A program made the translations under genes and the position numbers. From Paeniglutamicibacter gangotriensis Lz1y (GTDB lineage: Bacteria; Actinomycetota; Actinomycetes; Actinomycetales; Micrococcaceae): 64,000 nt of DNA. The notes under the pieces were generated by a model that saw only the letters and a list, made by a program, of their open reading frames with translations, had not been told where the DNA came from and ran no database searches. The stretch is taken from contig NZ_AOCK01000003.1 in assembly GCF_000348945.1 (NCBI RefSeq), positions 124,001 to 188,000 on the forward strand, read 5' to 3'. Below, piece by piece: positions 1 through 64,000 of this stretch (its first letter is position 1; each line of letters opens with the position of its first letter).

Positions 1-495
1 ATCGTCGGCGATCGCCTGGGCCAGCATGGTGTAGGCATCTTGCGGGTTCGAGGGGGAAACGACCCGCAGCCCGGCGGTGTGAGCGAAGTAAGCCTCGGGA
101 GATTCGGAGTGGTGTTCCGGGGAGCCGATGCCTCCGCCGAAGGGGATGCGGATGGTGACCGGGAGCTTGACGTTTCCGCGCGAGCGGAAATGCATCTTGG
201 CCAGCTGGGACACGATCTGGTCGAAGGCGGGGTAGACGAAACCGTCGAACTGGATTTCCACCACGGGTCGGTAGCCGCGGAATGCCAGGCCGATCGCGGC
301 ACCCACGATGCCGGACTCGGCCAACGGGGTATCGATGACACGGTGCTGTCCGAAGTCTTTTTGCAGACCGTCGGTGATCCGGAAGACTCCGCCGAGCTTG
401 CCGATGTCCTCGCCCATCAGCAGAACCTTGTCATCGCGTTCCATCGAGTCGCGCAGCGAGGTGTTCAGGGCCTGGGAGAAAGTAAGTGATGTCAT
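1..495 (-). CDS. 2-oxoacid dehydrogenase E1 component, beta subunit (partial, 3' end outside window)
   Basis: Beta subunit of the thiamine-diphosphate E1 of a pyruvate or branched-chain 2-oxoacid dehydrogenase complex, which decarboxylates the 2-oxoacid and acylates E2. The visible 165 residues start MTSLTFSQALNTSL and carry the family pattern of an early GEDIG loop (GVFRITDGL after it), DTPLAE and the G-F-V-Y-PAFDQI core helix, ending at the window edge. The ATG overlaps the stop of the alpha gene (ATGA), so the two are translationally coupled. Substrate class cannot be decided from this fragment; the Lrp-type regulator next door favours a branched-chain role (inference). Confidence 0.9.
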   Translation of the reverse strand, partial: MTSLTFSQALNTSLRDSMERDDKVLLMGEDIGKLGGVFRITDGLQKDFGQHRVIDTPLAESGIVGAAIGLAFRGYRPVVEIQFDGFVYPAFDQIVSQLAKMHFRSRGNVKLPVTIRIPFGGGIGSPEHHSESPEAYFAHTAGLRVVSPSNPQDAYTMLAQAIADD

Positions 496-1613
496 TTGGC
501 GGCCTCCGCTTCCTGGGCAAAACCGGAAAGGTAGTTTGCGTAGTTTTCACGTTGCTCATCCAACCGGGGGTGCGGGTGGCTGTAGACGTTGGTGAAGAGG
601 TCCTCGACCTCGGGATCGGGCATCGAGGTGATGGCTTCACGCAACCCGGCGGCCATATCGTTGGTGGCCTTTTCGGTGCGTTGCTTGAGTTCCTCGAGGT
701 CGGCTCCGAGTCCTCCCAGGTGTGCGGCGATGCGGTCCAGTGGATCCTTGGCCGCCCATTCCTCGAGTTCCAGCGCGTCCCGGTACCGGGTGGGGTCATC
801 GGCGGTGGTATGTGCACCCATCCGGTAGGTCACTGCCTCGATGAACGCCGGTCCGCTTCCGGTGCGCACGTGGGCCAGGGCTGCACGGGTGGCTGCCATG
901 ACGGCGATGACGTCGTTGCCGTCTACCCGCCAGGTGGCCAACCCGAAGCCGGCCGCGCGATCTGCGATGTATCCGGTGGTCTGGGTGCTTACCGGTTCGG
1001 AAATGGCCCAGTGGTTGTTCTGGCAGAAGAACACGACCGGTGCCTGGTAGCTGGCGGCGAAGACCATGGCCTCGCTGACATCTCCCTGGCTGGTGGCCCC
1101 GTCACCGAAGTAGGCGATGGCCGCGGCCTGCGAGCCATCAAACTTCAGCCCCATTGCGTAGCCTGCGGCGTGCAGGGTCTGGGCGCCAATGACGATCTGC
1201 TGGTTGGCCATGTTGACCTCGTAGGGGTTCCACCCGCTGGGGGCAGCCCCTCGCCACATGCGCAGCAAGTCGTGCGGGTCGATGCCGCGGCAATATGCCA
1301 CACCATGCTCGCGGTAGGAAGGGAAGATGAAGTCATCATGCTCTAGGGCGCGGCCGGAACCGATCTGCGAGGCTTCCTGGCCCAGCAGCGGGGCCCAAAG
1401 CCCCAGCTCTCCCTGACGTTGCAGGGCGGTGCCCTCCATGTCGAGGCGGCGGATGCAGGCCATGTCGATATAAAGCTTTTCCAGGGCCGGGACGTCAAGG
1501 TCCTTGACCCATTCGTCAAGCTCGGGGCAGGGCCGACGGGTCCCGTCGGGGGCCACCACCTGAAGGTAGTTTTCGGTTTCCTCGGGGGCCGGGGAATCAA
1601 ACGTGAGGGACAC
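492..1613 (-). CDS. 2-oxoacid dehydrogenase E1 component, alpha subunit
   Basis: Alpha subunit of the ThDP-dependent E1 (PdhA/BkdA family). The ThDP-binding motif starts GDGATSQGDVSEAM and ends QNNHWAIS, and the phosphorylation-loop region TTADDPTRYR is present. I chose the GTG at 1613 (373 aa, VSLTFDSPAPEE) because AAAGGA lies about 8 nt upstream; an in-frame ATG at 1622 and longer forms up to 1703 are possible. It leads the operon with the beta subunit, with an ATGA overlap, and is divergent from the Lrp-like regulator. Pyruvate versus branched-chain oxoacid specificity is not settled by sequence alone. Confidence 0.93.
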   Translation of the reverse strand: MSLTFDSPAPEETENYLQVVAPDGTRRPCPELDEWVKDLDVPALEKLYIDMACIRRLDMEGTALQRQGELGLWAPLLGQEASQIGSGRALEHDDFIFPSYREHGVAYCRGIDPHDLLRMWRGAAPSGWNPYEVNMANQQIVIGAQTLHAAGYAMGLKFDGSQAAAIAYFGDGATSQGDVSEAMVFAASYQAPVVFFCQNNHWAISEPVSTQTTGYIADRAAGFGLATWRVDGNDVIAVMAATRAALAHVRTGSGPAFIEAVTYRMGAHTTADDPTRYRDALELEEWAAKDPLDRIAAHLGGLGADLEELKQRTEKATNDMAAGLREAITSMPDPEVEDLFTNVYSHPHPRLDEQRENYANYLSGFAQEAEAAK

Positions 1614-1756
1614 GGTCAGCATCCTTTGCATCGATTGCGGAAACAGTCGCGGCATTCCGGTGGGACGTAACGCTCCTGCCAGGCGGAGCCTCATCGCCCT
1701 CACCTACCTGTGATGCTACTCACAGAATGCAGTCCGCACAATCCTTCGAATCAGGA

Positions 1757-1814
1757 TTGGGCAACATGCACTATCCACGACCCTCACACGGTGCTAATCT
1801 TGCGCAATATGCAA
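1757..1814. promoter_or_regulatory. Two Lrp-like operator candidates, helically phased
   Basis: Two related 15-bp sites lie between the divergent E1 alpha and Lrp genes: TTGGGCAACATGCAC at 1757-1771 and TTGCGCAATATGCAA at 1800-1814. The second is a good inverted repeat (TTGC...GCAA). Their starts are 43 bp apart, close to four helical turns, as expected for a multimeric Lrp/AsnC protein. The second overlaps the proposed regulator start codon at 1809, which suggests autoregulation. Pattern seen; function inferred. Confidence 0.45.
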
Positions 1815-2330
1815 CACTTGGACACCACCGACCTGCGCATCCTGTCCGCGATGTGCGCCCGCCCCAAAGCCAGCGCCGTGGCCTTGGCCACCGAACTGAG
1901 CCTGAGCCGCAACACCGTCCAAGCCCGACTGGTCAGGCTTGAATCCAACGGTGCGCTGCTGCCCTTCGAACAACGGGTCAATCCCGCCGCCCTAGGCTTC
2001 GGGCTGGTCAGCTTCGTGCACATCCACGTCCAGCAACGTTTGCTGGGCCAGATCGTCGAACAGCTCAAGGCCATCCCGGAAATCATCGAGGCACACGGGG
2101 TCACCGGTTCTGCCGATATTCTGGCCCGCGTGGTGGCATCCGGCGCCGAGGAGCTCTTCCGGGTTAACGGCCAGATTCTGGCCATCGAGGGGGTGGAACG
2201 CGCGGACACCTCCCTATCAATGGCCGAGCTCATCCCCCACCGCACCACCTCGCTGATGGACCTGCGCTTGGCAGCAGGAAACGGTACCGGCTCCAGATCC
2301 ACGGGCAGTGCTGCAGAAGTCGCCGGCTAA
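1809..2330 (+). CDS. Lrp/AsnC family transcriptional regulator
   Basis: DNA-binding regulator of 173 aa. The N-terminal winged HTH (residues about 3-60, LDTTDLRILSAM...LSLSRNTVQARL) is followed by an Lrp/AsnC ligand-binding (RAM) domain with GVTGSADILARV and a C-terminal S-M-A-E-L-I-P strand. The ATG at 1809 was chosen because the HTH begins directly after it; upstream residues back to 1710 show no family similarity. No clear ribosome binding site is seen. It is divergent from the E1 genes, the usual arrangement for a bkd-type regulator that responds to branched-chain amino or keto acids (inference). Confidence 0.9.
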   Translation: MQHLDTTDLRILSAMCARPKASAVALATELSLSRNTVQARLVRLESNGALLPFEQRVNPAALGFGLVSFVHIHVQQRLLGQIVEQLKAIPEIIEAHGVTGSADILARVVASGAEELFRVNGQILAIEGVERADTSLSMAELIPHRTTSLMDLRLAAGNGTGSRSTGSAAEVAG

Positions 2331-2422
2331 ATTTTCTCCCGCATCCGCTGGCCGCATCCCGGACTTTCGATGCGTTCAAGCTCAACCCCTGGCCACTGGC
2401 CGGCCCCGGGCAAACCAAAGGC

Positions 2423-2458
2423 GGTGTGGTTCCTTTCCGTCCGGGAAGGAACCACACC
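2423..2458. terminator. Bidirectional terminator hairpin
   Basis: A 13-bp perfect stem (GGTGTGGTTCCTT pairing with its complement), extended by three further pairs, with a 4-nt loop. It lies between the convergent Lrp gene and the symporter gene. Confidence 0.8.
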
Positions 2459-2488
2459 GACTTGGCGGCAATCAGTCGATCAGCGGTA

Positions 2489-4117
2489 TTAGTGGTCGAC
2501 GGCCTTTTCGGCGCCGATACCTGTGAGCGAGCGGACTTCCATTTCTGCGGACTTGATCGGGTCCTCGGTGTTCTTATCCAGCACCGAACCCAACCAGCCC
2601 AGGATGAAGGCCAGCGGGATCGAGACGATGCCCGGGTTGGCCAGCGGGAAGATCGCAAAGTCCGCGCCCGGGATCATGGAGGTCTCCAGACCCGACATGA
2701 CCGGCGAGAAGACGATCAGCAAGATGGCCGAGCCGAGGCCGCCCACCATGGACCAGACAGCGCCCTGGGTGGTGAACTTCTTCCAGAACAGCGAGTACAG
2801 AATGGTCGGCAGGTTGGCCGAGGCGGCGACAGCGAAGGCCAAGGCCACCAGGAAGGCAACGTTCTGACCCTGCGCACCGATGCCACCGAGGATGGCGAAG
2901 ACGCCGATGACCACCACCGTGCGGCGGGCCACCTTCATTTCCTTCTCCGGGGTGCTCTTGCCCTTGGCAATCACCGAGGCGTAAACATCGTGGGCGAAGG
3001 ATGCAGCAGCGGTGATGGTCAGCCCGGCAACCACCGCAAGGATCGTGGCGAAGGCAACCGCGGAGATCAAGCCCAGCAGCAACGGGCCGCCGAGTTCGAA
3101 GGCCAGCAGCGGGGCTGCGGAGTTCACGCCGCCCGGGGCGGCCTTGATCTTGTCTGCACCGATCATCGCTCCGGCGCCGTATCCAAGCACCAGGGTGAAG
3201 AGGTAGAAGGCGCCGATGAGCCAGATGGCCCAGACCACCGAGCGGCGGGCTTCCTTGGCCGTGGGAACCGTGTAGAAACGCATCAGCACGTGCGGCAGCC
3301 CGGCGGTGCCGAGCACCAGGGCCAGAGCCAGGGAGATGAAGTCGATCTTCGAGGTCTCCGACTTGCCGTACTGAAGTCCCGGGTTCAGGATGTCAGGGGT
3401 GCCTGCGGATTCAACCGCGGCACCGAGCAGTGCGGAGAAGTTGAAGCCGTAGGCTGCCAGCACCATGATCGTCATGAGGAAGGCTCCGGCAATCAGCAGG
3501 CAGGCCTTGATGATCTGCACCCAGGTGGTGCCCTTCATGCCACCGATGAGTACGTAGACAATCATCAGCGCGCCGACCACGACGATGACCAGTGACTGGC
3601 CCATCCTGCTATCGATACCCAGCAACAGGGAAACCAGTGCACCGGCACCGGCCATCTGTGCCAGCAGGTAGAAGACGCAGACCGCGAGGGTGGAGATCGC
3701 CGCGGCGATGCGCACCGGGCGCTGCTTCAGACGGAAGGAGAGCACATCGGCCATGGTGAATTTGCCGGTGTTGCGCAGCAGTTCGGCGACCAGCAGCAGG
3801 GCCACGAGCCAGGCGACCAGGAAACCGATGGAGTACAGGAATCCGTCGTAGCCGTTGATGGCGATGGCGCCAACAATGCCTAGGAAGGATGCTGCCGAGA
3901 GGTAGTCACCGGCGATTGCGGTGCCGTTCTGGGTTCCGGTGAAGGAACGCCCGCCGGCGTAGTAGTCGGCGGCGGTCTTGTTATTGCTCGAGGCCTTGAG
4001 CACCACCACCAGGGTGATGCCCACGAAGATGCCGAAGATGCCGATATTAACCCACGGGTTGCCGACCTGGGTCGACTCCGCGGCCGCGGCGAGGACCGAA
4101 GCACTCAAAATGTTCAT
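2489..4117 (-). CDS. actP: Cation:monocarboxylate (acetate-type) symporter, SSS family
   Basis: Inner-membrane sodium/solute symporter of the ActP/MctC branch, 542 aa with about 13 hydrophobic segments. Family hallmarks include ADYYAGGRSFTGTQNG, AGDYLSAASFLGI near residues 70-82, and GTAGLPHVLMRFYTVP. It presumably imports acetate or related short monocarboxylates. A strong Shine-Dalgarno (GGAAGGGGAG) precedes the ATG, and the gene starts 3 nt after the DUF485 gene, so the two form an operon. A CRP/GlxR-like site lies upstream of the pair. A paralogue sits at 8783-10270. Confidence 0.93.
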   Translation of the reverse strand: MNILSASVLAAAAESTQVGNPWVNIGIFGIFVGITLVVVLKASSNNKTAADYYAGGRSFTGTQNGTAIAGDYLSAASFLGIVGAIAINGYDGFLYSIGFLVAWLVALLLVAELLRNTGKFTMADVLSFRLKQRPVRIAAAISTLAVCVFYLLAQMAGAGALVSLLLGIDSRMGQSLVIVVVGALMIVYVLIGGMKGTTWVQIIKACLLIAGAFLMTIMVLAAYGFNFSALLGAAVESAGTPDILNPGLQYGKSETSKIDFISLALALVLGTAGLPHVLMRFYTVPTAKEARRSVVWAIWLIGAFYLFTLVLGYGAGAMIGADKIKAAPGGVNSAAPLLAFELGGPLLLGLISAVAFATILAVVAGLTITAAASFAHDVYASVIAKGKSTPEKEMKVARRTVVVIGVFAILGGIGAQGQNVAFLVALAFAVAASANLPTILYSLFWKKFTTQGAVWSMVGGLGSAILLIVFSPVMSGLETSMIPGADFAIFPLANPGIVSIPLAFILGWLGSVLDKNTEDPIKSAEMEVRSLTGIGAEKAVDH

Positions 4118-4120
4118 GGT

Positions 4121-4465
4121 CTACTCCCCTTCCTGTGCTTCGAGGCGCGTGCGGATCGCAGTGGCCTTCGGGTCGATCTTCTTATTGCTGTAGGACACAT
4201 ACGCGGCGGTGATGCCGAAGGTGGAGACAAACTGCAACAGACCCAGTAACAGACCCATGTTGAAGTTGCCCCACACCTTGATGGACATGAATTCGTGCGC
4301 GTAGTCCGCCAACAAAACATAGGCGAAGTACCACAACAGGAAAAAGACGGCCATCGGGAACACGAAGCTGCGGTGAGTCTTGCGCAGATCCTTGAACTCG
4401 GCCGATTCTTGCTCCTGCACAAAATCTATGCCGGTTCCAAGATCCGATTCTTCGGTGGTGCTCAT
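4121..4465 (-). CDS. DUF485 small membrane protein
   Basis: A 114-aa inner-membrane protein with two transmembrane helices (about residues 32-54 and 67-92) in the DUF485 arrangement, including FVFPMAVFFLLWYFAYVLL. DUF485 genes (YjcH type) typically lie just before actP and are thought to support the symporter, but their biochemical role is not established. A strong GAAGGAGG site precedes the ATG. First gene of the two-gene operon with the symporter. Confidence 0.9.
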   Translation of the reverse strand: MSTTEESDLGTGIDFVQEQESAEFKDLRKTHRSFVFPMAVFFLLWYFAYVLLADYAHEFMSIKVWGNFNMGLLLGLLQFVSTFGITAAYVSYSNKKIDPKATAIRTRLEAQEGE

Positions 4466-4560
4466 GATTCCTCCTTCTCAAGGGATTCAAGGCGCCAGGT
4501 GCTATACCTCTTGGTGCTAACCCGGCTCATCGCTGGACTGTTAGGCAGGCCACCTGGCTT

Positions 4561-4576
4561 GGTGACTAAGATCACT
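4561..4576. promoter_or_regulatory. CRP/GlxR-like operator
   Basis: GGTGACTAAGATCACT has GTGA and TCAC arms separated by 6 bp, matching the GlxR/CRP pattern TGTGA-N6-TCACA. It lies about 95 bp upstream of the DUF485 start and 132 bp upstream of the divergent kinase. Acetate uptake genes are known GlxR targets in Corynebacterium; control here is inferred. Confidence 0.5.
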
Positions 4577-4707
4577 GTGCTGCATGGGCGCATCCGGCGG
4601 AAAGGGGGCCGGACCGGGCAACCGCCAAGCGGTCCCCGGCATGCGCCAAGCGGTGTCGCGCGGCGACGAACGGCACGCCGGTTTCGGCTCCGCGTACGCT
4701 GGTAATC

Positions 4708-5904
4708 ATGCTCTCCACCGCACTGCAAATGACCCTCATCGTGGCCACTGTCGTGGTCGGCGGCGCCCTGGTGGGCTACCTCGGGTTCAAGATCGCCCGC
4801 TCCACCCGCGACTTGGGCACCGACGCCGAAAAAGCCACGTTCGAGACCCTGCACCAGGTCTCCGTCGCGGCCCCGCACCTGGCCCAGGGGTTAACCCCCG
4901 AGGGTGCCGCCACCGCTTCGAAGCACCTGCGCTCGCTGCTGGCGGCCCAGGCGTTGCTGATCACCGACAACTCCGCGGTGCTTGCGGTGGACGGAACCCT
5001 CCCCGAGGACGAGCACCGCGGCACTGCCGCCGCCCTCGAGCTTGCCGCCACCGCGCTGTCCACCACCCGCACCCAGGTCAAACGCTCGGACTCCGCCGAC
5101 ATGGTCTGCGCCCCGATCATGGTCGGAGACACCCCGGTGGGCACCGTCTGCGCCTACATCCCGCGCGCGGGCGCAGGGTTTGTCCGCGCGGTGGCCGAGG
5201 TCGCCGACTGGGTTGCCGCACAGGTGGGCCTGGCCGAGCTTGATGCCTCCCGCGCGCTACTCATGGAGGCCGAGGTCCGCGCGCTGCGCGCCCAGATCAG
5301 CCCGCATTTCATCTACAACTCACTGAACGCGATCGCCTCATTCATCAACACCGACCCGGCCCGAGCACGTGAGCTGGTGGTGGAGTTCGCCGACTTCACC
5401 CGCTATTCCTTCCGCCGGCACGGAGACTTCACCACGCTGGCCGAGGAACTGACAGCCATCGATAGATACCTGCTGCTGGAAAAGGCACGCTTCGGCGAAC
5501 GCATCAGGGTTTCCCTGGCCATTGCCCCGGAGGTGCTGGCCACCGCCATCCCTTTTTTGAGTCTGCAACCGCTGGTGGAAAATGCTGTGCGCCACGGACT
5601 AGAGTCCAAGCCCGGCGGCGGAAGGATCACCATCAGCGCCTCTGACTCCGGGGAGTACGCGTTGATCACCGTGGAGGACGACGGGGTGGGCATCGACCCG
5701 GTGGCCCTGCAGGCGGTGCTGGCTGGCACCACCGAATCCATCCATGTGGGCCTGCGCAATGTGGATGTGCGACTACGCCAGGTGTACGGGGATGCCCATG
5801 GGCTGGTCATCGACACCGCCCCGGGCGCCGGCACGCTGATCACCATGCGCATCCCCAAGTTCCGCCCCGGGGTGGAACCTTCGGCTCCGGCCTCGGTCGG
5901 CTAG
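4708..5904 (+). CDS. LytS-type sensor histidine kinase
   Basis: Membrane-anchored kinase of 398 aa. It has one N-terminal transmembrane helix (residues 7-29), a GAF-like sensor region (about 45-165), a His_kinase (PF06580-type) domain with ISPHFIYNSLNAI (phospho-acceptor His200), and an ATPase domain with the N-box LVENAVRHGLE (Asn292) and EDDGVGID. The partner is almost certainly the LytTR regulator at 7648-8364, which in turn leads a symporter operon. In related genomes such kinase and regulator genes are adjacent; here a toxin-antitoxin cassette lies between them. The architecture recalls pyruvate-sensing BtsS/BtsR systems, so a monocarboxylate signal is plausible (inference). Confidence 0.92.
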   Translation: MLSTALQMTLIVATVVVGGALVGYLGFKIARSTRDLGTDAEKATFETLHQVSVAAPHLAQGLTPEGAATASKHLRSLLAAQALLITDNSAVLAVDGTLPEDEHRGTAAALELAATALSTTRTQVKRSDSADMVCAPIMVGDTPVGTVCAYIPRAGAGFVRAVAEVADWVAAQVGLAELDASRALLMEAEVRALRAQISPHFIYNSLNAIASFINTDPARARELVVEFADFTRYSFRRHGDFTTLAEELTAIDRYLLLEKARFGERIRVSLAIAPEVLATAIPFLSLQPLVENAVRHGLESKPGGGRITISASDSGEYALITVEDDGVGIDPVALQAVLAGTTESIHVGLRNVDVRLRQVYGDAHGLVIDTAPGAGTLITMRIPKFRPGVEPSAPASVG

Positions 5905-5937
5905 ACCCCTTGCGCGCCAACCAAGAGGGAGGGATTA

Positions 5938-6834
5938 TCAGCGATCGGACAAGTACGTCGGTTCCGGCGTTGCGTATTCACCGAGTATCCGCTGGTATTC
6001 CTGCACCGTTGCCTCAGAATCATTAACGGCAACCACCAACTTGATATCGTCAAAGCTGGCCGCCTTCTCATCCGTAAAAAAATCAACAGCGTTTCTGTTG
6101 CAGCAGCTGATTGCTTTCCCTCCCTGATACATCGAGGTAATAGCGGCACTCAGGGTGAATCGTCCACCTTCGGTCGAACGACCTTCAATGGTCGCATTTC
6201 TGCCCTGCGCCCAGCGGGTATAAGCCTGTTCAAGTGCAGTCGCCAGTTCGACTTCAACGTCGAGAATGACGACCTTCCGATAGTCATGCAGTTCAAGGGC
6301 TTCCAAGAGGTAAGGCCCCCTGCCTTCCCACGACAAGGTTCCCTCAATCACGATATTTTCACCGGCCTCAAGACATCTCGTCATGATCTGATCGGCCAAG
6401 AACACACTTTCGTTATGGACCAGCGAAGACAACTCATTGAGCATCACGGGGTACCCATCCGCCAACAAGGTCGACATTTGTGGGTCGAACCGCCCCGAAT
6501 TACGTGCCTCCGCAAGCAACTTCAGCTTGATCCGATCGGCATCGATTTTTCTCCAGCCCTTCTCAACAAGATTGAACTCGTCAATGCGGGTCGATTTCCC
6601 TGCGCCCGGAGGGCCTGCAGTAATGAGCACGGCAAACTCGGCACCCTTTTCTATTTCGTCGCCATCTTCTGAAAGGAACTCGTCGATCAGGCGACGCTGA
6701 AACCTGATGCGGTCGGAGCTGACGGGTTTATCCGGTCGATAAGTAGCGAGTACCGAGTTCCTGTCAAATGACGCCCCCGGCTTCGAGAGCTCGTTTAGTT
6801 CCCGTTCTACCAGTCGCAGCGCGTCTGATGCCAC
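5938..6834 (-). CDS. Zeta-toxin-family kinase
   Basis: Protein of 298 aa with a P-loop kinase core of the zeta toxin type. Walker A AGPPGAGKST lies at residues 73-82, followed by KIDADRIK (96-103) and a late R-W-A-Q-G-R region. Zeta toxins phosphorylate UDP-GlcNAc and block wall synthesis; that this protein does so is inferred from family. It starts with GTG one base after the stop of the upstream HTH gene, giving tight antitoxin-toxin coupling. Codon and base use is visibly less GC-rich than the flanking kinase and regulator genes, consistent with transfer. Confidence 0.85.
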   Translation of the reverse strand: MASDALRLVERELNELSKPGASFDRNSVLATYRPDKPVSSDRIRFQRRLIDEFLSEDGDEIEKGAEFAVLITAGPPGAGKSTRIDEFNLVEKGWRKIDADRIKLKLLAEARNSGRFDPQMSTLLADGYPVMLNELSSLVHNESVFLADQIMTRCLEAGENIVIEGTLSWEGRGPYLLEALELHDYRKVVILDVEVELATALEQAYTRWAQGRNATIEGRSTEGGRFTLSAAITSMYQGGKAISCCNRNAVDFFTDEKAASFDDIKLVVAVNDSEATVQEYQRILGEYATPEPTYLSDR

Positions 6835-6835
6835 G

Positions 6836-7267
6836 CTACTCAGCCGCGCTTGTTACGACCTTGCAAAGCTCTTCATAATCGTCCACGTCAATCAGATCCC
6901 GGTGGAAAGCGTCAGTAATCTCATCCCAGCTTCCACGCGTCAGGACGCTCTCGGGATTCGAAGGTTCTGCATCTTCACCAAAGGTGAATGGCCATTGGCG
7001 AAGTGTCTCCATCATTTGTGCATGGCTGATCCTCTCTGCGTGAAATTGCAGGATGACTACGCGCGGGGTTTCTCGCAACAGACTGGGAAAGTTTTTGATC
7101 TTGCGTAGCATCCGATGTATCTCCGGCTGGGAGACACCTAGTCGCATAGCAATATCCGCTTGCCCTAGTCCCTTTTCGTTTGCTTTTGCACATGCGCGCA
7201 AACGGTCCAGTCGGTTAAGCTCCCCAATCGCGAAGACCTGCGCCAGCTCATCGTGGATGGTCAACAT
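6836..7267 (-). CDS. HTH protein, probable antitoxin of the zeta cassette
   Basis: Protein of 143 aa if translation starts at the ATG at 7267 (MLTIHDELAQVF), which has GGAAGG 7 nt upstream; earlier ATGs at 7282 and 7297 are less well placed. A helix-turn-helix covers about residues 35-62 (GLGQADIAMRLGVSQPEIHRML); the acidic C-terminal half resembles no family I recognise. It precedes the toxin by one base. It is not the short helical epsilon antitoxin of Firmicutes, so neutralisation by this gene is inferred from position only. Confidence 0.75.
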   Translation of the reverse strand: MLTIHDELAQVFAIGELNRLDRLRACAKANEKGLGQADIAMRLGVSQPEIHRMLRKIKNFPSLLRETPRVVILQFHAERISHAQMMETLRQWPFTFGEDAEPSNPESVLTRGSWDEITDAFHRDLIDVDDYEELCKVVTSAAE

Positions 7268-7291
7268 CAGGTGTCCTTCCATACGTTCCAG

Positions 7292-7304
7292 ATACATAAT
7301 GTAT
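7292..7304. promoter_or_regulatory. Palindromic operator/promoter of the toxin cassette
   Basis: ATACAT-A-ATGTAT is a perfect 13-bp palindrome 25 bp upstream of the antitoxin start. The TATACAT-like sequence on the minus strand resembles a -10 element, so binding here would block transcription. This is typical of autoregulated toxin-antitoxin operons. Confidence 0.45.
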
Positions 7305-7647
7305 AAGTAGAACGCTACTGCTCCCCCGCGCATTCCGACAGGGGCTGGGGACCAACAGAAATTTATCGCCGGGAAAACGCGTGAGCGCCACCGAGGTGGA
7401 AGTCGCTCCCGTTCTTCCTGCAGTTCGTACACACCACACTCGCCTGCGCCATGGCCCACTACCTACACCGAAACGGCAGATCGCTGGATCCTTGCGGAAA
7501 GGGGTAAGTCCGCGCTGAAAACTTCTGCGCAAGCTTGGTCTTTTGTGCCACGTCTACCGGCATGTGATTCGGAGGTCGACACACCTGCCTCTCCCGAAGT
7601 AGCGCGCCCCTACAGGTTCGTCCGGGTTGCCGGGTAAAATGTCTTCC
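7305..7647. other. Spacer between toxin cassette and response-regulator gene
   Basis: About 340 bases with no convincing gene on either strand. It probably contains the right border of the inserted cassette and whatever promoter now drives the regulator. I found no clear direct repeat matching the left side near 5905-5937. Confidence 0.4.
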
Positions 7648-8364
7648 ATGATTAATGTGGTCGTGGCCGATGACGAATTGCCTGCCGTCGAGGAATTGGC
7701 ATATTTGCTGTCGCTCGATTCGAGGGTGGGAACCATCCATCGCGCCAATTCCGGGGCCGAGGCGCTCAAGGCCCTCGAGGAATTCGAGGTCGACGCCCTC
7801 TTCTTGGATATCCACATGCCCGCGCTCTCCGGACTGGACATCGCCCGGGTCATTTCCCGCTTTACTCGGCCCCCGGCGGTCGTCTTCGTCACCGCCGATG
7901 AAGACCAAGCCCTGGAGGCCTTCGAACTGGCGGCCCTGGACTACGTGCTCAAACCCGTACGCCCCGAACGCCTGGCCGAGTCGATCCGCCGGATCTGCGA
8001 GCTGGCGGAGGAAGAAAGCGCCAAACCCGAGGTCGTCACGGTGGACCAGGGCGGGATCACCAAGATGATCCTGCGTGATGAGATCCGCTACGTACAGGCC
8101 CAGGGCGATTATGCCCGGCTGCACACCAAGGACGGCAGCTACCTGATCCGGGTGCCGCTCAACGACCTCGAGCAGCAATGGGGCTCCGCCGGCTACGTCC
8201 GCATCCACCGCTCCTACCTGGTCGCCATGGATAAGATCGACACCGTCAAGCTGGCCACCGGCAAGGCCGCGGTGCTCATCGGCGGCATCGAGCTGCCGGT
8301 CTCGCGCCGGGCCCTGCCCTATCTGCGTGAACGTCTGGCCGCCAACCGGGTCCGCCCGCTGTGA
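7648..8364 (+). CDS. LytTR-family response regulator
   Basis: Cytoplasmic two-component regulator of 238 aa. The receiver domain has acidic residues at 8-9, phospho-acceptor Asp54 (LFLDIHMP) and Lys102 (YVLKPVRP). The C-terminal LytTR DNA-binding domain (about 130-235) includes YVQAQGDYARLHT and GYVRIHRSYLV. Start chosen at MINVVVADDE; ATGs at 7627 and 7639 are alternatives and none has a strong ribosome site. The gene overlaps the next membrane gene by GTGA and heads an operon of regulator, DUF485-like protein and symporter. Likely partner: the kinase at 4708-5904. Confidence 0.93.
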   Translation: MINVVVADDELPAVEELAYLLSLDSRVGTIHRANSGAEALKALEEFEVDALFLDIHMPALSGLDIARVISRFTRPPAVVFVTADEDQALEAFELAALDYVLKPVRPERLAESIRRICELAEEESAKPEVVTVDQGGITKMILRDEIRYVQAQGDYARLHTKDGSYLIRVPLNDLEQQWGSAGYVRIHRSYLVAMDKIDTVKLATGKAAVLIGGIELPVSRRALPYLRERLAANRVRPL

Positions 8365-8786
8365 CCAAACCGGGTCCCGAGACAGCGCCTGCCTCGAACG
8401 GGGAAAGCGCCGGTTCCCCGTTCGAAGCGAGCCTGCCGGCGCCCACCGGCACCCGGGTGCGAGTCAGTGCACCGGCCGGAACCATACTCAACCTCCCCCG
8501 ACGCACGGCCCCTGATGCCGCAGACACCTTCTATGTGCATTCGTTGATCCGCTCGCAATTGCGCCTGGCGGTCTCGGTGGCCCTGGGCTTCCTGCTGCTA
8601 CTGGTGGGCTTGGCCGTTATGGTGTTCACCTGGCCGCAGATCAACGACATCCGCCTGGCCACCATCCCGCTGCCCTGGTGGCTGCTGGGCGTGGGTGTTT
8701 ACCCGCTGATCATGGTCTCGGCCATGCTGTTCAACAAGGCAGCGGCCCGCAACGAGGCCCAGTACCGGAGCATCGCCAAGAAATGA
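8361..8786 (+). CDS. Two-TM membrane protein, DUF485-like partner of the second symporter
   Basis: Protein of 141 aa. The first 65 residues are Pro/Ala-rich and probably cytosolic, then come two transmembrane helices (about 70-92 and 104-127) and a short charged tail. Size, topology and position match the DUF485/YjcH-like partner placed before SSS symporters, though similarity to the DUF485 protein at 4121-4465 is weak. It starts with GTG overlapping the regulator stop and ends in ATGA overlap with the symporter, so it is coupled on both sides. Confidence 0.8.
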   Translation: MTKPGPETAPASNGESAGSPFEASLPAPTGTRVRVSAPAGTILNLPRRTAPDAADTFYVHSLIRSQLRLAVSVALGFLLLLVGLAVMVFTWPQINDIRLATIPLPWWLLGVGVYPLIMVSAMLFNKAAARNEAQYRSIAKK

Positions 8787-10270
8787 TCAATTCTGCCGTC
8801 GCCATCCTTTCCGTGCTGCTGGTCTGCGTGGCCACGGTCCTGATTGCCATCAACGGGTTACGGCTCTCGCGGACCACCGGGGACTTCTACGTGGCCTCGC
8901 GCACCGTCAAACCCTGGTGGAACGCCAGCGCCATCGGCGGGGAATATCTCTCCGCGGCGTCCTTCCTGGGCATTGCCGGGCTGATCGTAGTCTCCGGGCA
9001 GGACGGTTTGTGGTTCCCGATCGGTTATACGGCCGGGTATCTGATGCTGTTGCTCTTCGTCGCGGCCCCGCTGCGCCGCTCACGGGCCTACACCATCCCG
9101 GACTTCGCGCAGATCCGCTTGGGGTCCATGACACTGCGCCGGCTGACCAGCTTTTTGGTGGTGGTCATCTGTTGGCTGTACATCGTCCCGCAGCTGCACG
9201 GCGCCTCGCTGACCCTGGGGATCAGCACCGGACTGCCCGGATGGTTGGGCTCGGTGCTGGTGATGGGAATCGTCTGTGTCACGGTGCTGGCCGGCGGCAT
9301 GCGCTCGATCACCTTCGTGCAGGCCTTCCAGTACTGGCTCAAGTTAGCCGCGCTGGCGATCCCGGTGGTGTTCTTGCTGCTGCACCTGAGCGTGATCGGG
9401 GAATCGGCGACCCTCGACGGGGCCGTCTTTGACCGGGGCACCGGATCGGGCGCCAACAAGGGCCTGTACTACAACATTTCCTTGCTGGTGGCCCTGCTCT
9501 TTGGCACGCTGGGGCTGCCCCACGTGCTGGTGCGTTTCTACACCAACCCCGACGGACCTTCAGCGCGCAAGACCACAGCAATAGTGCTGGGTCTGCTGGC
9601 ACTGTTTTACATCTTCCCCACGATCCTTGGCGTGCTGGGCAGGGCCTACACCCCGGAACTAGCCATCAGCGGAAACGCGGATGCCACGGTGCTGCTGCTG
9701 CCCGGCCGGATCCTGGGCGGCACCGCCGCCGGGGACGCACTGACCGCGATCATCATCGGCGGGGCCTTCGCCGCGTTCCTGTCCACCTCATCCGGGCTGG
9801 TGGTGTCGTTGGCCGGAACCATCTCCCAGGATTTGTTCCGTGGCACGGTGCGCGGATTTCGGATCTCCACGGTCATTGCCACGGTGGTCCCGTTGCTGGT
9901 GGCCCTGGGCACCTCCAGCTTGGCGTTGGCCGGGGCCATCGGCTCGGTCTTTGCCTTCACCGCTGCAACCATCTGCCCGCTGCTGTTGCTAGGGATCTGG
10001 TGGCGGGGGCTGAGCGTGGCCGGGGCGATCTCCGGGATGCTCACCGGGGCCATCAGCTGCGGGGTCTCCCTGGGGCTTGCCAGCGTGTTGCCCAACGAGC
10101 CCGGCTCCATGCATGCGCTGCTAGCCCAGCCGGCCGCCTGGTGCGTGCCGCTGGCGTTCCTGGTGATGATCACCGTCTCGCTGGCTACCCGGCGCAGCAC
10201 CCCGGCCCGGATCGACGCGGTCATGGCCCGGCTGCACGTGCCCGAGGCACGCCTGGACACGCTGCCCTAA
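8783..10270 (+). CDS. Cation:monocarboxylate symporter, SSS family (second copy)
   Basis: Integral membrane symporter of 495 aa, about 13 TM segments, clearly homologous to the protein at 2489-4117: GDFYVASRTVKPWWNASA, GEYLSAASFLGIAGL and TLGLPHVLVRFYTNP. The ATG at 8783 overlaps the previous stop. As the last gene of the LytTR operon it is the likely transport target of the kinase/regulator pair. Substrate not determined; acetate, pyruvate or related acids are the family norm. Confidence 0.92.
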   Translation: MINSAVAILSVLLVCVATVLIAINGLRLSRTTGDFYVASRTVKPWWNASAIGGEYLSAASFLGIAGLIVVSGQDGLWFPIGYTAGYLMLLLFVAAPLRRSRAYTIPDFAQIRLGSMTLRRLTSFLVVVICWLYIVPQLHGASLTLGISTGLPGWLGSVLVMGIVCVTVLAGGMRSITFVQAFQYWLKLAALAIPVVFLLLHLSVIGESATLDGAVFDRGTGSGANKGLYYNISLLVALLFGTLGLPHVLVRFYTNPDGPSARKTTAIVLGLLALFYIFPTILGVLGRAYTPELAISGNADATVLLLPGRILGGTAAGDALTAIIIGGAFAAFLSTSSGLVVSLAGTISQDLFRGTVRGFRISTVIATVVPLLVALGTSSLALAGAIGSVFAFTAATICPLLLLGIWWRGLSVAGAISGMLTGAISCGVSLGLASVLPNEPGSMHALLAQPAAWCVPLAFLVMITVSLATRRSTPARIDAVMARLHVPEARLDTLP

Positions 10271-10358
10271 GCCTTCACCAACGGTTAGAAGCAACCACCC
10301 GTCGTTGGCCCAGATCATCGGCCCGCCGGCTTCTGGCCCTGCCTGCCCACATAAAAAT

Positions 10359-10413
10359 ACGGCTGGCGCCGGGCTTCCAGAAGGTTCTTCCCCCGGTGCC
10401 CGGCGCCAGCCGT
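10359..10413. terminator. Bidirectional terminator hairpin
   Basis: A perfect 16-bp stem (10359-10374 with 10398-10413, ACGGCTGGCGCCGGGC) around a 23-nt loop. It lies between the convergent symporter and DivIVA-like genes. Confidence 0.75.
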
Positions 10414-10443
10414 GTTGAATCCTTGAGCGCTTCAGCTCATCGA

Positions 10444-11028
10444 TCAGTCGATCGAGGCCATCAGCTCCACGACGCGATCAAGGAACGCGTCAACCTGCGA
10501 CTCCTCGTATCCGTGCTCGCCCTCGGCGCGGCGGAATTCGGCCCGACGCACGGTGTCCACGCTCATCGGGACGTCTTTTTCGAAGTAGTCAACGAGTTGG
10601 GAGCAGAGCTTGTCCACATCCTGCACGTTGTAGCTCGGAGCGTTAGCGCGTGAGGGGCGGCGGAAACGCTCGCCCGGGGAACGGTGCAGTCGGCCGCGCA
10701 AAATGGCCGAGAGCCGGCCGACCTGCTGCAGCCAGGCTTCTTCGCCGTTGGACTGGATCAGGGCGTCACGCTCACGCTGGGCAAAAACGTCCTCGAGGCG
10801 GTCCAGCGCCCCATCGACCTCGCGGGCGCTGTAGCCTCCGCGTTGGGCCGGGAAGACCGTGCGTCGGACCATATGGCTGGTGACGATCGAATCGTCGTCA
10901 CCGTCTCCATTGAACGTGGCGCGGGCGCGGGCGAGGAAGACATCGACCTGTTTGGTGTTGTAACCAAAGTCCTTCTCCCCGACACGTTCAAAAGGTGCGG
11001 GGGCCGTCTGTGCCTTTTCCTGACTCAC
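10444..11028 (-). CDS. DivIVA-domain-repeat protein
   Basis: Cytoplasmic protein of 194 aa built from four DivIVA-like N-terminal motifs: FGYNTKQVDVFL, GGYSAREVDGAL, PSYNVQDVDKLC and HGYEESQVDAFL. Each has the aromatic-x(5)-V-D core. DivIVA motifs bind curved membrane and help place the division or polar growth machinery. Unlike true DivIVA/Wag31 there is no long coiled coil. GTG at 11028 was chosen because AAGGAAAG lies just upstream. It is downstream of cdsA, as in related Actinobacteria. Confidence 0.82.
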   Translation of the reverse strand: MSQEKAQTAPAPFERVGEKDFGYNTKQVDVFLARARATFNGDGDDDSIVTSHMVRRTVFPAQRGGYSAREVDGALDRLEDVFAQRERDALIQSNGEEAWLQQVGRLSAILRGRLHRSPGERFRRPSRANAPSYNVQDVDKLCSQLVDYFEKDVPMSVDTVRRAEFRRAEGEHGYEESQVDAFLDRVVELMASID

Positions 11029-11154
11029 AATTCTTTCCTTGATCTCGGTGTTGCGTGCCGGTAAACCGGCACTGTGGTGCGGCGGGCGGAGCATTCCTGG
11101 CCTTTTCTCCCCTGCCAGCATATCTATTTTAGGGAAGCGGTGCCGACGTGAGGG

Positions 11155-12087
11155 TCAGCGCGCGCCGGGGATCAGAAAAATGGTGAGGATATACGTTACC
11201 GGGACAGCAAAGACGACCGAATCGAGCCGATCCATGACCCCGCCGTGGCCCGGCAGGATGTTGCTCATGTCCTTGATGCCCAGCTCCCGCTTGACCATGG
11301 ATTCGGACAGGTCCCCCGCGGTTGCGGCAGTCACTGTCGCCACCGCCAGCGGGATGCCGACCCACCAGGGCACATCCAGCAGGAACACGGCCGCGGCGAT
11401 ACCTACCGCTGTGGCCCCTGCCACCGAACCGGCGAAGCCTTCCCAAGACTTTTTCGGGCTGATCTTCGGGGCCATCGGCCGCTTGCCGAAGAGCACACCG
11501 ACCAGATATCCGAAGGTGTCGTTGGAAACGACCAGCAACAGCATCGTGGTCACCATCAGGTAGCCACGCGGTTCGTTGAGCAGCAATACCGCAAAGGACA
11601 GCAGCAGCGGCACCCAGGTGAGCACGAAGATGCTGCTCACCACGGAGGCCACCGACTTGGCCGGGCCCTCAAAGATGCGCCAGAGGAACACCAGCAGTGC
11701 GCTGGCGGTGAACGCCAGGCCCAGGGCCTCCAGCCCGCCGTAGTAGGCGCAGAACGGCATCGCAATGCCGCCCACGGCCAACGGCACCAGCGGCGTGTCG
11801 ATGCCCGTGCCGTTCAGGGCCCGGGCAATCTCCCAACAGCCCACGACCCCGAAGACCGCCACCGTGGCGACAAACGCCAGCGGCAGCCAGAAAAGACCGG
11901 TGAGGACAACCGCCAGCAGCAACAACCCCACGACGATGGCCGCCGGGAGATCCCGGCCGGCCCGCGACGTTTTCTTCTTGGTGCCTCTGCTGCTTCGGCG
12001 TGTCCGTGGTTCAAGCCCGCCGGTGCCCGGCGACGGCTCCGGAAGGGACCCTGCGGCTCCCTCGCTCGGCTCGGTGGGGTTGGACAT
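11155..12087 (-). CDS. cdsA: Phosphatidate cytidylyltransferase
   Basis: Integral membrane enzyme of 310 aa that makes CDP-diacylglycerol from phosphatidate and CTP, the branch point for acidic phospholipids. A Pro/Ser- and Arg/Lys-rich N-terminus (about 45 residues) precedes about eight TM helices. The C-terminal CDS signature is present as ESMVKRELGIKD followed by PGHGGVMDRLDS. The ATG overlaps the frr stop by one base (TAATG). Confidence 0.96.
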   Translation of the reverse strand: MSNPTEPSEGAAGSLPEPSPGTGGLEPRTRRSSRGTKKKTSRAGRDLPAAIVVGLLLLAVVLTGLFWLPLAFVATVAVFGVVGCWEIARALNGTGIDTPLVPLAVGGIAMPFCAYYGGLEALGLAFTASALLVFLWRIFEGPAKSVASVVSSIFVLTWVPLLLSFAVLLLNEPRGYLMVTTMLLLVVSNDTFGYLVGVLFGKRPMAPKISPKKSWEGFAGSVAGATAVGIAAAVFLLDVPWWVGIPLAVATVTAATAGDLSESMVKRELGIKDMSNILPGHGGVMDRLDSVVFAVPVTYILTIFLIPGAR

Positions 12088-12644
12088 TAGACTTCCAGCA
12101 GCTCAGTTTCCTTGCGCTTGAGCAAGTCGTCGATGCCATCGGCGTGCGACTTGGTCAGTGCATCGAGTTCCTTCTCGGCACGCGAGCCTTCGTCTTCGCC
12201 GATGTCGCCGTCCTTGACCAGCTTGTCAATGGTGTCCTTGGCCTTGCGGCGCAGGTTGCGCAGCGCGACCTTGGCGTCTTCACCCTTGGTGCGGACAACC
12301 TTGACGTATTCCTTGCGGCGTTCCTCGGTCAGCACCGGCATGATCACGCGAATGGTCTTGCCATCGTTGGACGGGTTAGCACCGACCTCGGAATCGCCCA
12401 AGGCCTTTTCGATGGCACGCAATGCCGTGACATCGTAGGGGTTGATCAGGATGGTGCGGGCTTCGGGAACCGCGAAGGACGCCAGCTGCTGCAGCGGGGT
12501 CGGGGTGCCGTAGTAGTCCACCATCACCTTGGCGTACATTCCGGGGTGTGCGCGGCCCGTACGGATCGCGGAGAAATCCTCCTTCGCGGATTCGATGGTT
12601 CGTTCCATCTTGTCGGCGGCTTCGGCGAGTACTTCCTCAATCAC
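12087..12644 (-). CDS. frr: Ribosome recycling factor
   Basis: RRF of 185 aa, full family length. With EF-G it splits the post-termination ribosome. Diagnostic segments are TGRAHPGMYAKVMVDYYGTP and the C-terminal three-helix region with RRKAKD and DDLLKRKETELLEV. It lies in the conserved order pyrH-frr-cdsA, with coupling to cdsA. Confidence 0.98.
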   Translation of the reverse strand: MIEEVLAEAADKMERTIESAKEDFSAIRTGRAHPGMYAKVMVDYYGTPTPLQQLASFAVPEARTILINPYDVTALRAIEKALGDSEVGANPSNDGKTIRVIMPVLTEERRKEYVKVVRTKGEDAKVALRNLRRKAKDTIDKLVKDGDIGEDEGSRAEKELDALTKSHADGIDDLLKRKETELLEV

Positions 12645-12744
12645 GGTCTACTCCTTAGAATCGGCCACCCGCTGGACGGGTCGGGCCGGATAATTTTGGG
12701 CTTACAAACAATCCTATGCCACGCACGGGCATGGCACGGAGCAC

Positions 12745-13488
12745 CTAGACGGTGACGCGGGTACCGATATTTTCGCCAAGGATCGCACGGGTGACGTTTC
12801 CGTCCCCTTCCATGCCAAAGACCATCATCTCCAGCTTGTTGTCCTTGCACATGGTCATCGCGGTCTGGTCCATGACCCGGATGTCCTTGATCAGCGCCTC
12901 GTCGTAGGTGAGGTGCTCAAGCTTGGTGGCGGTCGGGTCCTTCTTCGGGTCCGCGGTGTACACGCCGTCAACCCCGCTCTTGGCCATCAGCACCACGTCC
13001 GCGTCGACCTCCAGCGCACGCTGGGCAGCGACCGTGTCGGTGGAGAAGTAGGGCAGGCCGGCGCCGGCGCCGAAGATCACGACGCGGTCCTTTTCCATGT
13101 GGCGGATGGCACGGCGCGGAATGTAGGTCTCGGCGACCTGGGCCATGGAGATCGCTGACTGGACGCGCGTGTCGACGCCCGCCTGTTCCAGGAAGTCCTG
13201 CAGGGCCAGGCAGTTCATCACGGTTCCCAGCATTCCCATGTAGTCGGCGCGCGAGCGGTCCATGCCGGAGGCCGAGAGTTCGGCGCCACGGAAGAAGTTT
13301 CCGCCGCCCACGACGATGGCGACCTCGACCTTTCCGACGGTTGCCGCGATCTGCTCGGCGACGCCGCGCACGGTGACCGGGTCGACGCCCAGCTTGCCGC
13401 CGCCAAAGACCTCACCGGAAAGCTTCAGCAATACCCGCCGGCGGCGCGGGGCAAGGGTGTGGTGGTTCGGTTCGAGGGTTGCGTCCAT
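12745..13488 (-). CDS. pyrH: Uridylate kinase (UMP kinase)
   Basis: Amino-acid-kinase-fold enzyme of 247 aa that phosphorylates UMP to UDP. It shows [30 protein letters not shown] and the C-terminal D-Q-T-A block. Start at the ATG at 13488 ([10 protein letters not shown]), with AGGAGG about 12 nt upstream; the remaining N-terminal codons up to 13605 look non-coding. Conserved neighbour of frr and tsf. Confidence 0.97.
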
Positions 13489-13592
13489 GGGGGTCTCATT
13501 CCTCCTGCGTGCGGGCCGCTGCCGGCCCACGTCGTTGCTGCATTTTTCATCGTTCCGGTGCAAAGGGCACGGATCGGGGTGCTGGCAGGAAA

Positions 13593-13626
13593 AAGGGGCG
13601 GCCACCGTGAAGTGGCCACCCCCTTT
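13593..13626 (-). terminator. Terminator after tsf
   Basis: GGCCAC-cgtgaa-GTGGCC core extended by A/G-rich against C/T-rich flanks, with a T run on the minus strand. It separates the rpsB-tsf unit from pyrH. Confidence 0.75.
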
Positions 13627-13697
13627 ACCTTGGTGTATTGCTATCGGTTACCGGGACCTGAGCCCCATCGGAAACCAATTTACCTTGTTGGAGCCTC

Positions 13698-14537
13698 TTA
13701 GGCGCCAACGCGGAAGCGGGCAAAGCCGGTGGCGTTGACGCCGGCTTCTTCCAGCACCTTGCCCACGGTCTTCTTAGCGTCCTTGGCGAAGGCCTGGTCG
13801 ACCAGTACCTGCTCCTTGAAGAAGCCGGTGAGGCGCCCTTCAACGATCTTCGACAGTGCGGCTTCGGGCTTGCCCTCGGCAACTGCGGTCTCCATGGCGA
13901 TGCGGCGCTCGGACTCGACAACATCGGCGTCGATCTCATCGCGGCTCAGCACGGACGGTGCCATGGCAGCGGTGTGCACGGCAACGTCGTGGGCAACGGT
14001 GAATGCGTCGTCGCCTGCGCCGTCAACGGCGAACAGCACGCCAACCTGGGCCGGAAGGTCCTTGGAGGTCTTGTGCAGGTATGCGTCGACGGTTGCACCC
14101 TCGAGGCGGAACATGCGGCGGACGATAACCTTCTCGCCCAGAATTGCGCCCTCTTCGGTGACAACGTCAACAAGTGCCTTGCCGTTGACGTCGGAGGCCA
14201 ACAGGGTCTCCAGGTCGGCTGCGCCGGAGGAAACGGCAGTGTTCAGGACCAGGTTGCCCAGGTCCACGAACTTCTGGTTCTTGGCGACGAAGTCGGTTTC
14301 GCAGGAAAGCTCGATCATGACGCCCACGGTGCCATCGATGACCTTGGCGGCAACGAGGCCTTCCGAGGTCGAACGGCCTTCGCGCTTGGTGGCGCCCTTG
14401 AGGCCCTTGACGCGGATGAGCTCCATGGCCTTGTCGGCGTCGCCGTTGGCCTCGTCGAGGGCCTTCTTGACGTCCATCATGCCAGCGCCAGTGCGCTCGC
14501 GCAGTGCCTTAATGTCAGCAGCGGTGTAGTTTGCCAC
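13698..14537 (-). CDS. tsf: Translation elongation factor Ts
   Basis: EF-Ts of 279 aa, the nucleotide exchange factor of EF-Tu. The N-terminal UBA-like domain has RERTGAGMMDVKKAL, and the second signature VMIELSCETDFVAKN is intact. GTG at 14537 (VANYTAADIK) gives the usual family N-terminus; an ATG at 14549 would add four residues. Downstream of rpsB, separated by two hairpins. Confidence 0.97.
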   Translation of the reverse strand: MANYTAADIKALRERTGAGMMDVKKALDEANGDADKAMELIRVKGLKGATKREGRSTSEGLVAAKVIDGTVGVMIELSCETDFVAKNQKFVDLGNLVLNTAVSSGAADLETLLASDVNGKALVDVVTEEGAILGEKVIVRRMFRLEGATVDAYLHKTSKDLPAQVGVLFAVDGAGDDAFTVAHDVAVHTAAMAPSVLSRDEIDADVVESERRIAMETAVAEGKPEAALSKIVEGRLTGFFKEQVLVDQAFAKDAKKTVGKVLEEAGVNATGFARFRVGA

Positions 14538-14580
14538 GTGCAACCCCATTCATAAGTGGTTTTGAGCTTTTTCGCCGAAG

Positions 14581-14650
14581 GACGGGCCGAATGTGGCCCG
14601 TCCCGCGGTTGGTCCCCGATGCCGGTGCCCCCTGGTGAGGGGGCACCGGC
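14581..14650 (-). promoter_or_regulatory. Two hairpins in the rpsB-tsf intergenic region
   Basis: Hairpin 1 pairs GACGGGCC (14581-14588) with GGCCCGTC (14595-14602). Hairpin 2 pairs GCCGGTGCCCCC (14621-14632) with 14639-14650, a perfect 12-bp stem with a 6-nt loop. Neither has a clean U tract, so attenuation, mRNA processing or partial termination fits better than a full stop. Confidence 0.55.
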
Positions 14651-14672
14651 AACCGGAATCTTGTTTTTGTGA

Positions 14673-15602
14673 CTACTCGGCCGAAGCGGCCGGTGCCTCG
14701 TCTGCAGCCGGGGCTGCTTCTGCGGCGGGTGCTTCGGTGGCTGCCGGGGCGGCCTCGGCAGCAGGTGCCTCGGTCTTGGCGGCCTCGGCAGCAGGTGCCT
14801 CGGTCTTGGCGGCCTCGGCAGCAGGTGCCTCGGTCTTGGAAGCCTCGAGAAGCTCGCGCTCCCACTCGGCCAACGGCTCTGCCGGTGCTTCGGCGTTGCC
14901 TGCAGCCTTGTTGTTGCGGGCGATCAGGCCCTCAGCAACGGCGTCTGCAACGACGCGGGTGAGCAGGTTGACGGAGCGGATGGCGTCATCGTTACCCGGG
15001 ATCGGGTAGGTGACTTCGTCCGGATCGCAGTTGGTATCGAGGATGGCGACAACCGGGATGCCCAGCTTCTGCGCCTCGTCGATAGCCAAGTGCTCCTTCT
15101 TGGTGTCAACAACCCAGAGGACCGAAGGGGTCTTGGTCAGGTTGCGGATACCGCCAAGGTTGGTCTGCAGCTTGGTGAGCTCGCGCTTGAAGAGCAGCAG
15201 TTCCTTCTTGGTGTGTCCCGAACCGGCGACGTCCTCGAAGTCGATCTCTTCGAGTTCCTTCATACGCTGCACGCGCTTGGCAACAGTCTGGAAGTTGGTG
15301 AGCATGCCACCGAGCCAGCGCTGGTTGACGTACGGCTGGCCCACACGAGTTGCCTGATCGGCAATCGATTCCTGGGCCTGCTTCTTGGTGCCAACGAACA
15401 GCACGGTGCCACCGTGGGCAACGGTCTGCTTGACGAACTCGTAGGCGCGGTCAATGTAAGACAGCGACTGCTGGAGGTCGATGATGTAGATGCCGTTGCG
15501 CTCCGTGAAGATGAAACGCTTCATCTTCGGGTTCCAACGACGGGTCTGGTGTCCAAAGTGAACGCCGCTGTCGAGCAGCTGGCGCATGGTTACGACTGGC
15601 AT
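14673..15602 (-). CDS. rpsB: 30S ribosomal protein S2
   Basis: S2 of 309 aa starting [20 protein letters not shown]. The conserved core runs to about residue 240 ([44 protein letters not shown]). The last about 65 residues are an Ala/Pro/Glu-rich tail made of near-identical repeats ([10 protein letters not shown] type). Such tails are variable in Actinobacteria and are not needed for the S2 fold. It heads the rpsB-tsf unit. Confidence 0.97.
14752..14848. repeat. 30-bp tandem repeat inside rpsB
   Basis: Two exact 30-bp copies at 14761-14790 and 14791-14820, plus a partial third from 14821. They encode repeats of [10 protein letters not shown] in the S2 tail. In-frame repeats of this sort expand and contract by slippage. 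Confidence 0.9.
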
Positions 15603-16036
15603 GTCGCAACTCCTTCCGGCAGTAGCTGGCCGGCCCATCACTGGACCGCGGTAACTGCCATTGTTATCGGTTGATGGTGCGCATCCGGAATTGGACGCGA
15701 CCCCTGGCATGAAAGAAAACGGCTAACCGTTCCCGCCAACACCCAACCGAAATGCTTCGGACCGAGGGCCTGGCGTTCGCAGACGGCCACCCACCACGAA
15801 TGTGTTGGATTTGGCCGTATGGATCATTCATACGCGAAGTCAGTTTCATGTGTTCCGCTTTTCGCGCAGGCGAGAAGAAGGCACAGATAACCGCGTGTTC
15901 AAGTGTACTACAGCGCGGGCGCCCTGAAATTGACTGATCCGCACAAGGTAACGGGACTTGCATCACACACGCGCCGGGTCCACTCTCGGCGTCAGGGCCC
16001 GCCGCGGGGCGCGGAAACAAGCCCACGCTGGGAAGC
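15603..16036. other. Divergent region between rpsB and M23 peptidase gene
   Basis: About 430 bases without a convincing gene. It holds the rpsB leader and promoter (minus strand) and the promoter of the peptidase gene. GGAAGGAG just before the rpsB ATG is its ribosome site. I could not place a -35/-10 pair with confidence. Confidence 0.5.
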
Positions 16037-16558
16037 ATGAAAACCGTTTCCGCTCTTGCAAGCCTCGTGGTGGGCACCGTGATGCTGCTGGCCCCAACCA
16101 CCGCCACCGCACCTCCCGGAAGCCCTGCCGCCGGTGCCCGCGCACCAACCGGCGCTTGGGAATGGCCGTTGCCCGGCACCCCTGCGGTCCTGCACGGGTT
16201 CGATCCACCGGCCCAACGCTGGCTCGCCGGCCACCGCGGCGTCGATCTGGCCGGCCCCCCGGGTCAGGAAGTCTCGGCGCCTTCATCCGGGATCGTGTCC
16301 TACGTCGGACGGATCGTTGACCGTCCGGTACTGGTCATCGACCACGGTTCGGGTTTGCTCACCAGCCTGGAGCCGGTGCGCAGCACCCTGGTGGTCGGTT
16401 CAATCGTCGCGGCCGGGGACGAGGTGGGAATCATCGGGACCGGCGCCCATTGCGATGGGCGTTGCCTGCATTGGGGGCTGCGCCTTGATGGACAGTACAT
16501 CGATCCGTTGCTGACGATCCGTGACACCCGGCCATCAATCTTGTTGCCGGTGAATTAG
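16037..16558 (+). CDS. Secreted M23 (LytM-type) peptidase domain protein
   Basis: Exported protein of 173 aa: signal peptide of about 25 residues (MKTVSALASLVVGTVMLLAP), then one peptidase_M23 domain. Zinc ligand motif 1 is present (GHRGVDL, HxxxD). Where classical LytM enzymes have HxH, this protein has RCLHWG, so the first His is Cys. Related actinobacterial proteins share C-x-H-W-G, so it may be a degraded, scaffold-type or Cys-ligated form. Expected role: cell-wall remodelling outside the membrane. Monocistronic. Confidence 0.85.
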   Translation: MKTVSALASLVVGTVMLLAPTTATAPPGSPAAGARAPTGAWEWPLPGTPAVLHGFDPPAQRWLAGHRGVDLAGPPGQEVSAPSSGIVSYVGRIVDRPVLVIDHGSGLLTSLEPVRSTLVVGSIVAAGDEVGIIGTGAHCDGRCLHWGLRLDGQYIDPLLTIRDTRPSILLPVN

Positions 16559-16564
16559 CGACGC

Positions 16565-17758
16565 TTAAACGGTGCGGCCTGCGAAGTCGCTGATGGCCTC
16601 TTCGTAGACCGTGACCATCAGTGCTGTCTGTCTGCTCTGCAAAAACGATGCGGAGTCAAAGGAATCGGTGTCCGGCCCCGAGCCGTCCTTGAGCTGGGCG
16701 ACGCACCGACCCAGCGCCTCGGCCAGCGCCTCGATCGAGTCCCCCTCGGTGAGCCAATAAGCTCCCTTCGGCAGGTCTTCGGCAATGCTGCTGTCACTGA
16801 GCAGCGATGGGGTCCCCAACGCCGCTGCCTCAAAGACCGTCATGCCCTGCGTTTCGAATCCTTGGGAGGTCTGCACCAAGGCGTCGGCACGCCGCAGTTC
16901 GGTGAGCATCTGCCGGTATGGAACCTTTCCGCGGATCAGCACCGTAGGGACGCCCATGGCTTTGGCCTTGGCTTCGGCCTTGGCGCGGTCGGCTCCGTCG
17001 CCGAAGACGTGGATCTCGGCGTCGATGTCGGCGATCGCCACAGCGTCAAGGAAAGGAAGTAGCCGCTTTTCGGCGCTGAAGCGGCCCACCCAGGCCAGCC
17101 TCGGGCGGGGGTTTGGTGCTGCTGCGGGTTGGGCAAGCAGCTCGACGGCGATGGCATCATCCATGCCGTTGGGCACCACCTCGACGTGGCCGAAGACGCC
17201 ACGGTCCTGCAGCAGGCGGGCGAAGTGGCTTGACGGTGCGGTCACCCGCTGGGCGTGCTTGGTGAATCGTGCCAGGTACGTCCAGGCGTTGGCCGCCGCT
17301 TTCTCCCCGGTGCGCAGGAACGCCTTCTGCGCCAGCCCGAATCCGCACTGCACGAGCCCGGGGCACGGCATGGTCGCGGCGATTCCCACGTCGAGGCGAT
17401 TGTGCATGGTGTGCACCACCGGTAGTTTGTGCTGTCTCGCGAAGCGGTATCCGATGATGGCCTGCCAGAAATCTGCCTGCACATGCACCACGTCCACGGG
17501 ACCACGGCGGGAGATGGCTTGGCCCAACGTCTTATCGCTGGCCCTGCCGGGGATGCACATCGAGTACTCCCCCGGGCCCAGCGGAATCGATGGCAGCTCG
17601 ATGATGGACGGGTCCTGGACATGCTTTCCGCGGTGCCGCGGGGAAACGATGGTGACCTGGTGGCCTGCCAGTTCGAGAAAGCGCCGTTGCAACCGCACGG
17701 AGGTCTGCATGCCTCCGAGGGTGTCGGGGTGTTGGTCGACGAAGATGACGCAATGCAT
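16565..17758 (-). CDS. GT4-family glycosyltransferase
   Basis: Cytoplasmic or peripheral GT-B glycosyltransferase of 397 aa. The N-terminal Rossmann half has DTLGGMQTS and the C-terminal nucleotide-sugar half has VGRFSAEKRLLPFLDA and TSQGFETQGMTVFEAAALG (the E-x7-E region of GT4). Start at MHCVIFVDQHP (17758), with AAAGGA about 12 nt upstream. A second GT4 gene follows beyond the tRNA. Such enzymes in this group make mannosylated lipids or wall glycans; the acceptor is not known. Confidence 0.87.
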   Translation of the reverse strand: MHCVIFVDQHPDTLGGMQTSVRLQRRFLELAGHQVTIVSPRHRGKHVQDPSIIELPSIPLGPGEYSMCIPGRASDKTLGQAISRRGPVDVVHVQADFWQAIIGYRFARQHKLPVVHTMHNRLDVGIAATMPCPGLVQCGFGLAQKAFLRTGEKAAANAWTYLARFTKHAQRVTAPSSHFARLLQDRGVFGHVEVVPNGMDDAIAVELLAQPAAAPNPRPRLAWVGRFSAEKRLLPFLDAVAIADIDAEIHVFGDGADRAKAEAKAKAMGVPTVLIRGKVPYRQMLTELRRADALVQTSQGFETQGMTVFEAAALGTPSLLSDSSIAEDLPKGAYWLTEGDSIEALAEALGRCVAQLKDGSGPDTDSFDSASFLQSRQTALMVTVYEEAISDFAGRTV

Positions 17759-17984
17759 GAACCGGCGGGGTCCTTTCAAAAGGTGCACTCAAGGTGAAAC
17801 GTTGCGGGCGAAATTCGGGCGGGCTCTTCGTGTCCGGAGCGATGTTCGCCGCCCCTTGAGCCTAATGGAACTCGCCGTCGTGGCGGGCAACGCTGATACC
17901 GGCACGCATCCTTCGTTTCGGTGAAAGCTCTTGCAGCGAAAACGCTCAGCATGACTACGCTCAGTGTTTTCCACAGAAACGAAA

Positions 17985-18029
17985 AACGGCCTAGTCAAAA
18001 ACCCTGCGGTGGGGTCAGACTAGGCCGTT
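17985..18029 (-). terminator. Terminator of tRNA-Met
   Basis: AACGGCCTAGTC (17985-17996) pairs perfectly with 18018-18029 and is followed on the minus strand by a T run. Confidence 0.8.
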
Positions 18030-18035
18030 CATGTG

Positions 18036-18109
18036 TAGGGCGAGTGGGGCTTGAACCCACGACAAAAGGATTATGAGTCCTCTGCTCTAACCAACTGAGC
18101 TACCGCCCC
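18036..18109 (-). tRNA. tRNA-Met (CAT)
   Basis: Cloverleaf of 74 nt with acceptor GGGGCGG, D arm AGCTCAGTTGGTTAGAGC, anticodon loop CTCATAA (CAT at 18073-18075) and T arm GTGGGTTCAAGCCCCAC. The overall sequence matches actinobacterial elongator tRNA-Met better than initiator; an Ile2 (lysidine) tRNA is the other CAT option. Confidence 0.93.
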
Positions 18110-18235
18110 AATCCGGACTGACACGCGATCCTTTCGTCGACAGACGGTGATCTGCGAATCATCCCCAGCCATCCTAATGGATTCACGGCCGTGATTTCAT
18201 CTTCCTGCACCGATTCGTCCACCTCGGATAGTGAA

Positions 18236-19423
18236 TCAGGGCAGGAAGTCCTCGGCCCCGGCACCCCGGTAGATCGCTTCGAAGGTATCCATGGTCTTGC
18301 TATGGCTGTGCAAGGAAGCCTTCTCGTGTCCGGCCTTGCCCATCAATGCCCGGTCTTCCGGTCCCAGAGCAAGGATCGCGTCGAGTTTTTCGGCCAAGTC
18401 GTTGCGGTCACCTGGCTCAAAGAGATAGCCATTGATCCCATTGTCGACCAGGTGCGGCAACGCCATGGCGTTAGCCAGCACCACGGGCTTCGAAGCCGAC
18501 AGCGCCTCCAAGGTCACCAGCGATTGGAGCTCCGCGGTGCCCGGCTGGCAAAATACGTCGCACCTGAGGTAGGCGGTGCGCAGCTCCTCGTCATCGACAT
18601 GCCCGAGGAAGCGCACGCGATCCGCGAGCCCGCTTTCACGAGCCAGCTTTTCCAACGGTTCGCGCTGTTCCCCGCCACCGATGACCTCTAGGTGTGCATC
18701 AGGAACAGTCTTCATCAGGGCCAGGGCATCGATGATTTCGTTGACGTTCTTTTCCACCGCGAGCCTGCCGACAAACAAGATCGTGGGGAACGGGTTCCGC
18801 CCGATCTTCTCGGTGGCCCCGCGTTCGTAATGGCTGGAGTCGATTCCGTTTGACAGCGGCAGGACCGTGGATAGCCGGGCATAACGACTCATGGCGCGGG
18901 CGGCCAGCGGAGTCGGGGTTGTCACCACGTTTGCCTTGCCCATGATCTTGCCCATGTCGCGCCAGGAGTTGCGGGCAACGATACGTTTGAACCACTGGGG
19001 GAAGGGCAAGAACGGGTCCAGGTTCTCCGGCATGAAGTGGTTGGTGGCCACCGTCCGGATGCCTCGTTTGTTCGCGAAGGCCAGGGCCCCTTGGCCGATC
19101 ATGTAATGGCACTGAGCGTGAACCACATCCGGCTGAATCGTATTCAGCAGCTCCTTGATCTCCGTGTTGATTTCCCAGGGGAAACAGATCCTGAAGTATT
19201 CATGGGTGGGAACCGCATGCGACCGCAACCGGTGGACGGTTGCCTCGGGCCGAATCTCGGTGATCGTCGGCCCTTTGTCGGGCCGGGTGGCCATGATGTG
19301 GACTTCGTGTCCGCGTTCGCTCATGGCGGTCGCCAGCCGGTGGCAAAACACAGCTGCACCATTTACGTCCGGCGGGTAAGTGTCCGCCGCAATCACGATT
19401 TTCAGTGGTTTTTCGCCCGTCAC
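18236..19423 (-). CDS. GT4-family glycosyltransferase
   Basis: Glycosyltransferase of 395 aa of the GT-B/GT4 type. It shows DTYPPDVNGAAVFCHRLA, HAQCHYMIGQGA, FVGRLAVEKNVNEIIDAL and the donor-binding PGTAELQSLVTLEALSASKP. This resembles sugar transferases acting on diacylglycerol or phosphatidylinositol, and a CDP-alcohol phosphatidyltransferase and a DMT transporter lie just upstream. A role in glycolipid synthesis is plausible (inference). Start GTG at 19423, with AGGAG about 11 nt upstream. Confidence 0.87.
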   Translation of the reverse strand: MTGEKPLKIVIAADTYPPDVNGAAVFCHRLATAMSERGHEVHIMATRPDKGPTITEIRPEATVHRLRSHAVPTHEYFRICFPWEINTEIKELLNTIQPDVVHAQCHYMIGQGALAFANKRGIRTVATNHFMPENLDPFLPFPQWFKRIVARNSWRDMGKIMGKANVVTTPTPLAARAMSRYARLSTVLPLSNGIDSSHYERGATEKIGRNPFPTILFVGRLAVEKNVNEIIDALALMKTVPDAHLEVIGGGEQREPLEKLARESGLADRVRFLGHVDDEELRTAYLRCDVFCQPGTAELQSLVTLEALSASKPVVLANAMALPHLVDNGINGYLFEPGDRNDLAEKLDAILALGPEDRALMGKAGHEKASLHSHSKTMDTFEAIYRGAGAEDFLP

Positions 19424-19515
19424 AGGGTGTATTCACTCCTCGACATGACCACTATGCGGGGCCACGGTTGTCGTTTCATTGTCTTGATTGGCACGTCACA
19501 GGTTATGTGGAGCAT

Positions 19516-20427
19516 CTATCTGCCCTCGACGAGCTTGGCTCGACGCTTGGCATCTGCCTTGCGTTCCAGGACGTCGGGGTGATGCCGTGACAAGGCGATC
19601 ACTCCCACGATAGCAATGCAACCTGCACCCACGAGGCTCATCGCCATGGCGGGTTGGACGTTGCGATCTAGTTCACCAAAAATTGCGATGCCGATCGTAA
19701 TCCCCACGATCGGGTCAATGACCGTCAATCCGGCAATCACCAGGTCCGGTGGGCCCTTTGAATAGGCGTTCTGCACGAAGTAGGAACCGAGCAGCCCGGC
19801 CACTATCACTGCCAGCACCGAGTACCAGGAGACGTTACCGAGGAATCGGCCGTTGGCATCAAGCAGCGCCACCGAGATCGTGCGGACCAGCACCGCCACG
19901 AATCCGAAGAGCACACCTGCGCCTAGGATACAGAAGAACGCCCCCAGCCGGTGGCCTAACAACACCACGGAGCCACCGAAGATGACTACGACAACGGCAA
20001 GGATCAGGATGGTGAACAGTTCCTGGCCACGGGTGATCGCATGTTCGTCGGCGCTGACCTGGATCGCCAGCAGGACAAAGGCGGCGCTACCGACCATGCA
20101 GGCGGTGATGGCCAGGATCGTGGGCCTGTTCATCTTGATGTGGTGTTCGCGTGCGTTGACCACAGTGGTGATCACCAGGGCAATCGCACCTATGGGTTGC
20201 ACCACGGTCAGGGGTGCACTAGCCAACGCAAAGACGTTCAGGGTCATCCCCATGCCCAGCAGTACCAACCCGAACACCCATCGGGGAGAGCGCAACAGGC
20301 GCAGCAGCCCCATCCCGGTAACGCTCAGTCCACCGGCGCTGGCGCGCACCGCAGTGGACTGTCGTTGCGTGCCGAAGGCCAGGAAGAAGGCCCCGGCGAT
20401 CGCGGCTGAAACCGCTAGCCAGACCAT
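19516..20427 (-). CDS. DMT-superfamily transporter
   Basis: Integral membrane protein of 303 aa with about nine to ten TM helices, arranged as two homologous halves. PLTVVQPIGAIALVITTVVN and TVIDPIVGITIGIAIFGE are typical of DMT/EamA-like (NIPA-related) carriers. A basic C-terminal tail ends the protein. The start overlaps the phosphatidyltransferase gene by 13 bases, so they are coupled. Substrate unknown. Confidence 0.82.
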   Translation of the reverse strand: MVWLAVSAAIAGAFFLAFGTQRQSTAVRASAGGLSVTGMGLLRLLRSPRWVFGLVLLGMGMTLNVFALASAPLTVVQPIGAIALVITTVVNAREHHIKMNRPTILAITACMVGSAAFVLLAIQVSADEHAITRGQELFTILILAVVVVIFGGSVVLLGHRLGAFFCILGAGVLFGFVAVLVRTISVALLDANGRFLGNVSWYSVLAVIVAGLLGSYFVQNAYSKGPPDLVIAGLTVIDPIVGITIGIAIFGELDRNVQPAMAMSLVGAGCIAIVGVIALSRHHPDVLERKADAKRRAKLVEGR

Positions 20428-21035
20428 TCACTACCCGACTTTAGGGCGCGTGACTTGCGATGCGCTTGCACGAAGTATTGAACGGCCGCCACCACGTGCA
20501 GCACGCAGGCCAGTGCGAGGGCCCACGTCGAGATGTCCCCCAGGACCGTCCCCTTGCCCCAGTCGGTGTTGCCCAACAAAAGCAACGGGGTGCCCACCAA
20601 CAGCAGTGCAGTACGGACCTTGCCCAGCGTGCTGACCCGGAGATTGGGGTTGCCATGGAAAAGCACCAGGGCGTTGGTGATCAAAATGATATCCGGGATC
20701 ACGATCGAAAATACCAGCCAGGCCGGGGCAATCTTTGTGGCCACGAACGTCGTAGCAATGACGATCAGCGCGACCCGGTCGGCCACCGGATCCAACCATT
20801 TCCCAACTGTGGAGATCTGGTCAAGACGTCGGGCAGCGTAACCATCGATCCAGTCCGAGGAGCCCAGGACCGCCAAGGTCAGTGTGGCCCACCCATAGTG
20901 CGTGCTCAGGGTCTGCCAGACGAACAACGGCACCAGCAGGAACCGCACCATGGTGATCAGGTTCGGGACGGTCCAAAAGGTGGTGAGCAAGCGGTACTCG
21001 AAATTGTCGCGTGTTCCTGCTCCAATGATGCGCAT
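20415..21035 (-). CDS. CDP-alcohol phosphatidyltransferase
   Basis: Membrane enzyme of 206 aa with the full CDP-alcohol signature D61-W-I-D64-G65-Y-A-A68-R69, G78, D82 and D86 (DPVADR). It joins a CDP-linked lipid (CDP-DAG made by CdsA) to an alcohol such as glycerol phosphate; PgsA-like function is the closest guess. About five TM helices. Probably co-transcribed with the DMT transporter, and the GT4 gene follows further downstream. Confidence 0.9.
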   Translation of the reverse strand: MRIIGAGTRDNFEYRLLTTFWTVPNLITMVRFLLVPLFVWQTLSTHYGWATLTLAVLGSSDWIDGYAARRLDQISTVGKWLDPVADRVALIVIATTFVATKIAPAWLVFSIVIPDIILITNALVLFHGNPNLRVSTLGKVRTALLLVGTPLLLLGNTDWGKGTVLGDISTWALALACVLHVVAAVQYFVQAHRKSRALKSGSEWSG

Positions 21036-21191
21036 GCTCGCCTCCTAGATGTTTTGGGTTGGTTGGTTGATTGGGCCGAGGTGCCGAGGGTGGCTTTTCG
21101 ATGAGTGGTTCCGGCCCGCCCGGGGTATATCGGGCGGCGGCCACAATATTGCAGGAGGCGGTGCGGCCGGTGCCCAGTGGGCTGTGGCCGA

Positions 21192-22064
21192 CTATTTGCG
21201 CAACAGTTTGCGCAGAAAGACGAAGAACATGGTCACGGAACCGGCCATGATCGCCAGCGGCTGCCAGCGTTCGCGCAAGGCTTCCTTACTGTTCTCTCCT
21301 TCGAATCCGCTGCGCGAAGCAAGCTTGTCGGTTGCCCGGTCGACACGTGCAGCGACCTTTTCTGCGGCTGTGTCGGCCATGTGGCGGGCTTGGCCGGCGG
21401 TCTTGGTCACTGCCTCGCCCGCGGATTTGCTGGCGTCCGCGATTTTCTCTCCCAGGTGCAGCGGCGCTTCGAGCTTTTGTCCCAGTCCGTCGCGGTGCCA
21501 GGCGATCTCTTCACGGCGCTCACGCGTGCGAATGATCAGTTCGTTGTGGCTTGGCTTTGCGGCCTTGGGCTTGGTGTCTTCGTCGTCCGTGTCCTTCTCC
21601 TTGTCCTTCTTCGAAGGCTTGGGCTGGTCGAGGGTCGATACGTCGAAGGCGCTACCATCCTTGACCACACCAAGATCGTGTCGAATACCCCGAATGGCCT
21701 CCTCAGGAACCAGTGGCATAGCCTTCTTGATCTTGAAGAACGCAACGGCGGCGAGGATCAGTGCGAGCACCAGAAAGCCTGCGGCAACCAGAAGCGCCGA
21801 CAGCCAGGGGGAGATAACGGTTCCGATGCCCATGATCAAGGCGACGATGAGGGCAACGAGCATGAAAGTGAGCAGCACCAGGGCAAGAATTCCTGCGCCT
21901 GCGGCTACACCAACGTTGACTCCCTTCGATTTCAGGGTGTTGGCTGCGATACGTGCTTCATCGGCAACTTGTTCAGGGATAAGGCGTGCAAGTCCGCTGA
22001 CTTGTCCCTTTATAGTTCTTGGCACTGATTGGTATTCGTTACCAGTGGATTGTGATCCAGACAT
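21192..22064 (-). CDS. Phage_holin_3_6 / DUF3618 fusion membrane protein
   Basis: Protein of 290 aa. The N-terminal part (about 15-120) is the actinobacterial holin-superfamily (DUF1469-like) domain with two TM helices. A highly charged linker (K/D/E-rich, about 140-170) follows, then a DUF3618-like segment (HNELIIRTRERREEIAWHRD), an amphipathic Ala/Lys-rich region and a last TM helix near residue 270. These domains are usually encoded by two adjacent genes. Membrane role unknown; the holin name reflects similarity only. Confidence 0.78.
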   Translation of the reverse strand: MSGSQSTGNEYQSVPRTIKGQVSGLARLIPEQVADEARIAANTLKSKGVNVGVAAGAGILALVLLTFMLVALIVALIMGIGTVISPWLSALLVAAGFLVLALILAAVAFFKIKKAMPLVPEEAIRGIRHDLGVVKDGSAFDVSTLDQPKPSKKDKEKDTDDEDTKPKAAKPSHNELIIRTRERREEIAWHRDGLGQKLEAPLHLGEKIADASKSAGEAVTKTAGQARHMADTAAEKVAARVDRATDKLASRSGFEGENSKEALRERWQPLAIMAGSVTMFFVFLRKLLRK

Positions 22065-22185
22065 GCTGTCTCCATTTCATGCGGCCTCGGCCCGGCACGC
22101 TCACCCCAAAACTATCACCCGGACGTGATTAAAAGCCTCAACCTCAAGAGGTACACCTACGGTATGAGTCCACCAAGATACAAGA

Positions 22186-22217
22186 GAACCCCGCACTCCG
22201 AAAGGAATGCGGGGTTC
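22186..22217 (-). terminator. Terminator of tRNA-Asn copy 1
   Basis: GAACCCCGCA (22186-22195) pairs with TGCGGGGTTC (22208-22217), with further inner pairs. Confidence 0.75.
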
Positions 22218-22226
22218 TTGATTATG

Positions 22227-22299
22227 CTCCCCCGAATGGACTTGAACCAGTAACCTTCCGATTAACAGTCGGACGCTCTGCCAATTGAGCTACGGGGGA
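22227..22299 (-). tRNA. tRNA-Asn (GTT), copy 1
   Basis: Cloverleaf of 73 nt: acceptor TCCCCCG/CGGGGGA with discriminator G, D arm GCTCAATTGGCAGAGC, anticodon GTT in ACTGTTAAT. The T stem ACTGG/CCATT has one C-T mismatch (positions 50-64). Identical to the copy at 25738-25810. Confidence 0.95.
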
Positions 22300-22395
22300 A
22301 TGAAGCGAGTTATACGTTACCAGAGGCCCAAATGGATCCCAAATCCCACACCCGCTTTTCCCGGTGTGGCATTTGACACCCCAGGACCTGCTGGA

Positions 22396-24078
22396 TCACC
22401 GCGCGCGTTGCACCCGGGTTTCATCCCAGACCGGCTCGTCAGATTCGTAGACCTTGCCACTGGAACCAAACACCAGGAACCTGTCAAAGGACCGCGCGAA
22501 CCAGCGGTCGTGGGTTACGGCAAGTACCGTTCCCTCGAATGTTTCAATGGCCTTTTCCAAGGCCTCGCCCGAGTGCAGATCGAGGTTATCAGTGGGCTCG
22601 TCGAGCAGCAGCAGCGTCGCTCCGGAGAGCTGCAGAAGCAGGATCTGGAACCGTGCCTGTTGGCCACCGGAAAGCGAGTCGTATTTCTGCTCGGCCTGGC
22701 CTGCCAGTCCGTAGCCGTCCAAGGCTCCCGAGGCCGCTTCACGTGCCATGCCGGAACGGTGTTCGTCACCGCGATGCAGGATCGTCAGCAAGGTCCTGCC
22801 CATGAGGTCCGGTCGGCTGTGGGTCTGGGCGAAGAAGCCAGGCCGGATCCGTGCGCCAAGTTTGACGGTGCCGTTGTGCGGGACCTCGGCGATCTCGAAG
22901 TCGGCGACCGGCAAGTGTTCACGTTCGGGGTCGGTGCCGCCCGACGCCAGCAGCCGTAGGAAGTGGGACTTGCCCGAACCATTCGAGCCGAGGATCGCCA
23001 CGCGGTCGCCAAACCAGATTTCGTTACTGAATGGCTTCATCAGCCCGGTCAGCTCGAGCTTCTCGGCGACGATGGCACGCTTGGCGGTGCGTCCTCCCTT
23101 GAGTCGCATGTTCACGTTTTGTTCCAGCGGGATGGCTTGGGGCGGCCCGGCTTCGAGGAACTTTGCCAGGCGTGTTTGGGCCGCGTGGTAGCGGTTGGCC
23201 ATGTCGGAACGGAAGGCCGCCTTGTTCTTGTACATGTTCACCAGCTCCTTGAGCTTGGCGTGTTCCTCGTCCCAGCGCTTGCGCAGCTCCTCGAAGCGCT
23301 CATTGCGTTCGCGGCGGGCCTCGACGTAGGAACCGAACGAGCCACCATGGACCCACGCGGTAGCCCCGGAATGCCCCGGCTCCAACGTGACGATCCGGCT
23401 TGCGGCATTGTTGAGCAGTTCGCGGTCGTGGCTGATGAACAGGACCGTCTTGGGTGATTCGTTCAGCGTTGCTTCCAACCAGCGCTTGCCGGGGACGTCG
23501 AGGTAGTTATCGGGCTCATCAAGCAGCAGTAGCTCGTTCGGCCCCTCGAAGAGTGCTTCGAGCACCAGACGTTTCTGTTCGCCGCCGGAGAGCGTGGAGG
23601 CAAGCCGGTGGGAGGCCCGCTCGAACGACACCCCGAGGGCTGCCGTGCAGACCTTGTCCCACACGGTTTCCAGTTCGTATCCTCCAACATCCCCCCAGTC
23701 GATGATGGCCTGCGCGTAGCGCATCTGAACCTTTTCATCCTCCGACTCCATCATCAGGAGCTCGGTTTCATCTACGGCCTTCGCCGCGGCGACGATGTCG
23801 GCCGATGCGGTGGAGACCAGCAAGTCACGCACCGTGGATTCGTCCCGGACCTGGCCCACGAACTGGCGCATGATGCCCATGCCTCCGGAACGGCTGATCG
23901 CGCCTTCATCGGCCTTGATGTCGCCGGCGATGATCCTGAACAGCGTCGTCTTTCCGGCGCCATTGGGGCCGATCAGTGCGGTTTTGCTGCCGCTGGTCAC
24001 CTTGAAGGTGACACCGCCGAGCAATTGGGTTCCGTCGGAGAGGAAGTAATGGATGTCGGATACGTCGATGTGAGCCAC
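22396..24078 (-). CDS. ABC-F family ATPase
   Basis: Soluble protein of 560 aa with two ABC domains and no TM segments. Domain 1: GPNGAGKTT, LSGGEQKR, LLLLDEPDNYLD. Domain 2: GSNGSGKSH, LSGGQQAR, LLLLDEPTDNLD. The linker between them (about 245-330) is charged and helical, as in ribosome-binding ABC-F factors that relieve stalling or protect against antibiotics; housekeeping (Uup/EttA-like) and resistance roles cannot be told apart here. Start GTG at 24078 (VAHIDVSDIHY). Confidence 0.93.
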   Translation of the reverse strand: MAHIDVSDIHYFLSDGTQLLGGVTFKVTSGSKTALIGPNGAGKTTLFRIIAGDIKADEGAISRSGGMGIMRQFVGQVRDESTVRDLLVSTASADIVAAAKAVDETELLMMESEDEKVQMRYAQAIIDWGDVGGYELETVWDKVCTAALGVSFERASHRLASTLSGGEQKRLVLEALFEGPNELLLLDEPDNYLDVPGKRWLEATLNESPKTVLFISHDRELLNNAASRIVTLEPGHSGATAWVHGGSFGSYVEARRERNERFEELRKRWDEEHAKLKELVNMYKNKAAFRSDMANRYHAAQTRLAKFLEAGPPQAIPLEQNVNMRLKGGRTAKRAIVAEKLELTGLMKPFSNEIWFGDRVAILGSNGSGKSHFLRLLASGGTDPEREHLPVADFEIAEVPHNGTVKLGARIRPGFFAQTHSRPDLMGRTLLTILHRGDEHRSGMAREAASGALDGYGLAGQAEQKYDSLSGGQQARFQILLLQLSGATLLLLDEPTDNLDLHSGEALEKAIETFEGTVLAVTHDRWFARSFDRFLVFGSSGKVYESDEPVWDETRVQRAR

Positions 24079-24205
24079 CGTTACATCCTACTGATCCGGG
24101 GACCTGCCTGTCGCCGGGCAGCAGGTACGTGCCTGTAGCGCGCGGAACTGCGGGAGGCCCGGCCACGAGCCTTCACGGGGCCAGCCCAACGCGCAGTGCC
24201 GCCGA

Positions 24206-25666
24206 TCATGAGCGGGCGACGGGGCCGATCACCAGCAGCCGTCCCTCGCGCACCCAATGGTCCCCGGTGTCCCGGTGCTCTGCAGCGGTGGCAAAACGGT
24301 AGTGGTAAGTCAGCACCCGGATGAAGCGCGGCGCCCGACCGGAGAACGGATCACGGCCCAACAAGGCCAAGGTCCGGGCATCGGCCTGCAGGAGCCTATC
24401 CAGCAATGTGTGAAACCAACGCTGGTGGATCGAGCCCAACGGCAGGAACCACATCATCCAGTCCAGACGCAGGTGATAGGGCGCGAATTGGCGCGGGCGA
24501 CTGGACACGTCCCCAGGTTTTCCCTTGAACCCATATTCATGCCAGGCTGCCGAGTTCGGCGAAGTATCTTCGGTCCCCTCGATGACGATCTCAATGCGCA
24601 CCCGGGTGACCGAACCAAAAGCTCCGTAGGCGTTGCCCAATTGCCACCGGTTGAACGACGCGTTCATGCGCTGGCGGGAGGAAAATAAGTTGCGCAGCGC
24701 CGGAAGGGAAAGCACCACCAACAGCAGTGTTGCTGCCAGCACCAGCATGGTCCACCAAATCGGTGTCGCAGGCTGCGGACCCGATTCCTGCGGCGACCGG
24801 CCGAAAATCTGCCACAACACCGGGTCACTAATCCGGGCGCAAGCCAGCACGATGGTGAGCCAGTTCAGCCACGCGAAGTTGCCGGTCAATACCAACCACA
24901 ACTGTGTGACCATGATGATACCTGCAGCGACTGTTGCGAAAGGTTGAGGCGCAAAAAGCAGGAACGGGATCGCCAACTGGGCAGCGTGGTTTCCCGCGGC
25001 TTCGCAGCGATGCCACCAGTTCGGAGCCAGATGGGCCGTCCTGCTGAATGGACCGGGCATCGGCTGGGTTTGGTGGTGGAAATACATGGCGGTGAGGTTT
25101 CGCCACGCCGGGTCCCCGCGCCATTTGATCATGCCGGCACCGAATTCCACGCGAAATACCAGCCAGGCGACCAGCAGCAAGATCGGCACGGGAGGCGGAA
25201 CCTGCCGGGAGCCAAGCAGGCCCACGGTGAAGCCCGCCTCCAGCAGCAGCATCTCCCAGCCAAAACCGTAGAACACCTGTCCCACATTCACGATCGACAT
25301 GTACAGGCCCCACAGGGCCAGGAATGCAACCAGCACCAGCCACGGTGGGCCGGCCTGTGGAAGTCCTGCCACCAGCAGCGAGGAGATGACCAGACCGGCG
25401 GCACATACGGCCACCAGTTTCCGGTCTGAATAGCCGACGTGGCTGAACAACGAGGGGCCTCGTGCACCTGCCCCGTCCAACAGCTGGGGCACGGGTAGCA
25501 ATCCGTGTTCGCCGGCCAGGGCCCTGAACTGGTTCAGGGTGGAGATGAAGGCAACTAGGTAGATTGCCGCGACCCCGCGTTGCAGGATTTCACGGGCCGT
25601 GTAGTAGTCGTGGGCCACCAGCCATTCCATGGGCCCAGCGTAGATCCGGCGGGCCGTCTCGGCCAT
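24206..25666 (-). CDS. Lipase maturation factor (LMF1-like) family membrane protein
   Basis: Protein of 486 aa with about eight to ten TM helices and a C-terminal globular part. The LMF core is clear: EILQRGVAAIYLVAF, FRVEFGAGMIKWRGDPAW and HHQTQPMPGP, with WFLPLGS late. In animals LMF1 helps fold secreted lipases; the bacterial role is not established. An inner ATG at 25630 (MEWLVAHDYY) gives a more usual N-terminus and may be the true start. The two tRNA-Asn genes flank this gene together with the ABC-F gene. Confidence 0.85.
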   Translation of the reverse strand: MAETARRIYAGPMEWLVAHDYYTAREILQRGVAAIYLVAFISTLNQFRALAGEHGLLPVPQLLDGAGARGPSLFSHVGYSDRKLVAVCAAGLVISSLLVAGLPQAGPPWLVLVAFLALWGLYMSIVNVGQVFYGFGWEMLLLEAGFTVGLLGSRQVPPPVPILLLVAWLVFRVEFGAGMIKWRGDPAWRNLTAMYFHHQTQPMPGPFSRTAHLAPNWWHRCEAAGNHAAQLAIPFLLFAPQPFATVAAGIIMVTQLWLVLTGNFAWLNWLTIVLACARISDPVLWQIFGRSPQESGPQPATPIWWTMLVLAATLLLVVLSLPALRNLFSSRQRMNASFNRWQLGNAYGAFGSVTRVRIEIVIEGTEDTSPNSAAWHEYGFKGKPGDVSSRPRQFAPYHLRLDWMMWFLPLGSIHQRWFHTLLDRLLQADARTLALLGRDPFSGRAPRFIRVLTYHYRFATAAEHRDTGDHWVREGRLLVIGPVARS

Positions 25667-25698
25667 CCCTGCGGCTTACGGAATAGGTGTTAAATGAC

Positions 25699-25728
25699 GG
25701 AATCCCGGACCTCACGGTCCGGGATTCC
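25699..25728 (-). terminator. Terminator of tRNA-Asn copy 2
   Basis: Perfect 13-bp stem GGAATCCCGGACC with a TCAC loop, immediately after the tRNA on the minus strand. Confidence 0.8.
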
Positions 25729-25737
25729 CCGTTCTGG

Positions 25738-25810
25738 CTCCCCCGAATGGACTTGAACCAGTAACCTTCCGATTAACAGTCGGACGCTCTGCCAATTGAG
25801 CTACGGGGGA
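25738..25810 (-). tRNA. tRNA-Asn (GTT), copy 2
   Basis: Same 73-nt sequence as copy 1, including the T-stem mismatch. Anticodon GTT. Confidence 0.95.
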
Positions 25811-25875
25811 AGGCAACGGGTAATACTTTACACAACGTCTATGGAAAACAAAAATCGTTCCTTGACGCGTGAAAA

Positions 25876-27753
25876 CTATTCCTCGCGCAGCGCCCTGCGA
25901 CGTAATTCTAGCTCCAGAAGTTCTCGGTTAATGCGCTGGAAGCCTTCCGGATCCCCGGCAGGATCCATGCGCTGGAGCTCCCCCATCTTCTCCGCTTTAA
26001 GGTGCGTGATCTGCAGCTCGAAGAGGCGGTTGATGATGTCGTTGCAGTAGCGCATGAGCGCCTCGTTGCTGTTGGCCGGCAACGGGGTGACGGCGAGTTC
26101 CGAGACAAATGAGCGCAACGGCTCGGGGACTTCCTGCCGGATCGCCTCGACCCATTGGGAGGGTGTGGCACCGGACTGCCCGGCGGCGCGCACCGCATCA
26201 TGCACCGCAGCGTGGGCCGGGGCCATGAAGCGGGCATCATAGAACGCCTGCCATTGTTGTGCGGTCAGCTGCGCGGGTTGCTGCAGCACCACTTCCAGGG
26301 CTTCGCGTTCCATCCGGGAGACCGGGTCGCGCGGGTCCGGGCGGGAGTACGCCGGCCCCGAAGGCTGTTCCGTGGCGGCGTGGCCGGCGTTGCGTGAGGC
26401 CGGTTCGGCGGACTTGGGCATCTTGTTGCGGCGCACTGCCGCTCCCACGGCCCGGTTGACGTCCTCCATGTCCATGCCCAGCCAGCCGGCCAACTCGCGG
26501 GCGTAGGCGGGCTGGATGGCGGAGTCTCGAATACCTGCCACGATCGGGGCACTGGTGCGCAACGCCTGAACCCTGCCCTCGACGGTGTTCAGGTTGTAGT
26601 TCTTCAGCCCGGCCTTGATCGCAAATTCAAACAGGGGACGTTTGGAATCGATGAGCTCACGGACCGCTTCGGGACCGCGGGTCTGGCGCAGGTCGCAGGG
26701 ATCAGCGCCGGTGGGCTCCACCGACACGTAGGTTTGGGCGATGAACTTCTGGTCTTCCTCGAAGGCGCGCAGCGCGGCCTTCTGGCCTGCGGCGTCGCCG
26801 TCGAAGGTGAAGATGACTTCGCCGCCGGATCCGTCATCGCGCAGCAGCCGGCGGGCGATCTTGATGTGGTCCGCACCAAAGGCGGTACCGCAGGTGGCCA
26901 CCGCCGTCCCGACGCCCGAGAGGTGGCAAGCCATCACGTCGGTGTAGCCCTCGACGACCACCAGTTGGCGGGTCTTGGTGATCTCGCGTTTGGCCAGGTC
27001 GACGCCGTAGAGGACCTGAGATTTCTTGTACAGCTGTGTCTCGGGGGTGTTGAGGTACTTGGGACCTTGGTCGTCCTCGTACAGCTTGCGTGCACCGAAG
27101 CCGATGGTCGCCCCGGTCAGGTCGCGGATGGGCCAGATGAGCCGGCCACGGAAACGATCGTAGATCCCGCGGTTGCCCTCGGAGAAAATTCCGGTGAGTT
27201 TGAGCTCCTCGTCCTGGAACCCGCGGCCGCGCAGGTGCTTGAGCGCCGCGTCCCAGCCCTGGGGTGCGTAGCCGACACCGAACTGGGCCGCAGCCTCGGC
27301 ATCGAAGTCGCGCTCGGAGAGGAACTTCTGGCCCTCGGCCGCACCGGGGGTTGCCAGTTGTTCACGGAAGAATTCTTCGGCGATCTTGTGGGCATCGAGC
27401 AGGCGCTGGCGCCGTCCGATATCCTCGCGGCGCGGGCCCGATCCACCGTCCTCATAGTGCAGTTCGATGCCGGCGCGGGCGGCCAGCTGCTCAACGGTCT
27501 CGGAGAAGGTGCCATGGTCCATCTTTTGCAGGAAGGCAATGACGTCACCGGATTCCCCGCAGCCGAAGCAGTGGAACGTGCCGACCTGCGGACGCACGTG
27601 AAAGGACGGGGAACGCTCGTCGTGGAACGGGCACAGCCCCTTGTAGGAGCCGACACCCGCGGATTTGAGCGTCACATATCCGTCGATGACTTCCTTGATG
27701 TCCGTGCGGTTGCGGACTTCGTCGATATCTTCACGCTTAATCAGGCCTGCCAT
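25876..27753 (-). CDS. dnaG: DNA primase
   Basis: DnaG of 625 aa; makes RNA primers at the replication fork. The N-terminal CHC2 zinc finger has Cys41, His44, Cys62 and Cys65 (CPFHDERSPSF, FHCFGCGESGD). The central TOPRIM core has VVEGYTDVMA and FTFDGDAAGQKA, and the C-terminal helical region is the DnaB-binding domain. ATG at 27753 chosen because GGAGGGC sits directly before it. Third in the unit dusB-dgt-dnaG. Confidence 0.97.
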   Translation of the reverse strand: MAGLIKREDIDEVRNRTDIKEVIDGYVTLKSAGVGSYKGLCPFHDERSPSFHVRPQVGTFHCFGCGESGDVIAFLQKMDHGTFSETVEQLAARAGIELHYEDGGSGPRREDIGRRQRLLDAHKIAEEFFREQLATPGAAEGQKFLSERDFDAEAAAQFGVGYAPQGWDAALKHLRGRGFQDEELKLTGIFSEGNRGIYDRFRGRLIWPIRDLTGATIGFGARKLYEDDQGPKYLNTPETQLYKKSQVLYGVDLAKREITKTRQLVVVEGYTDVMACHLSGVGTAVATCGTAFGADHIKIARRLLRDDGSGGEVIFTFDGDAAGQKAALRAFEEDQKFIAQTYVSVEPTGADPCDLRQTRGPEAVRELIDSKRPLFEFAIKAGLKNYNLNTVEGRVQALRTSAPIVAGIRDSAIQPAYARELAGWLGMDMEDVNRAVGAAVRRNKMPKSAEPASRNAGHAATEQPSGPAYSRPDPRDPVSRMEREALEVVLQQPAQLTAQQWQAFYDARFMAPAHAAVHDAVRAAGQSGATPSQWVEAIRQEVPEPLRSFVSELAVTPLPANSNEALMRYCNDIINRLFELQITHLKAEKMGELQRMDPAGDPEGFQRINRELLELELRRRALREE

Positions 27754-27825
27754 GCCCTCCAGTCTAATGACCTTTGCAAATGCGAGCGCCACCGGTCAGC
27801 CGGCTGTGGATCCAGGCGCGGGACC

Positions 27826-29106
27826 TTAGAACAGCGGGACGGAAAAGCTTTTGCCCAGCACCAAGGTGGAGTGCCATTCGATGGCCGAGGCATCGGTGAG
27901 CGAGGCCACCTGGTCGATGACCGCGCGCAGCCGGGCGGCGTCGTCTCCGGCGTCTCGCCAGTCTGCGGCAAAGATCGGTTCCAGGTATTTGTCCCCGGTC
28001 TCGGCCAGCAGGTTCACCAGTTCGGTCAGGGTTTCACGTTGCCGCGCATAGATCGGCTTGCGCTCGTCGCTGGTCATCACGAAGGCGGTCGCGAGGCCCT
28101 TCATGGCGGCGATCTCGTGCTCGGTGGATTCGGGGACGATCAGCGCTGCGTTGAAGCGGGTGAGCGCGCCGGGCCCGAACTGCTCGCGGGTGGCGTCGAT
28201 GGCCGATTGACAGAACCTGCCGATGAATTGGCTGGTCATATCCTTCAGCGCGGCCATGGAGCGGCGTGAGCCGTCGCTGTGCGGCACCCACTCGTTGGTG
28301 GCTTCGAGGCGTTTGAAGGCCTCGTCGATGACCTCGTCCTCGACCTGCGGCAGGTACCACTGGCGGGTGAATCCGATGACCCGGGCGCGCTGGTCCGGGT
28401 CGTTGATCCAGCGCAGCTGGAAGCGCCCGGCGTTGATGGCGTCCTCGACGTCGTGCACCGAGTAGGAGATGTCATCGGCCAGGTCCATGACTTGGGCCTC
28501 GACACAGGTTTGCCGGGGTTGGGCACCGGAGCCGGCACGCAACCAGTCGAACACCGGGGCGTCGTCGGCGTACACGCCGAACTTTCCTGTTTGTTTACCG
28601 TTTTTTTGCGGGGCATCCGCGCGCAGCCACGGGTACTTGCACGCAGCATCTAGGGTGGCGCGGGTGAGGTTCAGCCCCGCGGAGGCACCGGTGTGCCTGA
28701 AGGTCTTGGTTTCGATACGGGTCAGCAGGCGCAGGGTCTGCGCGTTGCCCTCGAACCCGCCAATGCCGCCGGCCAGGTCGTTGAGCGCCGACTCCCCGTT
28801 GTGTCCGAAGGGCGGGTGGCCCAGATCGTGAGCCAGGCAGGCGGTATCCACCACGTCCGGGTCACAGCCCAAGGTGGCACCGAGCTCGCGGCCCACCTGG
28901 GCCACTTCTAGGGAGTGGGTCAGCCGGGTGCGTACGAAGTCGTCCGAGGACGGGGCAACGACCTGGGTCTTGGCGCCGAGCCGGCGTAGTGCCGAGGAAT
29001 GCAGCACCCGGGCTCGGTCTCGTTCAAACGAGGTGCGGTAGGCCTTCTTGGGCGGTTCGGGGGCCCATCGTTCCTGGTCCGCTTCGCTGTATCCGGGTAT
29101 ATCCAT
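27826..29106 (-). CDS. dgt: dGTP triphosphohydrolase
   Basis: HD-domain enzyme of 426 aa that cleaves dGTP to deoxyguanosine and tripolyphosphate. Metal ligands are visible: RTRLTHSLEVAQ (His64), LAHDLGHPPFGHNGE (His93/Asp94), later YSVHDVEDA. The ATG has AAGGAAAA upstream. It starts 11 bases after dusB and precedes dnaG, an arrangement conserved in Actinobacteria. Confidence 0.95.
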   Translation of the reverse strand: MDIPGYSEADQERWAPEPPKKAYRTSFERDRARVLHSSALRRLGAKTQVVAPSSDDFVRTRLTHSLEVAQVGRELGATLGCDPDVVDTACLAHDLGHPPFGHNGESALNDLAGGIGGFEGNAQTLRLLTRIETKTFRHTGASAGLNLTRATLDAACKYPWLRADAPQKNGKQTGKFGVYADDAPVFDWLRAGSGAQPRQTCVEAQVMDLADDISYSVHDVEDAINAGRFQLRWINDPDQRARVIGFTRQWYLPQVEDEVIDEAFKRLEATNEWVPHSDGSRRSMAALKDMTSQFIGRFCQSAIDATREQFGPGALTRFNAALIVPESTEHEIAAMKGLATAFVMTSDERKPIYARQRETLTELVNLLAETGDKYLEPIFAADWRDAGDDAARLRAVIDQVASLTDASAIEWHSTLVLGKSFSVPLF

Positions 29107-29117
29107 GGTTGTTTTCC

Positions 29118-30314
29118 TTAGCCGCCGGAGATGTCGAGTTCGGCCGCGGCAATCATGGCTTTGTGGTTCTCGTTCATTTCGCGGGTCGAGAGCCAGCCGT
29201 CGGGCAAGTGGGTTTTCTTCGGGGAACCGGCGCGTCCGCGCTGACCCTCGGCGTCTTTGCCCGGGTAGGGCATGGAAAGATCCAGCTGGTCCAGCAACTC
29301 GCGCAGCACTTCAAGGGTCGGGACCTGGGCCAGTGCGGAGCGGATGTCGCTGCCCACTGGGTAGCCCTTGAAGTACCAGGCCATGTGCTTGCGGATGTCG
29401 CGCAGGCCCTTGAATTCATCTTCGAAGTACTCGGTCAGCAGCTCAGCGTGACGGTAGACCGTCTCGGCGACCTTGGCCAGGCCGGGACGGAAGCGAGTGT
29501 CGGTTCCTTCGAAGGCGGCCTGCAGGTCACCGAAGAGCCAGGGCCGGCCCATGCAGCCGCGGCCCACCACGATGCCGTCGACACCTGTCTGCTCGACCAT
29601 GGCCACCGCATCCTCGGCACTCCAGATGTCCCCGTTGCCCAGCACCGGCATGTCGGGAAGGGCTTCGCGCAGGCGCGCAATGGCGTCCCAGTCGGCCTTG
29701 CCGGAGTAGTACTGGCTGGCGGTGCGCCCGTGCAGGGCCACAGCCGCAACACCGTGGTCACGGGCGATCTTGCCCGATTCGATGTAGGTGAGGTGGTCCT
29801 CGTTGATGCCCTTGCGCATCTTGATGGTCAAGGGCACATCGCCGCGGGCTGCCTCGGTGGTGGCAGCCTTGATGATGGCAGTGAACAGGTCGGTCTTCCA
29901 GGGAAGCGCCGCTCCCCCGCCCTTGCGGGTGACCTTGGGAACCGGGCAGCCGAAGTTCAAGTCGATATGGTCGGCGCGGTCTTCTTCGACAATCAGGCGC
30001 ACTGCTGCGCCGACGGTCTTGGGGTCCACCCCGTAGAGCTGGATTGAGCGCAGGGATTCGTCGTCATCATGGGAGATGATGCGCATCGATTCGGTGTTTC
30101 GTTCCACCAAAGCCCGGGAGGTGACCATCTCCGTGACGTACACGCCGCCACCGTATTCGCGGCAGAGCCGTCGGAAGGCCTTGTTGGTGATGCCGGCCAT
30201 GGGGGCCAGGATCACCGGGGTCTCAATGGTGTGCTTTCCCAGTTTTAACGGGGGCAGCTCAAGCTTCGCCGGGGTAGGCGCGGCGTTTTCGGGTGCATCG
30301 GCAATAACAGTCAC
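29118..30314 (-). CDS. dusB: tRNA-dihydrouridine synthase
   Basis: FMN enzyme of 398 aa reducing uridine in tRNA D loops. TIM-barrel motifs are LAPMAGITNKAFRRL, NFGCPVPKVTRKGGGA (catalytic Cys123) and VVGRGCMGRPWLF. The C-terminal helical RNA-binding domain includes DIRKHMAWYFKGYPVG. Start GTG at 30314. First gene of the dusB-dgt-dnaG unit. Confidence 0.95.
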   Translation of the reverse strand: MTVIADAPENAAPTPAKLELPPLKLGKHTIETPVILAPMAGITNKAFRRLCREYGGGVYVTEMVTSRALVERNTESMRIISHDDDESLRSIQLYGVDPKTVGAAVRLIVEEDRADHIDLNFGCPVPKVTRKGGGAALPWKTDLFTAIIKAATTEAARGDVPLTIKMRKGINEDHLTYIESGKIARDHGVAAVALHGRTASQYYSGKADWDAIARLREALPDMPVLGNGDIWSAEDAVAMVEQTGVDGIVVGRGCMGRPWLFGDLQAAFEGTDTRFRPGLAKVAETVYRHAELLTEYFEDEFKGLRDIRKHMAWYFKGYPVGSDIRSALAQVPTLEVLRELLDQLDLSMPYPGKDAEGQRGRAGSPKKTHLPDGWLSTREMNENHKAMIAAAELDISGG

Positions 30315-30714
30315 CTACCTATTCTCTCAAATAGAAGCAAATCCGCGACGTTACTGGGCAGACTTGTGCATCACAGGGGAATATTCCGTGGGCTGTCACC
30401 ATTCGACCATGTCTGAAAACGTTTGCAGGCAAAGGAAAACACGTGAACCCAATTACTTGGTCGCGTGGCGACGGCTTGGATGAACCGACCCAAGATAGAC
30501 CACTTGATCCACCACGTAGAGGGATGACGTCCGACTGAACACAGCTACGATCGGTCCGACGACTCGACAGCGCGGAGGAGCCCCATGGGTCCAGGAGCAT
30601 CGGATGGGTGGCATCAAACGGCGATCGGGACAGTCGGTCGGTTTGGAACTGGAGCTCGTGATCCCACTGGCGAGCCCCGCGCCAGTGCCATGGCCTTCGG
30701 TTAGCATGGCACTA
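30315..30714. other. Region between dusB and the retron RNA
   Basis: Four hundred bases without a supported gene. It contains the dusB promoter side and, near the right end, two strong hairpins: CACTGGCG (30665-30672) with 30680-30687, and AGTGCCATG (30684-30692) with CATGGCACT (30705-30713), which are mutually exclusive. The latter ends one base before the retron a1 repeat and could insulate the RNA from upstream transcription. Confidence 0.5.
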
Positions 30715-30881
30715 TGCGATGGTTTCTTTGATGAGGTGGGATGCGTCTTTTAGTACGCGTTCCTCTCCGGGGATACCCCGGGGTATGCAGTATTGCCTGA
30801 TCCATGCACCGCAGGTGCGTCTCTGCGCTCCGCGCAGCACGGCACCCGCACAGATAGCTAGGTCATCGAGAAGCCATCGCA
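30715..30881 (+). ncRNA. Predicted retron msr-msd RNA
   Basis: The a1 arm (30715-30734, starting TGCGATGGTTTCT) pairs with the a2 arm (30863-30881, ending CCATCGCA): 19 pairs including G-U wobbles, with a single bulged T. Inside are an msr-like hairpin at 30738-30763 (9-bp stem, loop CTTTTAGT), a second at 30765-30783 (8 pairs, ATA loop), and a long msd-like hairpin at 30811-30849 (CTGCGC-TCC-GCGCAG core, outer GGTGC/GCACC). The a2 arm ends 4 nt before the RT start codon. This order, a1-msr-msd-a2-RT, is the retron plan. The branching G is not assigned; G30733, G30735 and G30736 are candidates. Boundaries by hand folding. Confidence 0.75.
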
Positions 30882-30885
30882 CCCC

Positions 30886-32271
30886 ATGACACCTGACTAT
30901 GCCCCGGTGACTCGTGCCTCGGCAACGTTGAAGCGCACGCCCCACCCCACCGCGTCCTCCGTAGCAGCGATACTGGCGCAGGGCTTCCTCGGTTCCCCGC
31001 AGTGGTCAAAGACCGAACTCGTCAATGCCGGTACCCATGTATTAGGCGCAAGACGACGTTGGCTGGGTCCCCTGGCAACCCAGATTCTGCAGGTGTATCC
31101 ACGGCCGCCGGTGGACGCTCCGCGCGAACTGGCCGCAGCGATCCTCCTGTGTGAGCCTTTCGCTGAGGCCGTAGCCAAGGCAATTCATCAACGAAAACCA
31201 ATTCGCGTGGCCAACTTTGTACTTCGGCCTGCGGCAGCCCGGGAAAACAGTCAGCCCAGAGTTCCCCGCCTTGACACCCTGGCCAGTCTCGCGGCAATGC
31301 TTGAGCTCACATCCGGGGAGTTGGAATGGTTTGCTGATCCGCAGCATTGGAACCGGAGGGCAGATGGGAAGCTTCAGCATTACCGCTACGAGTGGCGGCA
31401 GCGCCCGGGCAGGCTTCCGCGTTTGCTGGAGATTCCTGCCCCGCGATTGCGGACCATTCAGAGAACCGTTCTGCGGGAACTGCTGTACCCCATTGAGCTC
31501 CATGGTGCCGCACACGGATTTGTTCCAGGCCGAAGCGCCGGCACAGGCGCGGCACAGCACACCGGTCAGGACGTGGTGGTCAGTTTAGATTTGGTGACAT
31601 TTTTCGCCAAGGTCCCCGCCGGGCGGGTATTTGGCACGCTGCGGCAGGCTGGATTTACTGAAGCCGTAGCGCATCGACTCACCGGCATTTGCACGCACGC
31701 AGTTCCGCCTCGGGTACTGTCCCTGATGCCTCCCGGCGGCGACCTCAACGAGCGTTTTGCGTTACGACAGGCACTCTCACGGCCGCATCTTCCACAAGGT
31801 GCACCAACTTCACCCATGGTTGCCAATTTATCTTTACGGAGGCTGGATTCGCGCCTCTCGGGTCTCGCGGATAAGTTCGATGCTCGCTACACCCGCTATG
31901 CCGATGACCTTGCCTTTAGCGGCGGCATGGAACTAGGACGGCGTACCAAAGCTTTCATTCGGACTGCCACGAGCATCGTTGAAGCTGAGGGCCACGAAGC
32001 CAACCGGCTAAAGACACGTGTACGCCCAGCCAGTGTTCGGCAATTGGTAACATCCGTGGTGGTCAACAAGCACACCAATGTGACTCGTGCGGACTTTGAC
32101 CGGCTCAAGGCAGTCCTCCACAACTGCCTTTCGTACGGACCAGAATCGCAAAACCGGGGAGCACACGCTGATTTCCGCAGCTACCTCCTGGGACATATTT
32201 CTTGGGTAGCCACTCTCAATCCAGACAGAGGAGCCAAACTGCTGCAGGAGTTTTATCGAATCCAGTGGTGA
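30886..32271 (+). CDS. Retron-type reverse transcriptase (Mx162-like)
   Basis: RT of 461 aa. An N-terminal extension of about 140 residues precedes the polymerase: LEWFADPQHW, AHGFVPGRS (209-217), GAAQH (221-225) at the retron NAxxH position, catalytic Asp235 in VSLDLVTFF, LPQGAPTSP (302-310), YTRYADDLAFSG with Asp340/Asp341, LKTR (375-378), and VTS-VVVN (388-394) at the VTG position. The C-terminus FRSYLLGHISWV...RIQW matches long myxobacterial retron RTs as I recall them. It would copy part of the upstream RNA into msDNA. The ATG lies 4 nt after a2; ribosome site weak. No effector gene is adjacent. Confidence 0.9.
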   Translation: MTPDYAPVTRASATLKRTPHPTASSVAAILAQGFLGSPQWSKTELVNAGTHVLGARRRWLGPLATQILQVYPRPPVDAPRELAAAILLCEPFAEAVAKAIHQRKPIRVANFVLRPAAARENSQPRVPRLDTLASLAAMLELTSGELEWFADPQHWNRRADGKLQHYRYEWRQRPGRLPRLLEIPAPRLRTIQRTVLRELLYPIELHGAAHGFVPGRSAGTGAAQHTGQDVVVSLDLVTFFAKVPAGRVFGTLRQAGFTEAVAHRLTGICTHAVPPRVLSLMPPGGDLNERFALRQALSRPHLPQGAPTSPMVANLSLRRLDSRLSGLADKFDARYTRYADDLAFSGGMELGRRTKAFIRTATSIVEAEGHEANRLKTRVRPASVRQLVTSVVVNKHTNVTRADFDRLKAVLHNCLSYGPESQNRGAHADFRSYLLGHISWVATLNPDRGAKLLQEFYRIQW

Positions 32272-32762
32272 AGCGTCGAATTGATGCCCGGGCCCTGGCA
32301 TCCCCCGTCAAGACTGATACCCATCGAAGCCGACCGCGTCTTCCACATACTTCGTGGTTATTGGCAGGCGAAACTAATTGTCGCCACCGGTCAGCTCTAT
32401 GTTGAATCTGAACTTGTGGTTCTAAATTTTCTTCGTCGTCGTACTGAGGGCCCATAATTCCGAGCTGACATGGTGCTCTCCTACACTGAGTTCTGACTTT
32501 GACGATGTTGGCATTCTCCTATGCGTCAGGCTGGGGCGGCTCCACAGGGGTACAGGAAGTCCGTTTGATCCCGTGGGGCGAAAACCAGAAAACCAGTAAT
32601 AACGTCCCGTTCAATTTTGTCAGCGGCAGACCAGAGTTGTCGTATGAGTAGTCCCGGACCGCGTGCTGCTCTAGTTCAATTTCATGATGGAATGATTTTT
32701 CGCTCGCACAGCTTGTAACTGACAGCGGGAGGCCCCGCACGTAACCATCGAACGGAGCAAAC
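32272..32762. other. Intergenic region after the retron
   Basis: About 490 bases, lower in GC than the surroundings, with no supported gene. Short frames on both strands lack ribosome sites and family features. GGAG 5 nt before position 32763 serves the next gene. Confidence 0.5.
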
Positions 32763-33782
32763 GTGTCCAAGAAGATCGGGTTTCTAACCTTCGGTCATTC
32801 GGGTGGTTCGAGCAACTCTCCCGTGCCCACCGGTGCCGATGCCGTACGCCAGATGCTTGATTTGGCCGTCGCTGCCGAGGAATCCGGATTCGACGGCGCC
32901 TGGATGCGAGTGCATCACTTCGGCAACTCACTTTCCGCCCCCTTCCCGCTGCTCGCTGCAATGGCGGCGAAGACCACCACCCTCGAGGTAGGTACCGGGG
33001 TGATCGACATGCGCTATGAGAATCCGTTGTACATGGCCGAGATGGCCGGGGCCACCGATGCCATCAGCAACGGGCGCCTGCAGCTGGGCATCAGCCGTGG
33101 TTCACCCGAGCCTGCCCGCGACGGGCAACACCAATTCGGATACGACCTGGAACCGGGCAACGACTGGGCCAACGAGACCCGCGAACGCGCCGCCCGCTTC
33201 CGTCACGCCATCACCGGAGCGGGCCTTGCCCATCCGGTTCCCGGCGGTCCTCACCACGATGCGGACGAACGGCTGCCGATCAACCCGATTTCCCCGGGGT
33301 TGGAAAACAGGATCTGGTGGGGCGCGGGAACCATCGGCGCCGGGCTGTGGACCGCCGCGGTGGGCATGAACCTGCTCTCCTCCACCCTGCTGCTCGAAGA
33401 CGACGGCCGACCCTTCCACGTCTTGCAGGCCGACCAGCTGCGCCAGTACAAGGACGCCTATGCGGCCAGCGGACACAGCACCGGAGGGAAGACCGCGGTG
33501 ACGCGCAGCGCCTTCCCTATCACCACGGACAAGGACGAAATCTACTTCGGACGCCGCGAAAGTGGCGACTCAGTCGGAGTCCTTGACGGCTCCCGGGCAC
33601 GTTCGGGCCCCACCTACGCGGGCTCCCCCGAAGAGGTCGCGGCACAGTTCATGGCCGACGAGGCGATCTCCGAGGCCGACTATGTGCTGTTCGCACTCCC
33701 CAACCAACTGGGAGTGGACTACAACGCCCACGTCATGACCGAGATCGCGAACATCGCCAGGGAGATCGGTTGGAAGAAATAG
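32763..33782 (+). CDS. LLM-class flavin-dependent oxidoreductase
   Basis: Bacterial-luciferase-like monooxygenase fold, 339 aa, expected to use reduced flavin and oxygen on an unknown substrate. Typical segments: EESGFDGAWMRVHHFGN, VGTGVIDMRYENPLYMAE, ISNGRLQLGISRGSPE, IWWGAGTIGAGLWTA. Start GTG with GGAG 5 nt upstream. The last 82 bases recur, decayed, at 34151-34232. Confidence 0.92.
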   Translation: MSKKIGFLTFGHSGGSSNSPVPTGADAVRQMLDLAVAAEESGFDGAWMRVHHFGNSLSAPFPLLAAMAAKTTTLEVGTGVIDMRYENPLYMAEMAGATDAISNGRLQLGISRGSPEPARDGQHQFGYDLEPGNDWANETRERAARFRHAITGAGLAHPVPGGPHHDADERLPINPISPGLENRIWWGAGTIGAGLWTAAVGMNLLSSTLLLEDDGRPFHVLQADQLRQYKDAYAASGHSTGGKTAVTRSAFPITTDKDEIYFGRRESGDSVGVLDGSRARSGPTYAGSPEEVAAQFMADEAISEADYVLFALPNQLGVDYNAHVMTEIANIAREIGWKK

Positions 33783-33888
33783 CCAGCGTCCCGTTGCGGA
33801 ACCTGCGCGCTAAGGCCCCTCCGACTCCTCAACAGCGATTAGTCGTCGGGTTTCCTGTCCCGGAGATCTTGGCTGATAAACTCCCCGC

Positions 33889-34077
33889 ATGAGAATCAAC
33901 AGAACATTCCTGTTGACCGCAGTGCTGCTCCTCGGTGCGTTCTCCTTAGTGCGCAGCCCTGAGGGCTTCCTCCGAATCCTAGGGTTCGTTTTCCTTGCAG
34001 GTGCTTGCCTCGTTCAGTTTCGGTTCCTCGTCAAGTCTGTCCTCGCCTATCGAAAGAGCCAAGTCCGCAAGGACTAG
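33889..34077 (+). CDS. Small two-TM membrane protein
   Basis: Hypothetical protein of 62 aa with two hydrophobic helices (about 6-20 and 28-52) and a basic C-terminus (AYRKSQVRKD). Composition is typical of real small membrane proteins, but there is no strong ribosome site and no family I can name. It lies between the oxidoreductase gene and its decayed 3' copy. Confidence 0.5.
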   Translation: MRINRTFLLTAVLLLGAFSLVRSPEGFLRILGFVFLAGACLVQFRFLVKSVLAYRKSQVRKD

Positions 34078-34150
34078 AGCAACGACTGGGTCTGGTTTTC
34101 GAGAGGCAGACCCACCGAGAATGCCACGCAACGAGAACTTATCAAGCGTC

Positions 34151-34232
34151 CCAACAGACTGGGAGCGGACTACAACGCCCGCGTCATGACCGTGATCGCG
34201 AACTTCGCCTGGGGAATCGGCTGGAAGAAACA
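34151..34232 (+). pseudogene. Decayed copy of the 3' end of the LLM oxidoreductase gene
   Basis: Hand alignment to 33700-33781 gives 11 differences in 82 bases. The copied peptide reads NRLGADYNARVMTVIAN against NQLGVDYNAHVMTEIAN, and the stop TAG has become CAG. There is no start or upstream domain, so it is a relic of a duplication or recombination. Confidence 0.85.
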
Positions 34233-34294
34233 GCTGTCCCCCCAAACAAAGTCCAGTCGAAGCAGCGCCACGCGAAAATAACCTCTCGGCGCTA

Positions 34295-34302
34295 GAAAAA
34301 GC
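34295..34302. repeat. Left target-site duplication of the insertion sequence
   Basis: GAAAAAGC, repeated exactly at 35685-35692 on the other side of the element. Confidence 0.93.
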
Positions 34303-35684
34303 GGCTCTCCTGACGTAAATGTGGGTGGCGTCATTTGTGGTACGGGAGCCGGGTGGTGACAGGCCCGCAAGCGAGCATGATCAGTGCCAGCGTGGCCTCC
34401 GGTGAATGGAACCCGTAGGAACGTCGGGTCATGGTCCTGATTTTGTTGTTTAGGCCCTCATGTTTGCCGTTGCTTATTTTGCGGGTAACCGCTTGGTAGA
34501 TGCCCTCCATGTGTCCTCGCAGGGTAGCCCCGGTCTTCATGAAAGGGGCCATCCCACTGGCGGTTGCGGCGTCGCACCATTGACTGATCATGCCCATGAC
34601 GTCCTCTGTTTCGAGGTCCCCGGCGAAGACCTCCCGCAAGGATTCCTTGAGCAGGTAGGCCTCCCACAGTTCCCCTCCGTCCTCCTCCATTTGCTTCAGG
34701 GTCGCGTCCTGCATATCGGTGAGCTTCCCGGGGTTTTTCAGCAGGGCCCAGCGGTTGCCCTTGTACTTTTTGGCGAAGGCCTGGTCCGGTAGTTCACGGG
34801 CCTTTTGCCAGAAGGCGCGACGGACGGCATCCAGGGCATTGGTGGCCAGCTGGACGCAGTGGAACGGGTCAATGCAGATGGCGGCATCGGGTGCATTCTT
34901 CGTTACTGATTTGATGAATGCCGCTCCCATGTCCATGCTGACTGCCTCGATGCTTTGAGTGTTTTCGGGGCCGATTTCCGTGAAAAATTTATCCAGGGTG
35001 GCGGCGTTCTTTCCGGCTGCTCCCCAGAGGATGGTGGAGGTTTCGTGGTCCGAAATCAGGGTGAGGTAGTTGTGGTGTTTCTTCCAGGAGATCTCGTCCA
35101 CTCCCAGGCTCACCAGATTCTCAAAGCGTGTGTCATCGAGTTGTTCCTCCACGACGCGTTCACAGATGGCTCCGACGGTGCGCCAGGCGATCCTGGTGAA
35201 GGCCGAAACGCTGCTCTTGTCCGCCCGGGTGACCAGCCAGGCGACGAGGTCCTCGAAGTCTCGGGTGAATCTCGCGTTGGGGCGGGCGAAAGGAACGGCC
35301 TGGACCACGACTCCGTGCTCGGGGCAGCGCAGCCGCCGGCGAAGCATTTTCAGGACCAGTGGGGTGCCGCCCAGATCCAGGTGCCGCCACGTGGATTCGG
35401 CCCACCGGGTGTCGTATGCGGCCTTGGTGATGAAGGGGCAGTGCGGGCAGGAAAGCTTCTTCCGGGCGGTGAGTTTCACCGTGGCGATGACCGGGCCTTG
35501 ACCATCGAATTCGACGGTGGTGATGTTGGTGCCGCTGAATTTGAGGACGCGATTGAGTAGAGTGGTAGCTCGCATGGGTAACTCCGGTGAAGTTTGATGG
35601 TTGAGGAACTTACAAACTTACCGGGTTGCCCATGCTTTCTCGTTTACCACGTTTTCTCTGACCCACATTTACGTCCGGAGAGCC
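34303..35684. mobile_element. Complete ISL3-family insertion sequence
   Basis: Element of 1382 bp. Terminal inverted repeats of 24 bp (34303-34326 and 35661-35684, outer end GGCTCTCC, inner end ACGTAAATGTGGGT) differ at one position. The flanking 8-bp duplication GAAAAAGC is perfect, the length expected for ISL3. It contains one uninterrupted transposase gene, so the insertion looks recent and potentially active. Confidence 0.95.
34331..35575 (-). CDS. ISL3-family transposase
   Basis: DDE transposase of 414 aa. An N-terminal zinc-finger-like region with two Cys pairs (CPHCP near 43-47, RCPEH near 82-86) and an HTH (about 120-145) lead to the DDE core: SLGVDEISWKK, VSMDMGAAF and KHEGLNNKIRTMTRRSYGF, which supply the two Asp and the Glu. 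Full family length and no internal stops. Confidence 0.95.
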   Translation of the reverse strand: MRATTLLNRVLKFSGTNITTVEFDGQGPVIATVKLTARKKLSCPHCPFITKAAYDTRWAESTWRHLDLGGTPLVLKMLRRRLRCPEHGVVVQAVPFARPNARFTRDFEDLVAWLVTRADKSSVSAFTRIAWRTVGAICERVVEEQLDDTRFENLVSLGVDEISWKKHHNYLTLISDHETSTILWGAAGKNAATLDKFFTEIGPENTQSIEAVSMDMGAAFIKSVTKNAPDAAICIDPFHCVQLATNALDAVRRAFWQKARELPDQAFAKKYKGNRWALLKNPGKLTDMQDATLKQMEEDGGELWEAYLLKESLREVFAGDLETEDVMGMISQWCDAATASGMAPFMKTGATLRGHMEGIYQAVTRKISNGKHEGLNNKIRTMTRRSYGFHSPEATLALIMLACGPVTTRLPYHK

Positions 35685-35692
35685 GAAAAAGC
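35685..35692. repeat. Right target-site duplication of the insertion sequence
   Basis: GAAAAAGC, identical to 34295-34302. Confidence 0.93.
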
Positions 35693-35809
35693 CACCACCG
35701 CGGGCTCCTCCTGAGCACGAGCAGCTGCGCAAGATTAATGACGTTTACCCCTATGGTCAGTACCCCGACGCCATAGACAGACGGATAGAAGACGTGCCGG
35801 CGTGCTTGC
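35693..35809. other. Flank of the insertion sequence, possible coding remnant
   Basis: A plus-strand open stretch beginning in the IS flank (EHEQLRKINDVYPYGQYPDA) has protein-like composition but no start and a stop just upstream of the insertion point. It may be a relic of the gene or region the element entered. I cannot name it. Confidence 0.25.
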
Positions 35810-36001
35810 TCAAATCACGGTGGAACCGTGTTCACTCAGCCTGCACCAAGCCAGTTTCCGCTCATTTCCTCCGCACGGCGCCAGCGTCCACAGATCCATT
35901 TCAGCGAATTCTGCTCGGCACCCCTCCGGATTATTGTGCTCGATGACTACTACCCGACCCCTCGAATAAGACGGAGTGCCCTCGGCCTGCTGCAAGTTCA
36001 C
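35810..36001 (-). CDS. Possible small protein of unknown function
   Basis: Reading frame of 63 aa from a GTG at 36001, with GGAG 8 nt upstream, containing RGRVVVIEHNNPEGCRAEF and LWTLAPCGGNERKLAW. No family recognised and no membrane segment. It follows the DUF3592-like gene after about 46 bases. Real coding is uncertain. Confidence 0.3.
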   Translation of the reverse strand: MNLQQAEGTPSYSRGRVVVIEHNNPEGCRAEFAEMDLWTLAPCGGNERKLAWCRLSEHGSTVI

Positions 36002-36047
36002 GGCTGTTGCTCCGTGGCGAATCCATGCACCCTCGCCTGGCGGAATA

Positions 36048-36608
36048 CTAGCGATCGTCTGTTGCCTTGATGCGGCGCAGGGCCCGCCGTAGGCTGATGA
36101 CCCCACCGATAGCGGCCCCTCCGCCGAGCACCATCAACGCCAACCCAAGATAGTTTGGAAAGCTCCAGCCCGCAGTGGCGAGCGTTTGTAGATTGCTGGT
36201 CAGTTCGACCGCGGGATGTTCTCCCAGCCGGTAGGTGACGGGCTGGGCGATGATCTGATCCTTGGTGGGAAACTCATCAATCCAGCCGCGCTTGGAGTTG
36301 ATGTTCGGATTGAAGCGGGGAAAGTGGTTCGTCTCTATGACGTGTTCCTGCCCCTCGGAACCAATAAACGTCAGTTCAACGGGGCCGGCACTCAACGAGC
36401 CACTTTCAATGCGTCCTACTTGGACCCGGGCATCGACTACGGTGCCCGGCAGGCCCGAAGATTGAAGATCTCGGGCGGTTGTTACAGGTTTGCTCCCGGT
36501 TTGAAACATTGTCTGCCCAAAGAGCACCAGTGCAACGGCGAATGCCAGAATGATGATTGAAGCGGTTCTCAGCGTTTTCGCGGGGAGCACGGGCGTTCTC
36601 TGTCTCAT
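36048..36608 (-). CDS. Two-TM membrane protein, DUF3592-like
   Basis: Protein of 186 aa: a TM helix near the N-terminus (TASIIILAFAVALVLFGQ), an extracytoplasmic domain with GTVVDARVQVGR and VELTFIGSEGQEHVIETNHF, which resembles DUF3592 domains, and a second TM helix (about 145-168) before a basic tail (RRALRRIKATDDR). ATG at 36608 chosen because the TM helix follows after about 12 residues. Function unknown. Confidence 0.7.
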   Translation of the reverse strand: MRQRTPVLPAKTLRTASIIILAFAVALVLFGQTMFQTGSKPVTTARDLQSSGLPGTVVDARVQVGRIESGSLSAGPVELTFIGSEGQEHVIETNHFPRFNPNINSKRGWIDEFPTKDQIIAQPVTYRLGEHPAVELTSNLQTLATAGWSFPNYLGLALMVLGGGAAIGGVISLRRALRRIKATDDR

Positions 36609-37309
36609 CGTTTCAGCGTAGTCTCCCCAGGAACCACAGGTCCGACGCACGCGGTGCACCACCGGGATTTATTTCATTAGGTGGGTGGCTGCTCATGCGC
36701 TGACCTTGCCCGTGGATGAGTCACCGCCCGGGATTTCAACCGGTTCGACACGGATCTGCTCACTGGATCGAGGCGAGCAGATCAGTGTCGACGTCCGTTT
36801 CCACAACACGCCCGCCAACGGTCAGTGGCTGATTAATCGGAACCGGAGGACCGAACGATGTCGCGCTCGGAGCCCGAGATTGTGACGGCAGAGCCCGGCT
36901 CCGGGTGATCCGTCATTGGTTTGGCAAAGCCCAGGATGCGGCGAGTGTTCAGGGACAACGAGTGCCTTTCAGCGGAGCGTCCACATCATTCATGGACCGG
37001 ACGTCACTAGGCAAATGGTCCGTGGCAACACGCAATGGCAAGACTCTCGGCTCGCCACCAACAGCGGGTGAATTACCTTCCAATCGGAGTTTGTGGGGAC
37101 CACGCAGAAGGTCCACAGGGGCTATGAGACGAAAACCCGGCGCACGTGGCGGAAGGTGCGACCGCCAGCGTGGCTGCAACGGTGGTTCGCCAGCGCCAGC
37201 CCGGCCCCCACCTGCCACTGCCGGCCAAAGTCGATGCCCGGCGACGAGTTTGGTCATCTTCGTCGGCCAAGCAATATCCACATGGTAGCGTGATCTATTG
37301 CGCCGACGA
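36609..37309. other. Gene-poor region before the iron-uptake operon
   Basis: About 700 bases with no supported gene. Overlapping frames on both strands have atypical composition and no ribosome sites. One clear hairpin: GATCTGCTC (36753-36761) with GAGCAGATC (36775-36783). It may be decayed sequence at the edge of the accessory zone. Confidence 0.45.
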
Positions 37310-37328
37310 TAAGGTTAGCGTTACCTAA
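37310..37328 (+). promoter_or_regulatory. IdeR/DtxR iron box
   Basis: TAAGGTTAGCGTTACCTAA matches the 19-bp box TTAGGTTAGCCTAACCTAA at 16 positions and ends 16 bp before the first permease start. Iron-bound IdeR/DmdR would repress the uptake operon here. Confidence 0.85.
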
Positions 37329-37344
37329 TCAATCGGATTGTTGA

Positions 37345-38430
37345 ATGACCACTTTCCTGCAACGCCCGGCCGCTCCACGCGCAGCGGCGACCCCCGAGGC
37401 AGAACCCGCCGAGGAAAGCTCGGGCCTGGCGGATTCCAACACTTCCCGGCTCTCCGGGCTCCTGCTAGCCCTTGCCGCACTGTGCGCGGTTGTATTGCTT
37501 TCCCTGGCGGTTGGGGCCAAAGCGATTCCCCCCGTTGAGGTTTTTCGCGGCCTGGCCGGCAGCGGCAGCCCGGAGAATCTGGTGATCCTCAACGAGCTGA
37601 GGGTCCCGCGAACCATCGTCGGACTCATGGTCGGACTGGCCCTGGCGGTCGGCGGTGCGCTCATCCAGGCATTAACGCGCAACCCGCTGGCCGATCCTGG
37701 CATCCTGGGTGTCAACGCGGGCGCTGCTTTCGCCGTGGTGATTGCCGTCGCCGTATTCGGACTGACCTCGATCCAGGACTACATCTGGTTTGCCTTCGGC
37801 GGCGCAATCATCACCACCGTCGCCGTGTATGTGATCGGATCGCGTGGACGCGGCGGGGTGACACCGGTGCGACTGACACTTGCCGGGGTGGCGTTGGGCG
37901 CCGTGCTCGGTGGCATTTCCAACGGCATCACCTTGCTGAACCCAGCGGCGTTTGACCGCATGCGTTTTTGGGGCGCCGGCTCGCTGAACAACCGCACGCT
38001 TGAAATGGCGTTGACCATTGCACCGTTCATCGTCGTGGGCCTCATCATGGCCTTCTTCTGTGCCAGGGCCCTGAACGCGTTGTCGCTGGGCGACGATATG
38101 TCCCGCGCGCTGGGTGCCAACATCAACCGCACCCGCACCGTGGTGATCATTGCTGTGACGCTCCTGTGCGGAGCCGCCACCGCTGCCGCAGGCCCGATCG
38201 GGTTTATCGGGCTCATGATCCCCCACATCGCCCGTTGGATCGTGGGCCCTGACCAGCGCTGGATCATCCTCTACAGCTTGGCCATGGGCCCCATTCTCTT
38301 GTTGGTCTCCGACGTGGCGGGGCGGGTAGTCATCCCTCCCGGTGAATTGCAGGTCGGCGTCATCACCGCGTTCATCGGCGCCCCGGTGTTGATCTGGCTG
38401 GTCCGCCGCAGCAAGGTGAGTGGGCTGTGA
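37345..38430 (+). CDS. Fe3+-siderophore ABC transporter permease (FecCD family)
   Basis: Permease of 361 aa with about nine to ten TM helices. Family markers: LRVPRTIVGLMVGLALAVGG, ALIQALTRNPLADPGILGVN, and the ATPase-contact loop with GPIGFIGLMIPHIAR. An N-terminal tail of about 40 residues precedes the first TM helix. First gene of a four-gene operon behind the iron box; ATGA-type overlap (4 bases) with the second permease. Confidence 0.95.
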   Translation: MTTFLQRPAAPRAAATPEAEPAEESSGLADSNTSRLSGLLLALAALCAVVLLSLAVGAKAIPPVEVFRGLAGSGSPENLVILNELRVPRTIVGLMVGLALAVGGALIQALTRNPLADPGILGVNAGAAFAVVIAVAVFGLTSIQDYIWFAFGGAIITTVAVYVIGSRGRGGVTPVRLTLAGVALGAVLGGISNGITLLNPAAFDRMRFWGAGSLNNRTLEMALTIAPFIVVGLIMAFFCARALNALSLGDDMSRALGANINRTRTVVIIAVTLLCGAATAAAGPIGFIGLMIPHIARWIVGPDQRWIILYSLAMGPILLLVSDVAGRVVIPPGELQVGVITAFIGAPVLIWLVRRSKVSGL

Positions 38431-39512
38431 GCGCGTGGACTCGGGTGGCGACACCTCCTGAAACCGGTGTGGATTTCGGCCCCGGTCACAAGATCCTGAC
38501 CTCGCGCACCGGCCGTTTCACCCTGCGTCTGGAACTGCGAACCATGCTGGTTTGCTCCGTGCTGGCGATTGCGGGAATCGCACTGGCGCTCTATGCTCTG
38601 GCGACCGGAGACTTCACGTTGACTCTGGGCGAGGTGGTCCGCACCTTGCTTGGCCAGGGCAGCGAGCAGAGCGAACTTGTGGTCCTCACGTGGCGTCTGC
38701 CGCGGGTCCTGATGGCCCTGCTGCTCGGGGCCGCACTGGGTGCCAGCGGTGCGATCTTCCAGTCCATGACCCGCAACCCCCTGGGCAGCCCGGACATCAT
38801 TGGCTTTAACACCGGTGCCTACACCGGCGCACTGCTGGTCATCCTGGTGCTCGGCGGCGGCTACCTTCAGGTCGCCGTCGGCGCCTTGGCCGGGGGTCTG
38901 GCCACCGCCGCGATGGTGTACCTCTTGGCCTACAAGCGCGGTTCCCAGGGCTTCAGGCTCATCATCGTCGGCATTGCCTTCAGCGCCTTCCTCGCCTCGG
39001 TGAACACCTGGCTGATCCTGCGCGCCAACCTCGAAGAAGCCATGTCTGCAGCTATCTGGGGCGCCGGTTCGCTTAATGCCATCGGCTGGGAACAGGGGGT
39101 GCCGGCACTGCTTGTCACGGCTGTTTTCTTTGCCGCGGCCGCCGCCTTGGCTCCGCGGATGAAGATGATGGAAATGGGTGACGACGCGGCCAGCGCCCTG
39201 GGAATCCGTGTGGAATCCTCCCGGCTACTGCTGATGGTGGTCGGGGTCGGCCTCACCGCATTGGCCACCGCCGCGGCCGGTCCCATTGCCTTCATCGCCT
39301 TAGCTGCCCCACAGGTGGCCCGGCGCCTCGCGCGCACCCCGGGGGTCCGTATGGCACCTGCTGCGGTTCTCGGCGCAGTGCTGTTGCTGGCCAGCGACCT
39401 GATCGCCCAACGGGCCTTCACCGATACGGCATTGCCGGTCGGAGTGGTCACCGTCAGCCTCGGCGGCGCCTACCTGATCTGGCTGCTGATCCGCGAGGCC
39501 AAACGACAATGA
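38427..39512 (+). CDS. Fe3+-siderophore ABC transporter permease (FecCD family)
   Basis: Second permease, 361 aa, paralogous to the first: LTWRLPRVLMALLLGAALG, IFQSMTRNPLGSPDIIGFN, AAGPIAFIALAAPQVARRL. It forms the heterodimeric channel with the upstream product. It overlaps the previous and next genes by 4 bases each. Confidence 0.95.
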   Translation: MSAWTRVATPPETGVDFGPGHKILTSRTGRFTLRLELRTMLVCSVLAIAGIALALYALATGDFTLTLGEVVRTLLGQGSEQSELVVLTWRLPRVLMALLLGAALGASGAIFQSMTRNPLGSPDIIGFNTGAYTGALLVILVLGGGYLQVAVGALAGGLATAAMVYLLAYKRGSQGFRLIIVGIAFSAFLASVNTWLILRANLEEAMSAAIWGAGSLNAIGWEQGVPALLVTAVFFAAAAALAPRMKMMEMGDDAASALGIRVESSRLLLMVVGVGLTALATAAAGPIAFIALAAPQVARRLARTPGVRMAPAAVLGAVLLLASDLIAQRAFTDTALPVGVVTVSLGGAYLIWLLIREAKRQ

Positions 39513-40408
39513 GAGGAACCACAGAGCAGATGAACACCAACACCACCACGGTGTCCACGTCACCGGCCGGCACCCTGGCGCGCACCGGAACCGCCCCAGC
39601 ACCAAACCCCGCCCCGACCGCAGGCCGGCTCTCCGGACACGACCTGACCCTGGGCTACGATCAACGCGTCATCTCCAAGGATTTGAACGTCTGCGTGCCG
39701 GACGGTTCCTTCACCGTGATCATCGGGCCGAATGCCTGTGGCAAGTCCACGCTGTTGCGCGCCCTCTCCCGGTTGCTGAAGCCCAGCTCCGGACGGGTGA
39801 TCCTGGACGGCAAGCCGATCCATTCAATCCCGGCCAAACAGGTCGCCACGCGGCTGGGGCTGCTGCCGCAGAGTTCGATCTCCCCCGATGGCATCACCGT
39901 CGCGGACCTCGTGGCCCGCGGCCGCTACCCCCACCAGAAGATCCTCTCCCGGTGGTCCGATGACGACGAGGCAGCAACCATCGAGGCGCTGCGCGCCACC
40001 AACACCACCGAACTCTCCCGACGGCTGGTGGACGAGCTCTCCGGTGGACAACGCCAACGCGTCTGGGTGGCCATGGTCCTCGCCCAGCAAACCCCGCTGC
40101 TCCTGCTTGATGAACCCACAACCTTCCTGGACATCGCCCACCAAATCGAAATCATGGAGCTGTGCCGGAAGCTGAACCGCGGCAGCGGACATACCATCGT
40201 CGCGGTGCTGCACGATTTGAACCATGCCTGCCGCTACGCCAACCATCTGATCGCGATGAAGGACGGTGCGATCATCGCCGAAGGCGCCCCGGCCGAGATC
40301 GTGACCGAGAAACTGGTCGAGGAGGTCTTCGGCCTGCCCTGCCGCATCATTCAGGACCCCGTCTCCCACACCCCGCTGGTCATCCCGCTGGGCCACCCCG
40401 AGGAGTAG
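39509..40408 (+). CDS. Fe3+-siderophore ABC transporter ATP-binding protein
   Basis: Cytoplasmic ATPase of 299 aa: Walker A GPNACGKST, signature LSGGQRQRVW, Walker B LLLLDEPTTFLD, H-loop AVLHDLNHACRYA. FepC/FecE type. The first about 40 residues are a Thr/Pro/Ala-rich extension; an alternative ATG at 39530 trims part of it. Start at 39509 was taken because ATGA overlaps the permease stop and GAGG lies upstream. Confidence 0.95.
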   Translation: MRGTTEQMNTNTTTVSTSPAGTLARTGTAPAPNPAPTAGRLSGHDLTLGYDQRVISKDLNVCVPDGSFTVIIGPNACGKSTLLRALSRLLKPSSGRVILDGKPIHSIPAKQVATRLGLLPQSSISPDGITVADLVARGRYPHQKILSRWSDDDEAATIEALRATNTTELSRRLVDELSGGQRQRVWVAMVLAQQTPLLLLDEPTTFLDIAHQIEIMELCRKLNRGSGHTIVAVLHDLNHACRYANHLIAMKDGAIIAEGAPAEIVTEKLVEEVFGLPCRIIQDPVSHTPLVIPLGHPEE

Positions 40409-40497
40409 GCCCGGCACCGGGATTCTCCCCCACGAACACCCACCAAAGTCGGCCGGTTCCCGGTCGGCCCGCACCGCTGCAAAGGAATACCCGCACC

Positions 40498-41487
40498 ATG
40501 AGAACACCCACCCGTCGTACCTTCCTGACCGCGACATCAATGGCCGCATTAATCGCGCTGACCGGGTGCGGCGCATCCAACGGTGCCGCGGCAGACACTT
40601 CCACTGCCACGAGTCCCTCCTCCGGCCCGTGGAGCTTCACAGATACCGGGTTCTCCAAGACCACCACCCTGGATGAAGCGCCCGATTCGATTGTCGTTGA
40701 TGCCTATTCCGCCGCGGCCCTGTGGGATTACGGGGTACGCCCCACCGGAGTCTTCGGCTTCGGGCTTACCGAGGAAGGTGGCCTGTCCGTGGGCAACGCC
40801 GATGTCAGCCAGATGGCCATCGTCGGCAAGGACGCCGAGTTCAACCTCGAGAAGCTACTCTCCCTGAAACCGGACGTCATCGTCGGCTTCGGCAACACCG
40901 ACGGCTCCGGGTGGACCTGGTGGGACGAGAAGGTCCAATCGGATGCCACCGCGACGGCCCCGTTCCTGCCCGTGAAGTTCGGCAGCCGCCCCGTCCAGGA
41001 GGTCATCGAGGACTACGCATCGTTGGCCAAGGCCCTGGGTGGGGACATCGAATCCGAGGCGGCGATTTCCGCCAAGAACGCATTCAACGAACGCCTGGCG
41101 ACCCTCAAGACCTTGGCCCAGGAGAAACCGGAGCTAAAGATCATTGCCCTCAACGGCTACGACGAACTGTATGTCGGCCAAAAATCCCTGGGCCAGCTGG
41201 CGCTGCTGGAGGAACTGGGCTTCACCCTCACCGGGCCCACCGACAAAAGCGGCTGGGCCTCACTGAGCTGGGAAAAGGTCGGCGACTACCCAGCCGACAT
41301 CGTGCTCAGCTACTCCGGCACCGCCGAACAGGTCAAGGACCACCCGGTATTCAGTGCCCTGCCCGCGGTGAAGGCCGGACAGGTCGTCGAATGGGATGAC
41401 AAGCGTCCCTTCACCTACGCCAGCTACGTGCAGTGGTTCGATGAGCTGATCGAGGTCCTCGAGGCCGCCGAACCCGTGGCGTCTTAA
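40498..41487 (+). CDS. Siderophore-binding lipoprotein of the ABC transporter
   Basis: Substrate-binding protein of 329 aa (FepB/FhuD-like). A twin-arginine-like signal (TRRTFLTAT, Arg6-Arg7) leads to a lipobox LTGC with Cys24, so it is a probable Tat-exported lipoprotein. Mature domain features: FNLEKLLSLKPDVIVGFG and a long central helix, ending VQWFDELIEVLEA. AAAGGAA precedes the ATG. Last gene of the iron-box operon. Confidence 0.93.
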   Translation: MRTPTRRTFLTATSMAALIALTGCGASNGAAADTSTATSPSSGPWSFTDTGFSKTTTLDEAPDSIVVDAYSAAALWDYGVRPTGVFGFGLTEEGGLSVGNADVSQMAIVGKDAEFNLEKLLSLKPDVIVGFGNTDGSGWTWWDEKVQSDATATAPFLPVKFGSRPVQEVIEDYASLAKALGGDIESEAAISAKNAFNERLATLKTLAQEKPELKIIALNGYDELYVGQKSLGQLALLEELGFTLTGPTDKSGWASLSWEKVGDYPADIVLSYSGTAEQVKDHPVFSALPAVKAGQVVEWDDKRPFTYASYVQWFDELIEVLEAAEPVAS

Positions 41488-41827
41488 CCGATTTTCCGCG
41501 GGTTCCCGGCGGGCGCCGTGCGGCGCGACGACTGTTGGCCGCCCGGCCGTTCCCGCCGCCGGGGTCCGCTTCATCGGGCCCCTGCGGCGGGAAAGTTTTT
41601 GCCTTCGGTTGCCTGGTTCCGGCAACCGGTTGGCCACCGGCTCGGTGGCCCGATTCCCGCTCCGCCCGCCGATTGGCATATCCTCGGTGGTGGACGCCGC
41701 CCGCATTGTGCACCGCGGCGCTGCAGCAGTCGTTTGCCCGCTAGGCGCGACTGAAAGGAATACGGACGGGACGGCCCGTTCGAAACACTGAACACGAGGA
41801 CGACCTCGTGGAATAGGGTTCATCCCC
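41488..41827. other. Region between siderophore operon and antiporter gene
   Basis: About 340 bases, no supported gene. It contains hairpins GGTTGCC/GGCAACC near 41610-41630 and CACGAGG-ACGA-CCTCGTG near 41794-41811, just before the antiporter gene. One may end the iron operon; the last lies in the antiporter leader. Confidence 0.5.
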
Positions 41828-42982
41828 ATGCTTTCCACTACCAACCGATCCATTTTCACGCGCTCGGCCATGATGCGCCTGGGCATCGGCTGGGGCGCGG
41901 TCCTTGCAATGCTGGCTGCCGGGCCACTGCTCGAAGCCCCGCTGCCCGGCGCGCCACTGGTGCTGGTCCTTGCCGCAATCGTCGGTGTCATCCTCATTTG
42001 TTCTTTCGGCGTGGTGCACGAGGCAGAGCACCTCGCCCGCCGGCTTGGCGACCCCTACGGCTCCTTGGTGCTGACACTCTCGATCGTGCTGATCGAGGTG
42101 GTGCTCATTTCCGCGGTCATGCTTGGGCCCGGTGAGCATGCCACGATCGCCCGTGACTCGGTGATGGCCGTGTCGATGATTATCCTCAATGCTGTCATTG
42201 GGCTGTCCCTGCTGGTCGGCGGCATCAGGCACGGGGATATGGAACACAACCGCACCGGAGCCTCCGCCTACCTCGGCATGCTCGTCGTCTTGGTTTCCTT
42301 GGCCTTCGCCTTGCCCGCCTTGATCGGAGACGCGGGTTCCTACACGGTGGGCCAGGAAATCCCCATCATCGTCTTGACCCTTGGCCTCTATGCCTTCTTC
42401 CTCATCCGGCAGATGGGCCAGCAGGCCGAGAACTTCCGCGAAGTTGACCCGCGACTCCTCGCGGCCCCGTCGCTCGGAGCCGCTGTGCCGCGGGAGCGGG
42501 AACACATCACCGTCATCCTCGCCAAGCACCGCACCGAGATCCTGCTGCGGCTGGGGCTGCTGGTCGTGACGGTTTTGCCCATCGTGTTGCTCTCCCACGA
42601 CATGGCCACGCTGCTCGATGACGGTCTGGACCGTCTCGGTGCCCCGGTGGCCCTGTCCGGCATCCTGATCGCGATGATCGTGTTCCTGCCCGAATCAATC
42701 ACCTCGGTGCGCGCAGCAATGCAAGGAGAAATCCAACGGGTCAGCAACCTCTGCCACGGTGCCCTGGTCTCCACGGTCGGCCTGACGATTCCCGCGGTCC
42801 TGATCATCGGTCTGCTCACCGGCCAGCCGGTAGTTCTGGCCGAGTCCCCCGTGGGGCTGGCCCTGCTGGGCATCACGTTGCTGCTGTCGGTGGCGACTTT
42901 TGCAGCGAAGAAAGTCACAGCCGTCAGCGGCGCCGCCCACTTGGTGCTCTTCGCCGTCTACGGCATCACGGTGTTTTCATGA
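41828..42982 (+). CDS. Calcium/cation:proton antiporter (ChaA-type)
   Basis: Ca2+/H+ antiporter of 384 aa with about eleven TM helices and two inverted alpha-repeat motifs: HEAEHLARRLGDPYGSLVL and FLPESITSVRAAMQGEIQRV. It exports Ca2+ (and possibly Na+ or K+) in exchange for protons. Monocistronic, with a hairpin directly upstream. Confidence 0.93.
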   Translation: MLSTTNRSIFTRSAMMRLGIGWGAVLAMLAAGPLLEAPLPGAPLVLVLAAIVGVILICSFGVVHEAEHLARRLGDPYGSLVLTLSIVLIEVVLISAVMLGPGEHATIARDSVMAVSMIILNAVIGLSLLVGGIRHGDMEHNRTGASAYLGMLVVLVSLAFALPALIGDAGSYTVGQEIPIIVLTLGLYAFFLIRQMGQQAENFREVDPRLLAAPSLGAAVPREREHITVILAKHRTEILLRLGLLVVTVLPIVLLSHDMATLLDDGLDRLGAPVALSGILIAMIVFLPESITSVRAAMQGEIQRVSNLCHGALVSTVGLTIPAVLIIGLLTGQPVVLAESPVGLALLGITLLLSVATFAAKKVTAVSGAAHLVLFAVYGITVFS

Positions 42983-43103
42983 TCTAGGCATTCCAACCCA
43001 GCAGACCGGTCGGTATCAGCGGCGGTCCACCGAACTGAAGGCCCTTGGTTCGCGTCCGCGGATGCTTCGGGGCTAAGCTACCCAACAACCTCTCGAGGGG
43101 AGG

Positions 43104-43403
43104 TTATGCGGCTATGCGAAGCGAACCACCCAGAGCGTGCGCGATCCTCGATAGCATGACCCCACCCGGAGCTTGTGCACCATTTTCGATGGCAGATATT
43201 ACGGACTGACGGGTTCCGGCACGACGTGCCAACTCGGTCTGTGAGAGACCTGCTGCCTTCCTGGCACTGTAAACGAGTTCCGCCAGTTCCAGCCGAGCTT
43301 CGGCTTCGATGGCAGCAGCATCGTACTCTTCACGCTCGCCGGCAGTCATGGTCGACAGCGAATCGTCGCGAACCTTTTCCCAGGGTGTGCTGTTGGTCAT
43401 CAT
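43104..43403 (-). CDS. XRE-family antitoxin (HigA-like)
   Basis: Antitoxin of 99 aa. An acidic helical N-terminal half (about 1-40) is followed by a Cro/CI HTH (about 45-95): AGLSQTELARRAGTRQSVISAIENG. The ATG overlaps the toxin stop (ATGA), so antitoxin translation depends on the toxin message, the toxin-first order of HigBA systems. Confidence 0.9.
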   Translation of the reverse strand: MMTNSTPWEKVRDDSLSTMTAGEREEYDAAAIEAEARLELAELVYSARKAAGLSQTELARRAGTRQSVISAIENGAQAPGGVMLSRIAHALGGSLRIAA

Positions 43404-43768
43404 GGTTTTTTCCTGCCCTTTTTCATAGCTTCATGTTTGTCAGCAGCTCGTGCCTTTTCATGTGCTGACTGAGCACGTCTGGCCCGAAGAATTTCCGCCC
43501 GCTCATTCAGCCGCTGCTTGCGGAACGTCGTCAATGTCACTGCCTGATGTTCCCGGTCAAGTACGTAAGTGATGCGCCTAGAAACGTCCTCGGCGACAAA
43601 CCGCAACTCGTGCAGCCCATCGCCCAACGGCTTCGAATGGGGCATCCGCAACATATATCCGTAGGTGGCCAAGCGTTCGATGATCCGATCTGTGGCCGCC
43701 TTGCCCGACGGGCTCAATCCCACGTACCACGTGCGAACTTCGTCGGATAATAGTACCGTCCACCTCAT
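43400..43768 (-). CDS. RelE/HigB-family toxin
   Basis: Toxin of 122 aa, a ribosome-dependent mRNase type. Core features: VRTWYVGLSPSGKAATDRIIERL, GLHELRFVAEDVSRRITYVLD and TTFRKQRLNERAEILRARR, with a Lys-rich tail longer than usual. First gene of the pair; its start codon overlaps an operator repeat. Confidence 0.9.
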   Translation of the reverse strand: MRWTVLLSDEVRTWYVGLSPSGKAATDRIIERLATYGYMLRMPHSKPLGDGLHELRFVAEDVSRRITYVLDREHQAVTLTTFRKQRLNERAEILRARRAQSAHEKARAADKHEAMKKGRKKP

Positions 43769-43811
43769 ATCCGAAGCATACCAAGGACAGGATATCCGAA
43801 GCTACGGATAT
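43767..43811 (-). promoter_or_regulatory. Operator repeats of the HigBA-type operon
   Basis: ATATCCGAAGC occurs at 43767 and again at 43792, where it forms an inverted repeat with CGGATAT (43805-43811). The first copy covers the toxin start codon. This is typical of binding by the HTH antitoxin. Confidence 0.55.
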
Positions 43812-44165
43812 CGGACATTCGGGATAACTTGAGTTCTGCTTCAGGAGCAAACAACGCTTCAGCCGGCGATGCGCCTTTTGCGACTGCCGTGATGACCCTT
43901 GGCGGAAATGTTTACCCACACCGGCTCACCTGCGATCAGGAACCAAACGGTTCCCCGACCAGCGGGACTGGCAACGCATTCCCGCGTACAGGTTCAATCA
44001 ACATCGGCCTGCCTGGACCGACCCCCGTATGGTTGGGGTCGGTGCCATGCTCACCTCAGGATGCGCGGCACCTAGCACGTCCGATGACTCCTTTTCACGT
44101 TGCCGATGGGAAAGCGAAACGGAGCCCGCGGCGCGTTCATCTCTCTGTTCCTTGCCGTGGAGGGC
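43812..44165. other. Intergenic region
   Basis: About 350 bases. No supported gene; open frames lack ribosome sites and family features. It includes the upstream side of the toxin-antitoxin promoter and the 3' flank of the membrane-protein gene. Confidence 0.4.
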
Positions 44166-45410
44166 TCAGTGGGTACCAAATGTCGTGCCCTGATTTTCTT
44201 CATCCAGTGCCACTGCAACTGCCAACGAACGTGCCGCCACCAGCTCAATCATTGCGGAGACGGCGAGGACCAGCATCAGTATCGCCAGCACCCAGAACAG
44301 CAAGCCGGCAACGGCAAGGTAAACACCGCTAAGCATGCTGTCGTGATAAAAGAACTCAGCCTGGCCTTCAACCTGACGCACATCCCCCGCCATGGTCAGC
44401 ATGGCACCGCCGGTATGGATTCCCATCGACCCCAGCACGGTCAGTAATCCTGCTCCGGAAACTCCGGCAACAAACTTGGCCTTTAGCGTGCGGGCCAGGT
44501 CGTCAATCTCCAGAATGCTCGGATCCACTGGCCTCGGTGACTGGGCCAGTGAACGCAGCAAGATGCCCACAGTGAGCAGAAGTACGAGGGCCACCACCAT
44601 GAGCGGGATACCGAAGAACCACCCGGGGAACAACGTCGATTCGGTTCCAGGGGTCAACGGCAGCCCGTATCCCCCATCCGGGGCAGCCGCCGAGCTGTTG
44701 CGTGGGACCACCAGCTGGGTAAATCTGCCCCAGCTGTCCGGACTGGAGTTCAGGCCGGTGACCACGAGCAATCCCACCAGCAAGAGGGCAGCGATCCCGG
44801 GGATGGCCAGGGCCCAGCGTGGACCAAAGCTCATGATGCCCCGCGGGCGTAGCGCCGCAGAATGAACCGCGAGCTCCCCGGCGGCAGCAGCACGGCGGCG
44901 GGCCAACAGCAGTGCCAACAGGCCCAAGACGACCAGCGCAGCAACCAAGGGCGAAATCCATCCCAACAATAATGGCCACGCGTCATTAACTTCCGGCGGG
45001 CCGATGGGCGCCTCCCCCAGCGCATCCATGCAGTGTTGAACCTCGGTCTCCGTGGCCCCGGAGCTTGACTCTGGCAACCTCTGGCAGGCCATGAAACCTT
45101 GGAAATTTTCCTCGGTTGCATCATAGTATGGCCCAAGATCCGCATCAGTCCGCGCCCTCAGCCAGACACTGGCGGCCACCCGCGACGCCAGGTAAACCGC
45201 AATCCCCGCACCCAGCGCCCAACCCGCGGCAGCACCCCATCCGGCCAGCAGCGTGGCGGCGGCTCTCCGGGTTGGCGAATCAAGTTTTGCGGTTTCCGCT
45301 TTGAGTTTGCCGCGGGTGCGCGGCACGGAGCGGATGACCACCCACACCAGACCCGCCACGAGGATCGTCGCTGCTATCAAAATCAGGTTCGTACTTGTCA
45401 GAATTTCCAT
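44166..45410 (-). CDS. Polytopic membrane protein of unknown function
   Basis: Protein of 414 aa with about seven TM helices, a large outside loop holding paired Cys (FMACQRLPE...VQHCMDALGE), and a second loop (about 205-250). Conserved-looking segment: ILEIDDLARTLKAKFVAGVSG. No family recognised with certainty. It lies 124 bases downstream of a GntR gene in the same direction, so it is the likely regulated partner, as with YtrA-type GntR operons. Confidence 0.75.
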   Translation of the reverse strand: MEILTSTNLILIAATILVAGLVWVVIRSVPRTRGKLKAETAKLDSPTRRAAATLLAGWGAAAGWALGAGIAVYLASRVAASVWLRARTDADLGPYYDATEENFQGFMACQRLPESSSGATETEVQHCMDALGEAPIGPPEVNDAWPLLLGWISPLVAALVVLGLLALLLARRRAAAAGELAVHSAALRPRGIMSFGPRWALAIPGIAALLLVGLLVVTGLNSSPDSWGRFTQLVVPRNSSAAAPDGGYGLPLTPGTESTLFPGWFFGIPLMVVALVLLLTVGILLRSLAQSPRPVDPSILEIDDLARTLKAKFVAGVSGAGLLTVLGSMGIHTGGAMLTMAGDVRQVEGQAEFFYHDSMLSGVYLAVAGLLFWVLAILMLVLAVSAMIELVAARSLAVAVALDEENQGTTFGTH

Positions 45411-45534
45411 CGTTCATCCCACCATGTGCCAGGACCCGCAGGGGTCCGCCATCCGCAGACTTCGACGCTGTGTCGATGCCCCGCCACCTGGCGTGCGGAC
45501 GCCGGCAGGTGGTGGCGGAGATGATACGAAATTT

Positions 45535-45957
45535 TCAGCTGGCCGTACGGTCCCACCCCACGGCGAGCAATCCCTGTGCCTGTTCGAGACTCAGGCCCGC
45601 GGTTTGGGCAGCATGGGCAAAAATCTGCGCCTCAACGAGTGCCGGTTCGGCCAGGCCCTGGCCCGGATTCACCCGAGTTCCGGCGGCCCTACCCGTGCGA
45701 ACCAGCCCCGCGGCCTCCAGATCCTTGTAGACTTTGGCCACCGTACCGGCGGCCAGACGCAGGTCTCCGGCGAGTTGCCGCACGGTGGGCAGCTTGGCGT
45801 TGGCCGGAAGTACTCCTCCGTGGATGAGCGCGGTGAGCTGACTGCGGACCTGTTCGGCTGGACCCGACGGATGGGCCGGGTCAACGATGATCGAGCCGGC
45901 TCCTATGGCTTGCTCGTTCAACGAAGTCGGTGGGCGGGAAATTCCGCCGGACGCCAT
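45535..45957 (-). CDS. GntR-family (YtrA-like) regulator
   Basis: Regulator of 140 aa. N-terminal GntR winged HTH (PAEQVRSQLTALIHGG, KLPTVRQLAGDLRLAAGTVAKV, EAAGLVRTGRAAGT) and a short C-terminal helical dimerisation tail, typical of the YtrA subgroup. ATG at 45957 is preferred; a GTG at 45969 is possible. The promoter and operator at 45987-46046 give a short leader consistent with either. Confidence 0.9.
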   Translation of the reverse strand: MASGGISRPPTSLNEQAIGAGSIIVDPAHPSGPAEQVRSQLTALIHGGVLPANAKLPTVRQLAGDLRLAAGTVAKVYKDLEAAGLVRTGRAAGTRVNPGQGLAEPALVEAQIFAHAAQTAGLSLEQAQGLLAVGWDRTAS

Positions 45958-45986
45958 CGACGCTTTCACGAATCCCACCCCCCCAA

Positions 45987-46046
45987 CTTGTATCAGTGCG
46001 ACAATACAAGCAGCCTTACCCCGTTGTGTCAAGACTCTGATACAAG
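45987..46046 (-). promoter_or_regulatory. Promoter and GntR operator
   Basis: On the minus strand TTGACA (46027-46032) and TTGTAT (46004-46009) are spaced by 17 bp. The -10 lies inside the inverted repeat CTTGTAT-N10-ATACAAG (45987-46010), and a third half-site ATACAAG sits at 46040-46046. This implies autorepression. Confidence 0.7.
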
Positions 46047-46229
46047 ACCGCAAATGGGCACGACCCAACTCTGAAGGCTTCCCCCGTGCTCTTGCAGAAG
46101 GAATGGGCGGAAGCTTCGACAGCTGATCCCGAGAGCGCGCCCGCGTTCAACGTGTACCTGGGATTGCTCGAATTCATGGGCTGAGCAGCACCGACATTTA
46201 CCCGTAGATAAGCGGCACCGGATAAACAA

Positions 46230-46277
46230 CGATGGCGTCGGCTCCCACCCCGTGAGGGATACGAACCGACGCCATCG
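46230..46277 (-). terminator. Terminator of the glyQS-GNAT operon
   Basis: A 12-bp perfect stem (CGATGGCGTCGG, 46230-46241 with 46266-46277) followed on the minus strand by TTGTTTAT. Confidence 0.8.
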
Positions 46278-46294
46278 GCGTTGACTGCTTGGTG

Positions 46295-47212
46295 TTACGC
46301 GGTCGCCACAATGTGCGTGGTGGCAATGACCGTCGCGTGCTTCGCGGCAACCAGCACGTCGATCAGCGAGGAAAGCACGACCATGGAACCGTCGACCTCC
46401 AGCTTCACCGGGTACTGGTGGGCCAGCATCGCCAGCATCCCGCGGATCGGCTCCGCCGAATCGTCTTGGCTCAGCTCCGGGTTCCAACCCAGCAACACAT
46501 CGGCCGGTGCGTCAACGCGTGCCGGGGTGTAGCTGATGGCAAAGGACAGGATCTTCCCGCCCTTGGCCTTGGGCCTGTCACGGAACACGATCACGCCCTG
46601 GGCTCCGGTGTTGTCATCGAGCAGCATCTTCTGCGCACTGCCCAACGTCATGTTCGCCGGATCCCAGCCGTGGATGGAGTTGTAGAACTCCACCACCAGC
46701 TTGGTCAGCTCGACGCTGCCGGTGCCGATGTCATCCAGGGTCAACCCGTCGTCATCGAAAAGCGGCAGCGCCAGGCCGCCGGGCTCCACCACGACGTCGC
46801 GGGCCACCTGGATTTCGCTCATGCCCAGCGAAGCACAGAACCCCGCGGCGGTGGCCGCGTCGGTTCCGGCGGTCACGGTGTAGCGGGCCTTGAGCTCGGC
46901 CGGCTGGTCCCGCGGAACCAAGGCGCGCAGACGCGTCACTAGTTCAGTGCCCAACCCGGTGCGCCGGTGTTCGCGCGCCACTTCCACATAGAGCCACAGC
47001 CGTGTGGGGTGCAGCGTGGAGGCGAACACCACGGCCGCGGCCACGGCGACACCCTGATCGGTGGCCACCAGTGCCCGGCTGAACGGTGCGTTCGAATCCT
47101 TGCGGAACATCGTCCGGTCCTGGTGGGCGTGCGGGGACGCCGGATCGCCGAGGATCTGCAGCAGTGCCAGGTCATCCCCGTCGGTCCAGGGGCGGAATTC
47201 GAGTCTCGACAT
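46295..47212 (-). CDS. Tandem GNAT-domain acetyltransferase
   Basis: Protein of 305 aa from MSRLEFRPWTDGDD (47212). The first GNAT domain (about 1-150) has VEVAREHRRTGLGTELVTRL, the acetyl-CoA P-loop R-R-T-G-L-G. The second half (about 160-300) is a weaker GNAT-like domain. It starts 4 bases after glyQS and ends at a terminator, so the two are one operon. Substrate unknown. Confidence 0.82.
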   Translation of the reverse strand: MSRLEFRPWTDGDDLALLQILGDPASPHAHQDRTMFRKDSNAPFSRALVATDQGVAVAAAVVFASTLHPTRLWLYVEVAREHRRTGLGTELVTRLRALVPRDQPAELKARYTVTAGTDAATAAGFCASLGMSEIQVARDVVVEPGGLALPLFDDDGLTLDDIGTGSVELTKLVVEFYNSIHGWDPANMTLGSAQKMLLDDNTGAQGVIVFRDRPKAKGGKILSFAISYTPARVDAPADVLLGWNPELSQDDSAEPIRGMLAMLAHQYPVKLEVDGSMVVLSSLIDVLVAAKHATVIATTHIVATA

Positions 47213-47216
47213 GGCC

Positions 47217-48602
47217 CTAGGCTCCGTTGAGGCGCTCGGAGAGGTAGCTGCGCACCTGATCCAGCGCCACACGTTCCTGCGTCATGGTGTCGCGGTCGCG
47301 GATGGTCACGGCCTGGTCTTCGAGGGTGTCGAAGTCCACGGTGATGCAGAACGGGGTACCAATCTCATCCTGGCGACGGTAGCGGCGGCCAATGGCCCCG
47401 GCATCGTCGAAGTCGATGTTCCAGGATTTGCGCAGCTCGGCGGCCAGTGCCTTGGCCTTCGGGGACAGGTCCTCGTTGCGCGAGAGCGGAAGCACCGCGG
47501 CCTTGACAGGTGCCAGGCGCGGATCGAGCTTCAGCACGGTGCGCTTGTCCACCCCGCCCTTGGCGTTCGGGGCCTCGTCCTCGACGTAGGCATCGACCAA
47601 GAAGGCCATCATCGAACGGGTCAGGCCGAAGGACGGCTCGATCACGTACGGGGTGTAACGCTCGCCGGTGGCCTGGTTGAAGTAGGACAGTTCGGTGCCC
47701 GAGGCCTTGGAGTGCGAGGAGAGGTCGTAGTCGGTGCGGTTGGCAACGCCCATGAGCTCGCCCCACTCCGAGCCCTGGAAGCCGAAGCGGTATTCGAAGT
47801 CGATGGTGGCCTCCGAGTAGTGGGCGCGCTCCCCGTCAGGGACATCGAAGCGGCGCAGGTTCTCCTCGTTGATGCCCAAGTCCAGGAACCAGGCCCAGCA
47901 GTCCTCGACCCAGGTATCAAAGAACGCCGGGGCGTCCTCGGGAGCGGTAAAGAACTCGATTTCCATCTGCTCGAACTCCCGGGTGCGGAAGATGAAGTTG
48001 CCCGGGGTGATCTCGTTGCGGAACGCCTTGCCGATCTGGCCGATGCCAAAGGGCGGCTTCTTGCGCGAGGCGGTGAGCACGTTGTTGAAGTTCACGAAGA
48101 TACCCTGGGCGGTTTCCGGGCGCATGTAGGCCATGCCGGCTGCGGTGTCGACAGGTCCCAGGAAGGTCTTCATCAGACCGGAGAACATTTGCGGTTCGGT
48201 GAACTGGCCCTTGGTGCCGCAGTCGGGGCAGGCGATTTCGCTCATGCCGTCGACCGGTTCGCGCTTCTTCTTGGTGACGAAGTTTTCCACGAGGTGGTCA
48301 TGACGGTGGCGCTTGTGGCAGGAGGTGCACTCGACCAGCGGGTCGGTGAATGTCGCGACGTGACCGGAGGCTTCCCAGACGGTCTTGGGCAGGATGATGG
48401 AGGAATCAAGGCCCACCATGTCCTCGCGTCCGCGGACGAAGGTCTGCCACCACTGACGCTTGATGTTTTCCTTCAGCTCGGTGCCCAAGGGTCCGTAGTC
48501 CCAAGCAGAGCGGGAGCCACCGTAGATTTCACCGGCCTGGAAAACGAAGCCGCGCCGTTTGGCGAGGGAAATGACTTGATCGAGCTTTGACTGAGGCGCC
48601 AT
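47217..48602 (-). CDS. glyQS: Glycine--tRNA ligase
   Basis: Class II dimeric GlyRS of 461 aa. Motif region [13 protein letters not shown] near the N-terminus, a zinc-binding-like insertion ([11 protein letters not shown] and [10 protein letters not shown]), [26 protein letters not shown], and the C-terminal anticodon domain. Full length for Actinobacteria. No T-box leader upstream. Confidence 0.97.
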
Positions 48603-48786
48603 AACAACTCCAATGGTTCACGAGGCCGCTGGTTGCGGTCCGTTTTGGGCGAAAACATACCCGCTAAGCCTAACGTGTTTGCCAACTGAAGTCCGAGTTT
48701 AGCTTCCGCCGCCGCTCCTCCTCAGTACAGCGCCCCGACCACGGCAGTGGGAAGACGCGCCCGAGAAGAATGTTGCAACCGGTGTC

Positions 48787-49776
48787 TTAACTCCGTAGTC
48801 GCCGAAGCATGCTGCCGGGAGTCGATGCCAGGGCCACCGCGGTCAGGGTCAGCAGCGTCCCGGCGACGGTAGCTGCATTAACGACGGAGCCGGGGGCAGG
48901 CACGATCACGTCGATGAGCAGCGAGCCCACCAGCTGCCCACAGATCATTCCCAATCCGGTCAACAGTACTCCCAGGTGTTTGACCAGGAACGCGGAAAGC
49001 CCGATGAACACACATCCCAGTGGACCACCGAGGTAGTACCACCATTGCGTAGGCAACGCTTCAGGTTGGCCGGTGATCGGAAGCCTGACCAGCAGCAGGA
49101 TGCTCAGCAGGATTCCGCCGACCAGGAAGTTCACCAGCGTCGCGGCCACCGGTGTCCCATAGACCTGCGCTTGGACCCCGTTCATCGCTGCCTGGAACCC
49201 CATGAGGAAACCCACCACCAAGGGAATGGCCATCGGCACGAGCAATGTGGCGATTTCGGCTGCCGAACCCATACGCGGGCTCACAGCCCACACCACCCCT
49301 GCGATGGTCAGCCCGGCTCCCAACCCGCGGATCACGCTGATGCGCCTGCGTCCGCCGGGCCCGAAGCCGAGCGTGTCAACCAACAACGAGCCCAGGGTCT
49401 GGCCGGTAACGATCGAGACGGTGAACAGTGCGACACCCAGCAACGGCACCGTCAACGTTTGCGAGATCACCACGAAGGAGCCAACACAACCGGCAGTCAA
49501 GTACCAGCGAGGGAATCGTTTCTCCCGCAAGGCCCGCGGAATGGACATGGCACCCGCCCGAGCCCGGGGAAACACCAAGGACACGATGACCAACAGGATG
49601 AGCCCAGTGGTGAAACTGACAAGCGAGGCAGCGACCGGGTCGCCGAGCCGGATGCCCAGGGCCCCGTTGACACGGCTTTGGATCGGCATGGTCAGCCCGG
49701 CTAGAACCGCGCTCGCCAGGTACAGGGGCGCCAGTGAGCGTCCCTGCCTTCCCGTGGTTGCTGGTGATGAATTCAT
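48787..49776 (-). CDS. DMT-type transporter, DUF606 family
   Basis: Membrane protein of 329 aa with about ten TM helices in two DUF606 repeats: LTMPIQSRVNGALGIRLGDP and IPLVVGFLMGFQAAMNGVQAQVYG. It overlaps the upstream paralogue by 4 bases. Such proteins are often split into two half-size genes; here each is full-size. Substrate unknown. Confidence 0.85.
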   Translation of the reverse strand: MNSSPATTGRQGRSLAPLYLASAVLAGLTMPIQSRVNGALGIRLGDPVAASLVSFTTGLILLVIVSLVFPRARAGAMSIPRALREKRFPRWYLTAGCVGSFVVISQTLTVPLLGVALFTVSIVTGQTLGSLLVDTLGFGPGGRRRISVIRGLGAGLTIAGVVWAVSPRMGSAAEIATLLVPMAIPLVVGFLMGFQAAMNGVQAQVYGTPVAATLVNFLVGGILLSILLLVRLPITGQPEALPTQWWYYLGGPLGCVFIGLSAFLVKHLGVLLTGLGMICGQLVGSLLIDVIVPAPGSVVNAATVAGTLLTLTAVALASTPGSMLRRLRS

Positions 49777-50753
49777 TTACTCTTCCGTGCCGTCCACCGC
49801 GGTCGGCCGTTGGGCTGCCAAGAGGCCACCAACACCGCCAGCAGGGTTACCAATGTTCCAATAATTTCATTGGCGCCCACCTTTTCGGGCGTCAGGATCA
49901 GGTCCATGACCAGCGAGCCCACTAATTGCCCGGTGACCAACCCGATGCCCAGTACCAGTGCACCGAGCTTGGGTACCAAGGTCACACCCGTGACCACAAA
50001 CATGATCCCCAGGGGCCCCGCCAGGTACATCCACCACAGCGGCACCGTCGCGAATCCAAAGCTCTCGATCTCCAGCACCGCGAGGATCACCATGGCCACG
50101 AGCAGGCCGGCCGTGGCAGCCAGATAGTTCAGCGCGGTGGCAGTGGTCGTGGAACGGTAGCCTTGGCCGGCGCGGCCGTTCATGGATTGTTGGAAACTCA
50201 CCAAGAGCCCGGCCCCGATGGCCACCAGCAGGGAGACCCAGGCCAAAGACGATTCAGAGGTACGTTCCCCGGTCCCCCATGCGGCGATGACAGCACCAAT
50301 CACCAGCAGTGCAGCGCCGAGGATCCGGATGCGAGTCACCGGCTGCTTGCCAGCCGGACTGAACCCGATCACGTCGATCACGATACTGGCGAGTGTCCGC
50401 GCGCCGACGACAGCCACGGCGAAGAGCGCCAGGCCGATGTTGCTAACGCTCATGGCCTGGGCAACCATGTAATACGCCCCCACGAATCCTGCCAGCAGGA
50501 ACCAACGAGGAATCGTCCGATCGCGCCAGACGGTACCAAAGCGTTTCCAGCCCGCACGCGCCCCAGGAAGCACAAAGCTGGCAACCAGCAGGCAGGCCAG
50601 GGAAACCACGCTACTGATCATCGCCGCGGCAAAGTATCCGCCCAGATATCCGGCCGCTTGGGACGTGATCATGGCCTGCAGGGGCATCAGCATGCCGGCC
50701 GAACCGGCTATCGCCAACGAAAACGCGCGTGTGCGGGGTTCGTGGCTTTCCAC
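49773..50753 (-). CDS. DMT-type transporter, DUF606 family
   Basis: Paralogue of 326 aa of the downstream gene, with MLMPLQAMITSQAAGYLGGY and LLVSFQQSMNGRAGQGYRST at equivalent positions. It heads the two-gene operon. Tandem duplication or a heterodimeric transporter are both possible. Confidence 0.85.
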   Translation of the reverse strand: MESHEPRTRAFSLAIAGSAGMLMPLQAMITSQAAGYLGGYFAAAMISSVVSLACLLVASFVLPGARAGWKRFGTVWRDRTIPRWFLLAGFVGAYYMVAQAMSVSNIGLALFAVAVVGARTLASIVIDVIGFSPAGKQPVTRIRILGAALLVIGAVIAAWGTGERTSESSLAWVSLLVAIGAGLLVSFQQSMNGRAGQGYRSTTTATALNYLAATAGLLVAMVILAVLEIESFGFATVPLWWMYLAGPLGIMFVVTGVTLVPKLGALVLGIGLVTGQLVGSLVMDLILTPEKVGANEIIGTLVTLLAVLVASWQPNGRPRWTARKSK

Positions 50754-50898
50754 GGCTCTCCTCGGGGACGGGATTCGTACTATTGAAACTTACGCCGAAG
50801 TGCCCGGGGGGCCGGCATTGTGTCTTTCACAGCACATTGTGGGCATTTGGTGCCGTTCGGGTGCGACACAGCGGACCGGCATGCACCATGATGGAGGC

Positions 50899-51126
50899 AT
50901 GGCAAAATCCGAATCATTCCATATCCAGATCCGCGACGAGTCGATTCGATTGGGCCAGCTGCTAAAGCTTGCCTCGTTCGCCGAAGACGGATTCCACGCC
51001 AAGCAAATGATTGAAGACGGCATGGTGACCGTCAACGGCGAAGTCGATACCCGCCGTGGCGCCCAGATCCGTAACGGCGACATCGTGCGCGTCAACGGCG
51101 AGTCAGTCATCGTCGAGACGGCATAG
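50899..51126 (+). CDS. RNA-binding S4-domain protein
   Basis: Protein of 75 aa consisting of one S4 RNA-binding domain (YaaA/YbcJ-like): IRLGQLLKLASFAEDG, AKQMIEDGMVTVNGEV, RRGAQIRNGDIVRVNG. GGAGG lies directly before the ATG at 50899; an ATG at 50881 is the alternative. It probably binds rRNA or tRNA; the target is unknown. Ends at a strong terminator. Confidence 0.9.
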   Translation: MAKSESFHIQIRDESIRLGQLLKLASFAEDGFHAKQMIEDGMVTVNGEVDTRRGAQIRNGDIVRVNGESVIVETA

Positions 51127-51222
51127 TTCCCCACTGCGAACCGGCAGCGGTCAACGGTCTTTCCAGCTGACCGCCGCATCCCCATGCTTAAACGAGGACA
51201 GGCAGCCGTGCGACTTCGTTAT

Positions 51223-51259
51223 TTTTGGGCCTCCCGCTATCCGAGCGGGAGGCCCAAAA
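51223..51259. terminator. Bidirectional terminator
   Basis: Perfect 16-bp stem TTTTGGGCCTCCCGCT (51223-51238 with 51244-51259) with an ATCCG loop and T or A runs on both sides. It lies between convergent genes. Confidence 0.93.
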
Positions 51260-51331
51260 CTTTCCGCTTGCACCCATTGGAACAATACAAACGGCAGGGT
51301 TCAATGCGTCAATAACTTACCGCAGGAACAC

Positions 51332-51988
51332 TCAGGCGGTCGCGCCCTTCAAGACAACATGGCTCAGGAACTCGTGCACATGTGCCATTTCCTGCGCATT
51401 GACCGAATGGAGCATGTTCGAGTAGAGCACCTTGGTGACATGAACATCATTGGTCGCCCACGCATGGGTGTATTCGATCTTGTCCGGGGTGATGACCGGA
51501 TCGGCCTGGTCGCGGCCCCAGAATACGGGCTTGTTCATTTTCTTGAGCGATTCATCTTGGAAGAAGCCTTCGCCCTCCTCCGGTACGGCAAACCCGGACA
51601 GTCCGATCACCGTGGTGATGGCTTCTGGCTGGTGGCGTAGCAGCGAGGTTGCCACGGCCATGCCCATCGAGAAGCCCAACAGGCTGACCGAGGAATGCTG
51701 CTTGGAAACTGGTTCCAGCCACTCCCACAAGTCGGCAATGGACTGTTTGACCGCATCGAACGAGTAATCCAGGTCCTGCATCAGCGGGAACCAAGTATAT
51801 CCCGGGCCCAGGGCCTGCGGCGCCCGGACCGAGGCGATGGTGAACTCCTCGGGCAGCATGGGGGCCAGCCCCATCAGATCTTCCTCATTGGAGAGGTAGC
51901 CGTGCAGGAGCACCAACAGCGGGGTGCCGGCGCGCTCGGTTTCCGGGCGCGACCAAATGACAGTGGGGTTCCAACTAGTTTCACTCAC
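51332..51988 (-). CDS. Alpha/beta hydrolase (phospholipase/carboxylesterase type)
   Basis: Esterase of 218 aa, YpfH/serine-hydrolase-like. Oxyanion region LLVLLHGYLSNEEDL, nucleophile elbow LLGFSMGMA (GFSMG), acid region RDQADPVITPDK and a late His near residue 205. Start GTG at 51988 (VSETSWNPT) is tentative; a TTG at 52000 is also in frame. Substrate unknown. Confidence 0.85.
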   Translation of the reverse strand: MSETSWNPTVIWSRPETERAGTPLLVLLHGYLSNEEDLMGLAPMLPEEFTIASVRAPQALGPGYTWFPLMQDLDYSFDAVKQSIADLWEWLEPVSKQHSSVSLLGFSMGMAVATSLLRHQPEAITTVIGLSGFAVPEEGEGFFQDESLKKMNKPVFWGRDQADPVITPDKIEYTHAWATNDVHVTKVLYSNMLHSVNAQEMAHVHEFLSHVVLKGATA

Positions 51989-52080
51989 CCGACCAGTCAA
52001 GCAGGTTTTAGGCCGCTTCGAGGAATGTGCTCGTAACCTACGCTTGGGTAACTAACGTATTCTTTGATAGGAATAAGTTT

Positions 52081-52941
52081 GTGAACAACATCAACGAAAC
52101 GTCTTCCGAGGATTCGACCGCCCTCAACACCACGCTGCACCCCTGGCGCCGCTACGTGGCACTGGGCGATTCCTTCACGGAAGGCATCGGCGATGTCGAT
52201 GCCAAAAGTCCCGGAGGATACCGCGGGTGGGCCGATCGCTTGGCCGAACAACTCAGTCACGGGGTCGAGGACTTCGCCTATGCGAATCTGGCGATCCGCG
52301 GCCGCCTCATCACCCAGATTTTTGATGAACAGGCCGCGCCGGCCCTGGAACTCAAACCCGACCTCATCAGCCTGTGTGCCGGAGGCAACGACGTCATCCG
52401 TCCGGGCGGGGACCCGGACGCCATTGCCGACAAGCTCGATGCCTTGATGCGTGTGCTGGCCACCTCGCGTGCCACCATCTTGCTCTTCACCGGTCCCGAC
52501 ATCCGCGATACCCCGGTGCTCGGTGGCATTCGAGGCAAGGTTGCCATCTACAACGAGAACCTGCGCACCATTGCCGCACGCTACGACGCGGTCGTGGCCG
52601 ATATGTGGTCACTGCGCGACCTGCATGAGACCCGCATGTGGGCCCCCGACCGACTGCACTTCTCCCCCATGGGCCACCACACCATTGCCGCCATGGCCTT
52701 GGACGCGCTGAATGTGCCCCACAATCTTGAACATGTCGGTCCAAACGATGTGGAACCGAAAACCTGGCAAGATGCCAGACGCGATGACTTCGTCTGGGCG
52801 CGCACCCATTTAGCGCCGTGGGTGCTCCGCCGCATTCGCCACCAATCTTCCGGCGACGGCATCACCGCCAAGCGCCCGCTCGCGGTTCCCTTCACCGAAC
52901 AGCCGCCGAACTCCTCACTGGGCAACGGCCCGGCTATCTAG
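52081..52941 (+). CDS. SGNH/GDSL hydrolase
   Basis: Hydrolase of 286 aa. Block I YVALGDSFTEGIGD (catalytic Ser), block III LCAGGNDVI, block V DRLHFSPMGHH (Asp and His). No signal peptide, so cytoplasmic. GTG at 52081 chosen because AGGA lies 8 nt upstream. Esterase or lipase on an unknown substrate. Confidence 0.9.
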   Translation: MNNINETSSEDSTALNTTLHPWRRYVALGDSFTEGIGDVDAKSPGGYRGWADRLAEQLSHGVEDFAYANLAIRGRLITQIFDEQAAPALELKPDLISLCAGGNDVIRPGGDPDAIADKLDALMRVLATSRATILLFTGPDIRDTPVLGGIRGKVAIYNENLRTIAARYDAVVADMWSLRDLHETRMWAPDRLHFSPMGHHTIAAMALDALNVPHNLEHVGPNDVEPKTWQDARRDDFVWARTHLAPWVLRRIRHQSSGDGITAKRPLAVPFTEQPPNSSLGNGPAI

Positions 52942-53119
52942 GGCACCTCGCGGAAGCTGCCGAAACAACCCTGCAGACTCATGAAATGACTTGTCACGGT
53001 CGGAACACGATTCATGGATCCGCTACCGATCACCCGGGGCCTGTGGTCTACTATTTTCATGCGTCGAGTAGATGCGTCTCCGGCAGGACCGGGGCAGACA
53101 CCGGAAGAGCGGCTGAAAC

Positions 53120-53497
53120 ATGACCTTTTCAGACATGTCCATGGACGAGCAGGAGATGGTGGATTTCGGCTACGTCGAGTCCGATCCATTCATAGGTCCA
53201 AGCTCGGCCTTCGGTGCGATGTCAATCTTTATGAGCGTCTTCGTCGTGGTCTTCGTCGCAGTAGTCATTTTCATCATCTTTGTGGCGATCCGGAACTACA
53301 AGGCAAGCAAGAAAGCGGGCCTGGATCCCTTTACCCTGCAAACAGAGCTTGCCGTGCGTGCGGCCAATTCGCAGATGCTTGCCCCGCGGCAAAGCCGTGA
53401 GAAGCGTTTGGCGGAACTCGAGGACCTCTTGGCCCGGCAGGTGATCACTCGCGAGGAATACGCGCAGGCCCGGATGAAGATCCTGACCGAGGATTAA
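53120..53497 (+). CDS. SHOCT-domain membrane protein
   Basis: Protein of 125 aa with one TM helix (about 30-57, very Val/Phe/Ile-rich) and a C-terminal SHOCT domain (RLAELEDLLARQVITREEYAQ). SHOCT segments are common oligomerisation or anchoring modules. Function unknown. A long terminator follows at once. Confidence 0.85.
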   Translation: MTFSDMSMDEQEMVDFGYVESDPFIGPSSAFGAMSIFMSVFVVVFVAVVIFIIFVAIRNYKASKKAGLDPFTLQTELAVRAANSQMLAPRQSREKRLAELEDLLARQVITREEYAQARMKILTED

Positions 53498-53501
53498 AGG
53501 A

Positions 53502-53555
53502 AGTAGGCGGGTATGTTCCCGAAGAAGTTGCTCTTCGGGAACATGCCCGCCTACT
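53502..53555. terminator. Bidirectional terminator
   Basis: A 24-bp stem with a single G-U pair (53502-53525 with 53532-53555) and a 6-nt loop. It serves the SHOCT gene and metX. Confidence 0.93.
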
Positions 53556-53585
53556 CGTCTATCCAGCGGTGGAAGGCCTGAACCG

Positions 53586-54731
53586 CTAGCTGAAGATCTC
53601 GCGCAGCGGCTCGCTGAGCTGCTCGATATCCGTCAGGAAACCATCGTGGCCGATGGGTGTGGAAATGTATTCGACCTTGTAGTCCCCCGGAAGCATCTTC
53701 GCCAATTGTTCGGACTGCTCCGGCCAATACAAGCGATCCGAATCAACCGCGGCCACCAGGAACTGCACACCCAGGGAGCGCTCCAGCGCGGCCTCGAGCG
53801 AAGCATGCCCGCGGCCGACGTCATGGCTCATCAAGGCCTCGGTGAGTACCAGATAGCTGTTGGCGTCGAATCGACCCGCCAGTTTGTCGGCCTGGTGATC
53901 CAGGTAGCTTTCCACCTGGTACCGGCCACGTTCCCGTCCGTGGCTGGATATCGGCCGTTCCTCACCTTGTGCTGCACGGCCGAAACGGACATCCAGCTCG
54001 GACGCCGTGCGGTAGGTGATGTGGGCCAGACGCCGGGCAATGCCCAACCCTGCCGAGGGCACCCGATCATTGGAGTAGTAGTCGCCGCCGGCGAAGTCCG
54101 GATCCAAGCGGATCGCCGCGGTTTGGACCTGGGCGAAGGCAATCTGTTCGGCCGAGGCTTCGGCAGTGGCCGCTACGACCACGCAATGTCGGACCCGTTC
54201 GGGGAACTCGATGGCCCACTCCAGCGCACGAGCCCCACCCAGGGAGCCGCCAAACACCGCATGCCAGGTCTTGATGCCTAGCTCGTCGGCGAGTCGGGCC
54301 TCCACGCGCACCGAATCTTTGATGGTGGTGAAGGGGAAACGCGATCCCCAGGCCACCCCCGTCGGATCCAGGCTGGCCGGACCGGTGGACCCGGAGCAAC
54401 CGCCGATCATATTGGCTGCAACCACAAAGTAGCGGTCGGTGTCTACGGTTTTCCCCGGTCCCACCAAGACGTCCCACCATCCGGGTTCGGTCGAGGCCCC
54501 GCGGGCCACATGGCTGTCACCGGTCAACGCGTGGGCGATGAAGACCGCGTTGGATGCCTCAGCATTCAACGTGCCCCAGGTTTCGTACCCGATCACCAGC
54601 TGCGGCAGCGTTGCCCCGGTCTCAAAGGTGTAGGGACCGGTGGTTAAGTGCTGCAGGATCCCGTCGGGCGCATAGTCCAGCGTCGCGGCAGTTTCCGAGT
54701 CGTAGAGCACCACGTCGGTCTCCACACTCAC
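53586..54731 (-). CDS. metX: Homoserine O-acetyltransferase
   Basis: Alpha/beta-hydrolase-fold enzyme of 381 aa that acetylates homoserine for methionine synthesis. Markers: VIGYETWGTLNAEASNAVF, GGCSGSTGPASLDP, nucleophile VFGGSLGGARALEW, and PIGHDGFL (His). The GTG at 54731 overlaps the metY stop (GTGA); a GTG at 54725 is an alternative. Second gene of the SAM-regulated metY-metX operon. Confidence 0.96.
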   Translation of the reverse strand: MSVETDVVLYDSETAATLDYAPDGILQHLTTGPYTFETGATLPQLVIGYETWGTLNAEASNAVFIAHALTGDSHVARGASTEPGWWDVLVGPGKTVDTDRYFVVAANMIGGCSGSTGPASLDPTGVAWGSRFPFTTIKDSVRVEARLADELGIKTWHAVFGGSLGGARALEWAIEFPERVRHCVVVAATAEASAEQIAFAQVQTAAIRLDPDFAGGDYYSNDRVPSAGLGIARRLAHITYRTASELDVRFGRAAQGEERPISSHGRERGRYQVESYLDHQADKLAGRFDANSYLVLTEALMSHDVGRGHASLEAALERSLGVQFLVAAVDSDRLYWPEQSEQLAKMLPGDYKVEYISTPIGHDGFLTDIEQLSEPLREIFS

Positions 54732-56071
54732 CGGGTGGCCTGCAGATCGGCGGTGGCCAGCGAGGCCACCGCCGCGAATCCGCTCTGCAGGTCGGCGATG
54801 ATGTCGGCAATGTTCTCGATGCCCACGCTGAGCCGGACCAAGCCCGGGGAAACTCCCGCGGCGACTTGCTCCGCCTCGTTGAGCTGGGAGTGCGTGGTGG
54901 AGGCCGGGTGGACCACCAAGGAGCGCACATCGCCGAGGTTGGCGACATGGGAGTGCAGCTTCAGCGCGTCGACGAAGCCCTGGCCTGCCTCGCGGCCGCC
55001 GGAGATCTCGAAGGACACAATCGCGCCGGTGCCCTTGGGCCCGTACTTGCGTCCACGCTCGTACCACGGGCTGGACGGGTGCCCGGCATAGATCACGCGC
55101 TCCACCTGCGGCTGGGACTCCAGCCAGTTGGCCACCTCCACGGCGTTGGAGACGTGGCGTTCCATGCGCAGCGACAGGGTTTCGAGCCCCTGGGCAATCA
55201 GGAAGGCGTTGAACGGCGATACCGCCGAGCCGAGGTCGCGCAGCAATTGCACGCGGGCCTTGAGCACGTAGGCCAGGTTCGCACCCAGGGCACCGTTGAC
55301 ACCGAGATCGCGGGCGTAGACCAGTCCGTTGTATGACTCGTCCGGGGTGTTGAAACCAGGGAACTTCTGAGGGTCGGCGGCGAAGTCGAAGTTGCCCGAG
55401 TCCACAATGACCCCGGCCATGGCCGTACCGTGCCCGCCGAGGTACTTGGTTGCCGAGTGCACCACGATGTCCGCTCCCCATTCGATGGGACGGATCAGGT
55501 ACGGGGTCGCCAGAGTGTTGTCCACGATCAACGGCACGCCCGCTTCGTGGGCGATGGCCGCTACGGCCTCGATATCCAGCACGTCCTGGCGCGGGTTGGA
55601 AACAACCTCGCCGAAGAGGGCCTTGGTGTTCGGCTTCAGTGCCGCACGCCATCCGTCAAAGTCATCGGGCTCGGAGACGAAGGTGACCTCGATGCCCAGC
55701 TTGCGCAGGGTGTGCTTGAACAGGTTCTGTGTTCCGCCGTACACGCTGGGGCTGGCCACGATGTGGTCGCCGGCCTCGGCAATGTTGAGGATCGCCAACG
55801 TGGTCGCTGCTTGGCCCGACGCCAGCAACAGTGCCCCGACGCCGCCTTCCAGGCTTGCAATGCGCTGCTCGACGGCATCCTGGGTGGGGTTGCCGATGCG
55901 CGTGTAGATCGGTTCCAACTCGGAAAGTGCGAAGCGTGCCGCAGCGCTCTCGGCGCTCGGGAACACGAATGCCGTGGTCTGGTAGATCGGCAGGGCGCGT
56001 GCCCCAGTTGCCGAATCGGGATCCTGCCCGACGTGGATCTGACGTGTTTCAAAGGACCAGTCGTTAGACAT
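54728..56071 (-). CDS. metY: O-acetylhomoserine sulfhydrylase
   Basis: PLP enzyme of 447 aa that makes homocysteine from O-acetylhomoserine and sulfide. Family marks: FETRQIHVGQDPD, SGQAATTLAILN, the PLP lysine in VHSATKYLGGHG and RLSVGIENIADI at the C-terminus. Behind a SAM-IV riboswitch and coupled to metX. Confidence 0.96.
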   Translation of the reverse strand: MSNDWSFETRQIHVGQDPDSATGARALPIYQTTAFVFPSAESAAARFALSELEPIYTRIGNPTQDAVEQRIASLEGGVGALLLASGQAATTLAILNIAEAGDHIVASPSVYGGTQNLFKHTLRKLGIEVTFVSEPDDFDGWRAALKPNTKALFGEVVSNPRQDVLDIEAVAAIAHEAGVPLIVDNTLATPYLIRPIEWGADIVVHSATKYLGGHGTAMAGVIVDSGNFDFAADPQKFPGFNTPDESYNGLVYARDLGVNGALGANLAYVLKARVQLLRDLGSAVSPFNAFLIAQGLETLSLRMERHVSNAVEVANWLESQPQVERVIYAGHPSSPWYERGRKYGPKGTGAIVSFEISGGREAGQGFVDALKLHSHVANLGDVRSLVVHPASTTHSQLNEAEQVAAGVSPGLVRLSVGIENIADIIADLQSGFAAVASLATADLQATR

Positions 56072-56177
56072 TATTTCCCCTTCACTAAGGATTCAGGGGT
56101 ATGCCCAAGGCCGGCTCCGCTGGGGAGTCGTTATGTGCTGGGGCATTCCCGCGCTTGTCCCACGTCTTTCTGACGCA

Positions 56178-56264
56178 GGGCCTGGTCTTCACCCGGGGCA
56201 CCCCACCGCGGCGGAGGGTTGCCGTTCAGCAAGCCGGGGCCTTTAGCTGAAACTCATGACCTTG
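56178..56264 (-). ncRNA. SAM-IV type riboswitch
   Basis: On the minus strand the leader of metY reads GGTCATGAG, CAGC..., GCCCCGGCTTGCTG, CGGCAACCCTCC, CGCGGTGGGGTGCCCCGGGT and ends GAAGACC. This order of blocks is the actinobacterial SAM-IV consensus (SAM-I superfamily) as I know it. P1 is GGTC (56258-56261) with GACC (56184-56187). It should shut off metY-metX when SAM is abundant. A possible switch hairpin, GGGTATGCCC against GGGCATTCCC, lies between it and the ATG. Confidence 0.88.
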
Positions 56265-56381
56265 ATACCAAGTCTGGCTCAGTCCCCCGCAGATCCGCAA
56301 CCACGTCTCAAAATATGACAACCCTTGACGATCATCGTTGCGGGCGCGCGCAGAGTCCCGATCCCCGGACCGCAATTCAAG

Positions 56382-56395
56382 TTAGGTTGCCCTAA
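56382..56395. promoter_or_regulatory. Possible IdeR/DtxR half-box
   Basis: TTAGGTTGCCCTAA matches the core TTAGGTTAGCCTAA at 12 of 14 positions and lies 36 bp before the VOC gene. Iron control is a guess. Confidence 0.35.
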
Positions 56396-56431
56396 GTCGA
56401 GAGCCAGGTCACAAAGTGCCATGATTGGTTC

Positions 56432-57076
56432 ATGATGAGATTGGACCATGTTTCTTACGCTTGTGGACCCGACGGTCTCGCGGCAACTGCCGCTCGGATC
56501 GGCGAGGCCCTTGGAATCGAATCAGTAAAGGGCGGTGTACACCCACGTTTTGGTACGCGCAATGTCATTTTCCCGCTGAAGAATGGCCAGTACCTGGAAG
56601 TTGTTGAAGTCCTGAACCACCCGTCGTCGGACAAGGCGCCGTTTGGGCAGGCAGTTCGGGCCCGTTCCGAACTCGGCGGCGGCTGGATGGGCTGGTGCGT
56701 CGCTGTTGATGACCTGGCACCCGCGGAGGAACGACTAGGCCGCGGCTCGGTTCCGGGCAACAGGAAGTTCCCCGACGGCCAGGAACTGACCTGGCGGCAG
56801 ATCGGCATCAACGGCCTGATCGCCGACCCGCAGGTTCCCTACCTGCTGCGCTGGGATGAAGGAACGGAGAACCTGCATCCGTCAAAGGCCCTGGACCCGA
56901 CCGGCACGATCTCCTCGATCAGCATTGCCGGATCCAGCGAACGCGTCGCCGATTGGCTCGGACAGCCCGAAGAGCTTCCGCTGGGCGAGGTTGACGTTGA
57001 TTGGCAGGCGCCCAATGGGACACCGGGCATCCTCTCGGTAACCTTCGAAACGCCAAAGGGTTCCATCACGCTGTAG
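56432..57076 (+). CDS. VOC/glyoxalase-like domain protein
   Basis: Protein of 214 aa of the glyoxalase-like (PF13468 type) group. Strand MRLDHVSYACGPDGLAATAARI, then GGVHPRFGTRNVIFPLKNGQYLEVVEVL, and a second half with RWDEGTENLHPS. Start ATG at 56432 or the next codon at 56435. Substrate unknown. Confidence 0.85.
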   Translation: MMRLDHVSYACGPDGLAATAARIGEALGIESVKGGVHPRFGTRNVIFPLKNGQYLEVVEVLNHPSSDKAPFGQAVRARSELGGGWMGWCVAVDDLAPAEERLGRGSVPGNRKFPDGQELTWRQIGINGLIADPQVPYLLRWDEGTENLHPSKALDPTGTISSISIAGSSERVADWLGQPEELPLGEVDVDWQAPNGTPGILSVTFETPKGSITL

Positions 57077-57273
57077 CAACGCAGCAGGAACCACTGCTTG
57101 TGGGGGCCGACCGGATTAACCGGTCGGCCCCTCACTGGCTTAAACCCTGTTGACCCAACGACCAGGATGTTTTCGAATTCTGCGGCCTTCGATCCCCCTT
57201 GCCATCGGCTTTGTGGGGCAGACCGTGGTGCCCGCACCATGGGCGGCAGGCCCCAAGGGCAGCTGCCCCGACG

Positions 57274-58086
57274 CTAGGTGCCCAGTCCGATGGCCGAGCC
57301 CAGCAACGCATAACCAACGAATCCTGCGATGTCCAGGAACGCGTGGGCGATGACCAGCGGCATCACCCGGCCCTTCTTGGCATAGACCCAGCCGAAGACC
57401 ACACCCATGGCAACGTTGCCGATGAACGGCCCGATGCCTTGGTAGAGGTGGTAGCTGCCACGCAGTACGGCACTGGCACAGATCATCTGCCACGTGCCCC
57501 AACCCAGGCGTCCAAGCCGCTCGAAGAAGTACCCCACGACGATGACTTCTTCCAGAATGCTGTGGCGGATCGCGGAGAAGACGAGCACCGGGATGGTCCA
57601 CCAATATTCATCCAACGCTGCCGGAACAATGATCGTGGTCAGCCCCAGGGCCCGGCCCAGCGCATAGACCCCCAGGGTGCCCAGACCCATGATCAGGAAC
57701 AACCCGGCACCCCACCCCAGATCCCGGAACGGTCTCTTTGCATCGAAGCCCAGCCGAACAAAGGGATTGCCACCCGGCAGCCGCCAGAGCAGGTAGAACA
57801 CCAGCATCACCGGTACCAGGGCGAAGAAGATATCCAGCAACTGGTAGGTCAAATCGAAGTATTGACGCTGGTTCAAAGAATTGTTCAGCGACGTCGTCTG
57901 GGAACCCAACGGAGCGCGGCTCATCTTGTCGACGAGGTTCACGATCGAATAGATGCCCGATTTGCCCAGCGATAGCCCCAGCACGATGAGCAGTTCAATT
58001 TTCAGGCCACGGCGGGTACGCGCATCGGTCCCGTGCAGTCCTAGCTGCTTGGTGATCAGGGGTTTATCCGGCGCCGGTGAACTCAT
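57274..58086 (-). CDS. CPBP-family intramembrane metalloprotease
   Basis: Membrane protein of 270 aa with about eight TM helices. CPBP (Abi/CaaX-like) motifs: EEVIVVGYFFERL (Glu-Glu), RGSYHLYQG (His) and AHAFLDIAGF (His). Start ATG at 58086; the frame open beyond it is the antisense of the kinase gene. Prenyl-peptide processing or bacteriocin-immunity-type roles are known for the family; the target here is unknown. Confidence 0.88.
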   Translation of the reverse strand: MSSPAPDKPLITKQLGLHGTDARTRRGLKIELLIVLGLSLGKSGIYSIVNLVDKMSRAPLGSQTTSLNNSLNQRQYFDLTYQLLDIFFALVPVMLVFYLLWRLPGGNPFVRLGFDAKRPFRDLGWGAGLFLIMGLGTLGVYALGRALGLTTIIVPAALDEYWWTIPVLVFSAIRHSILEEVIVVGYFFERLGRLGWGTWQMICASAVLRGSYHLYQGIGPFIGNVAMGVVFGWVYAKKGRVMPLVIAHAFLDIAGFVGYALLGSAIGLGT

Positions 58087-58149
58087 GCCTTCGATCCTAC
58101 GCGTGCAACATTTGGCTCGCATCCGTCGCTGGCCTGTAAGGATGGAAGC

Positions 58150-58992
58150 ATGCAGCGCGAAGCAACGACCCGGGAAATCGAGTTGGCCACCACCTTGCAC
58201 CCCGCAGCGGACTGGAACGCAGCTCATGTTGATACCGGCGGACAGTTCCATGAGGTGCTGGTGGCCCCGGGGGAAGCGGTCATGCGGATGAGCCGCACGC
58301 CCGAAGCCGCAGCAGCCATGCAACGCAGGGTGGACCTCATCCAAGCACTGGAGGGACAGTTCAGCTTCCTGCTGCCCTCCGCATTGGGTCGGGTGTGGCA
58401 CGACGCTGGCCTCTCCGCCGTCATCCAGCGCTATGTTCCGGGGGCGGCACACCTTCCGCACGCCGGTGATATCACTGCTCTGCGCGGCGTGCTCGCGGAG
58501 CTTGCCGCCGTCGATCTCGGGCCGCTGGAAGGACTGTTGGCCCCGCCGTTTACCTTCGGCGGCCCCTGGACCCCGGACAAGATCGAATCGACGCTCGAGG
58601 TCCTGCCCCAGAACTTGGCTGTTGCGGCCCAACAAGTGTTGGATGCTGTCGATTCCTTCGCTGAGGTTCCTGCTTCACTCGTCCACGGTGACCTGGCCGG
58701 GCACAACATGCGCTGGAGGGAAGGCACATTACTCGGCGTAATCGACTGGGACCTGGCAGCGGCCTGGGACCCGGCGCTGGACACCGCCTACCTGGCGTTA
58801 TGGCATGGCCATGACCTCATCGAGACCATAGCGCCGAGCGCGCAGGAGGCCTGGCGCGCCCGCATCTGGTTGGGTGCCATGGGGCTGGAAAGCGTCTTTG
58901 ATGCGTCCTTGGATCCGCAGCGGGATCTTTCCGGATTGATCGGCAAAATCGCCCCGCGGCTCCTCAAAGCAGCTGCGGTTGCCCGCGGCTAA
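58150..58992 (+). CDS. Aminoglycoside-phosphotransferase-like (APH) kinase
   Basis: Protein of 280 aa with the APH/ChoK fold: catalytic VHGDLAGHNMRW (Asp and Asn) and metal-binding GVIDWDLAAAWDPALD. GGAAG precedes the ATG. Small-molecule kinase with an unknown acceptor; antibiotic resistance should not be assumed. Confidence 0.87.
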   Translation: MQREATTREIELATTLHPAADWNAAHVDTGGQFHEVLVAPGEAVMRMSRTPEAAAAMQRRVDLIQALEGQFSFLLPSALGRVWHDAGLSAVIQRYVPGAAHLPHAGDITALRGVLAELAAVDLGPLEGLLAPPFTFGGPWTPDKIESTLEVLPQNLAVAAQQVLDAVDSFAEVPASLVHGDLAGHNMRWREGTLLGVIDWDLAAAWDPALDTAYLALWHGHDLIETIAPSAQEAWRARIWLGAMGLESVFDASLDPQRDLSGLIGKIAPRLLKAAAVARG

Positions 58993-59107
58993 CGGCCGAC
59001 AGCCTACGGCACTCCGGCGCTGAGCGGGCCCGCTGGACCAATCCCTAGCCCCGCGCTCCTCGGTGATCCCCTCACCAGCGAAGAGAAAACAAAGAGAAAA
59101 CAAAAAA

Positions 59108-59150
59108 GGCCGGAGCCGGACCCAAGAATTTCTTGGGTCCGGCTCCGGCC
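59108..59150. terminator. Bidirectional terminator
   Basis: A 19-bp perfect stem (59108-59126 with 59132-59150) and 5-nt loop, with an A run on the left that gives a T run for the minus-strand tpx. Confidence 0.93.
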
Positions 59151-59166
59151 GCCTTCGGATTACAGA

Positions 59167-59667
59167 CTAGTTGGAGAGTGCTGCAACGGCTGCGTCGTAG
59201 TTCGGCTCCGTGGCGATTTCGGGAACAATCTCGCTGTGCAAGACCGCACCCTTCTCGTCCAGGACGACGATGGCGCGGGCCAGCAGGCCCTTCATCGGGC
59301 TATCGCCCAAGGTGAGGCCGAAGTCTGCACCGAAGTCGGAACGGAAGGACGAGGCAGTCACGACGTTCTCGATGCCCTCGGTTCCGCAGAAGCGGCCCAG
59401 GGCAAACGGCAGGTCCGCCGAGGCGCAGACGACTGCGGTGTTCTCGAGTCCCGAAGCCAGCTCGTTGAAGCGGCGGACCGAGGAGGCGCAGACACCGGTG
59501 TCGATGGAGGGGAAGATGTTGAGCACTACGCGCTTGCCGCGCAGCTCGGTGCTAGTCACGTCGCCGAGGTCGGCGCCGGTGAGCGTGAAGTCAGGAGCGG
59601 TTGCGCCAACGGCGGGCAGTTCGCCAATGATCTGGACAGGGGTACCTTTGAGTGCAGTAATAGCCAT
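59167..59667 (-). CDS. tpx: Thiol peroxidase
   Basis: Atypical 2-Cys peroxiredoxin of 166 aa that reduces peroxides. Peroxidatic Cys60 in PSIDTGVCASSVRRFN and resolving Cys94 in ALGRFCG match Tpx spacing. Start ATG at 59667 (MAITALKGTPV). Single gene. Confidence 0.96.
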   Translation of the reverse strand: MAITALKGTPVQIIGELPAVGATAPDFTLTGADLGDVTSTELRGKRVVLNIFPSIDTGVCASSVRRFNELASGLENTAVVCASADLPFALGRFCGTEGIENVVTASSFRSDFGADFGLTLGDSPMKGLLARAIVVLDEKGAVLHSEIVPEIATEPNYDAAVAALSN

Positions 59668-59768
59668 GTGTTCTTGTTTATCACGAAGGTGCCGCTGATC
59701 ACGAAGCGGTTCGCTCAAGGCGTCCCGTCATCTTCTCTGCGCGTCATACCCATGTCTGTCGGAACACA

Positions 59769-59990
59769 TCAGTCGTAAATCGATGAACGATGCCCCAGCT
59801 CCAGTGCGACGTTCACCTATTCTTCATCAATGAGGTCACAGATGATGCGATAGTCCCCGATTCGCTACCGCCACAGACCTGGCAGGCAACAGGTGAGGAC
59901 GTCCCCGAGACCGGGGTCCGCCAGCGCCGTGATCTCTTCCAACGTCGAAATCAGCCGCCTGCCCGAAGGCTCGAGACACGGGTCGCTGCA
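59769..59990 (-). pseudogene. Decayed RelE-family toxin gene
   Basis: One minus-strand frame reads ISTLEEITALADPG, GLWR, stop, RIGDYRIICDLIDEE, stop, VNVALELGHRSSIYD, stop. The order LWR-x-R-x-GDYR-I-IC and GHRSSIY is the RelE C-terminal core, broken by two TAG codons (near 59864 and 59822). No intact start or antitoxin gene is visible. The upstream limit is uncertain. Confidence 0.8.
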
Positions 59991-60259
59991 ACAAGTACGG
60001 ACAGCAACGCCGACGGCCAGACTCTCGTCATTGCCCGCACCCGATTCGTGAGTGTGAATCACAAAGGTAAGTGGCGTGGTTTTCCCAGCGCTAATTGGCC
60101 GTGATTTGTCGCGCGCGTTCTCCCCCGGAACCGAACATCATCCGTTGCTGCGGCCGGGGAGGGTACAGAAACCTGATTGATGGAGATCGTTCCGGCCAGC
60201 TTGGCGGCAGGACGATTCGTCTTTCTTAGGCCGCTGCGGAGCCGCCGGATGACGTGGGG

Positions 60260-60517
60260 CTAAGCCAGGGAGAGGAAGAGCTTTTCCATGTCGGCCTTGT
60301 CGGCCGTGGAGTCTTCGCTCTTGAGGCACTGTTCGAGTCCGGTGGCGATGATGGAAAACCCTGCCCGGTCAATGGCCTTGGAGGCCGCTGAAAGCTGGGT
60401 GACCACGGCACGGCAGTCACTGCCTTCCTCCAGCATGCGAATGACCGCATTAAGCTGGCCCTGGGCTCGCTTAAGCCTGTTGATGGCCGGTTTCATCGTA
60501 TCCGCGTCCAGTTCCAA
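60260..60517 (-). CDS. cstR: CsoR-family persulfide-sensing repressor (CstR-like)
   Basis: All-helical repressor of 85 aa from a TTG at 60517, which has GGAGGG 7 nt upstream; the longer GTG start at 60547 lacks a ribosome site. INRLKRAQGQLNAVIRMLEEG and CRAVVTQLSAASKAI place Cys35 and Cys64, 29 apart, while the copper-ligand His of CsoR (four before the second Cys) is Gly. That Cys pair without His is the CstR pattern, which senses persulfide or sulfite. Neighbouring sulfide-oxidation genes agree. Confidence 0.87.
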   Translation of the reverse strand: MELDADTMKPAINRLKRAQGQLNAVIRMLEEGSDCRAVVTQLSAASKAIDRAGFSIIATGLEQCLKSEDSTADKADMEKLFLSLA

Positions 60518-60554
60518 GGCGGTTCCCTCCAGTCGTTGTTGTTTCACTCAGTCT

Positions 60555-60570
60555 ATACCCCCGGGGGTTT
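60555..60570. promoter_or_regulatory. CstR operator 1
   Basis: ATACCCCCGGGGGTTT, a near-perfect copy of ATACCCC-N2-GGGGTAT, upstream of cstR. Confidence 0.75.
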
Positions 60571-60598
60571 CCAGACGTTCCGTTGACAGTGATTTGAA

Positions 60599-60614
60599 AT
60601 ACCCCCAGGGGTAT
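60599..60614. promoter_or_regulatory. CstR operator 2
   Basis: ATACCCCCAGGGGTAT, perfect arms. It sits after a TTGAAA -35-like element (60594-60599), in the promoter of the Cys-rich gene. Confidence 0.82.
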
Positions 60615-60678
60615 GTGCAATACTCGACCATCGAAGGGGCCGCAAAACCCCACCCCCCCTACCCCGAGGAACCGCCCC

Positions 60679-60855
60679 ATGTGCCGCACGATCACCTGCC
60701 GCAAATGCCGTAAAACCACCTGGGCCGGATGCGGCCAACACGTCAAGCAAGTCATGGCCAACGTGCCGCATGGCGAGCGCTGCTCTTGCGACCCGAACGT
60801 CCCGAAGAAAGCCCGTAAGGGCGGAGGATTCCTCGCCCGCCTCCTGGGCCGCTAA
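60679..60855 (+). CDS. Small Cys-rich protein
   Basis: Protein of 58 aa with six Cys: MCRTITCRKCRKTTWAGCGQ, then HVKQVMANVPHGERCSCD, and a basic C-terminus (KKARKGGGFLARLLGR). GAGGAA precedes the ATG. C-x4-C-x2-C and C-S-C suggest a small metal- or thiol-binding fold. I recall similar tiny proteins in many Actinobacteria but know no function. It is controlled from a CstR operator, so a sulfur link is likely. Confidence 0.8.
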   Translation: MCRTITCRKCRKTTWAGCGQHVKQVMANVPHGERCSCDPNVPKKARKGGGFLARLLGR

Positions 60856-60966
60856 GGCGACCTGACCGAAGTTCCGGCGGCGATCGACACTATTCACCAT
60901 GGTGCCGATCGTCGCCTTTTGCATGTGCGGGCATCTCCGAGCAGGGCTGGAATCCGATTTGACGAC

Positions 60967-60982
60967 ATACCCCCGGGGGTAT
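60967..60982. promoter_or_regulatory. CstR operator 3
   Basis: ATACCCCCGGGGGTAT, a perfect 16-bp palindrome upstream of the persulfide dioxygenase. Confidence 0.85.
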
Positions 60983-61002
60983 TATTGTTTAAATCGAACC
61001 GG

Positions 61003-61018
61003 ATACCCCCCGGGGTAT
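61003..61018. promoter_or_regulatory. CstR operator 4
   Basis: ATACCCCCCGGGGTAT, 36 bp from operator 3 centre to centre. Confidence 0.85.
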
Positions 61019-61045
61019 TGCTTTCAACTTAACCTAGGAGAGACC

Positions 61046-62443
61046 ATGCTGCTCGAACGCATCTATGACGAGGACCTCGCACAGGCCAGCTACTTCATCG
61101 GCTGCCAGGCCAAGGGCGAAGCCATCGTGGTGGACGCCCGCCGCGACATCCGGGTGTACCAGGATCTAGCCGCGAAGAACGACATGAAGATCACGGCCGT
61201 CACCGAGACCCACATCCATGCCGACTACCTCTCCGGAACCCGCGAGTTGGCCGCCGCGACCGACGCTACGATCCACGTCTCGGGCGAGGGCGGAACGGAC
61301 TGGCAGTACGAATTCGATGCAGAACGCCTTTTCGACCAGGACACCATCACGCTGGGAAATATCAGCATCAAGGCCTTGCATACCCCCGGCCACACCCCCG
61401 AGCATCTCTCCTTTCTGATCACCGACGGAGCATTCAGCCACGAGCCTGGCTTCCTGCTCTCCGGAGACTTCGTATTCTCCGGGGATCTGGGCCGCCCCGA
61501 TCTGCTCGATGAGGCCGCCGGCGGGACCGACACCCGCTTTGCCGGAGCCCACGATTTGTTCGTCTCGCTACGGGAAAAGTTCTTGGCCCTGCCCGACTAC
61601 GTGCAGGTCTATCCGGGCCACGGAGCCGGCAGCGCCTGCGGCAAGGCATTGGGTGCCATCCCTTCCTCCACTGTCGGGTACGAGCGCAACTTCGCCTGGT
61701 GGGGCCCCTACCTGGCGGCCAACGACGAGACCGGATTCGTTGCAGAACTGCTCGACGGGCAACCCGACGCCCATGCCTACTTCGGTCGCATGAAGCGCGA
61801 GAACCGCCAAGGCCCGGTCGTCATGGGCAAACGCGCACCGCTGGCCGAGCTGGCAGCTGAAGACGTCGCGGCGGCCTTGGTCGCCGATGAAATCGGGGTT
61901 GTCGATACCCGTCACCACTCGCTGGTCCACGAGGGCACCGTAGCAGGTGCCCTGAACATCCCGGCCGGCAACAAGGCGGCGAGCTACGGCGCCTGGGCCG
62001 TGGACCCTCAAACCGACAAGCGCCCGCTGGTGCTCCTTGCACCTGGCGTTGAAACCGCCACCGAGATGTGGGACCACCTCATCCGGGTGGGAATCGACAA
62101 CGTCGCTGGATATATCACCTCCCTGGATGGCCTGCCGGTCCACACCCCGGAAACCCTGGCCCCTGCCGATCTGGCAGGATTCGATGCCGCCATGCTGCTG
62201 GACGTACGAAACAAGACCGAACACACCGCCGGACACATCCCCGGCTCCAAACAGCTCAACGCCGGACGGGTGCTCTGGCACACCGACCAGCTTCCGGCCG
62301 ACGGGGCGATCGTGAGCTACTGCCAGTCCGGTGTCCGCAATTCCGTGGCCGCCTCCGCTCTGCGCCGCGCCGGACACAACGTCGTCGAACTGACCGGCAG
62401 CTACGCCGGATGGAACGCCTGGAAACAAACGCAGGACGCCTAG
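61046..62443 (+). CDS. Persulfide dioxygenase fused to two rhodanese domains
   Basis: Protein of 465 aa. The metallo-beta-lactamase domain (about 1-250) has THIHADYLSG (His56, His58, Asp60; Tyr61 where HxHxDH has His), LHTPGHTPEHLSF, LSGDFVFSGDLGRPDL and YPGHGAGSACG. Rhodanese 1 (about 265-350) lacks a catalytic Cys; rhodanese 2 has YCQSGVR with Cys426. CstB/BlhR-like enzymes oxidise glutathione- or CoA-type persulfide to sulfite or thiosulfate. AGGAG 5 nt before the ATG at 61046 fixes the start. First gene of the sulfide operon. Confidence 0.93.
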   Translation: MLLERIYDEDLAQASYFIGCQAKGEAIVVDARRDIRVYQDLAAKNDMKITAVTETHIHADYLSGTRELAAATDATIHVSGEGGTDWQYEFDAERLFDQDTITLGNISIKALHTPGHTPEHLSFLITDGAFSHEPGFLLSGDFVFSGDLGRPDLLDEAAGGTDTRFAGAHDLFVSLREKFLALPDYVQVYPGHGAGSACGKALGAIPSSTVGYERNFAWWGPYLAANDETGFVAELLDGQPDAHAYFGRMKRENRQGPVVMGKRAPLAELAAEDVAAALVADEIGVVDTRHHSLVHEGTVAGALNIPAGNKAASYGAWAVDPQTDKRPLVLLAPGVETATEMWDHLIRVGIDNVAGYITSLDGLPVHTPETLAPADLAGFDAAMLLDVRNKTEHTAGHIPGSKQLNAGRVLWHTDQLPADGAIVSYCQSGVRNSVAASALRRAGHNVVELTGSYAGWNAWKQTQDA

Positions 62444-62547
62444 GCGTCCCGAACCCGACCACCCACCCTCAAGTTTTCGGTTCCTCGTCCGTCCTTTCGG
62501 ATACGGGACCGGCCGGGCCCCCGCCCGGCAGAAAGGGCCCCAAAGCC

Positions 62548-63132
62548 ATGAACACGAATCCCCAGACCACCAGCCCCTCAGAGCTCAAGGAATGGATCAC
62601 TTCCGGCGCCGACGTCGTCGTGCTCGACGTACGTTCCGCAGCCGAATTCGAAACCCTGCACATCAGAGGCTCCTACAACATTCCCCTCCCGCTGCTTGCC
62701 GAGCACACCGAGGAACTCGCCGCAAGACTCGACACCAAGGTGGTGCTGGTCTGCCAGTCCGGCGTGCGCGCCACCGAGGCCCACGCAAACCTCGCTTCGG
62801 TCGGCTTCGGCAACGCACATGTCCTGGCCGGCGGTGTCCCCTCTTACCAACTAGCCGGCGGGGAAACCGTTGAGGGTTCCAAGCGCTGGGCCCTGGAGCG
62901 CCAGGTGCGCATGACCGCCGGAACCCTCGTGGTCGCCGGGCTGGCCGGGGGCAAGTTCCTCTCCCCGCAGCTGCGCACCGTCGCCGGCCTCATCGGCGCC
63001 GGACTGACCTTCTCCGCTGCCACCAATACCTGCGCCATGGGCAAGGCCCTGTCCAAGATGCCGTGGAACAAAACCGGCAACGAGCCAACCCGGGAATCGG
63101 TCATCGCCCAGCTTCCGGCCAGCAGGTCCTAG
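62548..63132 (+). CDS. Rhodanese with C-terminal DUF2892-like membrane domain
   Basis: Protein of 194 aa. Rhodanese domain (about 10-100) with VVVLDVRSAAEFETLHIRGS and active loop VCQSGVRA; the C-terminal half has two hydrophobic segments (GTLVVAGLAGGKFLSP, VAGLIGAGLTFSAATNT), a DUF2892-type anchor. A sulfurtransferase at the membrane. The ATG at 62548 follows GAAAGGG. Confidence 0.92.
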   Translation: MNTNPQTTSPSELKEWITSGADVVVLDVRSAAEFETLHIRGSYNIPLPLLAEHTEELAARLDTKVVLVCQSGVRATEAHANLASVGFGNAHVLAGGVPSYQLAGGETVEGSKRWALERQVRMTAGTLVVAGLAGGKFLSPQLRTVAGLIGAGLTFSAATNTCAMGKALSKMPWNKTGNEPTRESVIAQLPASRS

Positions 63133-63233
63133 CGACTTCCTGGGACCCCGTCGTCCGTTCACCCGGTTTCCGGCTCGGACCTCACCTTTCCGAGCCGGGA
63201 AGCACCTGCCCGGCACCTCACGAAGGAACAGCC

Positions 63234-63530
63234 ATGCCCGATATCACCGTCATTGACGCCGAAAAGCGTCGTGCCGAAGACCAGCTCCTCGACGTCCGCG
63301 AAGATTTCGAAGTTGCCGCGGGCATGATCCCCGGCGCCATCCACATCCCCATGGGGGAGCTGAACAGCCGACTGGCGGAGATCGACCAGTTCCGTCCAGT
63401 CATCGTGGTCTGCCGCAGCGGAAACCGCAGCTCCCGCGTCGCCGCGGCATTGACGGCTGCAGGGTTCGCAGCCGACAACATGGCCGGCGGCATGAGCGCA
63501 TGGCAGCGCGCCGGCCTGCCCGTCGGCTAG
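63234..63530 (+). CDS. Single-domain rhodanese
   Basis: Sulfurtransferase of 98 aa with QLLDVREDFEVAAGMIPGA and active loop VVCRSGNRSS. GAAGGA before the ATG. Third rhodanese of the operon; probably hands sulfane sulfur between partners (inference). Confidence 0.93.
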   Translation: MPDITVIDAEKRRAEDQLLDVREDFEVAAGMIPGAIHIPMGELNSRLAEIDQFRPVIVVCRSGNRSSRVAAALTAAGFAADNMAGGMSAWQRAGLPVG

Positions 63531-63599
63531 CGAAAACTCCACGACGACCACCATCCTCCGCGCGCAGACCCGACGCCCGACCCTGCAAGGATTTTCTCC

Positions 63600-64000
63600 A
63601 TGACCCTTACCCTCGCACTCACCCTCCTGCTTTCGGTGCTGATCGGGCTCTCGCTCGGCCTGCTCGGTGGGGGCGGGTCCATCCTCACCGTCCCGATCCT
63701 CACCTATGTTGCAGGCATGAGTCCCAAGGAAGCCATCGCCGCGTCCCTCTTCGTGGTCGGGGTGACCAGTGCGGTCAGCGCCGTGGACCACGCCCGCAAC
63801 AAACGCGTGCGATGGCGCACCGGCCTCGTCTTCGGTGCCGCGGGCATGGCCGGGGCCTTCGGAGGCGGCCTGCTGGGCGGACACCTCCCCGGAACCGTCC
63901 TCATGATCGCGTTCGCGCTGATGATGATCGCCACCTCCCTGGCCATGATCCGCGGCCGCAGGAACTCTTCCCGCGCACCCCTCCCGGGGGATCTGCCCGT
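63600..64000 (+). CDS. TauE/SafE-family sulfite/anion exporter (partial, 3' end outside window)
   Basis: The first 133 residues show TM helices and the family glycine motif GLSLGLLGGGGSILTVPIL, then AIAASLFVVGVTSAVSAVDHAR and a second GGG-rich loop. TauE/SafE proteins export sulfite or sulfonates, the expected end product of the upstream dioxygenase. AAGGA precedes the ATG. Confidence 0.92.
   Translation, partial: MTLTLALTLLLSVLIGLSLGLLGGGGSILTVPILTYVAGMSPKEAIAASLFVVGVTSAVSAVDHARNKRVRWRTGLVFGAAGMAGAFGGGLLGGHLPGTVLMIAFALMMIATSLAMIRGRRNSSRAPLPGDLP

What the first reader, a model, noticed from the sequence alone, without database searches (positions are those of the whole stretch)
30715..32271. 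Retron-like element: predicted msr-msd RNA plus Mx162-type reverse transcriptase in a Micrococcaceae genome
A reverse transcriptase with YADD, LPQGAPTSP and an AHGF...H block is preceded, 4 nt from its start codon, by a 167-nt region bounded by a long inverted repeat (19 pairs, one bulge). Inside are two short msr-like hairpins and one long msd-like hairpin. That is the full a1-msr-msd-a2-RT plan of retrons. The protein length (461 aa) and C-terminus recall myxobacterial Mx162/Sa163-type RTs rather than the better studied enterobacterial ones. Retrons of this branch in Micrococcaceae are, to my knowledge, little described.
Basis: partly seen in the sequence, partly recalled or inferred. Interest (0 to 1): 0.92.

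Follow-up and report, generated by a model that had tools for sequence, protein, structure and literature searches.

The report
Stand-alone retron in an actinobacterium
This is very probably a retron, a small element whose reverse transcriptase copies part of its own RNA into single-stranded DNA; the same RNA design recurs in several bacterial phyla, but unlike the well-studied retrons it has no recognisable partner toxin gene, so how it acts is an open question.

Summary
A 461-aa reverse transcriptase (30886-32271) follows a 167-nt folded RNA (30715-30881). In 30 related loci, aligned without structure, 26 of 43 predicted pairs show compensatory changes, strongest in the a1/a2 stem. A covariance model finds the same RNA 5' of the RT in 28 of 32 held-out relatives, reaching Acidobacteriota, Planctomycetota and Verrucomicrobiota, and in two Burkholderia replicons. 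Of 245 Micrococcaceae genomes, 21 have the RNA, all among the 22 with a near full-length RT. A -10-like hexamer lies just before a1. The RT scores best with PADLOC RT_other and RT_outgroup; the first 18 PDB fold matches are retron RTs. The cassette looks solitary: no neighbour gene family recurs in more than 6 of 42 loci, some sister genomes have empty sites, and in P. antarcticus homology spans only promoter to RT stop. A confident five-helix N-terminal domain has no PDB fold match. The msd tip is a U-N-C triloop (G-N-A in cDNA) in 43 of 44 actinobacterial sequences. Likely product: a short branched msDNA. Defence role and built-in effector are inference.

The parts
30702..30707 (+). -10-like hexamer TAGCAT, 7 nt before the first a1 base; predicted promoter of RNA and RT
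   Evidence: TANNNT 4-13 nt before a1 in 44 of 59 loci (28 of them at exactly 7 nt), 4.7 expected from shuffling; one of 60 loci skipped because its contig starts inside the RNA. The generic sigma-70 scan found no promoter.
30715..30734 (+). a1 arm
   Evidence: pairs with a2; 15 of the 18 a1/a2 pairs counted in A1 have changes on both sides (helices 1 and 2)
30735..30736 (+). predicted priming (branch) guanosine, motif GAGG; 30735 favoured, directly 3' of a1
   Evidence: inferred from position; GAGG/GAGA/GAGC in actinobacterial loci, CAAGC in most loci of other phyla; known motifs TAGC, CAGC, GAGC, CAGA, ACGC (PMC6868368, passages)
30738..30763 (+). msr hairpin 1 (variable sequence, covarying stem)
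30765..30783 (+). msr hairpin 2, CUCCGGGG-NNA-CCCCGGGG; nearly invariant in close relatives, covaries in distant ones
   Evidence: 100% of cells paired in A1; in A4 99.8%, one pair with 21 both-side changes in 60
30784..30862 (+). predicted msd template region (upper bound of the reverse-transcribed part; 3' end of the cDNA not determined)
   Evidence: inference from retron anatomy; DNA fold of 30790-30862 complement z = -2.26, 4 of 200 shuffles as good
30811..30849 (+). msd hairpin
   Evidence: 97.6% and 98.9% of cells paired in its two helices, 9 of 13 pairs with both-side changes
30829..30831 (+). U-N-C triloop of the msd hairpin (UCC here), G-N-A in the cDNA
   Evidence: 43 of 44 actinobacterial rows, the misbinned-looking L012, and 2 of 15 rows from other phyla
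30863..30881 (+). a2 arm
30886..32271 (+). retron reverse transcriptase, 461 aa
   Evidence: PADLOC RT_other 1.8e-175, RT_outgroup 9.4e-166; Pfam RVT_1 6.6e-12; fold
30940..31215 (+). N-terminal five-helix domain of the RT protein (aa 19-110), no Pfam or PDB fold match
   Evidence: AF2 pLDDT 94.0; Foldseek best E = 3.0; Pfam none
30696..32269 (+). unit shared with the P. antarcticus copy, which lies at another place: promoter, RNA and RT only
   Evidence: blastn, G001 contig 49

Best explanation
A solitary retron. SHOWN by sequence: a conserved RNA (a1, two short hairpins, msd hairpin, a2) directly 5' of a retron-type RT, under selection for its pairing, with a conserved -10-like element before it. 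INFERRED: RNA polymerase starts at the first a1 base and makes one transcript of RNA and RT. The RNA folds, a1 pairs with a2, and the RT, held by the two msr hairpins, uses the 2'-OH of the G after a1 (30735) to copy from G30862 leftwards through the msd hairpin. Host RNase H removes the template, leaving a branched RNA-DNA whose DNA part (at most about 79 nt) folds into a hairpin capped by G-N-A. LEAST CERTAIN: the complex serves in phage defence like other retrons; no effector gene is linked, so the output would come from the N-terminal domain of the RT protein or from an unlinked host partner.
For: Covariation (with distant relatives 78). Model R1 finds the RNA on the RT strand upstream of the RT in 28 of 32 clade loci not used to build it, and in 0 of 8 loci with other RTs at E < 1e-4; also in 4 of 6 plasmid-collection loci, not in a type I-like retron (L126) or a Methylobacterium RT (L127). 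RNA and RT co-occur: 21 of 245 Micrococcaceae genomes have the RNA, all among the 22 with RT at E <= 1e-120. -10 element. RT: PADLOC (38 of 38 members match RT_other and RT_outgroup), first 18 PDB fold hits are retron RTs, purifying selection (dN 0.079, dS 0.468 against L003). Solitary.
Against: No RNA, msDNA or phage data exist here. Branch G and msd end are inferred. RT region X lacks the N of NAXXH (GAAQH at aa 221-225) and region Y has VTS for VTG (17 of 38 members have VTG). Four clade loci gave no RNA: L011 and L013 begin at the RT, L037 and L079 (RT lacking its N-terminus) are unexplained. The clade as one side of a branch has only SH-aLRT 53. The role in defence has no direct evidence; the site is not a recognised defence island.
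Confidence: 0.93

Rival explanations
1. Retron whose output is the N-terminal five-helix domain of the RT protein: the msDNA keeps it inactive until phage disturbs the complex.
For: No neighbour gene family recurs; domain present in the Micrococcales members and recognisable in other phyla; confident fold; under constraint (dN 0.139, dS 0.382 against L003). Single-gene retrons with fused effectors exist (PADLOC RT-Toprim, RT-TIR, RT-Protease models).
Against: No catalytic-looking motif and no match to any Pfam family or PDB fold; near-invariant residues G54, R58, W59 look structural or nucleic-acid binding. Domain is divergent in Williamsia and Dietzia members.
Confidence: 0.3
2. Retron guarding an unlinked host protein (for example SSB or a recombination nuclease), or with a role other than defence.
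For: Solitary in unrelated gene neighbourhoods. A review notes that some retrons lack clear association with effector genes (PMC8867640, passages).
Against: No partner identified; patchy presence (4 of 15 genomes of the genus) suits defence better than housekeeping.
Confidence: 0.4
3. Group II intron, DGR or other non-retron RT beside an unrelated structured RNA.
For: RT shares general RT motifs; weak NCBIfam match to group II RTs (44.5 bits, cut-off 300).
Against: PADLOC retron models 550-583 bits; group II RTs outside at SH-aLRT 100; 18 retron RTs rank before the first group II RT in the fold search; the RNA tracks the RT.
Confidence: 0.02
4. Decayed, non-functional retron.
For: Absent from most of the genus; VTS instead of VTG.
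Against: Open frame, low dN/dS, conserved promoter and pairing. Real decay is visible elsewhere: L030 frame breaks after 135 aa, G106 keeps only a C-terminal 79-aa stretch.
Confidence: 0.05

Closest known systems
PADLOC retron RT lineages 'RT_other' (PDLC02949) and 'RT_outgroup' (PDLC03740)
   Same: RT matches both over nearly its whole length, 582.7 and 550 bits; all 38 aligned members match both
   Different: These models cover the RT only; no RNA model or effector came with them in the tools used
Myxobacterial retrons Mx162 / Sa163 / Mx65 / Ne144
   Same: a1-msr-msd-a2-RT plan; N-terminal extension of the RT; AGC-type priming motif in relatives from other phyla (PMC6868368 passages)
   Different: Mx162 msd is 162 nt, here at most about 79 nt; sequence relationship not tested because no Mx162 sequence was available
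Retron Ec86 (Eco1)
   Same: best PDB match by sequence and by fold
   Different: Ec86 has a partner effector (entry title of 7v9x) and no such N-terminal domain; RT only 22% identical in the fold alignment
PADLOC type XIII retron RT
   Same: next-best PADLOC type, 279.4 bits over aa 120-459
   Different: half the score; N-terminal region not matched

Membership tests
retron | retron-type RT, distinct from group II intron RTs | tested here: met
retron | a1/a2 inverted repeat enclosing msr and msd, with covariation | tested here: met
retron | RNA located next to the RT and co-inherited with it | tested here: met
   exceptions L037, L079/G041 named
retron | conserved G at the 3' end of a1 as primer | tested here: inconclusive
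   conserved G at the right place; priming itself cannot be seen in sequence; motif GAGG is not among those listed in PMC6868368 (passage)
retron | region X NAXXH and region Y VTG in the RT | tested here: inconclusive
   AXXH kept with invariant H225 but N replaced by G; VTS in the window, VTG in 17 of 38; published exceptions exist (PMC6868368, passage)
retron | branched 2'-5' linked msDNA | not testable with these tools
   needs the strain or a laboratory host
tripartite defence retron (RT, RNA, effector) | linked or fused effector | tested here: not met
   no non-RT ORF family of 70 aa or more recurs in more than 6 of 42 loci, and those shared ones are local synteny; no known effector domain in the RT protein. 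An unknown effector in the N-terminal domain, ORFs under 70 aa and unlinked partners are not excluded
Mx162-type retron | RT groups with Mx162/Sa163 | not testable with these tools
   no Myxococcus sequence could be fetched
Mx162-type retron | long msd of about 160 nt | tested here: not met
   at most about 79 nt between hairpin 2 and a2
group II intron / DGR | RT groups with those RTs | tested here: not met
   group II; DGR: only by fold rank, no DGR in the tree

The most novel reading that the evidence does not exclude
A distinct retron type that needs no separate effector gene: RNA plus a reverse transcriptase whose own N-terminal five-helix domain, of a fold not matched in the PDB, is the sensor or toxic output. 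It recurs in five phyla, moves as a cassette of about 1.6 kb, and in Actinomycetota its msDNA ends in a G-N-A DNA hairpin kept by selection as the part that is sensed.
Probability: 0.3. Interest if true: 0.7.

Novelty: new member of a known kind. Interest (0 to 1): 0.45.

Why it matters
Well-studied retrons work as RT, RNA and effector. This lineage keeps RNA and RT under strong selection with no visible effector, so it offers a small, testable system for what an RT-msDNA complex can do alone. The RNA matches no Rfam family; model R1 would let others find it. A short, self-contained cassette native to high-GC actinobacteria could also be useful as a source of intracellular single-stranded DNA in those hosts.

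Tried and rejected
Rejected: group II intron or DGR origin. A conserved accessory gene: none found; Burkholderia pyrrocinia, Tsukamurella and Dietzia plasmid annotation also shows unrelated neighbours; two other plasmid records had no annotation there. Target-site duplication at the insertion: none evident by eye. Extra copies of the RNA in the genome: none. Free-standing copies of the N-terminal domain: in 99 genomes the strong matches lie in long open frames like the RT; two weak ones (E 2.2e-4, 4.1e-4) in G010 and G014 were not followed. Phage or plasmid carriage of close relatives: 0 of 8 phage and 2 of 69 plasmid records cover 80% of the RT. Rfam on the RNA region: two sub-threshold chance matches, no retron family. 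Sigma-70 and terminator scans: nothing. Spread in the phylum: 1 of 396 genomes (the own one), with stricter filters that lose weak matches. RT tree: clade supported at only 53.

Weak points: rows in A1 and A4 are related, several near-identical, so cell counts are not independent events. A4 was fitted to the model. Start codons were chosen by rule. Taxon names come from record titles; some look wrong. GNA hairpin stability, the dnaE2 name and the reading of neighbouring transport genes are recalled or by eye.

Full report
What is there. The window is part of a 4.32-Mb genome whose RT is 85% identical to that of Paeniglutamicibacter terrestris and 72% to P. antarcticus. Between dusB (Pfam Dus, minus strand) and a luciferase-like monooxygenase gene (plus strand) lies a 461-aa RT, 30886-32271. 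Just before it is a 167-nt RNA-like segment, 30715-30881, whose ends pair.

The RNA is real. Thirty loci were aligned by MAFFT without structure (A1). RNAalifold predicts 43 pairs, 26 of them with at least one sequence changed on both sides. With the same structure, 95.5% of cells pair against 81.8% in shuffles, 173 cells have both-side changes against 45.2, and 0 of 500 shuffles reach the observed values. Fifteen of the 18 counted a1/a2 pairs have compensatory changes. Model R1, built from A1, was run on 44 sources. Of 32 clade loci not used for the model, 28 match at E below 1e-4; misses are L011 and L013 (locus begins at the RT), L037 and L079. None of 8 loci with other RTs matches at that level. 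The held-out set includes several near-identical Williamsia loci. Four of six plasmid-collection loci also match: Tsukamurella, Dietzia and two Burkholderia. On the 60-row alignment A4, which is fitted to the model, 36 of 43 pairs have both-side changes.

Promoter and start. A TANNNT hexamer lies 4-13 nt before a1 in 44 of 59 loci, 28 at exactly 7 nt, against 4.7 expected from shuffled upstream sequence. In the window it is TAGCAT at 30702-30707. The RT start codon, chosen by rule, is within 20 nt of the end of a2 in 27 of 48 loci. These facts suggest one transcript that starts at a1; this is inference.

RNA and RT travel together. In 245 Micrococcaceae genomes the RT_outgroup profile finds 22 genomes at E of 1e-120 or better, and R1 finds 21, all among those 22; the exception is G041, whose RT match lacks the N-terminus. 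G106 keeps only a 79-position C-terminal stretch and no RNA. In the genus, 4 of 15 genomes have the RT.

The RT. Best PADLOC matches are RT_other (582.7 bits) and RT_outgroup (550), then RT_XIII (279.4); all 38 aligned members match the first two. No NCBIfam model reaches its cut-off. The best solved relatives are Ec86 RT by sequence and, by fold of a confident AF2 model (pLDDT 90.9), 18 retron RT chains before the first group II RT. In a quick tree of 53 rows the group II RTs stand apart at 100, while the 42 clade rows as one side of a branch have only 53. Region X reads GAAQH, with the histidine invariant; region Y reads VTS. dN/dS against P. terrestris is about 0.17 (0.079/0.468), 0.36 in the N-terminal domain and 0.11 in the RT part.

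The cassette looks solitary. Among ORFs of 70 aa or more in 42 loci, no family other than frames overlapping the RT occurs in more than 6 loci, and those are stretches of local synteny. In G012 and G013 the sequences matching 30447 and 32769 of the window abut; in G004 and G007 only about 60 nt lie between. G010 and G014 carry the retron at the same place as the window. In G001 (P. antarcticus RT) the retron is on another contig and homology spans only 30696-32269, that is -10 element to RT stop. The same dusB-monooxygenase gap holds a YefM/YoeB-type pair in G005 and a YceI gene in G003, so it is a variable spot. G009 has another arrangement, and G002, G006 and G011 gave no full match to the monooxygenase gene, so they were not judged.

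N-terminal domain. Residues 19-110 form five helices, pLDDT 94. The best Foldseek match has E = 3.0, Pfam gives none. G54, R58 and W59 are near-invariant in 29 rows. It could bind nucleic acid, hold a partner, or be the output; nothing here decides.

The msd tip. In 43 of 44 actinobacterial rows the RNA loop is U-N-C (N = C 31, U 8, G 4), in 2 of 15 rows from other phyla, and in L012, titled Acidobacteria but nested in Arthrobacter. The cDNA loop is therefore G-N-A closed, in most rows, by C-G. Such d(GNA) loops are, from memory, unusually stable in DNA. Keeping the outer two bases while the middle one varies is what selection on the DNA form would give, though recognition of the RNA loop by the RT would look the same. 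A search for papers joining this motif and retrons found none that names it.

Comparison with what is known. The review PMC6868368 (passages) gives the retron plan, priming motifs, the N-terminal extension of myxococcal RTs and earlier putative retrons in Actinobacteria. PMC8867640 (passages) states that some retrons lack a linked effector. PMC8934634, PMC12548924 and PMC12262390 were seen as passages and gave nothing on this lineage. The classification paper of Mestre et al. 2020 is not held, so whether it already describes an RNA for this lineage is unknown to me. For this reason I file the element as a new member of a known kind, and keep the effector-free type as the bold reading.

Verdict. 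Retron: 0.93. Solitary, without a linked effector gene: likely. Function: open; unlinked partner 0.4, built-in effector 0.3, remainder other or none. Mx162 kinship: cannot be told.

Noticed in passing
window 30314-32763 and L105-L116: The gap between dusB and the luciferase-like gene is a variable spot in the genus: retron (G000, G010, G014), YefM/YoeB-type toxin-antitoxin pair (G005), YceI gene (G003; G008 looks alike by eye), almost nothing (G004, G007, G012, G013).
   Followed up: partly
L034, L035, L039, L041, L042, L044-L047, L049: In 10 of 54 loci examined (nine Williamsia-type and Amycolatopsis arida) a DnaE-type polymerase gene (dnaE2 by recall) lies directly upstream of the retron on the same strand, as near as 9 nt from the RNA model's match in L047.
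   Followed up: partly
L049 5143-7632: Amycolatopsis arida RT frame is 830 aa, with a proline-rich insert of about 200 aa between the two halves of the RT match and a long N-terminal extension.
   Followed up: no
L012; L041: L012 (titled Acidobacteria MAG) nests in Arthrobacter and L041 (titled Kitasatospora arboriphila) is 96% identical to a Williamsia muralis RT; both titles look wrong.
   Followed up: partly
window 34331-35575 (-) and 34150-34233: ISL3-family transposase downstream, and an 84-bp repeat (87%) of the end of the luciferase-like gene next to it.
   Followed up: no
window 41763-41807 (+): Guanidine-II riboswitch match, 33.9 bits against a cut-off of 32.
   Followed up: no
window 56146-56261 (-): SAM-IV riboswitch, 108.8 bits.
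   Followed up: no
window 22226-22299 and 25735-25810 (-): Two tRNA-Asn(GTT) genes about 3.4 kb apart.
   Followed up: no
G000 contig 5, 195627-196214; G006, G013, G126, G169, G201, G214: Own genome also has a group II intron-like RT; other Micrococcaceae hold a different, shorter retron-like RT group of about 370-390 aa without this RNA.
   Followed up: partly
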